Below are positions 1 through 64,000 of a DNA stretch of 64,000 bases, piece by piece. Made by a program: the position numbers and the translations under genes. Where the stretch lies: contig NC_060248.1 in NCBI RefSeq assembly GCF_921293095.1, forward strand, positions 74,345,243-74,409,242, written 5' to 3'. The notes beneath the pieces were generated by a model. The model did no database searches. It was not told the origin of the DNA and saw only the letters and a program-made list of their open reading frames with translations. How positions within the stretch are numbered: position 1 is the first letter of the stretch; each line of letters starts with the position of its first letter. Source of the stretch: Ischnura elegans. Lineage: Eukaryota > Arthropoda > Insecta > Odonata > Coenagrionidae.

Positions 1-981
1 TAGAAATATTAGTGCAAAGGAGAATAATATGAATAACACTGTGTTTTAAATTACTGCAGTCGTAATGACCATTGTGGCATCAGGTGAAAATATTGTCTTG
101 TGGTCACATTAAGTCTACATGAAAATGAGATGGGTCTATTTGAGTATGGTTAGTCTTGGTGACTTCACTGTGGAAGAGGAGACAGATAATTTAAGAAACA
201 TTTTGTCACACTGTCACAGCGACATGATGCAAGGGAGGAGGGGTGTGTTACCTTTGACTGGATTGTGATTTTGCTTCATTGGTACTTTAGCATTGCAGAT
301 CCTACATAGCATTCTATTCGCCTGTTTTTTTCTCCCTTGTGTCAAATTATAACAGATACATCATGAAAATTACTCAAAGCATGGGTTTTTTAGTGGAGGT
401 TCTCTGAAGCTGGATTGCTTTCCTCCTTGTCGGGTTTTCTTCCATTTCGTCCATGTCCATTGTCACAGCCTTTTGTTTTCCTTCTGTTTCCTTACTGTTT
501 TATCTCTCTTATTGTGTTATGGTCTTATAAGTTAATAGAATCAATGTTGAATTCTGATATAATATATTTTAGAGTGGTAAAGATGCTTCAAATAGGCAAA
601 AATGCTATCAGGTTCTATAGTTAAGTTGTTTTTTCAGTCAAAGTTATGAACTAGGGAAATACTCTGTGAATGAAGTTATGATGAATGAGGCAAATGCATG
701 GCATTAGGAGATTATTACATACTTACATTCTCCTAGCTATGTTTTCATTTAATGAATGCGATTTGTTTTGAAGCAAGTGAGTCTCCTCTTGGTTGACCTA
801 ATACCAGTTGCTGTCTCTGATTTAGTTCTCATCTATCGGGTCCCGTTATTTTCATTATTAGTGTAATGTATGTACCTGACTGTGCTTTGCCTTGACATAT
901 CGACCTCAGAGTGCGTTACAAATTTCTTATGGTTTTTTTTTTATTTTATTTGCTTGCTAATTTTCTTTGTTTCTCTTTTAG
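1..981 (+). other. Last intron (3' part) of an upstream + strand gene
   Basis: The stretch has no convincing coding exon. It ends in a good splice acceptor: a pyrimidine-rich tract at about 961-980 followed by AG at 980-981, directly before the terminal coding exon. The T-rich top strand fits an intron of a + strand gene. The one open frame here (415-624) is hydrophobic, T-rich and without family features, so it is not called. Confidence 0.55.
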
Positions 982-1037
982 TGTCAGAGTCAGAACTTCC
1001 AGCCAGCAAAAGAAGACGTCTTTCAAAGGAAAAGTGA
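982..1037 (+). CDS. Terminal coding exon of a + strand gene (C-terminus only)
   Basis: After the acceptor AG at 980-981 only one frame reads like protein. It enters with two bases completing a split codon, then gives SESELPASKRRRLSKEK and stops at TGA 1035-1037. The acidic-then-basic tail (KRRRL) could be a nuclear localisation signal. The other two frames run into the 3' region without protein character. Short acidic/Pro/Lys-Arg tails of this kind occur at the ends of several nuclear regulators, for example protein phosphatase 4 regulatory subunit 3, but 17 residues are too few to name the gene. All upstream exons lie outside the window. Confidence 0.6.
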
Positions 1038-3100
1038 CCCATCATTTCTGATGGCTCCCCGCCATCACCTTCACATCTGCCACCACTTTGGTGATATATT
1101 AGCATGCAATGACTTCCACTTAGAGGTGGCGTAGGTTGGGGGCAAATGTTTTCTGTTAATTATGTGTCTCACCTACCATTCATGGCTATTTGCACAGGTT
1201 GCCCTAAGTGTTGAAAATCCACAAATTGAATAGGATAATACCCTTTTTCACTGTGGATTCAAATAAAATAAAAAAATATCATTTGAGCTTCAGCCAAGGT
1301 GAGTTGGAGCGAATAATATTTACAACAGCCATGCTGGTTAATGGTATGAGTGAAACACAATGTTGCCTGGAAGGTTCCTGATATTTCCCATTGTGAGTTG
1401 GAAGTGCTTTGTGATTGCATTAGATTTGGGGGATCTCTGCCTTTTCTGTCCCTTGAAAAAAAAGTTGAGAAGAGATTGCATATTTAAGAAAGGATTTGGG
1501 AAGTCAGAGTCCGAAAGGGTGATATGCCTTGGCTAAAATTGTGACGTAATATTTTTTCCTCTCTCCTCTTCTTGAGTTGAAACCATGTAGATACTATGCT
1601 GCCTTAAACTATCAAGAGATGAATCCTCCTTTCAAATCCCTTTTAAATTACCTGTTGTTATATTTTGTATAAGTGTTGAGTGTGTGGGACATGTAAATAA
1701 GTAACTATTAGGTTGTGTGAGAAAAAATAATTTGTGTACATAATATACATATAAGAAAAACCATATACATGTATAGGAAGAGGGGTCATGAGGTAAAAAT
1801 GTTTATTATTGAATATGTTTGCTTGAATGGACAGGAGGTGATAGTAGTTTTTGTGTGTGAGCTCGAAGTGTGTGTTATCAAAGTGTATTAGTTGGCATAA
1901 TCTAATTTCCTTGGACATTTTACCCACCTCCAGTTGTGATATTTTCTGATACAGAAACTAGCAAGGTTATTTGTGACGAGGAGCCTCGTTGGGAATCAGT
2001 GCATCTTTCTCATTTAACTGGATAAGGAGAAAAAGGGTGTATTTAGTTTTTCAACAGGGTGGTTTTTATTATTAATATTATTCTAATTATATAAATAAGA
2101 TTATAAAAAAAGTCTGTCAAACTGTAAATACAATTGTAAATATTGATCCTGAATAGACTTTTAGGGTAAACTGTACAGGCGAGACATTAGGATATTTGTA
2201 TTTTAGTACTACTGTAGCCAAAATGACTCTTGGGAGTGCTGCTTTGTACCTCACTGTAGTGTTCTGTTGATAGAAAGAATGTGTTATCTCCAGTCGTTTG
2301 ACTTAAGTAAAAAATTGTCACAAGAAAACCACGATGAGAGTATGTATAAATACAGACGAGAGCCTTTTGTGTCTTTGGGCGTTAATTGACCTTGGAATTG
2401 TAGTTGGTTTTTATATTCAATCTATATTTTATGGGCTTGCCTTTTCCAAAAATCTCAGATGGCAAGTTTTACCTGTACCAGTTGTTTGTATATTGGAAAG
2501 GTGATTTATTGTAACAATACAGACACTGTATAATGTATACTTTTTTGTGTATAGTTTTTAGCATATTCACCACTATGATCTTGTTTCAGTTGAAAAGTTT
2601 TCCTTTTACCCCCTCTTTTTGGTGATTTGTACCAATTGTTGAAAAGTATTTCTCCTCTTTACAGTCTACAATTTCAAGAAATGTCTCCACAATATCTGTA
2701 TTTTGTATTTTTCTATAAATGTAGACTATTGTGTAATATACAACTCTGGCATATGCAGAAATTAACTATCTCCAAATTGATTACTGGTTGCAAAAGTATA
2801 AGAAGCCAGTTTCTTGCCAGGAGTATGTTAACCTCTCTTTCTGTGTGTGTACAGAAATGCATTTACAAGAGAAATATGTTAATATTATATTAAATTTTAA
2901 AATCAGTAAGTTTGGAAATAATTCATGCTTAAGCATCAATAATTTGAATCTCATTGCCCCCCTATTTTAAGTACAATTGAATGCTCTAGTACAAAATGCT
3001 GGAAATTACTAAGGACCATTATTAGCATTGTAAATATTCACTAATAATAATCTATTTGCCTTAAATTTTTCAGGTAAGCAGAATGGTTAGTAATTTTGGA
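1038..3100 (+). other. Probable long 3' UTR and downstream flank
   Basis: T-rich top-strand sequence follows the stop codon, with no exon signals. A poly(A) signal AATAAA lies at 1262-1267. Pumilio-type sites TGTAAATA at 2123-2130, 2135-2142 and 3029-3036 hint that the transcript may extend past the first poly(A) signal. The true 3' end cannot be fixed from sequence alone. Short open frames at 1658-1927 (minus) and 2627-2970 look like chance. Confidence 0.4.
1262..1267 (+). terminator. Candidate poly(A) signal AATAAA
   Basis: Canonical AATAAA about 225 bases after the stop codon of the 982-1037 exon. It is the first such signal downstream and sits in an A-rich patch. Confidence 0.4.
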
Positions 3101-3490
3101 GGAGCCTTTTAAAATTAATGGTGAGAAATGTGGCTTAGGTTCGCACCTCACATGGGCACCCTAATATGCTAGTTTACACTAACATTTCAAAAGTGTAGCT
3201 GAGAATACGTTTGAATCTTGTGTTACAAGCATTGAAAAAACTGGGTGGTATTTAGTGCAATGTATGGAAGTCGCAATGGCATTCAAGACTTGAGAGTGTC
3301 ATGGCTTGTCATTGATAGAACTGTGAATGAATTTCCTTTTAATAGTGTGATCAAATTGTTTGTGTGTATACCAACTAGATGGTAGCAATATTTATACAGC
3401 TTACAAGTTCCCTATTGAGTAATGTTAATATTATTTTATGGGGTGTAGGTTTAACTACATTCATATTTGTTCATGAATAGAGTGAACTAT

Positions 3491-3599
3491 CTTGTTTTCA
3501 GGGGTGGTCTTTGGGGCAAGCAATGTATTTTGCTGGAGGTCCCTGAGAGCACTTATTGTTTCCCTTTACTTCATAAAAATCATTGAGAAAAACTGAACT
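3491..3599 (+). repeat. Diverged direct repeat, copy 1
   Basis: About 105 bases, from CTTGT...CAGGGGTGGTCTTTGG to CATTGAGAAAAACTGAACT, recur at 4343-4449 with roughly 85-90% identity by eye. There is no coding potential and no target-site duplication. This is a local duplication or two copies of an interspersed repeat. Confidence 0.75.
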
Positions 3600-6541
3600 G
3601 ATTAATTATTGCTTTCATTCATAATGACTCATTCTGGCCCTTCCATTTCCTTACTTTTTGTTTGTGGTGTGTATGGATACAGATTATAGGCCTGACTGAT
3701 CAGCATCCCACGAGACCGCCCCTGTGTCTAAATGTCCTTAAGTTCATCATGCTACAATTCCTTTTATATTTTGATTAGACAGTTTTGTTTGGCAATTTTA
3801 TTGGTGCAATTTTATTTATTATGTAAAGCTTTGTTAGATATATTGCTCTAAAGTCTTGCATAATGTTAACCTGTTGACTTAAAAAGCTCAGCACACAAAG
3901 AATTACAATGAGCGGTTTCGTGTGATTCTTTTACTTTCACAGAATCTGAGATTTTTTTCTAAGATGTATGCTATACATCAATTTCATGAGTAACTGATAA
4001 TTATTTTATTGTTCGGGGAATTCTAGTGGAAGAAGGGGAGTTGGCAAATTGAGTTTTGCATTTGGGTGTTGAAGGGTTATTATCTATGGGTGAGATTTAC
4101 TTACTTTAGGTTTTTCCCTTTGATGATTCACTGAAATGTGAAGATGCTTTCAAATGTTTGCTGGCACGAGTGAAACTACACACAATGAGTTTAATTATAC
4201 ATTATCATCTGGGTGGATAATAGACCCCCAATGCAGGTATGCCTTTTTAACTACGAACGAGAAAGGTAAAACCCACCTATAAGAAATCAATGGAATGGAT
4301 ATTGCACTAGCAATGGTTTGTGCCTACTCGACAATAGGTAAGCTTGTCAGGGGTGGTCTTTGGGACTAGCAATGAATTTTGCTGGAGGTCCCTTTTGAGC
4401 GCTTATTGTTTTCCATTACTTCATAGAAATCATTGAGAAAAACTGAACTAGTCGTATGATTGTTGGTGCAGTCAGTGTGATATCCTCTAGCAACTGGATA
4501 TTTTACTGACCACACCAACCACCTACGGAGCCAGTTTTCACCTTATAATAGTTTGCAGCATCCTGGTGTTTTCTACAGACAATGGTACATACACTGGACA
4601 AATAGGTTGTGTGTGCATAAAACAAATTTTAGCATACAACAGCATTGAAAGGGCCTGCACCTACTTATTCTAAAGCTGCTAAAGAAATGGCATCCCTGCT
4701 GGACGTATTAGTAGTGTTTGTCGTAATATATACACATAAGTACTGCATCAAATTTTGATGTGCTTTTGTATAGTGCCTTGAAGGTTTTAGAACAAACTTC
4801 CAACAGCATTCTTAAGAGTGATATTGTCAGCCGGTGAGAAATCAATTGCTCATGTATTAAGCAGTAGCACTTCTAATCTTGGCTATCCAACCTTGCAATA
4901 TTACTGGGCATTTTAAAAGCTGTGGGAGGAGCACACTATTTATTGTGAGATTCTACTAGAACTAGTGTGATGGTTGGAGTGGCCTTCCAATTGAATTTGG
5001 ATTCCAGGGGTTTTTTATTCTTTCATTAAACTGTCCATGTATTTATATTTGCTAAGAAAGCTGTTAGAGGGTCCCTGGGGTAAACTGCTAATTCCCTTAG
5101 GGTGGCCTTGTGGTGTGGTAGTAATTCGTTTTAATCAGAGTAAATTGTTATCCCAGATTAATGCATCCAATGAGCTACAAAATAGGATCATGCTCACTGC
5201 CTGCTAAATATGTTCCATGTTGAAATTATGGTCTCTTCTACTCTACAGTCACTTGATAAATGAATCCCCATCCAGTACATGATGAGAATAGTTGAATTCG
5301 GGGACCATTCGACGAGTAGTGTTCTGTTTTCAGGATGAAATTTAATCTTTGAAATCATGCACCCCTCGTAACATTAAATTTTTCTGGGTTTAATTGACCT
5401 GAATAAGTTCAATGGTTTGATTTTTAACAGATTGCTAAGGCCATATCAAGCAGGAGGGTCTACTGGTTCAATCCTGCCCTCAACCGTGTGAGAAATGGGT
5501 GGTAGAATCAATGTTGATATGTGAAAATAGCGAGTTGGTGGATGTTCAGTGGGTAACTGACTTCACATTGACTTAATGTTGAACTATGATGGTAGCAGGT
5601 GATACTTTGTCATCAACGAAATTTCCACTTGAAGGAAAATTACTTTTTGGTTGATATTACATAGTTTATCATCCTGATCAAGGTACCTAGTTATGGGTAA
5701 TTGTATTTCTGAACGATATAAGTTGTGGAACTGGAAGACTTAGGCATAATAACTGTTTTTAATACTACTAGAAGTTTTAACTTATTTTTCTCTTAATTTG
5801 AAATTTGCAGAACATGCTGCAAGGGGATATTGCTATATGCATTATGTTTATTTTTAAAGTGGAATATGTTTGCTTTTCAAACTGCTAATAGTTTCCGGTT
5901 CTTTTCCGAACTTTATTAATTATTTTTTCAAAAATTTGAATACGGTTTAAAATAATGCTATTGCTTTCCAGTTGTTTCTCCTTTTGACTTATTTACTCTT
6001 TGAAATGAAAATAGGATAATATTGCCTGAAAGTTAGTATAGATCTGGTTACAGAGGTAAAAAAGATGATAATTTTATTGCATAGACAACTCATCGAAGAG
6101 TATCAAATGTTTTAAATATAATATGGTGGCTATAATGCATCAATATATTGCTTCATGCCATTATGAGACCAAGTTGTCTTATTATTTTTAAAGAAGAACA
6201 AGTTAATGTGGTAAATATTGCCTTTTTTCTTTAATTATTGTGTCATTATTAGCAAAGCCAACCGTTGTCCAACGGTGTCATTCTTTTGTAATAGAGATGT
6301 AGCACACACATCTACTGTGGTGTGTACTATTTGCTAATTGGTAAATCTTAGCGAATAGCTCACAGAGTCGATGTGATATGCTATAATTTATTTTTGGAAA
6401 TGCAAAGAAAACCTACTGTAAAATACTGGATAATGAGAGTGTATGGAAAGTAACTTCGATTTCTGTTAGCATCATTAGAAAGTAGAGCTGGTTAACTCTG
6501 GACAGCAAAAAGATTTTTGTCTGGGTTCTTACCCCTCTAGT
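3600..6541. other. Intergenic sequence without a recognisable gene
   Basis: Apart from the second direct-repeat copy, no exon, RNA gene or element boundary could be supported here. The sequence is AT-rich and unique-looking. Confidence 0.4.
4343..4449 (+). repeat. Diverged direct repeat, copy 2
   Basis: Second copy of the repeat at 3491-3599, in the same orientation and about 850 bases downstream. It differs by small substitutions and short indels. Confidence 0.75.
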
Positions 6542-6691
6542 CAGGGGCGGACACTGGATAGGGACAAGTTGAGAGCTATGTGGGGGATAACCTCCCAGCA
6601 GTGGTGGGGATTCAAACAATATTACCGTTCTATCTAGTGTAAATTGAAAAACCGGAGGGGTCCATATAGCCACTCTCTGGATCTGCCACTG
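6542..6691 (+). mobile_element. Miniature hAT-like element (150 bp)
   Basis: Starts CAGGGGCGGACACTGGA and ends TCTGGATCTGCCACTG, giving imperfect inverted ends of the hAT CAG-GGCG type. No matching 8-bp target duplication is visible. A related copy in reverse orientation lies at 43917-44065, sharing the CAGCAGTGGTG and ATTCTATCTAGTGTAAAT-type internal blocks. Confidence 0.6.
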
Positions 6692-6941
6692 GATTGTAAG
6701 ATGCCAAAAGCGTGTCAAATGGGCCCGAAGTTTGGAGCTAATTTGTATTTCAATTCGTTAAAGTAGGTAAATATATCGGAAAATGTAACTAAATACTTTT
6801 GCACAAAATGACAACCTTCGAAATTTTCTATTTTATCATGTATGTGTTTCGTCTCAATAGCCCCCATAGTTCCGCCACTTAGTAGCATTACCAGGATTTT
6901 GAAATGAGGTGTTTACCAGAGATTTTGGGGTCCCTCTGGGG

Positions 6942-7213
6942 CAGTGGCGCAGCGAGGGGGGGTTTTGGGGGATAAATCCCCCCCCAGAGCTCAGATAAAT
7001 TTGAAGTTTAATGCATTTTACTTAATTGGATCGATGTTACTAATAAAATAGGGTAACGATTTATAAGATGCCCCTCAGAAAGCCGTAAAAATCACCATTT
7101 TGAACCATTTATCTGAAAATTCCGCAATTTATTAATCTCGCACCTACAGCTTCCTGGTGGGTATCCCGGTATTAGTGAAACTAATACCGGGGCCTTAATT
7201 CCTAGTGCCCCTG
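6942..7213 (-). mobile_element. hAT-like MITE, family 1, copy A (272 bp)
   Basis: Ends are CAGTGGCGCAGCGAGG on the left and CTAGTGCCCCTG on the right. The element is flanked by a perfect 8-bp target duplication, CTCTGGGG (6934-6941 and 7214-7221), as expected of the hAT superfamily. Internally it matches the reverse complement of the 9626-9915 element. There is no coding capacity. It sits head to head with copy B. Confidence 0.85.
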
Positions 7214-7370
7214 CTCTGGGGTGTATGGAAAACACGCCAGGGCAAAGAGGAGTCCGGGGGAAAATTTTGGGTATTTATCCTACCCGTTTTTAGCGCCTCT
7301 TTCAAAGGCTCGAGGGGGAATTTAAACCGAAAACCCCTGTGGCTATGACACTGCTTGTGTACATTCCAAC

Positions 7371-7667
7371 CAAGGGGCGCAGCTACGAGTTAAGGCTGGG
7401 GAAGGTTTAGGCGCAACTAATACCGGGGTGTGTGGGGTATGGAATACCCATCAGGATAAGCGGTAGGTGCGAGATTAATAAATTGCGGACTTTAAAGATA
7501 AATGGTGAGTTTTACGGATTTCTATTTTTATGTATATTTTATTAATCCTTACACTATTCTACTAGCGATATCAATCCAATTAAGTAAAAATGGATGAAAA
7601 TTAAAAATTTCTCTGAGCTTCGGGGGGGGGGGGGGTCATCCCCCCAAACCCACCTCGCTGCGTGTAT
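7371..7667 (+). mobile_element. hAT-like MITE, family 1, copy B
   Basis: Same family as copy A but opposite orientation, so 6942-7667 forms a large imperfect inverted repeat about a spacer of 157 bases (7214-7370). The left end (CAAGGGGCGCAGC) and right end (CTCGCTGCG then TGTATG) are degraded and no clean target duplication remains. It contains a run of 14 G at 7622-7635. Confidence 0.7.
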
Positions 7668-8727
7668 GTTGAAATCCATGTTGAATTCCACGTTGATCTG
7701 ATGGCCAAAGTCACGTAAAATCTACCATTAACAATCACCAGAAGTTTCCCACGTAGATGCCACCACACATTTCTCACTAGGAAAGTAATTGGATATACGG
7801 TCTTGATCTTCGCTGAAGTAGCCGCACGTACTCCTTCCAGCTCTTAGACAGATGTATTACGGCTGCATCGTGGGTAATCATAAAATGATGCGCGAACTTT
7901 AATGAATCCGTAGAACTGTTATCACGAATAATTTTTTCTTAGTAAATATTTCTCGCTTGAAGATAGAGGGGATAGAAGGAAGCTAAAAAAACATGGATGC
8001 AATGCGTACAGCAGTTGTTTTATGAATCAGAAAGTTACCGGCAAGGAGATTGCATAGAGGAGGCCCAATGCCATCCCGTAATAGGCTGATTTCTGTTGCC
8101 GCTTCGGTCGCATTTTAATCGGCTTCCAAAAATGTCCGCGGCGCAGTGTTGAGTGAAATGCAATCCACTTTTTCCAATACTTGTCACTGTAATGTTTTTA
8201 CTGCGAGGAATGGCATTGAAAAGTTGTGAATTTGATAAATCACATCATCGTGAATGTAAATTTCGGTTGACACCCCTAATTTTACCTTATTTCCCCGTGA
8301 GAGTCGGATCAAGTTGCCCGTCAGCGACGCGAGTGGCGACTTCTGTAAATCCATTTAAATGCGCGGTGAATGAAAACACATGGTGGTACCGACTTGACGA
8401 TCCTCTTTTGTAATATTCGTGGTTACCCGTATTACAGCATAAATTGTGTCGGCAGTGATCATTGGCACTCACCCCTTCGTAAAGTTTTTAAAAATATTTT
8501 TTCGTGAGAAGGAGAATGCAATTATGCAAATTAAGGATTTCCTTCGCCGCTTCCGTGTTTCCTCTGTTTACGTGTTATGTTGTCGTTATTTGTTTACCTT
8601 CAGCTTGTAACAATGTCAAGAGATTCTACGCATTCCTTTCTTGTGCATTGCGTGGGAATATCCCGTTATAGCAGTATATTTTTGAAGCGAGGGAATGACT
8701 GTCTTCACATGAATTACTGAAAATACT
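7668..8727 (+). other. Upstream region and likely promoter/5' UTR of the 8728 gene
   Basis: The sequence becomes richer in CpG from about 8050 to 9130, in contrast to the AT-rich surroundings, and ends at a start codon with an in-frame TGA just upstream. This suits a promoter plus 5' leader. No TATA box can be assigned with confidence. The open frames at 8153-8413 (+) and 8287-8813 (minus) overlap it without family features. Confidence 0.4.
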
Positions 8728-9146
8728 ATGTTCTCTGGTGATGACACAATTTTTGAATATGCCAAGGACAATGTTCTCTTAAACGCGGACTTGTGGATTT
8801 CGGAGGACGACACTCACTTCAGAAGAACTAACTTGGACGAATGGCTACGTTGGACTATAGTGCAAAGTCTTGCGAGAGCGAAGTTATTAGACTGCTTTGC
8901 GGTACTATGGTCGAAACTGAGCAAAAGAGTGCAGCATATAATACCATTCAACCTCGTTGATGAGTTAAGATTCTACGAATTCGACGTGAGTATTTCTCCT
9001 CTGGATTTATCCGCCAGTTTATATGAAACCAAAGAGTCTCACCGTCACAAGGATGGAACGAAGGTGGAGCCATGGCTGCTTCCCGAGGTGGAAAGAATCT
9101 TCAAATTGGTGAGCTGCGGGAGGTCCTCACGATATGACGCCGCTGG
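8728..9146 (+). CDS. Start exon of a large unknown gene (exon 1)
   Basis: ATG at 8728 opens 139 codons plus two bases and ends at a strong donor, GCTGG then GTAAGA, at 9147. An in-frame TGA lies six codons upstream, so this ATG is the first possible start. The protein begins MFSGDDTIFEYAKDN and is well-mixed in composition, with a helical stretch around residues 38-68 (DEWLRWTIVQSLARAK, then LLDCFAVLWSKLSKR). I do not recognise a family. The split codon (GG) is completed in frame by the exon at 26780, which supports the two as neighbours across a 17.6 kb intron full of transposons. CpG content is higher than the flanks, as expected near a promoter. Short ORF-like shadows in other frames are ignored. 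Confidence 0.7.
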
Positions 9147-9625
9147 GTAAGACGAATACCATTTCTTATTTGCATTAAAAATGGTACTGCTTGCAATTCT
9201 GAGGCGAAAGCAGATTTTCTCATCTAATTCTAAAGTTTGAGCTCAGGGTCGATACTGGACATTCTTCTATATACTTAGCGAACGACATGCCGCCCTCCCT
9301 TAAAAATAATCTAGCTTACTGCTTTAAGTAGCCCAGCATCAGTGTAGGTACTTAATCTCATCCCGTATCCGTTGGAAGTGCACTCTCCAAGTTAATTGAA
9401 AAATGGTTTAAGCTTTTATATCAATTTCTCCTGAAATGGCTTATCGCATGTTACCGCATTACTTATTTTTAGCGTCAATTCTTTCTTATTCCATAATTCA
9501 TAATTCTCTGGTGAATGCTGCTACCCTCACTGTGAATAGGAAGTGAACGATATGTTGGACTAATGCATTGAGGGTACCCGAACTCACTATAGTTCAAATC
9601 GTATGGTAACTACCATTAAGGGCGG

Positions 9626-9915
9626 CAGGGACGCAGCTAGGAATTAAGGCTGGGGGGGGGGTTTCAGGCGCAACTAATACTGGGGTGTCTGGGGGTATGG
9701 CATTGCCAGGGTAAGCGGGAGGTGCGAGGGCCCTCCGCCGGAAATAAATTAAGATAAATGGTGAGTTTTACGGCCTTCTGAGGGATATTTTATTAATCCT
9801 TACACTATTCTATAAGTAATATTAATCTAAATAAATAAAATAGATTTAACTTAAAAAATTGTCTGAGCTCTAGGGTGGGGTTTATCCCCCAGAACCCCCC
9901 ATCGCTGCGCCACTG
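9626..9915 (+). mobile_element. hAT-like MITE, family 1, copy C (290 bp)
   Basis: Best-preserved copy of the family at 6942 and 7371. It begins CAGGGACGCAGCTAGG, ends CATCGCTGCGCCACTG, and is flanked by a perfect 8-bp target duplication AAGGGCGG (9618-9625, 9916-9923). There is no open frame of its own. The 8-bp duplication and CAG...CTG ends are the hAT signature. Confidence 0.9.
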
Positions 9916-10162
9916 AAGGGCGGAGATATTTCGTTCTTACATGATCAAGCGAGGATTCCTTCCACCAAGAATTGGAAGGTAGAAATTGAAATTGTCTGTT
10001 TGAATTTTCGGTTAGCTTTGCGCCACCGGCGGCCATACGATCGTCAATCCCGTGGATTGGTTGAATGCGCTGAACTTCAGTGGTTCGAGACGACCGTCGA
10101 AGCATGGGCGAACCCAGCGGGAGGTAGTAGGATAAATTTTGTTCAAATCAAAAGTTATGTTT

Positions 10163-10190
10163 TCAGTGCTAACGTGCCCCGTGTAAAACG
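10163..10190 (-). repeat. Fragment of GGCCGTTTTACACGGG repeat
   Basis: Short piece (CGTGCCCCGTGTAAAACGGTC) matching the terminal sequence of the element at 38835-39075 and the truncated copy at 59033. It is a solo end or a recombined remnant. Confidence 0.5.
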
Positions 10191-10437
10191 GTCTTTACAT
10201 CTATGTACTACCCCGCAAGCCATCTAAAAGGCGTGTGGCGGGGGGTGTTAGAACACGAGCCGTTTACACATAAGAAGGAAATGCGAAATTACGATAAGCA
10301 TTTATTGAAGTCCTTTATGGTTCGGGGGTAAAACGAACTCCCATAACTATCCGTTCGGCAAAATATCTCTCTTAATTTATCGCGTCTTTCGGACCTGGAA
10401 TTATTGTGGGGCTTTAGTATTTTGTTTTCCGTGTCGC

Positions 10438-10695
10438 CAGTGGCGAATACATATATGGGGGCGCGAGGGGCGCGCCTCCCCTTGCGGGGCGGCTCGCATT
10501 AGCGGACGATGTAGAACCACAGCTTTAACTTTTTATATCGTAATATGGTACTGTCTTGTATATGTGTATAACCAGTTTAGATAGAAATTTCTTAAACTTT
10601 ACATGTGACTTGATTATATTTTTATTACGATAAAAGTAAAGGTAAATCATGACATCTTTTGCGCCCCATTGAGTTTTTTTCTGTATCCGCTACTG
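10438..10695 (+). mobile_element. hAT-like MITE, family 2 (258 bp)
   Basis: Begins CAGTGGCGAATACATA and ends TGTATCCGCTACTG, with an 8-bp target duplication carrying one mismatch (CGTGTCGC at 10430-10437, CGTGTCAC at 10696-10703). Just inside the left end is a strongly self-complementary GC block (GGGGCGCGAGGGGCGCGCC). It is non-coding. Confidence 0.8.
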
Positions 10696-10737
10696 CGTGT
10701 CACTCTTTCATATATCCATTCTCAATCGTTCAAGCAA

Positions 10738-11219
10738 TAAAAGTCTAACGCGCAGCCTCTGGGTCTCTAGCGGCTACCAGCCTAATTCGCTTAACATCTG
10801 GGCAACGCTGTCTGTACGCCCGTAGCAGCTCTCGACGAACCGCGCAGCCTACCTTTGTATTTTATTCAGTTCGCGGATTTAGTATTTCTGCACCGGATCC
10901 CATACGCTCGCTGCATACTCAAAGTGCGGTCGGACGATTGCGAAATAGCACCTTTCCTTTTCTTTCTCATCCGAGAATCTTCCCACAGTACGCTTGACGA
11001 ATCCTAATTTCTTCAGGGCTATGCCGAAAATATTCCACTATATGTTCCCCACGAGAGGTTTGAGGTTATCGTAGCTCCTAGGTACTTCACTTCGTCTGTT
11101 GCCTTTATGTTAATACCATCCACAGCATAAACATGGTTACAGTTGGACGAACTCTGCAAAAATTGTATCAATATGCATTTGCTCAGATAGAGTTCTATCC
11201 CCCACTCTTGGCTCCACAA
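10738..11219 (-). pseudogene. LINE reverse-transcriptase C-terminal remnant (CR1/Jockey-like)
   Basis: Read on the minus strand from 11219 downward: a piece with LSKC and AVDGINIKATDEVKYLGATI, then after a frameshift KKLGFVKRTVGRF, RPHFEYAASVWDP, RFVESCY and LSELGW-PLE. These correspond in order to the thumb and C-terminal segment of non-LTR retrotransposon reverse transcriptases (KYLGV, then LEYASSVWDP, then QRRAARFV, then LGW..LE..R). In-frame stops replace several residues, so it is dead. Only about 480 bases of the element remain and no poly(A) tail is visible. Confidence 0.8.
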
Positions 11220-11270
11220 ATGAAGTTTTTTTCGATTATGAAAAGTGTTAAAATTAGTCTAAAACCCTTT

Positions 11271-11413
11271 ACTGAATACTCTGTTCTTAAAAAAATTTCT
11301 CCCCCTGGTTTTGGAACACCCTCCCTCCCGAACGAAATTCCTGGCTACCCCACTGCTGAGAAGAATTCATCTCAATATGATTCACGGTCAAATGCCGCTC
11401 GTTTACAAGTAGT
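11271..11413 (-). repeat. Interspersed repeat, copy 1 (GTAGCCAGGAATTTCG family)
   Basis: Reverse complement reads CAGTGGGGTAGCCAGGAA, then TTTCGTTCGGG, an end that resembles hAT MITEs. It is shared with 13965-14085, including about 50 bases beyond the CACTG end, and with 60768-60930. The shared flank shows that the first two copies were duplicated together with neighbouring DNA. Confidence 0.65.
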
Positions 11414-12780
11414 AACATTTATATAGTCCCTTAATAACTCTCTACTTAACTTTTTCCCGTTTCGCGGCTGGACGGGGCTTAAGTAGTCGCCAATCAGAGG
11501 TGCTCTCCCCACCACCTCACTATTCCCCTCCATGTCGACCAACGTTGCCAAACCGTGAAAGTAAATGTACCTTCACTCAAAAGCAAACCACGCAAACGAA
11601 CGCTGCGCGATCTCCACAGATTACGCTTGGCAACACTGTGGGCAGGAGAGCGATGTTTACTGCACGAAAGTCGTATAGAGAACGAGTCCTTCTCCTCACT
11701 TTGACGTGCCGCTCTTTTATAATTGGCAACAAGAGTGAAAGGGACACAAGGGGTAAAAGGTCACACGCCATGAGTCAGGATAAGGGGTACAACCGATTTT
11801 TCTTGATTCAGGGTGTGCCGCAGTGAACAATGTAAATCAGAAATTACGCAAAAAGCGACGGAAATAGGGATGGCAGATTAACCGCATGATTCAGAAAAGG
11901 AGTCAAGCGATCAGATTTTTTATCCCTGAGAGGCTGGAGCTATCACTCAGAGGGACGAAATAAATGGTCATGTGAATCGGGTTCATGTGAGGAAGAGGGA
12001 TAAGGAGGTAAATAGAATGAATAGCAAAGAACCTTAAGCCGAGCTAAAGAAGGAAATTTTATATGGGAAGGCGACAGGCTCGATAGATCCTTTCACTGTT
12101 CGGTATAGCCCTATTACAGGGAGAAAATCAATTAGCGTCATAATGATTGAAATTTTATTTCCATAAAACTCTTCTTTTTCCTAAATGACATGCACATTCT
12201 TGGAAGTTGGGTAAAACTACTGCTTTCTAGGCTACCAATAAACCTGTTGAATTCATACAGTGGTGCCTTTTTGTGGAGTTTGGAGGCGTAAAAACTCGGA
12301 TCCTGAGGATGCTGAATGAGAATTGGCCTAAGATATAAGAGATTAGATAATGTATTATGTATTTAGGTAGTGAGCGGAAAGGAGGACAAACTATATTTTC
12401 GACAGGAGTTAAGTAAGTCAACACTAATATGATCAAAAAGGGAACACAGAGAGTGTGACTTCACCTTACCATGAGTAGCGAATGGAAAATGAATTTCGTG
12501 ACACAGGAAAATGTTAGGCATATAAAAAAGACTTGGTTGGGGGCCGTGGGATTTCACTCATAGGGTTCTACAAGTCATGTAAAATTTTGCATAGCTTGGT
12601 CATCGCGAAAAAGGCCATCATCAAATTTTACTTGGCGGACTTTTTACGTTAATATATTAATTACTGCGGTTGTGGAGGGTGGTTGCAGACCGTGAGATAC
12701 AGTTTTTCCCCTTCCCTCCAAGAATCTTAATTGCACATCCCTCCAGTCACTTCAAACTTCCAAACAACTTCTATTCATTG
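11414..12780. other. Intronic sequence without recognisable features
   Basis: Open frames at 11500-11826 and 12227-12557 have no family features and low-quality composition. No element boundary, exon or RNA gene was supported. Confidence 0.35.
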
Positions 12781-12802
12781 CCCCCCCCCCCCCCCCCCCC
12801 CC
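12781..12802 (+). repeat. Homopolymer run of 22 C
   Basis: Uninterrupted C tract preceded by ATTCATTG and followed by AAAATTG. It is prone to slippage and to length error in assembly. Confidence 0.95.
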
Positions 12803-13964
12803 AAAATTGCAATGTTTCCAATGGTACCTACGTCCAAGCCAATTCCAGAGTCAAAGAAAAAAGTTATTTCTATGGCTAACGATGCAATAGAAAATTTTAA
12901 TATTATGCCGTGGTTATTAATTCTTATGATAAAGGCAATATTATTTTTCCTCAGTAGGTGTAATAAAACTTAAGGCTGCTCATTGGAACCGTATAAGGTC
13001 CTTTAGGATCTAATGAGTCCCTGTGAACCTGCATAAAATATATTACATGCCCACTAAGATTTAGAATAAATATTAGTAGCTTCATTTTTATACGACTCAC
13101 ATTAAATGTCGCTCCGAAGGCGCGTTAACGCCGTACCGGTAAACCATGTTTACCACAGCCAGCCAGATTATATTACAATTTTATTTTTCACATTTGTTTG
13201 TGTTGTTTGGGGTAGTGTGGAGTTTGTGTTGGCAGAAAATTACATACTAAAACAGTTGTTAAATTTTAAAAAGTCCACAGAAGTAACATTTTTTTTCCAG
13301 TGAATATATTATTTTCTTTATTATTTTGATAATATTTTATGATTTTTAGTTCTTATTTATTTGTTTTATTATTTTTTCCGATTGATTTATTTTCATTTTT
13401 TATAATTATTTCTTCAGTATTTTTTTCCTTGTAAACGATATTGATGGACACAGTTATATTTGAATATTAAAAAAATAACTAAGTCTAGAAGAAGGAAAGA
13501 TATAGGACAGACTCATAGAAGAGTAATTTGTAGAGGCAGTATATATGTGGTGGGAACTTCTGGATCGTAGTTCCAAATGTCTGTAAGAAGTGTATTTTTC
13601 GTAGCCCTGAGCCTGGATTTGAAATTTTTGACAATGTGATTAATGAAATCATTAATTGAAGGAATTCTCAGAGCACAGCGGACGTCGTACATATTGTTAA
13701 TTTGGGAAGATTGAGGAGGAGGCGAGCGATTTGTTTTTATACCTATTTGCGGAGTTTTTTGAGTACAAGCAGATTTTTGAACACCCTAAAAATTATTGTT
13801 AGTTTCACCTCCAATTGATATTTGCTATTATCCACCACGTTTTCTTCTATTTCTTTCTTTTATCACAGACAGTTTTTCGGAATAGGAGAATGCTGTAGCC
13901 AGCAGACACTCCCGTTGCTCCTGGAATGACCCGTCCAAATTGAAATTAGTTCATAGCCCTTCAC

Positions 13965-14085
13965 TGAGTACCGTTTTTTTCCCCTCATGGTTTTGGACTT
14001 CCCCCGAACGAAATTCCTGGCTACCCCAATGCTGATAAGAATTCATCTCAATGTGATTCATGGCCAGGTGCCGCTCTTTTACAAG
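13965..14085 (-). repeat. Interspersed repeat, copy 2 (GTAGCCAGGAATTTCG family)
   Basis: Matches 11271-11413 in order: GGTTTTGGA, CCCGAACGAAATTCCTGG, CTACCCCA, GCTGA, AAGAATTCATCTCAAT, TGATTCA, TTTACAAGTA. It is about 85-90% similar by eye. Confidence 0.65.
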
Positions 14086-14357
14086 TATAATCGCTTGCAG
14101 AATTTCCTGCAGTAATTGTGAAGAACAAGTTTAAAGAGGCTGAGGGAGTTAGCGGTGCTGTTATTCCAGTACCGAAATCATAATAACCGTTATTACACAT
14201 CCGGAAAAAAATCTTTGTCCATTCGAAGAAAGAGTTTTTGACTTCGTGATATGAAGGAACCATCTGTGAAAATGTTGGCAGACTGACACAGTAACATCGC
14301 ACGTTGCATATTTTCAAGGATATAGTCACACCAGTAGAGTTAATTATTGCATATAGT

Positions 14358-14602
14358 CATAAGCGGATTTAGGGGGGGGGCACGTGCCCCCTCTCAGACG
14401 CTTATAAATATATAAAAAATGTGATAGATCAATGTATAACGGAGCCTCGATCATTTAATTTCGTATTAATAACTTTCACATTAAAATAAAGAGAATAATA
14501 CGTACAGTTATTGTTTTATTTTGTTTTTAATCTCAAGTATGAGACGATGGTTTGCCTGTGAGACTCTAGTGCCTCCTAAAAAAAATCCTGGATCCGCCCC
14601 TA
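14358..14602 (+). mobile_element. hAT-like MITE (about 245 bp)
   Basis: Inverted ends CATAAGCGGATTTAGGGG and TCCTGGATCCGCCCCTA, with a G run followed by its complement just inside the left end (GGGGGGGGGCACGTGCCCCC). The flanks CATATAGT and CATATATA share 6 of 8 bases, possibly a decayed target duplication. There is no coding potential. Confidence 0.6.
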
Positions 14603-14711
14603 CATATATAGTTTAACTTTTTCATTGGTAACTTTAATGATTGATATATGTATCTCCACCGAAAGTAAGAGTGCCACATTTCCACTAGATTCGACGTGGG
14701 AATTAAAACAC

Positions 14712-15372
14712 AATAGGGTAGTTTCCTTCATCAAAGAAAACGAAAGGGATTGATTGCGATTCGTTACCCACCATTAGTCTATTCAAAATATACAAATTAT
14801 TAAGTTTTAGAAATCCCAGTTTAGACGAATGTAAATGGTCGATTTTAACCTCATTTGAAACAGGCCAGATTGGAGGGCATGCGATGCCATTCCACGTGAC
14901 GTCACAGGGACCTAGATGCCATACGGGTAGTCAGGAGTTTTACATCGTCTGAGGTTACCAATGCATGCATGTGGCACAGAGCTCAGGGAAACAGGGGAAA
15001 CATCTCTTCATAATCACCTATTAAAATTGCCTATGGTCGGAAAGTTTCCTTCAATAATCCTTATTTAAGCCAAGCGTTACCTGCTGGCAGGGTACTCTGC
15101 TGCCTGCTTGCAGCCTGAATCGTAGCGGCGCTCATAGCCTCTCACCAAGGTGGCCTCACACGGCGGCAGCCGGAACCAGAATGACGTCGCACGGGCTTTT
15201 CCCAGCATTCATATTTAGCCGTCGCGTTTTCGCGCACTTGAAAATTTTCACTTTTCATTTAATCGCGAAAAATAGATATCGTCATTTAAAAATCTAAAAG
15301 TGTGAAATACGTACTCCAGGAGTAATAGCGTTTCGATTTAGGCAATAAAAAATGATCGGAAACCATCCTATT
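14712..15372 (-). mobile_element. AATAGGGT-family MITE, copy A (661 bp)
   Basis: Complete non-autonomous element lying in reverse orientation relative to 18810 and 42201. Its ends are AATAGGGTAGTTTCC and GGAAACCATCCTATT. Internal landmarks shared with the other copies include TGACGTCAC, ATGCATGCAT, GCTTGGCTTAAATAAGGAT in reverse, and TACTCCAGGAGTA. It is the most diverged of the three copies. Target-site length cannot be fixed because the terminal bases are themselves near-palindromic (TA or longer). Confidence 0.8.
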
Positions 15373-17722
15373 AAACAATAACTGAACAGACAGAAGAAAG
15401 AAAGCTAGTAAAAACTTAGCAAATGACATGTAAAAATGGACTAAGGACCAATATCTCATTTTCATTGTATTTCACTTGTTGCCCATATGTGTTCAATGAG
15501 GGCATTGCACCCGTTGTGGTTTTCGCTTCCACCTATTCTGTCGGTTATTCCTCAATAGTGTCTGCATTGCACGATGCTCACCAGAGTGCGCCAAAAGAGA
15601 GTGTCGTGCTCAGAATTTTTAGCATCAAAGCTGGCATGTTCGAAACGGTCAATGGAGCTATCTTTAGATACTTGAGAAAAATTATATTACTACTTCCGCA
15701 ATTTGCAAATTTGCTAGGTGAAGATAGGCGCTTAAAAAATTGGCCATTCTTTTATGATACCCTGCGTATGTCGCACTGAGAAAAGTATTTTATGAACTGT
15801 TATAACAATCGAAGAATCGTTTTTGAGTCAAGCGTGCAACTTCAGAATTTTTAAAGTTATATTAACTGTTTATATTTATGATATGTTTATAGATATTGTA
15901 AACTACACTGTCATGGCTATAATGCCTCAAGGCCTATGAAGTGAATTTAATTGAATTGTAACTGCTCCCTACTTAACATTCGGTAACACGCACTGTTCCC
16001 AATTATCAGTTAACTCCAAGTTGACAGCTTTTGTCCGGCCTTGAGGTGCTACTAGATTTAAAAAGAAACTTACCTGGGGGCCTGTGTATGAAAAGAGCAA
16101 CTGGTCCCAATGCAAACTGGCGTGTTGTCCCAAGATGTTATGGCTCACGCGGACTTAAACTCCAGTGAAGACTCTGCATCTAGTCGTATGCCTTCTCTCG
16201 TCTCGCTAGCTTGTTGGGAGTTTCTGCCTTTGAACTTTTTATAGCAGCGCCTTGCTACACAGAGTCGATTTCACGTCGTACCGTGACAGTCTCTAAAGTT
16301 AAAATTATCACTTTACCAAGTCTTTTTTTATGGGAATGTTAAGAAACTCCGGCCGTGGAGTGATAGCTGCTTCTCAGTAACCCGTAGTTTATATCTCTGT
16401 CATCCTAATCGGAACTATTTGGATGCGCGTTGAACTCACTGCTGCACGGTGAGGATGTCAACTTTGGAATGGCTAAGCCAGACTGTGTCCGATTTTGAAA
16501 TCAATTATCAGCTTTCTTCGTAGGTATCCTCCATGCGTCTTTAATCTCTTGCTTCTCTCACTCTCCCTCTATAGGAGATAATTTCTTCGTCGTCAGCTGA
16601 ATGAGTCGCATGAATGCTGGCTGTTGTTGTTTTGAGAACCCTAAGCCCCGCCCTGGATGCTCCGCTCTGGATTTCGCTTAGTGAACAATCCTCAAGGTTG
16701 AGGAAGTGACGTATAAGTAACAATGTTATCTCATATGCATACTTGGAGAATAATAATCGCGCGTGACTATTAGTCTATTTTTATCTCCTGAGTGAATCAT
16801 TGCATGGCAAGTCCCAGAATCAACTAAATAAAACAATGCTCGCTGAGGCAACCTGCGGTATACCCTCCATTTGGGGGGAGGGGGGTAGAGGGGGGGGGGG
16901 GACGGCGTTAATGGGGCCGAACCATCCCCAAAATGAGTACATTTTTTAGCTTTACACCTATCTACAGCCTGACACTTAGATAAACTTTCTTAACTCGTAA
17001 AAAATCTTTTTTAAATGCCTTTGACAAGCATTTTTCGAATTAGGACCACAGTAACGCGCTGCCCCTATACATAGAATATTGAAATATGCCATAAAAATGG
17101 TCCGAAATGGAGACCATGCTAAGTATATGTATCAGGAAAACCGCATACCAGGGAATGACCGGTGAAAAATAACTCCGAAAGATGGAATAACTAGCAAGTT
17201 TTTACACTCTTGGCGATGTAGCATGGGTGAAAATTTTGATCGGTTTCCATTATCAATGTGCACCACCTAATGGTTAATTATCTACGTAAAAATGAATTAT
17301 TATTAGAATGAGCTAAGCTAGAAAATTCGGCAAATTGTTTGGAAATTATATCGTAAATTAAGGGATCAATGTGCTACTCCCCTTACCCTCAGTAGACTTC
17401 TAAATCATTTAGCTGCTAGCGGAAGGTGCCCGTTGGAATTAAACAGTTGTCGAAAAAAGTATTTAAAATAGAGGTTACTATTTACAATACAATAATACCA
17501 TAGAGTAAGTATATATTATCCTGCCTCTTTTCTACTTATTTTTCGTCCTCTCTTCTATAACCCATCACACGTGAAGGTAAACTGTAAAACACAGCCATAC
17601 AATTAAACGTATTTTGGGAATTCCTCGGTTTTTTATGTTGATTAAACAATTAACTATACTATTTCATTATCTTTTTTAAAATTAATATCTTATTTTGAAT
17701 GAATTTATTAATATTTGTTTGT
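15373..17722. other. Intronic sequence; only a G-run motif
   Basis: The open frame 15423-15779 (118 codons) begins with ATG but has no recognisable domain and no homologous copy here, so it is not called. A G-rich tract at 16873-16901 is listed separately. Otherwise nothing could be supported. Confidence 0.35.
16873..16901 (+). other. G-quadruplex-prone tract
   Basis: G6-A-G6-TAGA-G12, more than enough G runs with short loops for a four-stranded structure on the + strand. It lies in intronic, repeat-rich sequence. Whether it folds in the cell is unknown. Confidence 0.7.
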
Positions 17723-17883
17723 CCAGAGAATTTTAATAAAACACGACCATGGTTTCGATGGTTAACCTCATCTTCTGGGGAGGATGTCGACGTTAATCTT
17801 CGTCAGCGTTCGTCAATGTATTCCTAACCAGAACACGGCATTAAGCGTCGAAACCATGGTCGTATTTTAACGAAATTCTGTGG
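17723..17883. repeat. Fold-back pair of a transposon-tail sequence
   Basis: Left arm 17723-17761 and right arm 17847-17883 are inverted copies. Both contain CGAAACCATGGTCGT (in reverse in the left arm) followed by an A/T-rich tail with TTAATAAAA or TTAACGAAATTCTGTGG. Next to the left arm, read on the minus strand, AGAAGATGAGGTTAACCATCGAAACC makes a short hairpin, recurring in form at 20921-20948 and 42069-42089. Probably two inverted tails of one retroelement type. Confidence 0.6.
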
Positions 17884-19697
17884 AAAAACGAAGTTGAGTC
17901 ATTCATTCAAATTGCTCGGCAAATTCCACAAATAAACCATCAACGTGATCTCTCATTTCAAGCCATCTCAAGAGCTTCCTCTTTCGATGAAAATAGCTTT
18001 CTAAGAAATCTACCTATAGTGCGTAGTTGTTACCAAGGGCAGACTATATTAATATAGATGTATATAACTTTATGTCCTTATTTTATGGACCCCATGTAAC
18101 TCAATTTCCTAAGTCTGTAACTTAATGAATGTTTTAAAGAAGAATGTGGCTTTATCCAGACATTTTTTTCAATTTCCTATGAGGCCAAAATTTATTACAA
18201 ATGTGGAAAAATTAATAAAATTTCGGATTATAAAATCATAGCTCCTTTTGTATTATCAGTACAAACTCCATGTAAACGGGTATAGAATTTCCAAATCAAG
18301 AGCTGCAGATATAGCTCGAAAATTTTTTGTATGAATGACCCTTATTGCGAGTAGATACTATCAAACTAGGTATAAAAATTATAGGTTGAAAATTAAAAAA
18401 AAAATCTTAACTCCCTTACACTTCCAGGGAAACTCCCCATTAACTTTGAATGAAATTTTCAAAGCAGTGTCCGCAACTTTTAGCAGAAAATTGTTTAGCT
18501 TTAATAAACCTTAACAAGAGGGATGGGAATGTATTTATCCCTGTTTTTTAGAATGTGTTTTTCTTATGAGATTTTCTAATGCCATTTTGAATTCAGGAAA
18601 GGAGCATTATTTTCTCTTTTCATTTGATATATGTGATTTTAATTTTCATATCTAGGTAGATAAGTAAATATAGTTTTTATTACATAAATATATTTTTCTC
18701 TCTGATGATATCTTCCGTAAATAATGCTGTTATAATTATAAGACAATTAATTTTTCCCTAAAATTTACAATAGCCAATTTATCCGGTAACATCGTATTCT
18801 GGGATAGGGTATAGGGTGGTTTCCTATTATTTTTTTATTACCTAAATCGAAATATTATTACTCCTGGAGTACGTATTTCACGCCTTTAGATTTTTAAATG
18901 ACGATATCTATTTTTCGCGATTAAATGAAAAGTGAAAATTTTCTAGCGCGCGAAAACGCGACGCGTAAGTATGAATGTCGGGAAATCTCTCCGTGTGACA
19001 TATTTCTGGTTCCCGCTGCCGCCGTGAGGTGACCTTGAGGCGAGTTGAGCGCTGATACGACGCAGGCTGCTAGCGGGTAGCTGAGTACCCTGCTGGCTGG
19101 TAGCGCTTGGCTTAAATAAGGATTACACAGGCCAACAATAAAAAAATTTTTTTTTGGTGCCGGGAGTTTTTGAGCTGATATTAACAATATGTGTGGTGCT
19201 GAATCCAAATATGATATCCGTTTTTATATAACAGTTCTACTTTTTTTAGATACGGCGCATTTTATGATTAGATTCTTTCAAATATTTGATATATTTCAGA
19301 AAATACTTTTCAAATTTAAAGCAATCTATAAATAAACTAATTCATAATCACTCTGCAATATTTACTTTGAAAATCACCTTTATACCTTTGAGAAAGGGGT
19401 TGGGGAGGATTTGGCGTGTTTGAAGAAGAGGGAGACAGGCGTACAGAGTGGAGACAGTGGGAAAATATACAACTGAGGGATGTGGGAAACCCACGGTGGA
19501 AATGGACTCTAGTAATTACTATAGAATAACGACACGTGGGAAGAATAACAGAAAAGTGGAGAAGAGTAAAAAAGGGTGGATAGGGTAAAAAGAGAGCGTG
19601 TCTTTGAAAATGGAGATGCGGGAGTAAGTAAGCAAAAAGGGGATTTCCGAAAACAAATGGTCAAATTCTCAAAGTTTTTGTAAAGCAACCTCTAAAA

Positions 19698-21749
19698 ATG
19701 AGCTCAATTCGAAGAAGCTGAGTAAATCATTGTGATGTGCTTTGTTACATTTGTGGGGAATATACTTTAAAAGAAAATAGGAAAAACATTACAGACCTTG
19801 TGAAACGTGCGTACCTAGGATATTTTGGTATTCAGCTTGGTGACGAAGGTAAAAAGTGGGCACCGCATGCTGTGTGTAAAACATGTACAGTACATCAGCG
19901 GTAGTGAACTACAGGAAAAAGGAAAAGTTTAAAGTTTGGTGTGACAATGGTTTGGAGAGAACCAACAAACCATATTGACGACTGTTATTTTTGCATGCTA
20001 AATGTTTCGGGAATTGATCGAAACAATCGCCACAAGTGGAAATATCCAGATTTGCCTTCAGCTAGACGCCCGGTACCCCATTCAGAAGAAATCCCGATCC
20101 TAATATTTCAGACATTACGAGATGTATGTGAGGATCAATATGAGCTATGTGAACACATTCCTGATGCTATTGGCGATAGTGACAGTGACTACGAGGCAGT
20201 ATCAACAAATCCTCAACTATTTAATCAAGATGAACTAGGCGACCTTGTTAGAGAATTGAACTTATTGAAGGAAGCATCTGCACTACTAGCTTCAAGGATG
20301 CATGAAAAGAATTCAATGGAACAAGGTACAAAAATTAATTTTTATCGCACAAGGGAAAAGGATCTGCTACCCTTCTTTACTCAAGAAGAAAATCTTATAT
20401 TTTTTTTAGACATTAGAGGTCTTCTGAAAGGAATGGGACTACCGCAATGTGAAGCTAGTGATTGGCGTTTGTTCATTGATAGCTCCAAGCGTAGTTTAAA
20501 ATGTGTTCTTCACAATGTTAACAAGTTTGGCTCAATACCAATACTCAACTGAAATGAAAGAAGAGTATGATACAATAGTATTGGTCTTACAGAAGATAAA
20601 ATACCAGGGACATCGCTAGGTGATTTGTGTAGATTTAAAAATGGTGAACTTTCTTCTTGGGCAGCAATTTAGCAACACAAAATATCCTTGATCTCTGCAT
20701 TTCTTCCGGGTTTCCTTCCGCGTCAGCTTGTTTGTAGACAACAACCCTTCGACCTGAAGACGCTGGTTTAAAAATTGTGAACTTTCTTCTTGGGCAGCAA
20801 TTCAATGGAACAAGGTACAAAAATTAATTTTTATCGCACAAGGGAAAAGGATCTGCTACCCTTCTTTACTCAAGAAGAAAATCTTCCCTTCGACCGAGAA
20901 GAAATCTTCAGGCCCTTCGACCTGAAGACGCTGGTAGGATAGCCAGCGAAACTGTTGTCTACGAACAAGCTGACGCGGAAGGAAACCCGGAAGAAATGCA
21001 GAGATCAAACCATCGCCGCGGAAACCTACGTTCTAACACAAAATATCCTTGTTTCTTATGCCTCTGTGCTAGCAGGGACAGACAAACCACTGGATTAAGA
21101 AGGAGTGGTCAGAGAGAGAAAACTTAATTGTTGGGTAAAAACATTATTGCTGAGTCTTTAGTAAACGGGAGAAAATCACCTTACCGCCCCTTCATGTTAA
21201 ACTAGGCCTAATGAAGCAATTTGTAAAGGCTCTTGACAAGGATGGGCCATGCTTCGGCTACATAAGAATAAAAATGCCGCAGATAAGTATAGAAAAACTT
21301 AAAGCTGGTAGTTTTGATGGGCCACAAATGAGACAACTTACAAAGGATCCTGCTTTGTCAAGTCAATGAATAAGATTGAAAAAAACAGTTGGATTTCATG
21401 GATTTCATTTGTTGAGGTAATAAAAAATTTTCTAGGAAATCACAAACGAGAGAATTATCTTGAGCTGGTAAACAATATGCTCACTAACTTCAAATCACTT
21501 GGATGTAATATGAGCATAAAAGTTCACTACCTACACAGTCACTTAGACAGTTTTCCTAAAAATTTAGGTGACACAAGTGAAAAACAAGGTGAATGATTTC
21601 ATCAGAAAATCAAAAGAATGGAAGATCGCTACCAAGGAAGATGGGATAACCATATGATGGCAGATTACTGCTGGTGCTTAAAACGAGACTGTTTTAACAA
21701 AGTGCACGCAATAAAATCGCGCAAAAGAAGCTTCCGAAATGTTGAGTGA
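19698..21749 (+). pseudogene. Decayed transposon gene, uncharacterised zinc-binding family
   Basis: Coding remnants in order: ATG at 19698 with an in-frame stop seven codons on, CDVLCYICGEYTLKE, YFGIQLGDEGKKWAPHAVC, then the open part 19941-20552 with TMVWREPTNHIDDCYFCM, PSARRPVPHSEE, LVRELNLLKEASALLASR, FIDSSKRSLKCVL. After a frameshift come MVNFLLGQQFSNTKYP, CFLC, LPPLHVKLGLMKQFVKALD, NFLGNHKRENYLELVNNML, HYLHSHLDSFPKNLG and MEDRYQGRW, ADYCWCLKRD, ending at TGA 21747-21749. I recognise the block order from a multicopy family in insects and cnidarians that is annotated only as uncharacterised protein. Cys pairs (CYICG, CYFC, CFLC) suggest zinc binding, and a transposase role is inferred from its place inside a terminal-repeat element. 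Stops, frameshifts and an internal rearrangement (20690-21045) make it dead. Confidence 0.8.
20690..21045. repeat. Complex insertion inside the transposon pseudogene
   Basis: The gene is interrupted between two copies of AACACAAAATATCCTTG (ending 20690 and about 21051). The insert holds an inverted pair (20690-20743 against 20953-21006), a second copy of the gene's own segment 20311-20396 at 20800-20885 with no visible difference over 86 bases, a copy of the 20639-20672 segment at 20768-20801, and a hairpin CGCTGG...CCAGCG. This patchwork looks like template switching rather than simple transposition. Confidence 0.75.
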
Positions 21750-21862
21750 CGTTTTTACGTCTTTTTTTCTTTAAAGTGTTTTATTTCAGTAAAAAATGTT
21801 ACTGTTTGTATTCAATTTTATTGTAAAACTGTTGTAACTGTAGGTGATTAAACATTCCTATT

Positions 21863-21868
21863 AATAAA
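21863..21868 (+). terminator. Poly(A) signal AATAAA of the transposon gene
   Basis: AATAAA about 115 bases after the last recognisable codon block of the pseudogene and still inside the element, so the element brought its own 3' end signal. Confidence 0.5.
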
Positions 21869-22427
21869 TCAAGTCTTTATATTTTGTGGGTTTTATCATT
21901 TATGTAATTATCCCATATCATCATATTGAACATATGTTTACGTAAGTAACAACATCTGATTCTTGAAAACTAGAGCTGATAGGAAAAAATAAATATCATA
22001 TTTGGATTCAGCACTCCAATTATACTTGAAATCAGCTTTAAAAGCTCCGGCACCAAAACCACTGTTGACCTGTGTTATTAATACCTTATCAAATGAAGAA
22101 AACTTTCCGACCTTAGCCAGTTTTAATAAGTGATTATTAAGACATGTTTCCCTGAGCTCTGCGCCTCATGCATGCATTGGTAACCTCAGACGACGTATAA
22201 CTCCTATCTTCTCGTATAGAAACTAGGTCCCTGTGACGTCACGTGGAGTGGTATCGCATGGGCGCCAATCTGGCCCTTTTCAAATGAGGATAAAAATGGA
22301 CCATTGCCATTCGTCTAAACCGGTATTTCTAAAACGAAATAATTTGTATATTATGAATACAGTAATGGTGGGTAACGAATCGCAATCAATGAATTTCGTT
22401 TTCTTTGATGAAGGAAACTACCCTATT

Positions 22428-23866
22428 CAGCCATTGATTTAGCTGAAAACTGAGATGGGAGTTAGGCCCACAAAAAGCCAAGGTTTTAATCGTTGTGGAT
22501 CTAAATTTTAGATTCTTTATTTAACTTGGTGGTAAGAACTGTGTCTACCGCTTCCAGACGCTAACTTTTTTTCTTGCTTGTTAAAGGAGCAACCATAATC
22601 CAAAGTTTCTGGATACTTCCCCTAGAATTAGATGCGATGAAGTATTTTACATAGCATGCAATGAATTTTATCTCCTTTGTCATACAAAAGACAGGTTTAC
22701 TTTGCAGTGCGTCTCACAACCTTATACATAATTATGTCAGATGTATTAAATAATTTCACCATCGATGACCTGGTATTTTCTATATATATGTGGTCCGATT
22801 CATCGTGCGGCTGAAAATTGTAAATATTTTAAATGTTTCTCTAAAACTCATTTATGAGTCGCCACAAAATCTAAATTTATGGATGGGCTAATGCTCTGTA
22901 GTAGTGTGATTGAGGCGAATTTTTTTGTAATTTTTTTCTCGACGAATATTAATATTCCCCAAAAGATTTGTCAGCTCGCATAAAAGTTTATTATTCACGT
23001 TTTATTTTTCCCAAATCGATTGATATCACTTGTCAGAGTTTTTGCATCAACAGTCGTTATTGTCGATTATTTTTTTTCGACTGTAATTGGGGGTAAGTAA
23101 TTGTCGTTATAATAGAGATGTTTTACAATATCAGTATGTCCATTTTTATCAATAAGGTGACTTCCATCATCTGCGATATCTGTTGGCAGCCAGAATTTGT
23201 GCGGTATGCTCTCTAGTTTGAATTTATGTTATCTAATTTGCAGCCATTATTTTTCTCGATTACCAGTTCCATTTTTTGTTTCAGATACAGGCTAGCCGAA
23301 AGAGGTTATTTCGCCCATGGAACATGTGATAAGTTCTGCCCGTTCTTCCAGGTGAAGCTAGTGCTTTATCGCTTATTCGGCTCTTCTAGAAGAGGAAAAA
23401 CGTAAATATCAATAATTACACCCTTTTGGTTTCACGATAGTGTTATGCATCAAAACGTAGTGCAGTTAATTTTAAGGGTAATTTCCTAAGTATATTATGG
23501 TGTATTCTGGGCACATATCAACTTTCATCGGCGGTTTAAAACTATTGGTGGAAAGCAATTTAGCTTCGTTGAAAATTGTTTTATTTTTCCTTTTAATGTA
23601 ACTATTTCCCTTACGATATATTCCTTTCCTTTTAATACAACTTATAAATATTTTAACTGTGCACGATTTCAAGTATGTGAATAGACGATGTACGGAAGCA
23701 CGCGAGAGTGAATCATCATGTTAACTAATAAAAGATTACCTTAGTTGTATACTTAAGTTGCAAATCATAAATTCAACTGTGAGGGCAAATATACTATATA
23801 TTTTATCCTTTCGAACTGCTGCGTTACTTTCACATCGCATAATTAAAATATTTCATCATGGAAGGC
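22428..23866. other. Intronic sequence without recognisable features
   Basis: No exon, element end or RNA gene was supported. The sequence is AT-rich with only short chance frames. Confidence 0.35.
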
Positions 23867-24240
23867 CAGGGGTCTCCAAACTATGGCCCGCGGGCCATAT
23901 CACGTCCGAAACATAATATCATCCGGACCGCCAAGCAAATCCTTGTGTGTTGGTTACAATTGTCTCATCTAATCTGGAGCCTGATTTTAATGAATGATTT
24001 TGAAGTCAGAACGGCAGTATCATTCGTCACATTAATATGGTTGCATAAAACTAAAGGCGGAAACCGATTCACTTTACCCTGATTTTTTCAACAGTATATT
24101 TTTCCAAGTTTATACACTACTTTTTAATTAAATTACTGGAACAGATTTGTTTTATTTTTAAAATTTTTATTCCTTCGACCCGCATAAATGAGGGAAATAT
24201 ATAATGAGACCCTTGCATAGAAGAGTTCGGAGACCCCTCG
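23867..24240 (+). mobile_element. hAT-like element with CAGGGGTCTCCAAACT ends
   Basis: Left end CAGGGGTCTCCAAACTATGG followed by the palindromic CCCGCGGGCC, right end GAGTTCGGAGACCCCTCG. The ends closely resemble those of Charlie-type hAT elements (CAGGGGT-N-N-CAAACT). No intact 8-bp duplication was found, and the 374-bp interior has no long frame, so it is a non-autonomous derivative. Confidence 0.7.
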
Positions 24241-25159
24241 TTTAGGTAGACATGCAGCTTGCAATAACGGAGCAGTGCTACCATCTTGGTGAGTTTCATA
24301 GTGGTGTTTGAGAGGGGCACCTCTGTTGGCAGAATGGTGTTACATTTATAACTCCATGGTTGGCCAGCAAAAACTGCGGTTTGACGGACACCCGCCTACT
24401 TGTGCGGTCGTAGCACCTTGTGGGAAAGTTCATACGTATCCAAAAGCAGCCCACTTACGAGTTCTATCAAGGGCAGATGTACTTTTTGGTGCAGAAATAC
24501 ACAGGATGAAAAACCAACGCCCGACCGCCTAGACAGCTGGGACTGTAATGGTGTACACTAGGGTATCTCGTTTTAGAGCTACTTTTCTCTGCATAATTGA
24601 AAAGCCTGGCAGATGTTGATTTTACATATTTTTAAAATCTATTTTTTACATTAGTTATTAATTATGATTTTTGCCGTGGAGACTTGAAATTTCGGTATAA
24701 AAAAGAGGCCTAGTCCATATCCATTCAGGCAACCGAAGAAAATATCTTCCAAATTACAAATCATAGTCATATTTAGGGACGTTCAAACAACGTCAAGAGT
24801 TCTTGTACATAGATCTATGGCCCTGCTGATAGCATTACTGTTGTGTTCAAACCGTGGTCGCTTTGTAAGTTAAAGTGTGCATTTCAACAAGTTATTTTTC
24901 ATTGTGATTATTAAGAACTAAAGCCGTTAAGCCTGAATCTGCCATTGGAATGTATATATTCTTTATCCGCATTAGTATCCGCATTGATAAGAGTCAGTAT
25001 TATCCCTCCTTAACTACTCCATTCCTTTCAACAGGCTAGAAAGACAACCAGAGGCTTACGAAAGGTTTTGAGTGTGCCTTGTTTTTTAATGCTCCCAGAC
25101 TCGGGCAGGTTCAATCATGTTTTTGTCGTCGTCTAAATTGTTTCCTTGTCTGATATCTA
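24241..25159. other. Intronic sequence without recognisable features
   Basis: One frame at 24308-24532 lacks any family feature. No boundary or exon was supported. Confidence 0.35.
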
Positions 25160-25906
25160 TATACAGGGTGTCCCATTTATCTTGACCACACGAAATGACT
25201 TTTTGTCCAGATGCAAATTCAAAAATGTGTCAAGCAAATGTTCCTTAGCCGTCAGGGGGACATTAATCAGCATGATTACCTTCCTTGTAGCTTTGTTATT
25301 TACAAATATATGAACAGGAGGAGTTATAGGAGAGGAAATGAATTGCCGAATAAAAAATATAGGGTGCCATTTAAAAAGGGCATACCGCTGTTCATATCTT
25401 TGTAAATAACAAAGCTACAAGGAAGGCAATCATGCTGATTAATGTCCCCCCTGACGGCTAAGCAGGGGCGCCGACTTATAAAAAATATTGGGGGGGCCCA
25501 TATCGGGAGTCTTACCCCGGGAAGAGGTTAAATTCAAAGTGTGTCTCAGCACCGTAACACTATCATAATTCACACCACTTGTTTTCAGTTAACCTGCTTA
25601 CTACCTTAAAATTATTTGTTTTAACACATTATTGAATGCATTTTAAAAGGTATCTATCGTCAAACATGGGAAAATACCAATATATTTTTTGTGATTTCCC
25701 CAAAGCATAATATAACTTAATTATTTTCTTGAATTATTGAGGGGGCTCAGCCCCCCCTAACGAATCTTTGAGGGGGCTCGGGCCCCCTCAGGCCCCATGG
25801 AGTCGGCGCCACTGCGGCTAAGGAAAATTTGCTTGACACATTTTTGAATTTGCATCTGGACAAAAAGTTATTTCGGGTGGTCAAGATAAATGGGACACCC
25901 TGTATA
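25160..25906. mobile_element. Fold-back MITE with TACAGGGTGTCCCAT ends
   Basis: The termini TATACAGGGTGTCCCATTTA and its exact reverse complement on the right continue as long inverted arms: 25160-25345 against 25385-25906, the second arm being interrupted by another element. The arms share GACCAC, TTTTTGTCCAGATGC, ACATTTTTGAATTTGC-type, AGCATGATTACC and TTATTTACAAA blocks. TA at the boundary suggests an IS630/Tc1/mariner-type target. The frame 25211-25405 lies within the arms and is not a gene. Confidence 0.8.
25463..25814 (+). mobile_element. hAT-like MITE nested in the fold-back MITE (352 bp)
   Basis: Starts CAGGGGCGCCGACT, ends AGTCGGCGCCACTG, and is flanked by a perfect 8-bp target duplication CGGCTAAG (25455-25462, 25815-25822). 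Deleting it and one duplication restores the outer element's arm so that it pairs with the left arm. It therefore inserted later than the fold-back MITE. Confidence 0.9.
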
Positions 25907-26014
25907 GGTAAATAAACGATCTACGGCCGTTTAAGAATCGAAAGAAAATAAATTCCCCAAGAAAAGTTATATGATGAGATTGGGGCGATACACAACAATT
26001 TAAACTGGAACTCA

Positions 26015-26370
26015 ATAAAACAAACAATTACGCAAGCTAACTCACTCACCTAGCAGATTTGCCTTGGGCAACAAATTCACACTTAATCACACACCCACTC
26101 AGGTTTACGAAGCTGCCGCTTACGCCAGTGACCAACTCGCACCAATGGAATAGACAAAAAATATAAAATTAGGAAACGCTCGCTGCTCACACTCACCTTC
26201 CGCGCGGATTTGATCAAAGGAACAAAATTCCACGTAGGTCACAACCGCACACCCACTGAAGGTTACGAAGCTGCCGCTAACGCCAGTGCTCACATCAATG
26301 AAAAAGAAAAAAAAATATCAAGTTAGGAAATGCAAACTCCCGCACCTCGCGGATTTGCCTTAAGGAACAA
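26015..26370. repeat. Tandem repeat, about 150-bp unit, 2.4 copies
   Basis: Successive units share CACACCCACT, GGTTTACGAAGCTGCCGCT, ACGCCAGTG and GCGGATTTG(C/A) blocks, with boundaries near 26144 and 26293. The units are diverged by 15-25% by eye, so the array is old. No transcription signal is apparent. Confidence 0.65.
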
Positions 26371-26779
26371 AAGGGGGGAAGATCATTCCCCCGTCCTCTC
26401 CCCCCTATCCGCCTATGATGGCAAACACAAAATTATGTTCTCAAGATTGAATTTACTTTAACCAGTGTATGAAAAATGACTGAACAGCATATCGATGGCT
26501 AAGTTCTAACAACACGTACCTAAAAAATAACAACTTTTTGGGAGAGCAAAAAAACGATTAATTTTTTTAATTGGTTATAATTTTAATAGAAAGTAAATAC
26601 CAAAAATACATAAAACTGAAAAAGAAGCTTACATTTGCAAACAAAGAGTTGTTTTTTTGCTTGGATTTTATTTTTTATTAACAGTATTATCAATATTATC
26701 TCAGACCGGTCAAATTTTGAGATAAGTGTTGTTGGAATCCATCGATGTATCAATTAAGGTGGACGCTGATATTTCTCAG

Positions 26780-27028
26780 GGGAGCTGCCCAAGATGCACC
26801 ACCTGATTTGGAGCTGGACGTAGTGACTAAAGAAGAGAATTACTCTCGCAGTGGATCGCTGAAATGCCCATGTAATCCGCAAGATGTGTTATCCCAAGAA
26901 TTCATGCGTCATCACCGCCGGTTCCTCACCAGAGTAAGGCTTTCGGATGTATTTTACGGCGATTGCGAACAGGAAACGAAGACTTACCCTGAGGGCAAGT
27001 GTTTATCCAAAGCTGCTCTCTTGGAAAA
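26780..27028 (+). CDS. Probable second coding exon of the 8728 gene
   Basis: Acceptor ATTTCTCAG at 26771-26779 is followed by an open frame of clear protein character: GAAQDAPPDLELDVVTKEEN, CPCNPQDVLSQEFMRHHRRF, VRLSDVFYGDCEQET, LSKAALLEK. The first base completes the GG left by exon 1, so exon 1 and this exon splice in phase. The downstream end is uncertain. Donors are possible at 26934 (AGA then GTAAGG, best by sequence but cutting the frame early), 26999 or 27029. None gives the one-base phase that the exon at 29258 needs, so a small exon may lie between, or this exon belongs to an alternative form. The frame closes at TGA 27105-27107. No family recognised. Confidence 0.55.
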
Positions 27029-29257
27029 GTTCGTTCAACTCCTAAAACTTATTTTTTTGTATACTCCTACATTTAAGTTATTTCATAGATTTTGTAGCGA
27101 TGAATGAGAAAAAATATATCTGGCGCCACAACAATTACTCGACTTGGTGCCTACCCTTGGCTCCAATGAACAATCTGTGCTCAGTTGATAACGGCGTAAC
27201 TCAGGTATTCGTAATTCTTTTGCCAAATTTCATTTTTTTCGATGGTGATAGTGGATTGAGTGGGCAATGAACATTTATTCTATTCATTTTAACCATAAAA
27301 ATTGAGGCTTATTTTCAAGTTTACTCTAGAAGTTCGATGCTCATCTGCGAATGCCTTCGTGCGAATATTTTTTTTTACGAATAGATGTAATGTTAAAATA
27401 CTTGCTGCTTTATAGCGAGCGTTCTAACTTTACATATACCACCCATAACTTGAGTTAATTCTCGAGTTAAGTTTTCATCCTTTAGCTCTGTCAGCCATTT
27501 TATACGTACCACCAGCACAGAAAAAAACCATTTATAGCATTGTTATTCCAAAATCTCACTATAGTGTACTTAGGTGGTTGTAGAGCGCCTCGTTATCCTC
27601 GGTGACTTTTATTTTTTGTAAATATACATTTTAGCTACCCTTGTCATAACAAATGAAAGTGTTTCAGGGATAATGTTGGGAAATTTTTCCATGATGGCAA
27701 TAAATAAAACTTTAAAATTTCACAGGTGAATTTTATGTCCATTTGATGTCGACCGTGTTTAAAGAATCTAATTTTAATCACCTTTTATCTCGTTTGCTTA
27801 TTTCGCTAGCTCGATTGGAAAATTTTCTGGTAAATATTCCAATTCTCCACTGATATGGAAATGAGAATAAAATATTCCTGACAATTTTAATTTTTGGTCA
27901 CTCTTCTTGAAAAGGTTTAACATGGCCCTTAAATAAAATATTTTTATTTAGGTCTCTCTCTGTCTCTTCTATGACGGCTACGTCATCGGAAAATCGCAGC
28001 ATGCTAATTTTTCACCGTGAATTTTCGCTCCTTGCGTTTTCTCAATCAGCCTTGTCTCAATACTCGGCATATGCTAGTCTACCCTAATTCACCGCCCGAT
28101 ACCCTCAGTTCATCAACATCTAAATTATACTCAGAGAGTAATCTCTAGGGTGCTGTATACACTGGGCAAGGTAACACTTGCGCAGTATAGCCTTATACAT
28201 ATTACGAATGATTATCCTATCCCTCCAATATACGCCTATTTTCTTTAGCATTTCCACTATCCACTAACCCATTCCACTTGATCAAATGCGTTTTTAAAAT
28301 CCACGGAGCAGGCATTGACGTCGTAGTTACACTCTAGACTACTCCCTACAAGGGACCTCATAACCGCTCTCGCATCACGGGTTGTTCTTCCTTTTCTGAT
28401 GGTCGCCCAAATCCTCCTTTGCACTCGCCTCCATTCGTGTGATTCAAAACCGTTTCAAAAATCTTCTTCTACCGCCCTTCCCTATATTTTTCACCCTGGA
28501 TATTTCAACGCCCAACTTTGCCCTACCATTCATACCAAGTAAGGGCTCTTTTGATTTCCGCTTCCAAGATTCCTAGACCAAGGTCATCGTCCTCCACGAC
28601 AATTTCGCCCTCTATTATGAATATTTCCTGCCTGTTCCTGATGACGTACAGATCCTCTATGTATTCATTCCATATGCCCTGAAACTCGTCTCGCCTGGAT
28701 AGCATCCTTCCATCTATAGCCTTAATTTTTGACATGGGTTGACCTCTATTGCCTACCAGCAGCGACTTAACCTAAGCGTATAGCGCGTTCACCTCTCTTT
28801 CCTTCTGGACTTTTTTTTGCATTTCCTCTCGCTGTCTTTTCCACCAAGCTTCCCTTACTCTCTTGCTTACCCGCCGTAATCAATTATTTATCTCCCCATG
28901 TATTCTTTTGCCATGCTCTGTGTCTATGTTCTCTCAATTAATTCAATTTCTTTTATCATTTCATCCTTTATCCAAGGATTATTTATCGAAATAAATAACA
29001 TTAGACATATCTTATGACACCAATAGCTACCATTCTACGTCCATGGGATCATTTTTTTACTACTCCTAGGATACATTTTAGACCTGTGCCAAAAGCATAT
29101 GCTCATAAATTTCTCGGTGGTATTGAGAAATTGGACAGTGTTAAGGTTTAGAAACTACTTTATACGAATCCTTGTGCATGTAGTTTATGACGGCTAATTT
29201 TGGGGATTTTTTTTTCAATCTTATACGGTCGTTCCTAATAGCACTTATGTATTGCAG
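27029..29257 (+). other. Intron (or introns) between exon 2 and the 29258 exon
   Basis: Holds a LINE remnant on the minus strand (27955-28985). A short open block with protein-like reading at about 27096-27185 (ending at ACTCAG then GTATTC) was considered as a missing exon, but its phases do not fit either neighbour. The remaining sequence shows nothing. Confidence 0.4.
27955..28985 (-). pseudogene. Non-LTR retrotransposon (LINE) fragment with RT domain
   Basis: On the minus strand from 28985 downward one reads NPWIKDEMIKEIELIER, REAWWKRQREEMQ, then an open frame at 28735-28523 with WNEYIEDLY, after frameshifts DFKNAFDQVEW (28281-28302), LKKIGVYWRDRIIIRNMY, and MLRFSDDVAVIEE (27982-27993). 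These are the pre-RT linker, the palm motif with its first Asp, and the catalytic FADD box, here FSDD. Stops and frameshifts make it inactive. The endonuclease part and the 3' end are missing. It lies antisense in an intron of the host gene. Confidence 0.85.
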
Positions 29258-31624
29258 GATTCCGCCGTCCGCCAATATATGAGGAAAATATAAGTCTGTC
29301 ACGGCCATATATCCAGTACGTCGACCGCGATGAATATTCTTTGTATCTAAAGGTGAGCTCTGAGAGCACAAAAAATGTATGGAAGCGTGGTATCTCTAAT
29401 TTTGAGAATAAAAAAATTGGCGGTTTCTCCAAGCAAGCTCGCAATGTGCCAAATACAAAAGAATCGCCGCTTCCTCAAACTGGAGCCCAACAGATTGGAA
29501 CATGTCGCTTGGTCAATCCCCCTGGAATTAGCTACGTTCCTTCAAAGCCTCCCGGTTTGAACGTCGAAGTTCCTGAGTTTTATCCTCGGCAGGACGACAT
29601 GACGCTTGGGCAAGAAGTATCGAGGCCGTATTTCCCATCAGGTTCATTTGCTGATTTTCCGAAATCCCTTTTCCCGTACATAGGTGCTGCAAATGAAGAT
29701 AGAAAAATATCTTTTAATACGAACGTCAATTCTGTCAATAGCCCTGGACATGTCTCTGCGGCACAAAAGCATAACTCTCCTCAACATTGCATGCAGTCGG
29801 ATTTCCGAGGACAAACACTGAAGCAAATCCAGCAAACTTATTTGCAGAACCAAGCACTTCACGCTTTACAGCAGCAGCAACAGCAGACTTTACAGTCTCA
29901 TCAGCCTCAGCCGCATAACCTTCCCAGTAATTACGTGATCCCGACAATGCAGAAACCCCAATCTCCAGTTTTCACTGGATCTGAGCAGCCTACCGTTTCT
30001 GGGCGGCAACCTATGACTTCCGGAACGTCACTGGAGCATCAAATGTGGATGGCAAACTTTCTGAGAATCTACTACCAGCAGCAGTACTATCAAGCATTGT
30101 CTCAAATGGATCAATCGATGCATTCTATATTCACTCCTTCAAGTCTTCAGTATAATACATCGGAATTGGCGAGTCAATTTCCCCCTAAAACTAATTACGA
30201 GCAGAAATCACCTCCCAAAGAGCCACAAAAGGGTGATTCAACAATAAATGATGTCTTATTGATAGATAAGCCGATGGTAGAGGAAAAAGACGAGCCTAGC
30301 TCGTCTCCGCCGAAGAGCATACCAGTGTATCAGCGACCTCCTGAATCTTACAATTTCACTCTAAACGACAATAATAGTCGTCGACGGAATGGGAGTGGTG
30401 GAGGAGGTGGTGGGGCTGTGTTGGCCAACTTGATTGTTTTGACCAAGGGTGGAGGCCGATGGAAGAGCTCTCGGCACCAGGTCCCGGACCATGGTCCCAA
30501 AGAAAAAATAGTAAAAGATAATAATTGCGGTAAATTAGAGAAATCGGAGATTCCTGGATATGACGCTTTGGACGATAAAGGAGTGAAGTCAAGTGCAGCT
30601 AGCTGTCTGCCAGATATTTCCGAAAACTTATCACTAATTAGCTCCCATGAAACTTCATTAATTGATAGCAATCGAAATGAGGATACGTCTGAAGGAATAT
30701 CAACTATTGTATTTGAGTCTAGCTCGGCCAGTAGCGTAGTTAATGTTGAAATGCCTAACAATGCTTCTACAGTCTCGCCAGATACAATCGACTTCACCGA
30801 AGCGTACAGCCCCAGTGCGGGAGGCGGTGGAAGTATAGAAAGCGAATTTACAATTCAGGCTCATTTGTCAGATGATAGGAAAGGTATCGGTAAAACAATG
30901 ACGTCAACGCCCATCAAAGACGGGATTTGTGAGGTAGAAAATGCTGACTCGTTAAAATGGCCCGATTTAACACTTCACGACGAAGATGTGGGATTAGGTG
31001 AAGAAATAGCTGATCAAAAGAAAAGAAATGAGGAAGTTGTTGTTCAGGATACTTCAGCTGAACGAAGTGTGAAATTAGTACAAGCGAGTAAGAGTCTGGA
31101 GCTCAATTTTCTCCAGGCTAGTATGATAAAGGAAACTATATCTGATCCCTCTTTTCCTCCGATACGAAGTAAAAAATCTCGTAGTTCTCGTTTGAAGTCT
31201 GCGGAATCTGTCTTGGCGCCAGCATTAAATGTCTCAAGCCATCGTCGGTTGTACAGCGACGTTTTGTCTACCAGAGCAGGAATTGTGCCATCCAATTGTA
31301 CGAAACCCCCGGCATCAGAGGCATCATCAAGCATAGATAGCTTAGAAAAACGTTTTAAAGAGTTGGAAATACTGGCGATTGAGCAGTATCAGTCTCAGTC
31401 ATCCCTAGACAGTGTTTCTCGGATTTATCACGACTTAGAAATGCAGGCTGTGGAACAGTACCGATCCAGCTGTGAAAGCGAGACGAAGATAGTCGCAGAG
31501 CGAAGTCCAATCTCTGTGAAAGAAGGATCCACAGCGCCCGTGAAAGAACTAATGTCTTCCAATTCTCTAAGCCTTGATGATGCCAAAAGGAGGCCTTCTT
31601 CGTCACGTGCTGGTCCTAAAGAAG
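29258..31624 (+). CDS. Large internal exon, unknown protein with PAM2-like motif
   Basis: The acceptor TATTGCAG (ending 29257) is the only AG inside the open frame, and the exon ends at donor GAAG then GTAAAT (31625). It enters in phase 1 and leaves in phase 1. The 789-residue piece starts FRRPPIYEENISLSRPYIQY. A PAM2-like motif LNVEVPEFYP lies at 29557-29586 (consensus LN-x-x-A-x-E-F-x-P, the peptide that docks on the MLLE domain of poly(A)-binding protein), here with Val in place of Ala. Then follow a Gln-rich tract (about 29865-29900), a YYQQQYYQ patch, a Gly run (about 30394-30415) and long disordered Ser-rich sequence. Near the end two helices repeat: FKELEILAIEQYQS and YHDLEMQAVEQYRS. 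No catalytic domain is visible. Frames on the minus strand are shadows. Confidence 0.85.
29557..29586 (+). other. PAM2-like poly(A)-binding-protein docking motif
   Basis: Codons read LNVEVPEFYP preceded by KPPG. The key Leu, Asn, Glu, Phe and Pro are in the spacing of the PAM2 consensus, and the usual Ala is Val. It is embedded in disordered sequence, as PAM2 motifs normally are. Binding is predicted, not shown. Confidence 0.55.
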
Positions 31625-32729
31625 GTAAATACTTAAATTTTAAGCGAAATAGAGTATAATGCCAATGTTTATAATGCTCCTGAAAATATTCTATAAACAT
31701 TATATTGCCGTCATATTTCTCTTTCGCCAAACTAATTTTGCTATCCTTTTCCATTCCTGTATTATAAGCATGACATTCCAATCTCCACCTCAAATTTCAT
31801 GGATCAGAGTTTGAGATTTTTCTCAACGCTGTTTTCCTTATCATTTCCGTGTTTACCCTAATTTTTCCTTTTTGAATCGAATTCTTCGGCCATTTTATCC
31901 TTTGTATAAATTCAATAACAATTTAAAAATTATGTCAGCCACGTGAACTTTCATATGTACATAGTCTTTTTATGTCGCTTTTGTCCTTTTTTCCTGCTGA
32001 AATGCGTTTTTAAGTTCAACTTTATTCTTTTAACCCACTTATGTTCTGATGCATTTTGAAATGCGCTAAGAACCCCTTGCTTTATGCCATCCTCTATTGA
32101 ATATGATTTTGAGCATTAAATAATTTGGGGCTTACGTCTGGGCGTAGTGGATAATTTGAGACTGGAAAAGTCTATTTTCTAATTTGCGTTTGTCGTGGGT
32201 GAAAGAGTAGCACGACCTGGATAATTTTTACGATTTTCATTGCCAACCTTGAAATTGTCTAATACTTTCAATAAATTTGAATTCCTCCAGCCATTGGCCT
32301 TCATGATGGATAGGGAGGTGTAGTTACGCGAGTATCCTAAAGGTTAGCCGGTTGACCCTAGAGGCTATATGTATATTGTTGGCCCGGACTACTCGGCGAG
32401 CCGAATTGTTCGGGTGTAAACTTTCGATATTTCCGACAGCCAGTTGAAAGCGGGCGGGTGTGGAACGTACCGAAGTCGCCTTGTAGGGCTCAATAGTTGA
32501 GACGCTGTGATAAACAACTCACTTTGCCCTCCTTTCCCCGTGTTCACATATCATGTCTTAAGCTTACACAAGAAGTGTAGAATCCAATTAAAATTTAATT
32601 TGCATAGTGCACCTTACGTTTTATGTATTCATTAATTTTTATTCACGCCGCCTTAAATAGCGTAACTAGTATTGTGTATCTTATATTTGATTCACTCTCC
32701 TTTAACTTTTAATACTGATTAATTTTTAG

Positions 32730-33268
32730 GTGTCCATGACAATGATCCCGCCTTAATAGCTCCTCCACAGGACCCAGTGGTGATTTTGCACGAAGTTAAA
32801 AACAATGAAAACTTCAAAGCAGCTATATCTTCAACCTCAATTGATGTGGTCACGAACAAAACAGAAATCGTAAAAACACACTCAGTGGATGGTATCAATG
32901 CTGAACATCAACCAGTTGTTAAAAGCGAAACTGAATTACTCGCTAGGGAAGGGAAACCGCCTGAAGAAGTTACGTCACAAGTTTCATGCCCAAATATCTC
33001 GTCTCACCGCCTCAGAAATAAACCCTCCAAAAGTGTTTTAAAGGCTAATAAAACAAAAAATAAGGGTAAATGCCATCAACCCGACCAAGGATCTACGAAT
33101 ACGGGTGGATATAATGGAAATGCCGGTGGAACACAGACTAGTGGAGGGGTACCAACGAAATCAACCCCAAATCAACTTCCCACAATTTCTCAGCCGGTTA
33201 ATCGGGAAGGATCCACCGGAAGACTTAGCAGTGCCCTGCACGAGGCCCCAAACGAGCAGCGGACCCAG
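32730..33268 (+). CDS. Internal exon of the same gene (disordered segment)
   Basis: Acceptor TTTTTAG ends at 32729; the donor CCCAG then GTAATG begins at 33269. The entry phase (GT completing the G left at 31624) and exit phase 0 match both neighbours exactly, which is strong support for the gene model. The 180 residues start VHDNDPALIAPPQDPVV and are rich in Ser, Asn, Lys and Gly (NTGGYNGNAGGTQTSGG). There is no folded domain. The ATG-less start explains why a search for ATG frames sees only part of it. Confidence 0.85.
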
Positions 33269-33654
33269 GTAATGGAAGAATAAACACGTTACCCCTGCTT
33301 TATTTTGGAGGATATTAGTTTCCTTATTTTATTTCACGGCGTGAAGTCATTTAGGAATTTTGCGAGTGCATTTATATGCCACTCCTTTTCATTTAGAAGA
33401 ACGAAGTTATAATAAGGAAAAAAATTTATTTAAAATTATGCCACTTGGATAAAATCTCGGCGTGATTCTCCAAATTTTCTGGGTTTCACTGCGTTCAGTT
33501 TTGGTTGAGGACGGCTTTGCCGGTGATTCTACTCATCGTCAACCAACACTCGTACGGTGAAATTCGGACAAATGAATAGCTATGAAAGACTCCGCGGGAA
33601 TGTGAGTAGCAAATTCTTGGAATATGAAGCTCATTCAAATCACGGATCTCAGGC

Positions 33655-33720
33655 AAAAGTAAGCTTCTTGCATAAGTAAGTTTCTTAAAAGTAAGCTTAA
33701 AAGTAAGCCTCTTCCTTGCA
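33655..33720 (+). repeat. Short imperfect tandem repeat in intron
   Basis: AAAGTAAGCTTCTTGCATAA and variants recur three to four times, producing repeated GTAAG pentamers that mimic splice donors inside the intron 33269-34664. Confidence 0.55.
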
Positions 33721-34664
33721 AAAATTAAGTTCGTGTTTCTTTTACCCTGCATTTATAATTTAGTTTGGAGGATGTCACTGCTGAGTAATGTTACAAGTGA
33801 AATCTTACTTTTACTCGTATTTAGATTTGACCATTCACTTAATTTTCTACTTTGAGATCTTTACTTTCTTAACGTGATGCATCATTCCCGCTTGATCGGC
33901 CGAACTTAGTGCTTTCCATGTGATAATATTTGGTTAAAACATACATTGTCATCATTTAATTTTCAGGGTATGTAGAGTGTTCGGTCAAATTTCACCTTTA
34001 TAACAAGTAGAAAAAATATAGTTACCCTTGAAAAAATACTGGCGTAAATTTTATTGGCTTATATTCATGTGCGGATCGTCTGAATAACTTGAAAACCTCC
34101 TAGGGCTGTACGACCTTGTTGGGGTCACGGTTGGAACATAACAAATAAAAGTGACTTAACTATGTTCTCTATACCTAATGTCTTCATAAGTGACATTTTC
34201 ACGTGGAAATGTAGACTTTTTTCTAATTAAAAATATTTAATATAGAATTCCCTTATGCAAATTTTTATCTTGAGGTTGGACACAAATTATGGGGCCTAAG
34301 GGCAAAGTGATTCATAAATAAATCTTGCCATACCTAAAATGAAGTGCACAATAGTTTTTTTTCCGAGTTGCCTGTCAAATCTCACCAAAATCGCATTAGT
34401 GTTTGTGCTTTTGAGTTCAAAATGTCACCACTGAAGACTGTAGTGGTTCTGAAATATGTCTGGTTAATATGACTATTAATGGTTTTTAGGTAATAATAGG
34501 AACTCTAGCTTGATTGGTGCGTTTTAAGGGTCTGTAACATGTAATCTATAGCTCATGTCATTAAGGGACCGCGCTTATTTTTGCTAGCGTGCCTCATACC
34601 ACTGTCATTCGAAGTCTGATAAATTATCACTAAAATGCAATTTTATATCTCTATCTTCCCCGAG

Positions 34665-37043
34665 GCCTCTACCACGGCTGGCACCAAATCCGAAGGCAGG
34701 AAAGAGAGCCCCACTCAAGGAAAAGGTACAGGGGTTCCAGAGGCCTGGGTTCCAAATCTCGTCCACGATGATAATCCTAACAAAAGTGGAGAAAACGCAG
34801 ATAAGAATTTATCTGACCGTGTCAAAAACAAGAGCGCTGGTAAGAAAGGCGCGAGCATTGAAAGTAATAAGAGTCAACGAACATCCAGCAAAAATAATTT
34901 GGCCCAAGGAGCTACCCAAACATCTCAGACTTGCACGTTGCCTGGTAACTGTAATAAAAATTTAGGAAAAACGGTATCAGCGAGTAATTTAAATGAGAAA
35001 CCGGGCGGGCGTGGTAAGAAGAAGGCTGTCAAAGACCTAGGGCTTGGAGCAGAAGCCAGCGTACCGGAGGCTAAGTTGAAAGAAAAGTCCAAGAGCTCAT
35101 TGGAAAAGAGTGCTTCAACGGAGGATAATAGGAATAAGAGTGATCGTAAGAAGAAGGATGCTTTGGGCCAAAAATCGAAAGAATTGGAATCGCTGTTGAC
35201 GCCGACTCAGTTAATAGATAAATTGCGATGCGGAGTGACAGAGAGCTTGTCGGTGGAGCAAAGAGGCCAACGTTCCGAGGCGAAGACTGCTTTGAGAAAT
35301 TTAGTGGCTAAATCTTGCGAAAATTTAAAGATTTCTGCCGTTAAGGATGGCTCGGATAAAGACAAATGCAAATATTCTAAGAAAGAAAAATCCTTGGATC
35401 AAGTAATTGAAGAAGCTAAGACCCAATTGTTGCTAACAAAATCAAAGAAAAACTCGGAGCATTGTGAGGTAGAAAAAAATGTAGGTGATAAAAATGATTC
35501 TATTGGCGATGACAGTAAGAGAGGCTCCAACAAAAAGAGGAGGAGAGGTAACAGACGAAGAAATAGAAAGGCCCTTCAGCAAGAAACTGGTTTAGATGCA
35601 GAAGCGACGAAAGCAGTTGAAAACCACTGCGAGAACACGTTGGAATTTGGGAAAGGAGATACCCATCGAGAGAATATGATTGAATCAGTGGATATAGATA
35701 GCTCGGTAAACCAGAACGAGCCATTTAACGCCAAACTCCACGTTGAAAATCAGTCTATCTCGATGCCTTGTGCTCGCAACTCATTGCAAAACATTTCACT
35801 GGAGAAAAATGGAATCGCCGACAAGGCTCACGAGGATACTGCATCTAACCCTATTAAGTGTTCCTCAGAGTGTGGAATTTTTGAGATTCATGATAAAGGT
35901 GTTTCCGGAAAGAGGAAGAAAAGAAACAGGAAAGCAAAGGCTAGTAAGAGTTCAGAAGATGTTTTCCCTCTTAATATCAGCGGAGACCTATCTCACGTTC
36001 CAAAGTCCACTCTGTTATGCAATAAAATGATCGACAATAAGAAGCTTCCTATCCTAGCTGACGATATATCTTGCCAAGAAAACTACCGACAACCGTCCAG
36101 AAGTATTTCTGCAAAAACTCTTAAGGACTGTGATGAAGTAGAAAAATTGCCATCAGAAAACTGCACCGTAGAATGCAATCCTAATACGCATTTGACGAAG
36201 AAAAATTCTTCTATCGAATTTGAATTTTCTGTCTCTCCTCCTGAAACTATGGATGAACTGCACTGTGACCATGATGAACTTTTGGGGCCAGAAGATATCT
36301 CGTTAAACCTCGGATGTTCTTCTACAGTTGGTGAAATGGCGGCGCTAATATCTAGACGCATTAAAAGAGGTAAAAAGTCAAAATTGCAGAAGAAGCGTTT
36401 GGTTCAAGATAACCTCGGTTGTGAGATATTCGAAGATTGCAATCCTTTAAACGATGTCGGTGCTACCGGTAGAGGGTCTGAGAACGCTTCCTTCATGACG
36501 ATGGGCATTGGTTGTCGCAGTTCAACTATGGGGGATGAAGATATTGAAACGCAGCTTTTGATTCCGAGTTTATGTGAAGATCCATGTCCAGAAAGTATCT
36601 GTGATTATGAATTTGCTAAAATCAACGTCGAGGACAGTCCTTTTCGTTCAGTGGAAATACAATCATGCGAGGATAACATCGAGTCACATTTGGGTTGCGA
36701 GAAGCGTGTAGACACTGTGATTGAATTTGGAGAAAATTCTGGTTCCAGTTTCGTTCCCTTAGGGAGCCATTTTGGAAGCTCAGCCCATTCTTCCGTCATC
36801 GTTAATGCTCCAACTTTACCCAACCAGGGTATGATGTCTCAATATACTTCCATGTCGCTGTCGAGGACTTCAAATGAATCGACGCCAAGAACACCCCAGT
36901 CGACGGAATCTGGCAAGTCGACCTCTTCTTCTCCATCTGTCCTCAGTAAATTGATGCGTAGCTCCAAGAAAACACGAAAGTCAAAAGCCGCTGGCTCGGG
37001 TGGAGTATGCAGTCGATCTCCACCTTCGTGTGCCCTTCAATAG
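34665..37043 (+). CDS. Terminal exon of the same gene, Lys/Arg- and Ser-rich
   Basis: The acceptor TATCTTCCCCGAG ends at 34664 and the exon continues in phase 0 from 33268: ASTTAGTKSEGRKESPTQGK. It runs 792 residues to TAG at 37041-37043. Three strongly basic clusters look like nuclear or RNA-binding signals: KKRRRGNRRRNRK (about 35537-35575), GKRKKRNRKAKASK (about 35907-35948) and RRIKRGKKSKLQKKR (about 36355-36400). The tail is Ser/Thr-rich (SSPSVLSKLMRSSKKTRKSK). No enzyme or zinc-finger domain is visible. Together with the PAM2-like motif the composition suggests an RNA-associated scaffold protein. The gene is not recognised. Confidence 0.85.
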   Translation, partial: ASTTAGTKSEGRKESPTQGKGTGVPEAWVPNLVHDDNPNKSGENADKNLSDRVKNKSAGKKGASIESNKSQRTSSKNNLAQGATQTSQTCTLPGNCNKNLGKTVSASNLNEKPGGRGKKKAVKDLGLGAEASVPEAKLKEKSKSSLEKSASTEDNRNKSDRKKKDALGQKSKELESLLTPTQLIDKLRCGVTESLSVEQRGQRSEAKTALRNLVAKSCENLKISAVKDGSDKDKCKYSKKEKSLDQVIEEAKTQLLLTKSKKNSEHCEVEKNVGDKNDSIGDDSKRGSNKKRRRGNRRRNRKALQQETGLDAEATKAVENHCENTLEFGKGDTHRENMIESVDIDSSVNQNEPFNAKLHVENQSISMPCARNSLQNISLEKNGIADKAHEDTASNPIKCSSECGIFEIHDKGVSGKRKKRNRKAKASKSSEDVFPLNISGDLSHVPKSTLLCNKMIDNKKLPILADDISCQENYRQPSRSISAKTLKDCDEVEKLPSENCTVECNPNTHLTKKNSSIEFEFSVSPPETMDELHCDHDELLGPEDISLNLGCSSTVGEMAALISRRIKRGKKSKLQKKRLVQDNLGCEIFEDCNPLNDVGATGRGSENASFMTMGIGCRSSTMGDEDIETQLLIPSLCEDPCPESICDYEFAKINVEDSPFRSVEIQSCEDNIESHLGCEKRVDTVIEFGENSGSSFVPLGSHFGSSAHSSVIVNAPTLPNQGMMSQYTSMSLSRTSNESTPRTPQSTESGKSTSSSPSVLSKLMRSSKKTRKSKAAGSGGVCSRSPPSCALQ

Positions 37044-38083
37044 TTCCACGACGCTTCGATGAGAGCGTCACAATTTAGGTACGTGGTATCTGAAATTTTC
37101 TCGACGAACGCTTAGGATATAGAATTCTCAGGTTTGCAAACTGAGTTGTCAGCAGGATCTATGGTATTGATTGATCTATGGTACCATTCGGTTGATAAAA
37201 TCAAGGATTCTACATCCACTCTAGGGGTGTGTTTTTCATTTATATCGTTAAATTTTGTTATTAATCCTAAGCTGTCGGAATCATGTTTAGGATTACCCAA
37301 GGGTTGTTAACTTATGCATTGAAAGTTGATACAAAGAAGTATTTTATGAAGATGGAATTGTGTAGCTTTTCCACAGATGCGACCAATTCCTCAATCATAA
37401 TAATTTTTGGCTCTAAAATAATTTTAATCGTTCACTTTGTCTTCTATTTATGGCCCATCGGGGGTTGAAAAGACTTCTCCCCTTCTTTTGTTATATGTAA
37501 TTTTTTAAGTTGATGCTACATTGATTTTGATCAGCATAAGATTTTCATCATATTAAAGGTGTGAGTAGTTTTGATTAAAATGTGTTATGACACGATATAA
37601 AACGCATTTTCTCAAAGCAATGATACTGTTTCTAAAAGATAATTTAACGATCCAAAGCGCATTTTCTGCGCTCTGTGAAAGTTTACCTTCCTGAATTTTC
37701 TATAAAGTTATGTTACTACTTTTGTTTATGATAAGACGGCACTTAAGCCATTTTCTCAAGGCAATAGAAACCTATGGTACACTACTGTGCCTCTGTGACA
37801 CCATGCGCTTGGCGTCTTACGTAAGTTCATGATGAGATATTTATATCTTCGATATTCAACTAGAATCTCAAAAAAATGCCACTCTTCTTTTACATTACTT
37901 ACAATGAAAACGTTTTTCAGCTTCTACGTTCCTAACACTTGCCCTGCGAAACCTCTGTCTATACAAATGATTAAGTCACATGCGAAGTTTAAAAAAGTTT
38001 TATTTAAACTGATAATACGCATATACAAGACAATGCCATGATATGGTATAAAAAAGTTATTACTGTGGTTTTGCAATGTTAGG
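37044..38083 (+). other. 3' UTR and flank of the large gene
   Basis: T-rich sequence after the stop codon without exon signals. Possible poly(A) signals are ATTAAA at 37552-37557 and the more distant AATAAA at 38570-38575. Short frames here (37283-37468, 37829-38041) have no features. Confidence 0.45.
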
Positions 38084-38146
38084 CAGTGCGGACGGGCCCG
38101 CAAGGGGGGGGGGCGCCCCCTGAGCCCCCCGTATGTATCCGCCACT
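38084..38146 (+). mobile_element. Mini hAT-type remnant (63 bp)
   Basis: CAGTGCGGACGGG...GTATCCGCCACTG with a central GGGGGGGGGGCGCCCCC block. It is essentially only the two ends of a MITE joined together. No target duplication was seen. Confidence 0.55.
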
Positions 38147-38834
38147 GATCCCCGTTGCATGAAATCCTCAATCAATACACATTTTTGCTACTCAAACACG
38201 ATATTAATAACCTTTCCGTTGTTGAAGGTTCGTTTGCAATTTTGGCTTCGTTTGCTTGGTGATATTTGGTGGATTCATTTTTGTGGTTGTAGCTTCGTCT
38301 TGGATGCGTCCTATTGAAATATCCAACTTATCTAATCTCGAACCGCAATGATTTAAAATATCCATTTCTCTTATCGGCGTAAAGGTCGAGGCGTGTCAAA
38401 GCTGAAGACATTCAGCAAGTTTGTGGTTGTCGCTCCACAGTTCACATTTGGCGGGAGAAAATAAAGAGAAATTGAAAAAGTTCGAGGGTGTGAAGGATAA
38501 GGTTTAAGTTCCTAGTTGCTAAAATTATTCTTGGTGCATGGCAATAATATCAAAAGGGGAAGTACATACAATAAATAAATAGTGGTTTGGAGATTTCGAG
38601 TCTTGTAGACCAGTTCTTATTCATACCGTAATTTGACTAAATTCCTAAAACTCTTTTCTCATCTGCAATCATACATATCTTTTTACTATAGGGACCTGCA
38701 GACGAACGTTTTTTCTCGAACTCTCCTCTCATGAATACCTGAGTTCGTGCTGGTACCCGAACGGATTACGAAACAGGGAAAATCCCTTCGAAAGATTCAA
38801 CTCGCTCCCGGACCCACACTCTTTCTTTCCTATA

Positions 38835-39075
38835 GGCCGTTTTACAGGGGTGCACGTAATTGCGCAATCTGACCGTTGTACGAAGTCAACGCAGTCAAAG
38901 TTGTGTCGTGTAAAGCGGTTAGTTGCTATAACGCATAAGAGAATGCATGAATGGGAGGGAGATGTCAAAATAGTCCCTGTTTTAATGTCGCTCGTGCATT
39001 CGCGCAATTGCACGACATAAACAGAAATTCATTCTGCTCTAACCAGTGCAATTACGTGTCCCGTGTAAAACAGCG
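38835..39075. mobile_element. MITE with GGCCGTTTTACA ends (about 241 bp)
   Basis: Ends GGCCGTTTTACAGGGGTGCA, then CGTAATTGC, and GCAATTACGTG, then TCCCGTGTAAAACAGCG are inverted repeats of about 35 bases. The flanking TA on both sides suggests a TA target. It is non-coding. Partial relatives lie at 10163-10190 and 59033-59220. Confidence 0.65.
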
Positions 39076-40557
39076 TAATTAGGGTTGTTCGAGGGCTGGG
39101 CTAGGAAGAAAAACGGCAAGTCAATAATGGCGTTCCAAGAAAAAATTTGCGCAGAAACTCGTGAAATTAACGCGAAAATTAGCATGAAACTTGGGTACAC
39201 GCAGTATCGTACTCAATTTTTTCATGCTCTTTTGTGTTTTGTCATCTCAACCGGTGAATCGTGTAAGAAGTCATCTCCGGGTGAAAAATAACATGGATGC
39301 AGTGTCTAATTGGGAAGTTCACTCGGGAAAAGACGTTGATGCCGTCTAAGAAACTAACCCAATTTCAGTACCGTGAGGGTGGCAGTTTGCTATTCAGTAT
39401 TGGTTATTCAGAAGAAGGATAGATGGCGTCGAGTTCGCGTCAATTCTTTTCTCTGCCTCAGACCACGGTCTTAGAAAAAGAGACCTGTGAAAGTAGTTTT
39501 TTGAAAAGTGCTTGATTTAAATGTATAACTATTAATTTTACGAGCCTTAAATCCGGCATGAAATAAATTTGGCATGATGTTCAAGATAGTATATTATCTA
39601 TAACCGTGATTCCACCTTATATTGCAATACCATTACTCAAAATAAGATTAAGTAATGAAAGTTAATTATGACTTGCTAGCATGCCAGTAAAGATTTTTTA
39701 AGGAATTTTATGGAGCACAATATCGGGGTTTCAACATTTTTTTCTGTACATGCCCGGTCGTTATGCCACAGCTTTAATCTATCTGCGTACTGACTAGTGA
39801 TACAATACATGCACATTTGAGACTAGAGATGGGTGAACGTGACGTTCTTATTGCGTTAATGATTTTCCAGCTTTACTGTGTGCCTCACTCCGTTTTTAAC
39901 GTATCTTTAAATCAAAATAATGACTGTACTAAGTGCCTTCATTTCTTTGCCAGGTTGCTGTTTACTTCAAACCATTTTATTTGAAAATGAAAGGAAGATA
40001 TCATTCTTCTAGCTGAAGACTTTATTTGAGTTTGTACTACTTAAGTTCATTATTCTTTTAAATTATTTTTTACGATCAATTTAGTTTGTTCATTCAATGT
40101 TCTCCTGCTTTTAGGGAAATAAAAATTATACATTTCTCTTATTTCTAATCATCGTTCTTTGCTTCCAATGTATTTTCTCTATGTTTTTGGATTCAATATT
40201 TTTCGCACGATATCAATAAATCACTGTGTTTTCGATTACCTGACTTGCATTATTTCTTACTTGTTGCTGTAATTTTATCCAGAGGAATATAGGAACCAGG
40301 AACTCTGATGTATTGGACGGACGCAAAATAGTTTAGTTACCATTCCCACCAGCTATTTGGGTTCCATGAGCGAAATTGATTTCCTTTGTCCATCAGCATT
40401 TTTCTTTAACGAGAAGTGAGCTTTTTTTGTTACCTCAGGAAACCATAAGTCTTTCTCAATTTGAATTCCAGATGCACGGTAGCAAGTGAATACAAGTGGG
40501 ACCCTATTGAAAATCATTTTATTTTGCGGAATGAGATTTTTTGGCGTAAGCTAGATT

Positions 40558-40936
40558 GTGAAATCTTCAGTTATTTACCATTAAATCAGCCGGAGCTATT
40601 AAGGAGGCATGCGTATCTCCACTGCATAAACGCTCGACAATCTCCGACCGAATCAAATCGTAGCCACCGAGAGACATGGCTACGATCAAATCCGCTGATT
40701 TAGTACTACTAGGGGTATTAGATGAGCGGATTTGATTCGGTGGGAGATGGTTGAGCGTTTGTGCAGTGGAGGAATCGATATCCATGCCTTCGGAACAGCC
40801 CCGGCTGATTTAATGGTGAATAACTGAAGATTTCACAAATCCGCTCATCTAGTACTACTAGGGCTATTAGAGGAGTGGATTTGATTTGGTGGTGGATTGT
40901 TGAGCGTTTTTGCAGTGGAGGTATCGGTATGGCCGG
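40558..40936. repeat. Inverted plus direct repeat cluster
   Basis: 40558-40658 and 40730-40836 are inverted copies (AAATCTTCAGTTATTTACCA, CACTGCA-AACGCTC, CCGAATCAAAT). The block 40688-40785 (AAATCCGCTGATTTAGTACT...) recurs in direct orientation at 40837-40936. The unit has therefore been copied three times with one inversion. It is not related to the other elements seen here. Confidence 0.7.
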
Positions 40937-41301
40937 TTGGAATTTCGACTTAAGATGTTGGTAGGATTGTGTCAGTAGTTTTGCTGAATTAATATGTCCA
41001 AATAATGAGCAAACGAGTAGAAATTTGTGGTATATATTATTATAATGCGTTAATATGCTGGGTATTTATCCGGAAATTTCGGGAACTTCTGTGGTCGTAT
41101 CCGCCTTATTGCAACCATCCATTGCGGCAATATCATTGCAAATGGAGACCATCTGTTTCCTTTTCCTCTATGTGATTCAGGAGATCTTATGCCTTTATCG
41201 TATGTTAAATAATTTATATCCTCTAAGTTTTGTGGAAGTATAGTGACAATATGGCTTAAGACTGCTCCCTTATTTATGAAAAATTAAAAATTGCTGTCTA
41301 G

Positions 41302-41461
41302 GAAGCTGTACCTGCTGTTGATAATACAGCTGTTCAGAAAAAAGCAATCATTTTAAGGCCACAAGGACCACAAGGATTGAAACATTTGACTATTGAAAAC
41401 CTAAAATTAATTCCTTCCTCAGGGTTTGCAGCTACATCTATTGCTGAAGAAGCGTACCCAA
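41302..41461 (+). CDS. Orphan internal coding exon, unknown gene
   Basis: Between an acceptor (TTGCTGTCTAG, ending 41301) and a near-perfect donor (CCCAA then GTAAGTA, from 41462) lies an uninterrupted 53-codon frame: EAVPAVDNTAVQKKAIILR, PQGPQGLKHLTIENLKL, IPSSGFAATSIAEEAYP. It enters in phase 0 and leaves in phase 1. The composition is typical of protein and the other frames are closed. It has no ATG, so simple ORF calling misses it. No partner exon was found between 37044 and 47882. It may belong to a gene with long introns, or be an alternative exon of a neighbour. Family not recognised. Confidence 0.6.
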
Positions 41462-42059
41462 GTAAGTACCAATGTTGATGTTCGGGAAAATGAATTATTT
41501 TGTATTGACTAAGTAAATATTTATTACGGCCAAAAATATTTTACAGGAAAGAAAAATGTATTTATCCACCTAACTGTGAAAATTACGGCAGCATATCTCA
41601 GAGAAAAATAATTTAAAATATCTAATAAATAAGGGCCTCCTATCCGTGGTCAAAAATACTTACCTCATAAGTGGAGTGCACGATAAATGTATTGACGTTC
41701 CTTCCTATATGGGTTGTGCGCACGAAATAATTTTCAAAATAAACTAGTAGAGACTACTTCAACAATTCTATTCAGCTGTGGAATTTTCGCAACATGTACT
41801 ATCGGTCAAAATAGCATCTCCAAAAATTGTGGCGCCACTTCCGCTCCTAAACGAAATTTAATTTTATCGATTACTGTATGTTACTGTGGAACATAAACAT
41901 TAAAATCGAAATATAAGCACCATAATATCGGATGTTCGTCGATGTTTTGCGCTGCGCGACCCCTTCTCGAATGGTGAAACATGAAAGTGGGCTAATGAGC
42001 TTGAGAGTAAGCATATAATGTCTCTCAGGATTTCCACCGGGTTATGCTAACCATTTCTG

Positions 42060-42095
42060 CCGACGTTTCGATGAAATACTTTTTCATCGTCCTCG
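42060..42095 (-). other. Hairpin GATGAAA...TTTCATC followed by GAAACG
   Basis: On the minus strand: CGAGGACGATGAAAAAGTAT, then TTCATCGAAACGTCGGC. The stem is 42069-42076 with 42082-42089. The arrangement (CYGARGA, stem, CGAAAC) recurs at 20921-20948 and, looser, beside 17723. It probably marks the 3' tail of a retroelement type. Confidence 0.5.
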
Positions 42096-42200
42096 GGGCT
42101 GATTGAGGCATAGTCCTTAGCCAAGTTTTCAAGCATATCCCTCGTTCCGCAATTCTCGAATTAGTGCAAAGCGACAGCGCTACCTTCTTATGTACCTAAT

Positions 42201-42869
42201 AATAGGGTGGTTTCCTATTATTTTTTTATTGCCTAAATCGAAAGATTATTACTCCTGGAGTACGTATTTCACGCTTTTAGATTTTTAAATGACAAAATCT
42301 ATTTTTCGCGATTAAATGAAAAGTGAAAAATTTCAAGCGCGCGAAAACGCGACGCTTAAGTATGAATGCCGGGAAATCTCTCAGTGCGTCATATTTCTGG
42401 TTCCCCCTCCCGCCCGGTGAGGTGACCTTGAGGCGAGGCTTAGCGCTGATACGTCGCAGGCTGCTAGCGGGTAGCTTAGTACCCTGCTGGATGGTAGCGC
42501 TTGGCTTAAATAAGGATTATTCATACCTTATCAAACGAGGAAAACTTTCCGACCTTAGCCAGTTTTAATAAGTGATTATTAAGACATGTTTCCCTGAGCT
42601 CTGCGCCTCATGCATGCATTGGTAATTTCAGGCGATGTATAACTCCTATCCTCTCGTGTAGAAACTAGGTCCCTGTGACGTCACGTGGAGTGGCATCGCA
42701 TGGGCGCCAATCTGGTCCTTTTCAAATGAGGATAAAAATGGACCATTGCCATTCGTTTAAACCGGCATTTCTAAAACGAAATAATTTGTATATTATGAAT
42801 ACACTAATGGTGGGTAACGAGTCGCAATTATTGCCTTTTGTTTTCTTTGGTGAAGGAAACTACCCTATT
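42201..42869 (+). mobile_element. AATAGGGT-family MITE, copy C, intact (669 bp)
   Basis: Uninterrupted element with ends AATAGGGTGGTTTCC and GGAAACTACCCTATT. It is about 90% or more similar by eye to the outer parts of 18810-22427. Here GGCTTAAATAAGGATTATTC, then ATACCTTATC is continuous, showing the empty site of the 19126 transposon. It contains TGACGTCACGTGG, a palindromic CRE-like motif conserved in all copies. There is no conserved reading frame across the three copies. Confidence 0.85.
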
Positions 42870-43916
42870 TGGAAAGCTCATAGTAAATACGACGTCGTAG
42901 CTTAGGTTCAGGTTTTTGACGTGCGGGTAATTGCTGCGCCGACGTCATTTGCGGGCATTGCTGCTCTGTAAACCACGTGTAAATACTTGCCGTGCGTGTC
43001 TGATTAGGTAACATGAGAGCGATGAGAACGCCGTCAAACAACTTTGTTATTAAGTTCTGCCAGCACAAAATCTATGAGAGTCAATTGTATTTAAAGTGTA
43101 ATTTTAATCACATGTTGAAACGGCTTTTACTGAAGATATTAAAAAATACTCCGTGTGCCACAATGCAAAAAATCGTAAGTAATGATAAAAATTGTGTAAA
43201 ATCTTAGTTTATTTCAATTTAGTTTCTTCTTTTTGAATGCGAAAAATAACTAAAAATTCACATTTCAAAGCACTGTCACTGCATTTTAGGAAAAAACTCC
43301 TCAAATACGCTTTGTTCAGTAACCCGCATAATGTTAGTGTCCCCTTTTGAAAAACAGTGTATCGCTTGTGATATTTGTGTGCATTCAATTTCGCCTTTAC
43401 TTAACATCCGTTGAGTCGAGTTGTGACCTTGATTTATCAAAATTTCCAAAACTTATCAAAACTTCCAGCAAATCACATATTTGGAACTAAATATATTTCT
43501 CAGCAGACGTTTAAAAAAATTAATTTTTTTCATTACGTTCATTATAAGTTGATGAGTTAATGTGGATAAGTCACACTTACAAATATATGTTCTACGGTCT
43601 TTGTCCTTCTGTGTTATCCCCTTTTTAAAAATATTTTACATAACTGTGAAACTCGTAGGATAAATTCATGGAACTAATAGATTGATCTAAAATGTTGTTC
43701 CCTTTAACCTCGCTAAAATTCGATCAATTAAATGCATTCTTAGAATAATGACTACTTAAATAATCTAAAATTCAAGTACCTAAGTATATTAGCTATTATA
43801 ATTAAATAAATAAATCTGGTTTAAATTGGTACCAGGAATAGTCTTTTAATGAAGCTTATATAGCAAATTTGAGTCTAGAGAAGCTATAAACAGGGTGGAA
43901 TGGCTGTTTAACATTA

Positions 43917-44065
43917 GAAGGGGGCTGTAGCAGCCCCCCTAGATTCGCCTTAGATTTACCCCCCTTTGATTTACACTAGATAGAATGGTAAATTTTCCGA
44001 CCCTCACCACTGCTGGAATTTTTAATCCCACTTAGCCCCATGTCCCTATCCTGTATCCACCACTG
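43917..44065 (-). mobile_element. Miniature hAT-like element, relative of 6542-6691
   Basis: The reverse complement starts CAGTGGTGGATACAGGATAG, then GGACATGGGG and contains CAGCAGTGGTGAGGG and ATTCTATCTAGTGTAAAT, in the same order as the copy at 6542. The far end is truncated or altered next to an AGCCCCCCTAG block. Confidence 0.6.
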
Positions 44066-46020
44066 AGTCCGGTATTTCATTTATAATACATTTGAATGAA
44101 TTATACAGGCTTACACACTTCCTGCCTTTTATTGACCCTAATTTTCAATGGTCAAAAAACATTTATGTAAGTAATGCAAATTAGTTAAATAAGAAAAACA
44201 TTGTGAAATGAATACGCCGGAGCAAGAATATAAATATGGACCCAAGGATAACATTTGGAATGGAATAACCCACTCCCGTGCAGAGTAATTCCCAAGTCGC
44301 CACGGGAACGATTGGCACCGCCACAATCGAACTTACGACGCCATTAAGAAGAGCGTATTATTTTCGTAAGGGTATATGATTTATTCATGGTAAACCCGTC
44401 GTTGACTGAAATGACCAAGAGCGTTATGTAGGGAGCATTTTATAAAAATAACGAAACCCCATTTCCAACCCTTAAATTCTATTTTGATATTAACAAACCT
44501 GTCTGAGATAATACAACTTTTGATTTCTTGGATGAGTTTGAAAGTCGTAGATAAAAATTAACGACATTAACCTCACGTTAGTTGAAACAGAGTTTGTGAT
44601 TTTTATACTACGTGAGCCCGCGCTATTATGTACGTCAGTAAATGGTGGTGCTGTCCATAGAATGCTGATGGTATGCTGAACTATTTTTGCCTTAATTTGT
44701 GTATGATGCCATTAATTTTCTCTTGTGATATTTCAAGTAGATATGGCATTACACTAAACAATGATTTTTAAAAATTGAGGCGGATTTATTTGAAATGTTG
44801 TCGGAAAAGTAAAAAGATCATGATCCCTGGTTTAAAAATTCATGAAAGTTGGCCACGCTGAACATTTTTGTGAAATACACACATAAATATTTTTGATGTA
44901 TCTACCAATAAAAGTCGATTTCCCAACTTTGCTGTCTTGTAACTTTTTTGGTTAATGCAATGAATTTCTGCCAAGTAGTACTTATTCCTTACTAGGGTCG
45001 CTAAATGAATTACTTTGGAAAGGAATGGCATTGGGTTGGCTTGATTGAAGTGTTTAAGAACATCACATGGAATGGTTCCGTACTAGGTATATAGGTTAGC
45101 CTCTAGCTAAGTAAGATTTTCAAAAAATTGTTACAATGTAAAGCCTCTAATTATGTATTATCGTATCATTGTGTTGGGTGGCGCAGTTTACGGGGAATAT
45201 CATCAGCTTCGGGTTTTCCCCGGGCGAAGGTCCTGTTCATTCGGCCCACGAAGAGAGAAACTCGCATTCAGTCTTCATGGGGTTTCTACAGCTTTCAATC
45301 TAGTTTTTGAAGCTTTCCTCCTCTACGACTACTTGTTCTCCCTTTCGACTGCTGCCAGCCGTCGAGCAGGCCCTCCCTACTTCGCCAGTCATTCTCCCCT
45401 CGCTCTACAATCCCTTCTACTCCTCTCCCTTCTACCTCCCCCAAGGAATTCATTCTTCCCTCATTCACTCCAGCTAGACCGAGGTCTACATCTGTGGTTT
45501 CGCATTGCTCAACTCTACATACATGCTATTCGAACACGTCTGCAGTTCTCGTTTAACCTTAGTGAAAAACTCCGGTCGTCATTGTTGGCGTTTAGCACTG
45601 ATGGCAACGTGTCCATGGAATTACCAAGGTAAGCTTGCGAAACATCTACCGACACAGGTGAGTTTTACCGTGTACTGTATCCAGGAATTTTAACGTTTTT
45701 TTACCAATGCGGTAGCACTATCGTAGCATTATCGTAGCTCGCTATTTGAACGATAACGATGTTTATAGAATGTTCTGTTAAACGGAGACAATTTTACGAA
45801 ACTTAAAGTACGACATTCAAGAAACATAATTAGATCTACACGTCATTGCGGCCGATAGCGTTGTTCCATCTCGGTAATATGCTGCCGCGGCACAGGCGAT
45901 TAGAAAGCAACATTGTTTGCGATTGCATGCCGCCCGAAGGCCCGAGGCGAGGCACTTGGGTTTCCCGTCGAAAGAGCGGGGGAAGGAAGCGTTGCCTGGC
46001 AACCAGTGAGTATAGAAGAT
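44066..46020. other. Non-coding stretch upstream of the 47883 gene
   Basis: No supported exon. The frame 45153-45632 (159 codons) lies in a locally GC-richer, pyrimidine-rich segment with overlapping frames and no family features; it is treated as chance. From about 45840 CpG density rises towards the promoter region. Confidence 0.35.
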
Positions 46021-46048
46021 GGGGGGAGGGAGGGGAGGAAGGTAGGGG
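46021..46048 (+). other. G-quadruplex-prone purine tract near promoter
   Basis: G6-A-G3-A-G4 then a nine-base loop and G4, all on the coding strand of the downstream gene, inside the GC-rich region 45.85-46.85 kb. Confidence 0.5.
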
Positions 46049-46978
46049 TGGTGTAAAAGAAATTTGAGGCTGGAGTATGAGCGAAGTAGAGGGGAGGTAT
46101 TGGAGGGGCGGACTGCTGGAAGTACGCCAGATGTGGGAACTGAATCCTGTGAGAGGGGAAGTCAGTCGGAGGGGGAATGTTAGAAGGTTATAAGAGGGGG
46201 AAGGTTCAGCTGCATCTGATATTTTACAATCGTTTCTAATGAATGCTACTTGTAGCTCTTTACATATCAGTTGCGCGCATTGCTCACGTGTCTGGATGAC
46301 GTAGTGGTAGTCATTTTTCTGTTACTGATAATTTGTCCGATGATTGTGATTGATTAGATCACAAATGCTTTGTAAATAGAACTAGCTTTTAATGCATAAC
46401 TAGCTTTCAATACATAATATTATCAGTCAGAGATCTCAGAGGAAGGAAAAAGTAGAACTTGAGATGTGGCCTTGTAAAGAATGTAAAATGATATGTGCAA
46501 GTGTCGTTGAATGTAGGTCCTAAATAAACAACAGGCGCGCCGAGGGAATGTAAGGGCGGATGTACGACGCGCCCTCATTCGCCTGACCTCTATGCTCCCC
46601 TTACCACGCTCCCCCGGACGCCATGAAACCTGGAGTTGCTGGTTGGTTAACGGAAAGGTGTGGGAGGGGGTGAGCAGATGGTAGGGAGGCGGGGCTTCAC
46701 CTCCTGTCTGGTCTAGGCCATACCACTTTCAAACGAGGGGTGTCAGGTAGACCGGCTGTGTGCGCTAAAGGAGTTCGCCATTCAGAACGGAGTTGTCGCC
46801 TTTACCACAGTGACGTGCCGCGCTGTTCGCGGTCCGCCGATACGTGTGTGCGTGTTTATGTGATTGTTCCTCTGGATAAATATTTCTCCATCGTTCGTGT
46901 TTTCATGTACTCTATCGTAATTTGAAAGTGGGAGGCAATTTATGTTTCCGTTTTTCACGATGCTTCTGACACCTATTG
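46049..46978 (+). promoter_or_regulatory. GC-rich promoter region and likely 5' UTR exon
   Basis: The region stands out by G+C and CpG content, for example GGCGCGCCGAGG at about 46531 and CGTGCCGCGCTGTTCGCGGTC at about 46813 (split here by context, not by gaps). It ends at a good donor, CCTATTG then GTGAGT (GT at 46979), which would splice a leader exon to the acceptor at 47882. The transcription start cannot be placed exactly. TTCAG at about 46780 is a possible initiator. The leader contains an ATG at 46942. Confidence 0.45.
46942..46978 (+). other. Candidate upstream ORF (first part)
   Basis: ATG 46942 opens 12 codons (MFPFFTMLLTPI) plus one base up to the donor at 46979. If spliced to 47883 it continues GWP and stops at TGA 47891-47893, overlapping the main ATG (47890-47892) as ATGA. 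It depends on the inferred splice. Confidence 0.4.
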
Positions 46979-47882
46979 GTGAGTTGTTTCTTCAATTGGA
47001 AAATTAAATCGAGCGTCATTTATTTTCGGAGAAATGATTGCAGTGACTTCGTTTGTTATCGATTATTTTGTTATTAATTTATTCGAGGGAATTGTGGATG
47101 TGGTGGTAATTTTGCATGGTTTTCGTGCATTTGATTTGCGTTACTAGTAATGATGTGTTATTGTGCTTATAGTTTTTCTTAATGTTCATTGGTTTCAAAT
47201 TGATTGATTTTTCTCTGTTGGAATCAAGTTTATTGTCATGTGGCGCTCCCGTTCTTACATTTGATTAATTTTTAATTGTTTTCCATTTTCTTATATTGTA
47301 GTGGATTTTTAATTTCCCGAATGACACTGGAGTGAAATACTGCGCGGTGCGCACCGATCTTTACTATTGTTCACTAGTTCGTTGGGGTTGTAGTTTTCAC
47401 ATTATTTCGTGGTTCAATTTCTAGTTATTAATTTTCATTAAGGTTTTTTTACTGGCATCTCTGCTTACCTTTTGTCTGTATTATGTGTAGGTTGTTTACG
47501 AGCTGTGAATCATGAAAGAGGACTGCCATATAGTTTCATATGAAATTTATTTTTGAGATGAGAAATATATTTTAGATTTCAATTTTCATCGCTGCTTGAT
47601 AATTACTTTGCGGTTATTTTCGTTTTCCTTTCTCATTGATTTACGTCGCACATCTCTGTGCGCGGTGACAACGTTGAGCGCACTGTATTATAGGCGCCAA
47701 ATATGATGTGTCAACTCGATCTTCACTGCACGTTTTGTCGAAGATACATTGATGATAAGAGTTATTTGTTTAGTCTTATGTGACACTCGTTGTCTTAATG
47801 GGCGTGTAAGTGATATTTATACACTCTTTTTTACACTAAATTTCCATTTTTTCCTGAAAACGGTTTATTTCTATTATTTCAG

Positions 47883-47932
47883 GCTGGCCATGAGTGACTC
47901 AGACCTTGCAACTTTAACTACTGATCAGAATG
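47883..47932 (+). CDS. First coding exon of a + strand gene
   Basis: The acceptor TTTCTATTATTTCAG ends at 47882, the start ATG is at 47890, and the exon ends at a consensus donor AATG then GTAAGT (47933). The coding part is 43 bases: MSDSDLATLTTDQN plus one base of the next codon. Short N-terminal exons after a non-coding first exon and long intron are common in insect regulatory genes. The rest of the gene lies beyond 64000. The MADF-BESS gene on the other strand would then sit in its intron. Too short to name. Confidence 0.65.
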
Positions 47933-48056
47933 GTAAGTTCAGTAATGGGCGACGAAACTCCTTATTTATACACTGATCATACATTGAGTCGTTGTAACAC
48001 ATTAACTAATGAATCGCTTTTCAAAGAAAGAGGTTGGGTATGTATGTTATGCCTGT

Positions 48057-48161
48057 CCCCTATGAAAAAATTGTCCCCAATGTATTCTTATACATTGACA
48101 TGACAATTGTATAAGAATGTAAACAAATTTTATACAGGTTTATACAATTTTTTCATAGGGG
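48057..48161. repeat. Imperfect fold-back sequence
   Basis: Outer arms CCCCTATGAAAAAATTGT (48057-48074) and ACAATTTTTTCATAGGGG (48144-48161) are exact inverted copies. Inside, ATTCTTATACA and its complement form a second stem. It is a small MITE or a structured intronic element, and no target duplication is evident. Confidence 0.7.
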
Positions 48162-49896
48162 GTGGCTCTTCAAATTTTAAACCGAATGTTTACGTTTACC
48201 TTTATGTTCAATTGCAGCCGAGAAGTTTTAGGTAGTCATGTGTCAGTGGTTAAGGTATTACATAAATACATGAAATTACAAACACATAATATTTCAGTGG
48301 GATTTATTTGTTGATGCCCTTGTTTTTATTGTGTACATTGAATCCTTTTTCTGTCAGGAGAATTATTGACATATTTGTTAATTTCCGACCGATTTTTGGA
48401 TCGCTCTAATAGCGGTAATTGTAATTTACGATGTGGGTTAATTATAATAATTAATAATGTGATTCTGATGATAATTTTGTGTGCTATCGGCCGGAAGGGG
48501 TGTGTCGGAAGGAACATGTGTGCCAAGTGGAGGTGTGGGTGTTTGAGAAATGGACAAGTGTTATACTGGATAGCAAGAATTAACACTTTGGTTTCACATT
48601 AATCATTTTTTATTTTATTTACGCATATCACCAAGTATTTCGTGAGGTATAATCATTGTATTTTTCCTTGGAACATTGCCTGTAGTTGATGGATATGGGG
48701 CACAATATAGAAAGAAATTCTTCGCCCTTTCCGTCTAAGTAGTAGACAGCTATAATTTGGCGAATATTCTGGAAATATTTTGCTGTGAACTAAAAAATTG
48801 AGGTAGGGTAATATGTTTAAGAGAAGTGAATCTTTTATGTGGAATGTTTGATCAGGTTGGCAGGAGAAATAGAAGTGAAATGGAGAATCCATGGTTGCGC
48901 TTAAATGAGTCATTGGAGGCGGTTTGAATGGCTGTCAATGAATTATGAAATATCATAGTTATTGGAAGTGGACGACTATAACAATACTTCTTGGCACTTA
49001 GGTCGAATATTAGTGTATCATTGGAATTCTCGCGCATTCGGCTCGTATTGGTATATTGGCATTGCTATGGCTCCAGGTTCCATACGTATTTAAGGACGTT
49101 TTCATTTTCAAGTTTATTGAAGCTAGGCCGATGATTTGGTTTGGTCCCAGTGATAGTGTTGAGTATCATAGCTTTCTGCATAAAATGCAAGTGGAATCTG
49201 TGATAAAGATTTTCATCCTTCTATGAGCTATTTATATTTTTCCACTATATTTTTATTATTTCCTTTATATTTTTTCCCATTTTTCCCTTCCACCTGTTGA
49301 TGAGTTATTATTTAAGTGTTTGAAGGCCATTTCCGTTAATGCTTTTCAAGGATAAAATTTGGGCTTCACTATGGAATAATTTCTGTCTGGTAGGGTTTCA
49401 TCTGGTTGTGAAAAGTAATGTTTGGCTCTTAATTATTGTTTTATCGAAGTGACAGTTGAAAACGATTTTCATCAATTCAAACAACAGCCACTTGTTTCTT
49501 CGTCAGGTTTTTGTGCCATCCTCAGCAATCCATAATAATGAAGGCATTCTGTGGGACATTTGATCAGCATTGGTGAGCACACAAACTTCTCTGTTCATGT
49601 GGTATCCCAATATTTATTTTTTAGGGTGACAGTAAGGGAAGAAAATAAAATCTTGCTTATGTTTCCATTCTTGACCACCTCCATCATTTCAACTTGTCTT
49701 GTGTCCCTCTATTATTAATTATCAGTTAACATTTCTTCTGATTCCCTTGTTTGGGACTAACCTTGCTTGTTGGCTTTCAGTGATGGTCATCTTGATTATG
49801 GAGTTTTTAGAGGACCATTGTTGCTTGGGGTCTCATTTTTTATATCTTTGTTGTTTCCTGTATACCTGATTTTTGTCAAAACCTCCTAAGATCATA
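48162..49896 (+). other. Intronic sequence without recognisable features
   Basis: T-rich, consistent with an intron of the 47883 gene. Frames 48326-48602 and 48653-48913 are unconvincing. Nothing else was supported. Confidence 0.35.
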
Positions 49897-52162
49897 TAGT
49901 CCAGGAAATGAAGCTCGTAAAAGTGAAAAACCTTGCAATTTTTTCAAACTGAATCGATTTGCACCAAAATTTGGGATTAGACTAATTAAACCCCCTACTT
50001 CAAAATCTATATTATACCGAAGGGCGCTTTTTATTTTTTAGGGGTGAAAACTACCCCTAAAAGCTAAAACTTAAAACATTATATTTTAAAGCTAAATACG
50101 TGTAAAATTTAGTTTAAATTATATGCATAATTATTTTTTTATGTTTGGAAAATAATTTTAAAGTGTTTCAACCCATAATAATCAACCCTTATTGGGGGTT
50201 AATGTAAAAAAGAATTTTCACACTGAATCGATTTTCATAAAAAGTTGTGTTTATACTAATCATACCTCCTTTAAAATTTTTTTTCAAACCGAATCGATTT
50301 GCATAAATATTTGGGATTAGACTAATCATACCCCCTTCTTCAAAATCTATATTATGCCGGCGGGCGCCTTTTATTATTTAGGGGTGAAAACTACCCCTAA
50401 AAGCTGAAACGTAAAAAAATATTTTTTAAAGCTAAATACGAGTAACATTTAGTTTAAATTATTTGTATAATTATTTTTTTGTTTGGAAAATAATTTTAAG
50501 GCGTTTCAACCCATAATAATCAACCCTTATTGGGGGTTAATGTAAAAAAAATTATTTACCCTAAAAATAAAAATTATTTATCACATTGTATCTTCTTATT
50601 CACTTTCTTACTCCTTTTATTATGTATTCACTTTTTTCTCTCATGATTTTAATCACAGCACAGAAAAGATATAACAATAGGATAAACAGAACAAACTTCG
50701 TCATGGTAACATAAACAAATAAATGTACATTTATGTAGACATTACATGAAACACAATCAAACGGAGACTGTATGGCTTCCAGTCTTCCCACCACATGCAT
50801 GCACACAGGTCACTGTGAGCGAGAGCACACATACTCACATATGTGTATGTATATATACATCTTATGGGTATGTGTGTTTATTTTGTAGCAAATTTGAGTG
50901 TATCGTTAGCTTCGAACGTAAAGTACACAAAGTATACACTGATTATGAGGAATATTATGCTCTGAATTGTGGATTTCGAATTTTTCGAAAATAAATTTGA
51001 TTGGTATTTCAAACATAGCTCCTTTATTTTTTATGATAGAAAGTTCATTTAAATTGTATGTTGTAGGGTTTTTACTGACTACGAGGTCATGTGAATTAAA
51101 TTTTTTTCGAGTCATTAATTTTGAAAGGGGAGGGATTTAAGGGTTTAAATAAGGTGGAGCTCCCTTGGAAATAGAGGTTTTAATTATCAATATCTCACCA
51201 AATATTTATTGCATAGAAAATTAAAACACACCAAAATATTTGAAAATAAAGAAGCTACAATTTATTACTCTAGCATTTTTTTAATATCTCCAGTTTTTTT
51301 GGAGTTATTTTGAAAAAAAAAGAGCATTTTTAACGAAATTGTAAAAAATGACTTCACTTTTTCCTCCAATTTTTTAAAAATTTAGATTTGTAAATTAAAA
51401 AAACTTCTAGGATCAATTAACAATACTTAAATAAAGAGAAATACTGAAGGGCATTGATCAATTTTGTCTAGTGTGGTAATAAGGAGTTGTTTTCACTGAT
51501 TTTTTCGTACAAAAAATTAGGGACTGATCTTATTTTTAATCATAACTCGCTCAAATTTCATGATAAAAAATATTTTTTCTCATTATAAGAAAGTTTTTTA
51601 AAAACACTTTTAAACAGATTACATAATTGTTCCTCGAAAATTACATTTTTCCCGCTATTTGGTATTGAATCTTTCAAATTTAGCGTATGACAAACAATAG
51701 ATAACCATCAACAAGTTGTAGCTCGGTCCGAATTGGTCATAAAGGAAATATAAAAAAAGATTTTTATTTAATTTTTTACAAGCTACAGTTTTGTAATTCA
51801 CAATTTTCTAATAAAATTAATACTTTTCAAGTTATTTGCCTATAATCGATTAAAATCGTTCATTTTTTCGTCAAAAAACTGTTACTTACAATCGCAAATA
51901 ACTCGAAAAATATTAATTTTACCCAAAAAATGGAAAGAACATTTTATTCTTAAAATTTATTTTTCTATTGATACCTGTAGTCAAAATATAATTAATATTT
52001 TCCACCCCCAAGATGGGGTGGAAACCACCCCCAGGGTAAAAGCGCCCGTCGGCATGATATAGATTTTGATTCTTGGTATATTCCCTACTTATTGTGAAAA
52101 TTTCAAGAAAATCGATTCAGTTTGAAAAAATTGCAAGCCAAAATGCTTCATTTCCTGGACTA
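49897..52162. mobile_element. Element with 150-bp terminal inverted repeats (2.27 kb)
   Basis: Left TAGTCCAGGAAATGAAGC and right GCTTCATTTCCTGGACTA are exact inverted ends. Similarity continues inward for about 150 bases (TTGCAATTTTTTCAAACT, then GAATCGATT, AAAATCTATAT, GGGCGC, then a GGGGTG block). The dinucleotide TA at each end may be the target duplication. The left side carries a 340-bp tandem duplication (49941-50280 and 50281-50555). The interior is AT-rich and has no long frame, so it is non-autonomous. Confidence 0.75.
49941..50555 (+). repeat. Tandem duplication, 340-bp unit
   Basis: Unit 1 (49941-50280) and unit 2 (50281-50555) share TTTTCAAAC-GAATCGATTT, GGGGTGAAAACTACCCCTAA, TTTAGTTTAAATTAT and TCAACCCTTATTGGGGGTTA. 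The second is slightly shorter. They lie inside the 49897 element. Confidence 0.75.
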
Positions 52163-54227
52163 ATAAGATGTCTGAGGTTATAATGTCATGCCATTTGATT
52201 CCTGTGAGATTTTACTGAGTCATGCATGTGTATTCCTGTGCTATTATTGGTATCAGTTCCAACACAAGTATTTGAGCCTGCAGGATGGCATTTGTAATTT
52301 GCCACTGATGATGTCATTGTGACTTATTCTGGCGGTAACTGTCTCTAAATGTTCGGGGTTGACTCCCAGTGGGTGAACACGAATGTGGACATTCTAACAG
52401 ACTAATATCAATTCATCATATCAAACTACTGTCTGGCTTTCAATGCTGTAAATTACCCTCTCATAACATCATACTTCTGTCTGGATTTCAATGCTGTTTA
52501 CCCTCTCATAACATCATCGGTGGAATTTTTTGGTGAATCAATATAATAAATGACTTAATGGGTTAAATGATGGAACTTACCCAATGTTAGCCCATAGCCT
52601 TTAATGTTATTCCTGTTTCTGATGGTGGTGGCAAATTTTGCTGCTCTTCTTACCAGATGATTTCCCAGACAGTGGCTACAAGAAAATGGTATTATTAAGT
52701 TTTGGCTATGAAGAAGAAATTTTACTTACCTACCTATCCACTACCACCTAGTGTTTTAAACTTGCGTTGACTTGTGTTACAAATTAATTGAGCTAATAAA
52801 GAAGCAATTTAGCCAGCTATTAATTTAATGCACATTCATTGATGGAAATCAGTGTGTAAATTTTAAGAGTCATTCTTATGAACAGCAAAGGTTTCTATTT
52901 GTCCTGTATGATGCATTTATCGCCTACCTTTACTCGTGATTGTTTATATTATGGAGATTAAATATGTCACATTTAAATGTCGTAACAATCAAACTTGCAA
53001 GTCATTATTAAAATTTTTTACTGGGCTTAAATTTATTGCCTTTATTTTATATGAAGAGGAAGTTTTCATAATAGTGCAATTGTATATTGGTTCCAATTTT
53101 ATTTTTTTCAGTTCTTGTTATGGTTTAATAAAGTTAAAGAACAACTCAATCTATACCTTCTCCAATTAGCATTATGGAATGAATGGTGGCCTTGATTTTT
53201 CAAAGATTTCTGCATTGGTTTTAGTTTGTGGAATTGTTTAAATTTCTTCTAGTTAGATGCCATAGACTGGTTATTTTTTAATACAGTTCTCATACTATAA
53301 CTATGATAACATGAGTCTGTTGTGTTGTTTGTGAGTAGGTTATGATTTCAATGGTAAATTTATTAACAATTTTAATTAATGATTTTTTCTATGATAATTT
53401 TAGATTCTTTATACATTTTCTAAGTGAGCTGTCACTTATATAGATAGGTTAGTGTGTAGTTATGTCCTTTCTGAGTAATGGAAAGCTGAATAGGGGATTA
53501 TCAAGGCACGCCAGTATTTTTTTACTTTCTGTGTGAATTTGATGAATGGTAAAACTAATCATAGGCTGAGGGCCAGCCTTACGAATTTGAAAAATTACCT
53601 TCCTGAATTTTTAATGTGTGGCATCATTGTTCAATGTCTCAGTGAAAACATATACATATATTGTATTTTTATGAGCTGGAATTTTTTGTGCGGTTGAAGT
53701 TAAAAGTGTAAATTGATAATTTCCACTGTGTCATATTTTAGTTAAATTATTTGAGAACTGTATAATTCTATTACATTTTGCGGATTTCATTTATGAAAAC
53801 GAACTTGATCTGAAAGCTGTTTATGTGCCAATTTTTACCAACATTTTAGTATTAATTCTATTTGTTTTGATGCAGTACTTTTTAAAAATTTTATTTTTCG
53901 TTTATTTTTCCTCTATTACAAAATGTTTCTATGTGCCCACTCTAAGGCAAGAATTTTAGTTTAATTAATTCATATGTTTATTTACGTTAAGCATACTTGG
54001 GCAAAATTTGATCGTGCTCAAGGTTCCTTTAAATGCGAGCATATTCACTAATGAAAACATGTACGCCGATTTTTAGAAGGAAATGTTTGTTAAGTTGGCA
54101 TTAATGCCTTTTGTGGCATGCTGTGCTGAATATTCCCATTTTTATGAGATGGAGGGGTTTGTGTACATTTCTCCAAATTCAGTAGTCAACTACAACTTCT
54201 GTAACTACAACAATTGTGACTTCTGAC
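52163..54227 (+). other. Intronic sequence with a short tandem duplication
   Basis: At 52427-52517 a unit of about 45 bases (CTGTCTGG-TTTCAATGCTGT, TTACCCTCTCATAACATCAT) is repeated twice. Otherwise AT-rich sequence without exon or element boundaries. Confidence 0.45.
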
Positions 54228-54531
54228 TAAGAGCGTACCCAGGATCAAAACCAGAGAGAGGCAAGCTGTGGTTATTCAAGTTGTAACACAGAAAAGGTTA
54301 TGAAACCAAATTTAAAAAAATCATAACAGCACTTTTATAGTATTTTAAATTATTTGTTCGGAAAAAATATTTTTATTTGTTTAATGCTATTATCACTTTT
54401 CTTGGATTTAAAGGAAATTTGTTCAAAAATTTTGTTTTGAAATAAAAAATTTACTATTGCTTCCGGGGAGAGGGGGGGAGGCAGCTGTCCCCTCCTACCC
54501 TCTCACTTTCCCTCCACTGGGTACGCCCATG
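54228..54531 (+). mobile_element. hAT-like MITE with perfect 8-bp duplication (304 bp)
   Basis: Ends TAAGAGCGTACCCAGG and CTGGGTACGCCCATG are inverted repeats. The flanks carry the identical octamer CTTCTGAC (54220-54227, 54532-54539). It belongs to a different subfamily from the CAGTGGCG elements but has the same superfamily hallmarks. Non-coding. Confidence 0.85.
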
Positions 54532-55631
54532 CTTCTGACCACTCTATGCAATCGATAGGGGAGGTTGGAGGTACTTAAGTTGCTGAGGCACATCCTAAAC
54601 ATAGAGGAATGCATGATAGGCACTCAAATCCTGGATAAATACTATGGAAGCCACAAACCTGCTCCTTGCACCAACTAGCTTACCTGATACTTTGATAAAG
54701 GTAACCTACCCAGGCAGGACTGACTTGTGACCTTCAGTGTGGCAAACGAGGGTTAAACCCTGCTGCTACCAAGGCCAGCAAAGGTTTTGGCAGTGCTATG
54801 GTAAGATGGGACTACAGTTATTTAATTAGTTCGAAATTCGCTCGGCTTCAAAATTCTTTTGGAAGGCTTTTTCTTAAATTTATTTTGACTTTGACAACTA
54901 GAATGCCTGCAATAGAAACCCTGTAAACCGAATGTATAGTAGGCAGTTTTCTATTATTTGAGACTGAAATTTTCACACTCCATAAGGGAGGGTCGTATAT
55001 TGTGTGTTCAAGCTTTTATATTTTTGTGTTGTTAATAATGAGATGACAGTAGAAGATTCACCTGTATGGGCAGCTTTTAACGGGGCATTTATTTTTGGAC
55101 ATACACTCTGCCTTAAACAAGATAACTCATGTAGGATTGTCGACCAGGGCGGCCAGAGTAGAGATCAAATGAAACTTTGATCAGCCCATCGAAAAGGAGA
55201 TTTAACACGTTATACTTCAGCACACTCCCTATTAGGATTTTTGGAGGAACCCTGCTCTTCCAGTGACAAATGGACATGTTTCATATTTGCCAGAAGCTTT
55301 AATGAGCAGCAGCTATAGTACATATAAAAATATGCTTTAGAAACATTAGCAGTAAGTCATATGCTTTGTAGGCATTTTCATCACAAGCAAAGAGTAATTA
55401 ATGAATTCTCATGCACAACTGTTTTTAATGGAATTTTCTTTCAAGCGTGCATACCCTTCTGACTTTACCCTTGGACGCAATGACTCACAGTGTGATGTTG
55501 TCACCAAAGCACTTCCGTAAAAAGCAGAATGCCCAGCTACCATGTCCTTTCATGCTCATGATATTCTGCCGCCAATCCTACAAAGCACCTATGTAACAAT
55601 TATGGATAATTATTTCATCAATTTTTTTAGA
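54532..55631 (-). other. Downstream flank / 3' UTR of the MADF-BESS gene
   Basis: On the minus strand this follows the stop codon. A possible AATAAA (reverse complement of TTTATT near 55088) lies about 540 bases past the stop. No other feature was recognised. Confidence 0.35.
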
Positions 55632-56415
55632 TCACTCTGGATATTCTATTTCAAATAGAGCCTTCTGAATTTGGAGCTTTAGTAGTGCTCTTTGTTTAGG
55701 GGTCAGTCTCTGCATTGAAGCTGCAATACTTGAACAAAACAGTTCTTCCTCAGTTTGTTTTTTCCACCCACATTGGCAAGCACATTTGTTAGCGGGAGAA
55801 ACATTGTGTTTAGAGGCAACAATTACTTTACTGTCTGCAATGTGATTGTCTCTGTCTTTACTCTCCGATGTTGATGCCATGGTTTGGTCTACGTCTATCA
55901 TTTTACTTTGGTTGAAAGTATTTTTCTCACTTTCAGTGCTGACAATGACCAAATTTTGTCCACTATGCATCCCACTGCTAATAGTTGCCTCATTTTGATG
56001 TGAGGTTATTATTGTAGTTACTGGTGTACTTGTTATTGCTGAAGTAGATTGGTAACCACTGCTGTCTCTGCGAACTCTTTTGAGGACGGTGGTGTCTGTT
56101 GTGGATCTGGATTGTGATGCATCAAGTAGCCTCTTCTTGGATCTTGTCTCTTCTTCAGAATCACTGGAACCAATGTCAAAGGTCATGGAGTTCTCTTCGT
56201 CATTGCTGAGTGGGTCCTTCATTTGACCTTTGCTTGCTTCTCCGCAATCACTTGATGTGTCGTCATGATGGGCTGGTCGAGGCTGAATGGTTTGAGGTAT
56301 ATTGCTGTGAGTTACATTTGGTAAAAGCCATATTGGTGCACTCAAGGATGTCGTTGCTATTTGCATGTTTGAGTGGTCATCATTCAGGTAGATCATGCTC
56401 TTCGATCGATTCATG
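55632..56415 (-). CDS. MADF-BESS protein, C-terminal exon with BESS motif
   Basis: Minus-strand exon: acceptor TCTCTTGCAG ends at 56416, stop TGA at 55634-55632. The first base completes the AA left by the MADF exon, so both join in frame (AAC, then ATG AAT CGA). The 260 residues are mostly a disordered Ser/Thr-rich linker with acidic SDSEEE and basic KKR and KRVRR patches. The last 40 form a BESS motif, EELFCSSIAASMQRLTPKQR followed by LKLQIQKALFEIEY, which in this family mediates protein-protein contacts including dimerisation. A CACQCGW cluster precedes it. Family members are sequence-specific DNA-binding transcription regulators, as in Adf-1. Orthology to a named gene cannot be set. Confidence 0.85.
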
Positions 56416-56851
56416 CTGCAAGAGATGAAATGCAGGATAAATTATTTGAATATGGTAGATGTAACTTTTGTCTCTGATACTGTTAATACCCTTAATTTAT
56501 AGCTAACATACAATACTCAGATTTTCCTTATCACCCATTTTATGCAATTTGCGTGTAAATAATCAATAATATTTCTTGACTGCTTTAATGTAGAAGAGGC
56601 AGTTGACAATGATATCATATGGTAGATGTACATATTTCTACAGTTCACCTTGATAATACAAATGGTCCTGGATTTTATGAAAAATAACTCGATCGTCTTG
56701 CAGAACTCAATGCACAGTTCAGAGTAATAAAACAGAAAAAACACATAGATCAAGAGGAAAGGAAAATATTCATCAGGCAAGCGAAACTTTGTTCGAATAG
56801 AGCAATAGTAGTGCTGACTTAATTATAATGAGTGCGGTGGTAATATCTTAC
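56416..56851 (-). other. Intron of the MADF-BESS gene
   Basis: 436-base intron with GTAAGAT at its 5' end and TCTCTTGCAG at its 3' end on the minus strand. The frame at 56517-56780 inside it is a chance reading. Confidence 0.75.
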
Positions 56852-57041
56852 TTTCTGTGGAAAACAAAGTTCCAAAGGAAGTTCATCTCCTTCATGAGGT
56901 GCCATGAACCAGCTTTTTGCCCATCCTTCTCATGGTCATCATCACTGCCAATACCTTCTCCATGGCTGGACATAATGATTTTCTTTCTTTCTCGTGCGAA
57001 CCTCTCCCTCAAGGATTTCCACCGCATTTTACATTCTCTCA
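56852..57041 (-). CDS. MADF-BESS protein, second half of the MADF domain
   Basis: Minus-strand exon bounded by acceptor TTATATTTCAG (ending at 57042) and donor CACAGAAA then GTAAGAT (intron from 56851). It reads RECKMRWKSLRERFARERKK, a gap of acidic linker (GIGSDDDHEKDGQK), then SWHLMKEMNFLWNFV. That is the second and third helices of a MADF domain: C..RW..LR..F.RE and W.....M.FL. It enters in phase 1 and exits in phase 2, matching the BESS exon. The first MADF helix (the L-I-x-x-V...Y exon) was not found upstream as far as 64000; it may lie beyond the window or be too short to recognise. Confidence 0.85.
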
Positions 57042-58038
57042 CTGAAATATAAGGGGATAAAATTGTTAATTATGATTCTCATTAATTCTGCATCGGTGGT
57101 TGTTGAAGTGTTCCGTTTTTTTTATAGATATGACTCAAGTCATATTAAGGCTGTAATAATGTTTGCAGTACTGTCGAATATCTATGTAAAATGCATATTT
57201 TGTGGTGGTTAGATGTGTTTGGTCGGTAGATAATTGGTATAACCGTTTTTACGTATGCTTTATTACTTGATGGATATGTTAAGAAGGCATTATTTAAGAC
57301 AGTAACCTGCACATTTTCTGCATTATTTTAACATTCCCTTTCATAAAGCCTCTTGTTATACCCTATTTTTTTCATTGCTTTTGAGATTTTCTTTCTTTAT
57401 TTTACTCCGTTTCCACTGGTCGTCCTGGTTTCCTCCTTCATGGACCAGATGCCCGTAATTATCAATTAGTGATGCTAATCGGATTTTGAATGTTTTTCTC
57501 GCTTCATTTTCGCTTCCCGGTCAATCCTGGTAGATTACGTGCCTATGAGACACAGGAAATGCTATCTGCATATTTTTTTAATAGTATGAACACATGTAGT
57601 CTTTATTATTAATTACATTTTACCATTTTCCCGTTGTTCTCAACATTTTGCTGACAAGGGCATTGTGGCGTACAACGAGTTGCAAAGGTACTACTTAATA
57701 CTGGGATGGTTTGCGTGCGTAATCATTGCAGAAACGGTGGAAGATGCATAATTCCCCGAATTCACGCCGGAGGAATGTATACATCTTATAGTATAGAAAG
57801 CCATTGAAATGGGAACTTGAGTTTATTTAGCAGAGACTTATGCTGCTCGGCTTTCCTAGCCTAGTCCTAGTTGTTGGCGTTACTGGTCGGCAGTTGTCCA
57901 AGCTGATCGGCTTGTCCTACGGTTCTCTTCTCCTTTTTACTGACCAGAATCTTGGCAGGAAGTCGTATGAACAAACAATGAAACATAGTGAACTATTCGC
58001 GGCAAGTTATCTTTCAGGCTCAAAACATGCATATTTAA

Positions 58039-58098
58039 TTTTTGTCAGTTAACGTAAGTTAACTTTTTCAAAAGTTAACTTACGTTAACTGACAAAAA
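58039..58098. repeat. Perfect 60-base palindrome (29-bp arms, 2-base loop)
   Basis: Left arm 58039-58067 and right arm 58070-58098 are exact reverse complements, built around GTTAACGTAAGTTAAC. A third GTAAGTTAACGTAAG follows directly. It is not flanked by any recognisable target duplication. Confidence 0.9.
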
Positions 58099-58879
58099 CG
58101 TAAGTTAACGTAAGACTTTCTGTTTTTGATATCGGTGTCTTCGTGCTGTGGTCATTTTTTCGAGTATGATCTTGTAGTTGGTCGTTGTTAATTACGCTAC
58201 CTCATTTAATTACATTTGGTCCATGAAGGTAGATGCACAATAAGTCCTTTCTCCTGTTAATGAGGGTAAGAAGTCCCTTGTAGGCATAATTACACCTTCC
58301 ATGCTCGTCGGGTTCCTGGGTCTCATTACATCCGCTTAGACTTCAGCTGTTGCGTGCGTTTATATGAAGGCCTTTCCCTTGTTGCGCACGTACTACTGTG
58401 GCAGACTGGTTGAGCGGTGACCGACGAGAGACCATAGTGGAACTTGTTTTACCGTGGTAGTCACGCCTGTTATTTAATTATCTAGTATCATCGGGTATTA
58501 ATTGTAAGTATGCCGACAAACGACAATGGAAATTAAATGCTCTGGAGTATCTGGAGCTCTGTTCATCAGGTAGAGGCTAGTGCACCGTTGATATATTGAC
58601 AATCAGGGAGTCGGAAAAATACACCCCTGTGAATTTTTCTTACTCGATTATTTTTTAACGCTCTTGCTGGTTGTGCTATTTTAATGTGGGAATCGTTTTC
58701 CTGAAAACCGCAAAAACATGTTTTCGCTGCCTGTTATTGTCATTCGCGCTCTTGCTGTCTATAAAAATAAGCCTGCGTTAGGTTTGGAGCATTTTGTTCT
58801 TTTGTTTATCATAATTTTATGCATATTTAGCATACTTTTTTCTTTTGTTTGTGATCTGATAAGTATGCAAAAATAATTT

Positions 58880-58924
58880 CGGTATATTTACAATGAGGGG
58901 AAATCCCTCATTGTAAATATACCG
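58880..58924. repeat. Perfect hairpin (20-bp arms, 5-base loop)
   Basis: CGGTATATTTACAATGAGGG (58880-58899), loop GAAAT, then its exact reverse complement to 58924. It could be a very short MITE, a replication-generated palindrome, or a structured transcript segment. Confidence 0.9.
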
Positions 58925-59032
58925 TCAGTTCTTTGAAGCGACCCTTATTTTGTTCTTGTCGTTCCGCTGCGAAATTACTATTAGGTGAACGTCTCGCTGA
59001 AAAGTGATTTATGTTAATCGCACATTTTTAAA

Positions 59033-59220
59033 GGCCGTTTTACACGGGGCAGGTCATTACAACATTAATTTCTCATTATGGCGTGCAATTGCGCGCTTGA
59101 GTGAGCGAAATTAGAACAGGTGTTGTTTTTCTATCTTACTTCCATACATTTTCGCATGCGTCCTAGCGATTCGCCGCTATAAACAACACAATTTTGACTA
59201 CGTTTTCATGGAGAATAACT
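59033..59220 (+). mobile_element. Truncated GGCCGTTTTACACGGG element
   Basis: One end (GGCCGTTTTACACGGGGCA) and internal blocks (GTGCAATTGCGCG, GAGCGAAATTAGAACA) resemble the MITE at 38835-39075. The second inverted end is absent. Confidence 0.5.
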
Positions 59221-59628
59221 TAAGGGGTTCATAATAAATAATCATGTACCACTGTGATTTAAAATTCATAGTTAAAAATTCTGGATCCTCTATGCACTTT
59301 TTAAAATTTGGCTGCTACAAATTTCGTGAAAATTCGTTAAGGAAATCGCTTTTTAATGGTACAATGGACCAATTTTGTTTTATTACCGATTGAGATTGAG
59401 TTTTGAAGATAAATATATTTTTCCGTTTTTCTATTCGTCCCTTACTTATCGAGCTATTGTTTATTATTATCATCATAAAAATAAAGTTACAATTAGAACA
59501 TTCTGTCGGATGGTAACATAGATTTTACCATGGCCAAAACATTTCGACCGTTCAAATATTTTTAGACGCCCGTTGCGAATTATTGGTGACGTTATTCAAT
59601 CAATATATGAGTTTTCTCAATGAAAATA

Positions 59629-59886
59629 TCACTCTCCCAGTCGTGTTACTACCCTTGCAGGTGATGCGCATTCATCCTGCCAATCCTTCAGTACTGTTTT
59701 CCAGTCTCTGACATTCGATCGCTCATCCCCATAGACATTATTCATCACCGACTGCCGGCCATTTGTCATGATGCTGTCGATAACCAGTTCCTTCCGTACA
59801 GTATATGTATTTTTTACATAGGAAGAAGAGCGTTGGACCTCATAGAACAATGCAAACTTGTATCTGCAAGCTTTGACCTGATATGG
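59629..59886 (-). other. Possible coding exon or transposon gene remnant (minus)
   Basis: After a CAG on the minus strand an open frame reads VKACRYKFALFYEVQRSSSY, further on MNNVYGDERSNVRDWKT, VLKDWQDECASPARVV and TRLGE, then stops at about 59629. The composition is protein-like and the DWKTVLKDWQ segment vaguely recalls Myb/SANT-like helices. No donor or matching partner exon was found, so it is left undecided. Confidence 0.3.
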
Positions 59887-60767
59887 AACGTGTGTAACTC
59901 AAGAGAGCACGTAAGTGTTCGGAGAACGCGAATAATTGAGTTATGTGTCATGCATTGGTGTAATTCTTTGTTGGGTGACTATACTATGGTGAAAGGGGTC
60001 ACTTTAATCCTTATTTGATTGGATGTTTGTGATAAACGAGGTTTTTCTTCCTCTTCATATATACCCCTTTATGCTACTATGCGCTTTCCTCTTTGTTCCA
60101 AGGTTTGTGTTGGATTCTCTTTTAGGAGGGAGGTACAACACATCGCTTCTTCTTTCTTTTGTCTCTCTCTCCACTTTTGTTTCCGTCATGTTTATATGGC
60201 AATGTGGGAAACACTTCTTTGTTTGTCATATAAATGTTTATTATGACTACGAGTCAGATTGGTTTGAAGTCCGCATGGGAATTATCTCCATTTTAAATTA
60301 ACTAGCTACCTTTCTGATTTCAAGCGATGCAGAAATGTCTTCCTTTAAATCATAATTGAATTCCATCACATTATTATGATGTGTATTTTATTATTCAGGC
60401 GATATTAACTACCGCTTCACAGAAATGCTGCATTATAGTGAAACGTATTGTGTACATCTACGTCTGCATAATACCCTGGCCACCACTAGGGTGTTAGGCA
60501 GGGGTTGATCATTCAAGAGTCTAGAGTAGGACAATGGAAAAAATAAAAACATGCATTAAGTGGACCAAGCGAGCGGCGCCATTAATTCTGTTATTCGAGA
60601 CGCCGCTGTTATCCTTAATAGTACGAGGAAATGACTTTTTACATTACTGTTTTGCAGTCTATTTTCTTTTCGTGATCATAATTACTGTAGTTGGATAGTA
60701 TACGAAGGACATGTTTCATGTCGTCTGAGAAAAAATCTCCGAATTTACCAAGAAAATTTAATTATGC

Positions 60768-60935
60768 CAGTGGGTTATCCAGGAATTTCGTTCGGGGGGG
60801 TGGGGGGGTGGGTCCAAAATTAGGGGAAATATTTTTAAAATGGGGTATTCAGTACCTAGAGGGTTTTCTAAGAAGTTTTAACACTTTTCTTCATCAAAAA
60901 AATTGTTCAAATAAATCGTTCGTAAATTCAAGATT
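60768..60935 (+). mobile_element. Interspersed repeat, copy 3 (GTAGCCAGGAATTTCG family)
   Basis: Begins CAGTGGGTTATCCAGGAA, then TTTCGTTCGGGGGGGTGG and continues through GGGTATTCAGTA, AGGGTTTT, TTTTAACACTTTTC in the same order as the reverse complement of 11271-11355. The right end is not defined; a further G/C block occurs at about 60985-61010. Confidence 0.6.
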
Positions 60936-63900
60936 TTTAAATCTTTTTTTCTTTTATGAAACAAAGTAATGTTGTTTTTATATTCGGGGGAGGGGGGTAC
61001 GGACCCCCCGGTTCTCCATCATGCATCCTATGCATGTGAGGGTTTTTATCATTTTTCTTTTCCTCCCATCGGTTCACGCAAGTAAAACAGTGAAAGTGAG
61101 GATACCAATCATATTTGCCTTCCGGTTGAGTACTTCCGATCGGCGCGATAGTATTATGCGGCTAAGTTGTCGGTCGCTTCGTTACCGGAACCGACCGTCT
61201 CTCTGTTCCGCTGAATGTTTTCTACAATTCTACGTGATATTTATAAGGGCCCGAGGGGTACTTGAACTTCAAACTCACTTGAAGCCAATCCCACCCCCAC
61301 TTCCACCACCCCCATCAATGCTTGCGAGGCTTGTGCCCGAACGGGTGAGTGCGTTGGCTTTCGACATCTAATGAGACCTTTATGATGGGCACTTGAAGAG
61401 GATGGACAATACCAACTGCTTTAGGAAATCTCCTAGGAATTTCTGTAAATGAAAGGCTTGAACCCAATACCTGGGGCTGTTCTGTTTAGCCCTTTTCTTG
61501 CCATCGTCTTCATTGGTTCCCGTGAAGGGCAATCCTGTACATTTATAGCCTGTCCCTAACATTGAGAGATATTTGAAGGTCATCCCAAGCGCGAACACGT
61601 TGCCTCATTCCTGAGGCTAGGGACCGTAGGCCTTTCGTTTTCTCCTTTTTATTCATCGATACGCAGGCCGCAAAGTTTTCTGCTGTGCATTATTCTCTCG
61701 CTGGCTATACAGCTGCGGGCTAGGGGCCGTGACGGTAATCGACTCGTAGGTATCGGCTTGGTCGTGACGAGCTTGCTTGCCGTTTTTTGCTTTTATTACC
61801 CGTATTGAATCCACCCATCTTCGTGGATGTGGTCAGAGGGTATGATTTTCATGAATTTTGGTCCCAATACCTAGCACGGTACGAGACAGTAGACCCTAAA
61901 CTTTTCACTATGATAACGTAGGTTTTATACGATTAATATGTCACCAAGAAAGGTCAATTGACCGTGAGTGATATGTTTTGTGTCTAGTTAGCGTTAACCG
62001 GAACGTGATACTGTCGTAATCTTGACTTAAACGGATTTGAAAGTTATGTTAATGAAAAGTATTTCAGGATAACGGTTAGTTAATCAGGTGATTTCAAGTT
62101 GGAGATATAATTAACACTGTTTTTATGCCCAGGAAAAACTGTAATAGGCATTATAAAGCCGGCCCTTAACGTCTTTCATTTTTCCTATAGCTTTGAGACA
62201 TAGGTGGCGATGGTTCCGTTAACAACTTGCATTGTATTGCGGGAGCCCGTATACGTTTGTTTACACGCGACGGGTTCTTGAATGGTAGGCTGATTTTTTT
62301 TACGTTGCTTTAATATGCATTTCTTTGCAGCGTGGGGGCTCTATCCTATTCCCCGTGCTCGATTCTCAGTCACAACACGGAGGGGTGCGCCTGTCTGCGA
62401 GCTTTCGTTTGCTTATTTTCGCGGATATCGAGGGCGCGAACGTGACCTTGTGGATTGCATACCTTTGTTATCTTTTACCCTCGCGTGGTTTCAATCGGTG
62501 GCAGTCGGATTGAATGAAATGTTAGTATAGAATAGAAATTAATTCATCGATTGCAACTGCAGAGGAGAAATAGAGCATAATTCTAACTCTCTTTTGATTT
62601 TTGATTGGTTTCAGGGTCATTGTCAAGTTCATGTGAAATACCAAGTTCAAAGATTGTCACACAAGCACAATTACCTTTGTTAGAATTAATATATCCAGCG
62701 AATATAATTCAACACATTTGTAATCGATCGCTTCCTACGGTTTTTGACCGTGGCAAACTATCCTAGTTTCGTAAGGGGGTTATGCATAATTAAATAAGCA
62801 TTATTTTCTTCATTGGTGACGCATGAAAAATGGTTTTGTGCTATGCCTCCGTGAAGTTATATTATTTCGTGTGTGGAACGAGGCTGGAAAATAGTTTACT
62901 TAATTGGCGAATCCTCTTAAATTACTAGCGCGCTTTTTGTAATAATGAATTTTATTGATTTTTCATTTTATCTTTTTATGGGGTTGAAAGAACTAGGAAA
63001 AAAATTGTAATCCCAAACGTAATTTCCGTTATAAAATGCGAACTTCGCCCATACATTATCGTTGATCGTAATTCTTCTATCGGATGTTTGGTTACTTTAA
63101 ATTATTGAGGAAACTGACTTTTTCGAGTATAGAGAAGAGCTAAGAATATTTCTCAAGACACGTGCCCCCTCAATTCACTCTCTATTGCTCCTTGTATGAC
63201 CTCGACGTCTTTGCAGCAGCGTACGGCTCATCGTTCATCTTCGCTTCACATCGCACATCTACTAACTTATCTAAAAAAAAAACTGGATGTTCCTTCTCAT
63301 TGCCAAAATTTTTGTAAGATCATAACGATATTTCACGCTTTTGTGGAGGAGTTCGTAATAAGTGGTTGAAGAGACCTACCAAAAAATAGACCTAAATAAC
63401 GGAGGTTGCTATTAAATAATAATATCCGCACATGCTGCATAAATTAGTTTGCACAAATACTTTATCCCGGCAATTGAAAGGATTAAGTACATGAATTTAT
63501 GAATGAGATGCTGTGGGCAAGTAAGCTTTGCATTAGTTCCTTTCAGGGAACCAAGCTTTAATCTCTTAATAATGGGAACTCATGGAATGTTCAAATTCCC
63601 GGGTTTTTGGGTCACTTGGGCGAAGATATTATTCCATTATATTAAGCATCGATCGGTTAGTCTGCCGAAAAGGATAGGCCTTTAGTGGAAAAAAGCAGCG
63701 AATGGTAGATGCGCGTTGTTGTAATGTCCCAATGAATGCCATTAATATACAATCCCGTTCGGAGTCGTGTCTCTCCTCGTTATTTAGGACGTACACTGTG
63801 TGCGAGTTCAGCGTGATGTCACTTGAGGGCGCTTGCCCTCTCTCTTGGCTGCGGACCAAGAACTTCGACCAAAGTGAGAGAGGTTTGGGCGGAAGGGAAG

Positions 63901-64000
63901 AGAGGGGGAGAACAAGTCTTCGTCCGTTTCGTCTCGCCCGCCATTAGCCGCGCATTTCTCTTACGCATCCCTCCTCGGTTCATCTGTCTCCATTTATTCG

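Follow-up and report, generated by a model that had tools for sequence, protein, structure and literature searches.

Chapaev3 transposons, among them Merrow, Garfield and Conan, are described as elements that insert between A and T with a 3-bp TWA duplication, end in CAC..GTG and encode a transposase with C(2)C, LH and H(4)H motifs (PMC4079192). C(2)C and H(3-4)H motifs are common to Transib, RAG1 and the CMC transposases (PMC12730594). The signals recognized by RAG have spacers of 12 and 23, an asymmetry shared by some Transibs, for which CCAGG is one example of a 5-bp target-site duplication (PMC8355894, PMC4411706). One review states that, RAG apart, some Transib elements are the only ones known to have 12/23-type asymmetry (PMC8355894).

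We describe a transposon in Ischnura elegans that shares those Chapaev3 hallmarks that were open to testing. Unlike anything in the published description of that group, five families in a single genome have two ends of unequal length, the difference being about 10 bp; the available text of that description contains none of the words "asymmetr-", "subterminal" and "spacer" (PMC4079192).

A bounded element and its empty site

The window, by which we mean the entire stretch of 64,000 nucleotides that was analysed (contig NC_060248.1, positions 74,345,243 to 74,409,242), contains one copy of a multicopy transposon at 19126-22074, with CACAGGYCAACA ends and a duplicated TTA. Its parts and surroundings are as follows.

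18811..19125, + strand: host MITE, left part
19123..19125: target-site duplication, left copy, TTA, preceded by A
19126..22074, + strand: whole element, very probably Chapaev3, family A, 2949 bp (most other copies about 2570 bp)
19126..19137, + strand: left tip, CACAGGCCAACA, long end
19731..20603, + strand: decayed transposase gene, putative zinc-finger part to predicted first catalytic D, with stops inside
20691..21034: insertion built from duplicated stretches of neighbouring element sequence (87/87 and 35/36 nt), together with a 56-nt inverted repeat
21342..21746, + strand: C-terminal section of the decayed transposase gene, containing H(4)H and the predicted catalytic E region, one TGA inside
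22063..22074, - strand: right tip, CACAGGTCAACA, short end
22075..22077: target-site duplication, right copy, TTA, followed by T
22078..22427, + strand: host MITE, right part
42202..42869, + strand: host MITE, second copy, without the element (empty site)

At up to one mismatch, CACAGGCCAACA and CACAGGTCAACA are the sole matches to the tip 12-mer in the window, and since at least two such matches also arose in 8 of 100 shuffles, the tips by themselves are weak proof of a boundary. Just inside them lies a 93-nt inverted repeat (19152-19244 and 21966-22058) that is 76% complementary. The flanks read GGA-TTA on the left and TTA-TTAATACC on the right. Taking out the element and one TTA joins them into a MITE copy whose full length aligns with 42202-42869; at the insertion point the latter reads ..GGATTATTCATACC... 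Because this second MITE copy has neither the element nor one of the TTAs, it represents the empty site. The delimited element proposed in a preliminary description of this locus is therefore real in its tips, inverted repeat, TTA on both sides and empty site. That description had also called the sequence at 42201-42869 a "sister MITE" showing the empty site; it does show the empty site, but it is another copy of the MITE that was the target of insertion and is unrelated to the transposon, not the transposon's own MITE. The insertion of about 344 nt at 20691-21034 is absent at that place in all 30 of the other family A copies compared.

Copies, duplications and short derivatives

In the 1.72-Gb assembly, the CACAGGYCAACA 12-mer has 2451 exact occurrences, against 87 for the reversed pattern; ATWA stands in front of 1395 of the 2451, as compared with 2 for the reversed control. 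Two samples of elements were drawn. The tip-chosen sample was taken wherever tips paired within the first 100 listed places, each of them on contig C1; it comprises 13 family A copies and three MITEs, to which the element in the window was added to make 17. Two candidates there, L025 and L026, in which the 12-mer pair faces outward, were left out as elements. The protein-chosen sample is of 20 copies, hand-picked from the higher-scoring part of the 150 hits that were scored, out of 1504 candidates.

Each of the 20 protein-chosen copies is enclosed by a tip on either side, two errors at most being allowed, which bears out the suggestion that the gene belongs to the bounded element. Exact 3-bp duplications flank 15 of the 17 tip-chosen and 17 of the 20 protein-chosen elements, or 32 of the 37 in all (34 family A copies and three MITEs), and the target-site length first proposed from one locus thus holds for the family. 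TWA, as TTA or TAA, accounts for 28 of the 32 (the other four are TCA, TAT, TTT and AAT), and 29 of the 32 are flanked by A and T. The preliminary description had named three observations that would count against it, namely gene copies outside such repeats, an unrelated gene between them, or another duplication length; it was not refuted on any of them, with the nuance that the three MITEs, of 613-617 bp, combine the element's 12-bp tips at both ends and, at one of them, box 1 (see below) with an interior without match to the element.

The transposase and its classification

The read-through of the window protein was used as a query against the genome, and 79 of 3307 candidates were scored. 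Among these 79 there is no stop-free full-length copy of family A, the best having four stops. A sister family, B, about 57% identical to the window read-through protein, has one open frame of 563 codons, and families C, D and E were found in searches with the B and C proteins. Protein identity among the five families is 40-59%. In the tree, A joins B, and E joins A+B with support 0.87. Of further candidate families that were looked for, one turned out to be D-like and one E-like, each with a single recognizable end.

When A, B, C and D are aligned, no change is seen at the first D, the two cysteines of C(2)C, the LH histidine, the two histidines of H(4)H or the E. At the second catalytic position A, B and C retain D, but the two D-family copies that were read carry E or K, and in one of these the first D is gone too; in the E-family copy, damage affects the region of the second D and of C(2)C. 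Because of these mutated and damaged copies, the catalytic triad rests on A, B and C, in which the alignment supports a putative D, D, E triad. Relatives retain three conserved acidic residues, as in DDE transposases, a feature that the preliminary description had proposed to look for. All three motifs, C(2)C, LH and H(4)H, occur in copy L058 of family A, in B, in C and in the D-family copy L079; damage at C(2)C is seen in the other D copy and in the E copy, in both of which LH and H(4)H survive. CAC..GTG termini are present in families A to E, and the copies of B, C, D and E that were read have TTA or TAA duplications. As regards the N-terminal Chapa zinc finger of Chapaev3, the aligned families have conserved cysteines and histidines, and the intact B protein matched the Pfam model zf-AD below its cut-off (E 0.0032) and no other zinc-finger model.

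Judged against the published description of its hallmarks, the element is very probably an inactive copy of a Chapaev3-type cut-and-paste DNA transposon of the CMC superfamily. With Merrow, Garfield and Conan it has in common a TWA duplication flanked by A and T, CAC..GTG termini, the three motifs of the transposase and the existence of MITE derivatives; its single open frame is as in most Chapaev3 elements, whereas Merrow and Garfield have two exons (PMC4079192). The family had at first been considered unclassified and a candidate for a new superfamily, a view that is not supported by the termini, the target site and the three motifs, which point to a described group and not to a new class.

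A new superfamily is highly improbable, since every Chapaev3 hallmark open to testing is present. In its favour are the searches that returned no transposase. In Pfam, six fragments from the window had no match whatever and the intact B protein matched, besides zf-AD, WHD_MCM8 and Myb, all below cut-offs; NCBIfam gave no match; and the PDB gave none by sequence and, by profile, three matches at chance level (E 0.5 to 1.4). No relatives were found in viral contigs, phages or prokaryote genomes. More improbable still is a PIF/Harbinger-type element, which would account for a 3-bp TWA duplication, as canonical Harbinger makes 3-bp duplications (PMC12730594), but not for CAC..GTG tips, C(2)C, LH and H(4)H, which are CMC features (PMC4079192, PMC12730594), nor for the lack of a Pfam transposase match to the window fragments or the B protein.

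Two subterminal boxes at unequal distances from the tips

Each family A end is built of a tip, a spacer, a first box and, 33-34 bp further in, a second box, which in the window are placed as follows.

19200..19215, + strand: box 1, TGAATCCAAATATGAT, starting at 75 from the left tip
19234..19244, + strand: box 2, of the GCTCTAGTTTT type with 2 mismatches, starting at 109 from the left tip
21966..21976, - strand: box 2, GCTCTAGTTTT, starting at 99 from the right tip
21995..22010, - strand: box 1, TGAATCCAAATATGAT, starting at 65 from the right tip

Box spacing was measured in 31 family A elements: that in the window, the 13 tip-chosen copies and those 17 of the protein-chosen 20 that have an exact tip on either side. 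In 23 of the 31, box 1 begins 75 from one tip and 65 from the other; the others have 72/65 (three), 76/65 (two) and 77/65, 73/65 and 63/65 (one each).

The relatives have the same kind of spacing: box 2 at 109/99 in B and at 99/109 in C, box 1 at 65/75 in D and, in E, box 1 at 65 on one end and about 10 further in on the other. When one end is slid against the other, the best offset is 10 in A, B, C and D and 11 in E, and it is 12 or 10 in two MITE copies. Out of 1000 shuffles of the ends, none equalled the best observed score in A, B or D, whereas 34 did in E, 140 in the MITE and 401 in C. The C ends match weakly outside box 2 and are not significant by this measure, and box 1 was not recognized on the long end of C, so the evidence for this family rests on box 2, where an 11-base identity, TTAGCTCTAGT, lies at 96 and 106 on the two ends.

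Across the genome, distances from tip to box were counted using patterns that allowed 30 bases of variation in the gap; none of the reversed control patterns had a match. The A pattern matched 721 ends, MITE ends included; among the first 100 of the 721 listed, 59 are at 65, 20 at 75 and the remaining 21 at 64, 66, 67, 72, 73, 74, 76 or 77, and of the 27 pairs among the matches listed, 20 are exactly 65/75 and seven combine 65 with 72, 74, 76 or 77. For B, counted one base before box 1, there are 34 ends (28 at 64, one at 63, four at 74, one at 73), and all four pairs differ by 10. C has 22 ends, with box 2 at 99 (12), 109 (nine) or 106 (one), and eight of its nine pairs differ by 10, the other by 7. 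In D, 35 of the 72 ends are at 65, 30 at 75 and seven elsewhere; 25 of 28 pairs are exactly 65/75, and the others are 65/74, 65/73 and 61/65. Family E is looser, with 18 of its 35 ends at 65 and 17 at 72-76, most commonly 74, a difference of 9, and three of nine pairs differing by 10, the rest by 8, 9 or 11. Over all families, a short end faces a long one in 76 of 77 pairs, the 61/65 pair being the exception, and the difference is exactly 10 bp in 60 of the 77. These totals should be read with the dependence among them in mind, as pairs inside a family descend from one element and are not independent, and the five families are not five independent cases because the spacing may come from one ancestor.

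As an observation in this genome, unequal spacing is firm for A, B and D and, from the counts, good for C and E. In the literature covered, which lies mainly outside the subscription journals and includes passages of PMC4079192, PMC3630058, PMC4411706, PMC12730594, PMC8289069 and PMC8355894, we came across no account of Chapaev ends of unequal length.

Recent movement, including that of broken copies

Three copies of family C encode identical 570-aa proteins, and a fourth stop-free copy is at 98%. In the two C copies whose flanks were read these differ, with TAA or TTA duplications, which points to recent movement. Four A copies (L045, L051, L056 and L067) are 99.5-99.8% identical and share the same six in-frame stops, yet each has its own flanks and an exact duplication, so copies that were already broken have been moved recently, by transposase supplied in trans. 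The transposase that moved them would have been made elsewhere, by an intact A copy so far unseen, which may be among the unscored candidates, or by a sister family such as B.

A possible pairing rule, or possibly an inherited insertion

The length difference between the ends is about one turn of the DNA helix and is reminiscent of the 12/23 rule of antibody-gene assembly. The signals at the ends are like those of Transib and RAG in having a CAC tip and a distal box at a set distance, and like those of RAG and some Transibs in having unequal spacers (PMC8355894, PMC4411706). The distances are different: here the boxes begin 65/75 and 99/109 from the tip, in place of spacers of 12 or 23 bp. Transib elements make target-site duplications of 5 bp, as against the 3 bp observed here, and membership of Transib was rejected for this reason; the boxes also differ in sequence from the RSS nonamer. 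ProtoRAG of lancelets likewise has asymmetric ends, with a CAC tip, a distal element and set spacers, but its spacers are 27 and 31 bp, its recombinase is of two proteins and its duplication is 5 bp (PMC8289069).

In the mechanism that we envisage, a putative N-terminal zinc finger of the transposase would bind box 1, box 2 or both, the DDE domain would cut at CAC, and integration would proceed with a 3-bp stagger. The synaptic complex would prefer one long and one short end, and the extra helical turn in the long end would hold the boxes to one face of the helix. Whether the pairing of short with long ends reflects such a rule, as in 12/23 recombination, or is a frozen relic is, by our inference, close to evenly balanced.

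As a relic, the spacing would go back to an ancestor that gained a short insertion in one end and passed it on to its descendants, with no pairing rule at work, an account to which we give somewhat less than an even chance. In its favour, the tip on the long end is followed by a run of A, clear in A, B and D (C and E have only AAA), and the long ends vary in length by a few bases while the short ends hardly vary. The A/B and A/D spacers still resemble each other, and part of the agreement among families is for that reason plain descent. Against it, families of 40-59% protein identity maintain the short-end distance of about 65 (box 1) or 99 (box 2) even where the spacer sequence is no more alike than background: the short-end spacer of C has an identity of 0.32-0.34 with those of A, B and D, which is background, and 0.45 with that of E, yet its box 1 is in register at 0.63-0.68 with all four, and its box 2 is at 0.65-0.82 with A, B and D and 0.35 with E. 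Polarity also counts against it: families A and B have their long end on the 5' side of the gene, but C, D and E have it on the 3' side (from one copy each of B and E and two each of C and D).

To return to the pairing rule, its strongest form is that Chapaev3 transposition obeys a one-helical-turn rule under which a short and a long end must synapse, in the manner of the RAG 12/23 rule. In that case unequal ends would be ancient in the whole CMC-Transib-RAG lineage and would predate RAG2 and V(D)J recombination. We think this rather unlikely as a whole. The placement itself ties a multicopy, hitherto uncharacterized protein to Chapaev3. A regular difference of about one helical turn in Chapaev3, together with the naturally intact transposase genes of B and C, would open the question of how old unequal ends are, and what they serve, to tests in an element unconnected with immunity.

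Features in and around the element

The copy of the Chapaev3 element in the window is interrupted, and three further open frames lie outside it:

20691-21034, insertion within the element copy, made up of pieces of nearby element DNA and an inverted repeat
29341-31659, long open frame of 772 codons
34635-37043, long open frame of 802 codons
55632-56414, minus strand, open frame with a BESS motif at its end (Pfam, E = 9.3e-07)

One piece of the insertion, 87 nt long, copies nearby element DNA exactly, a second matches it at 35 of 36 nt, and the inverted repeat (56 nt) is near-perfect; the whole looks like templated filler left by break repair, or an assembly fault. The BESS-motif frame is a host gene. 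The 772- and 802-codon frames, for which a Pfam search returned nothing above cut-off, probably represent large exons from a host gene.

Related elements in the source assembly

In the sister family D, the second catalytic D is replaced in both copies read, L079 and L081 (E and K), and L081 has lost the first as well, while L079 retains an open frame of 609 codons despite loss of the second. The element's 12-bp tips are shared by a family of MITEs of 613-617 bp (L022, L023 and L024), which carry the subterminal box 1 exactly, at 64-65 on one end, and which blastn did not match to the element interior.

Among the 100 listed places where a tip is preceded by ATWA, 98 are on a single contig (C1, 170.6 Mb), 35 of the 100 falling within 2.5 Mb of it (~159.7-162.2 Mb). 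Many in that stretch come in pairs spaced ~520-640 bp, so that the stretch looks like a possible hot spot for these MITEs.
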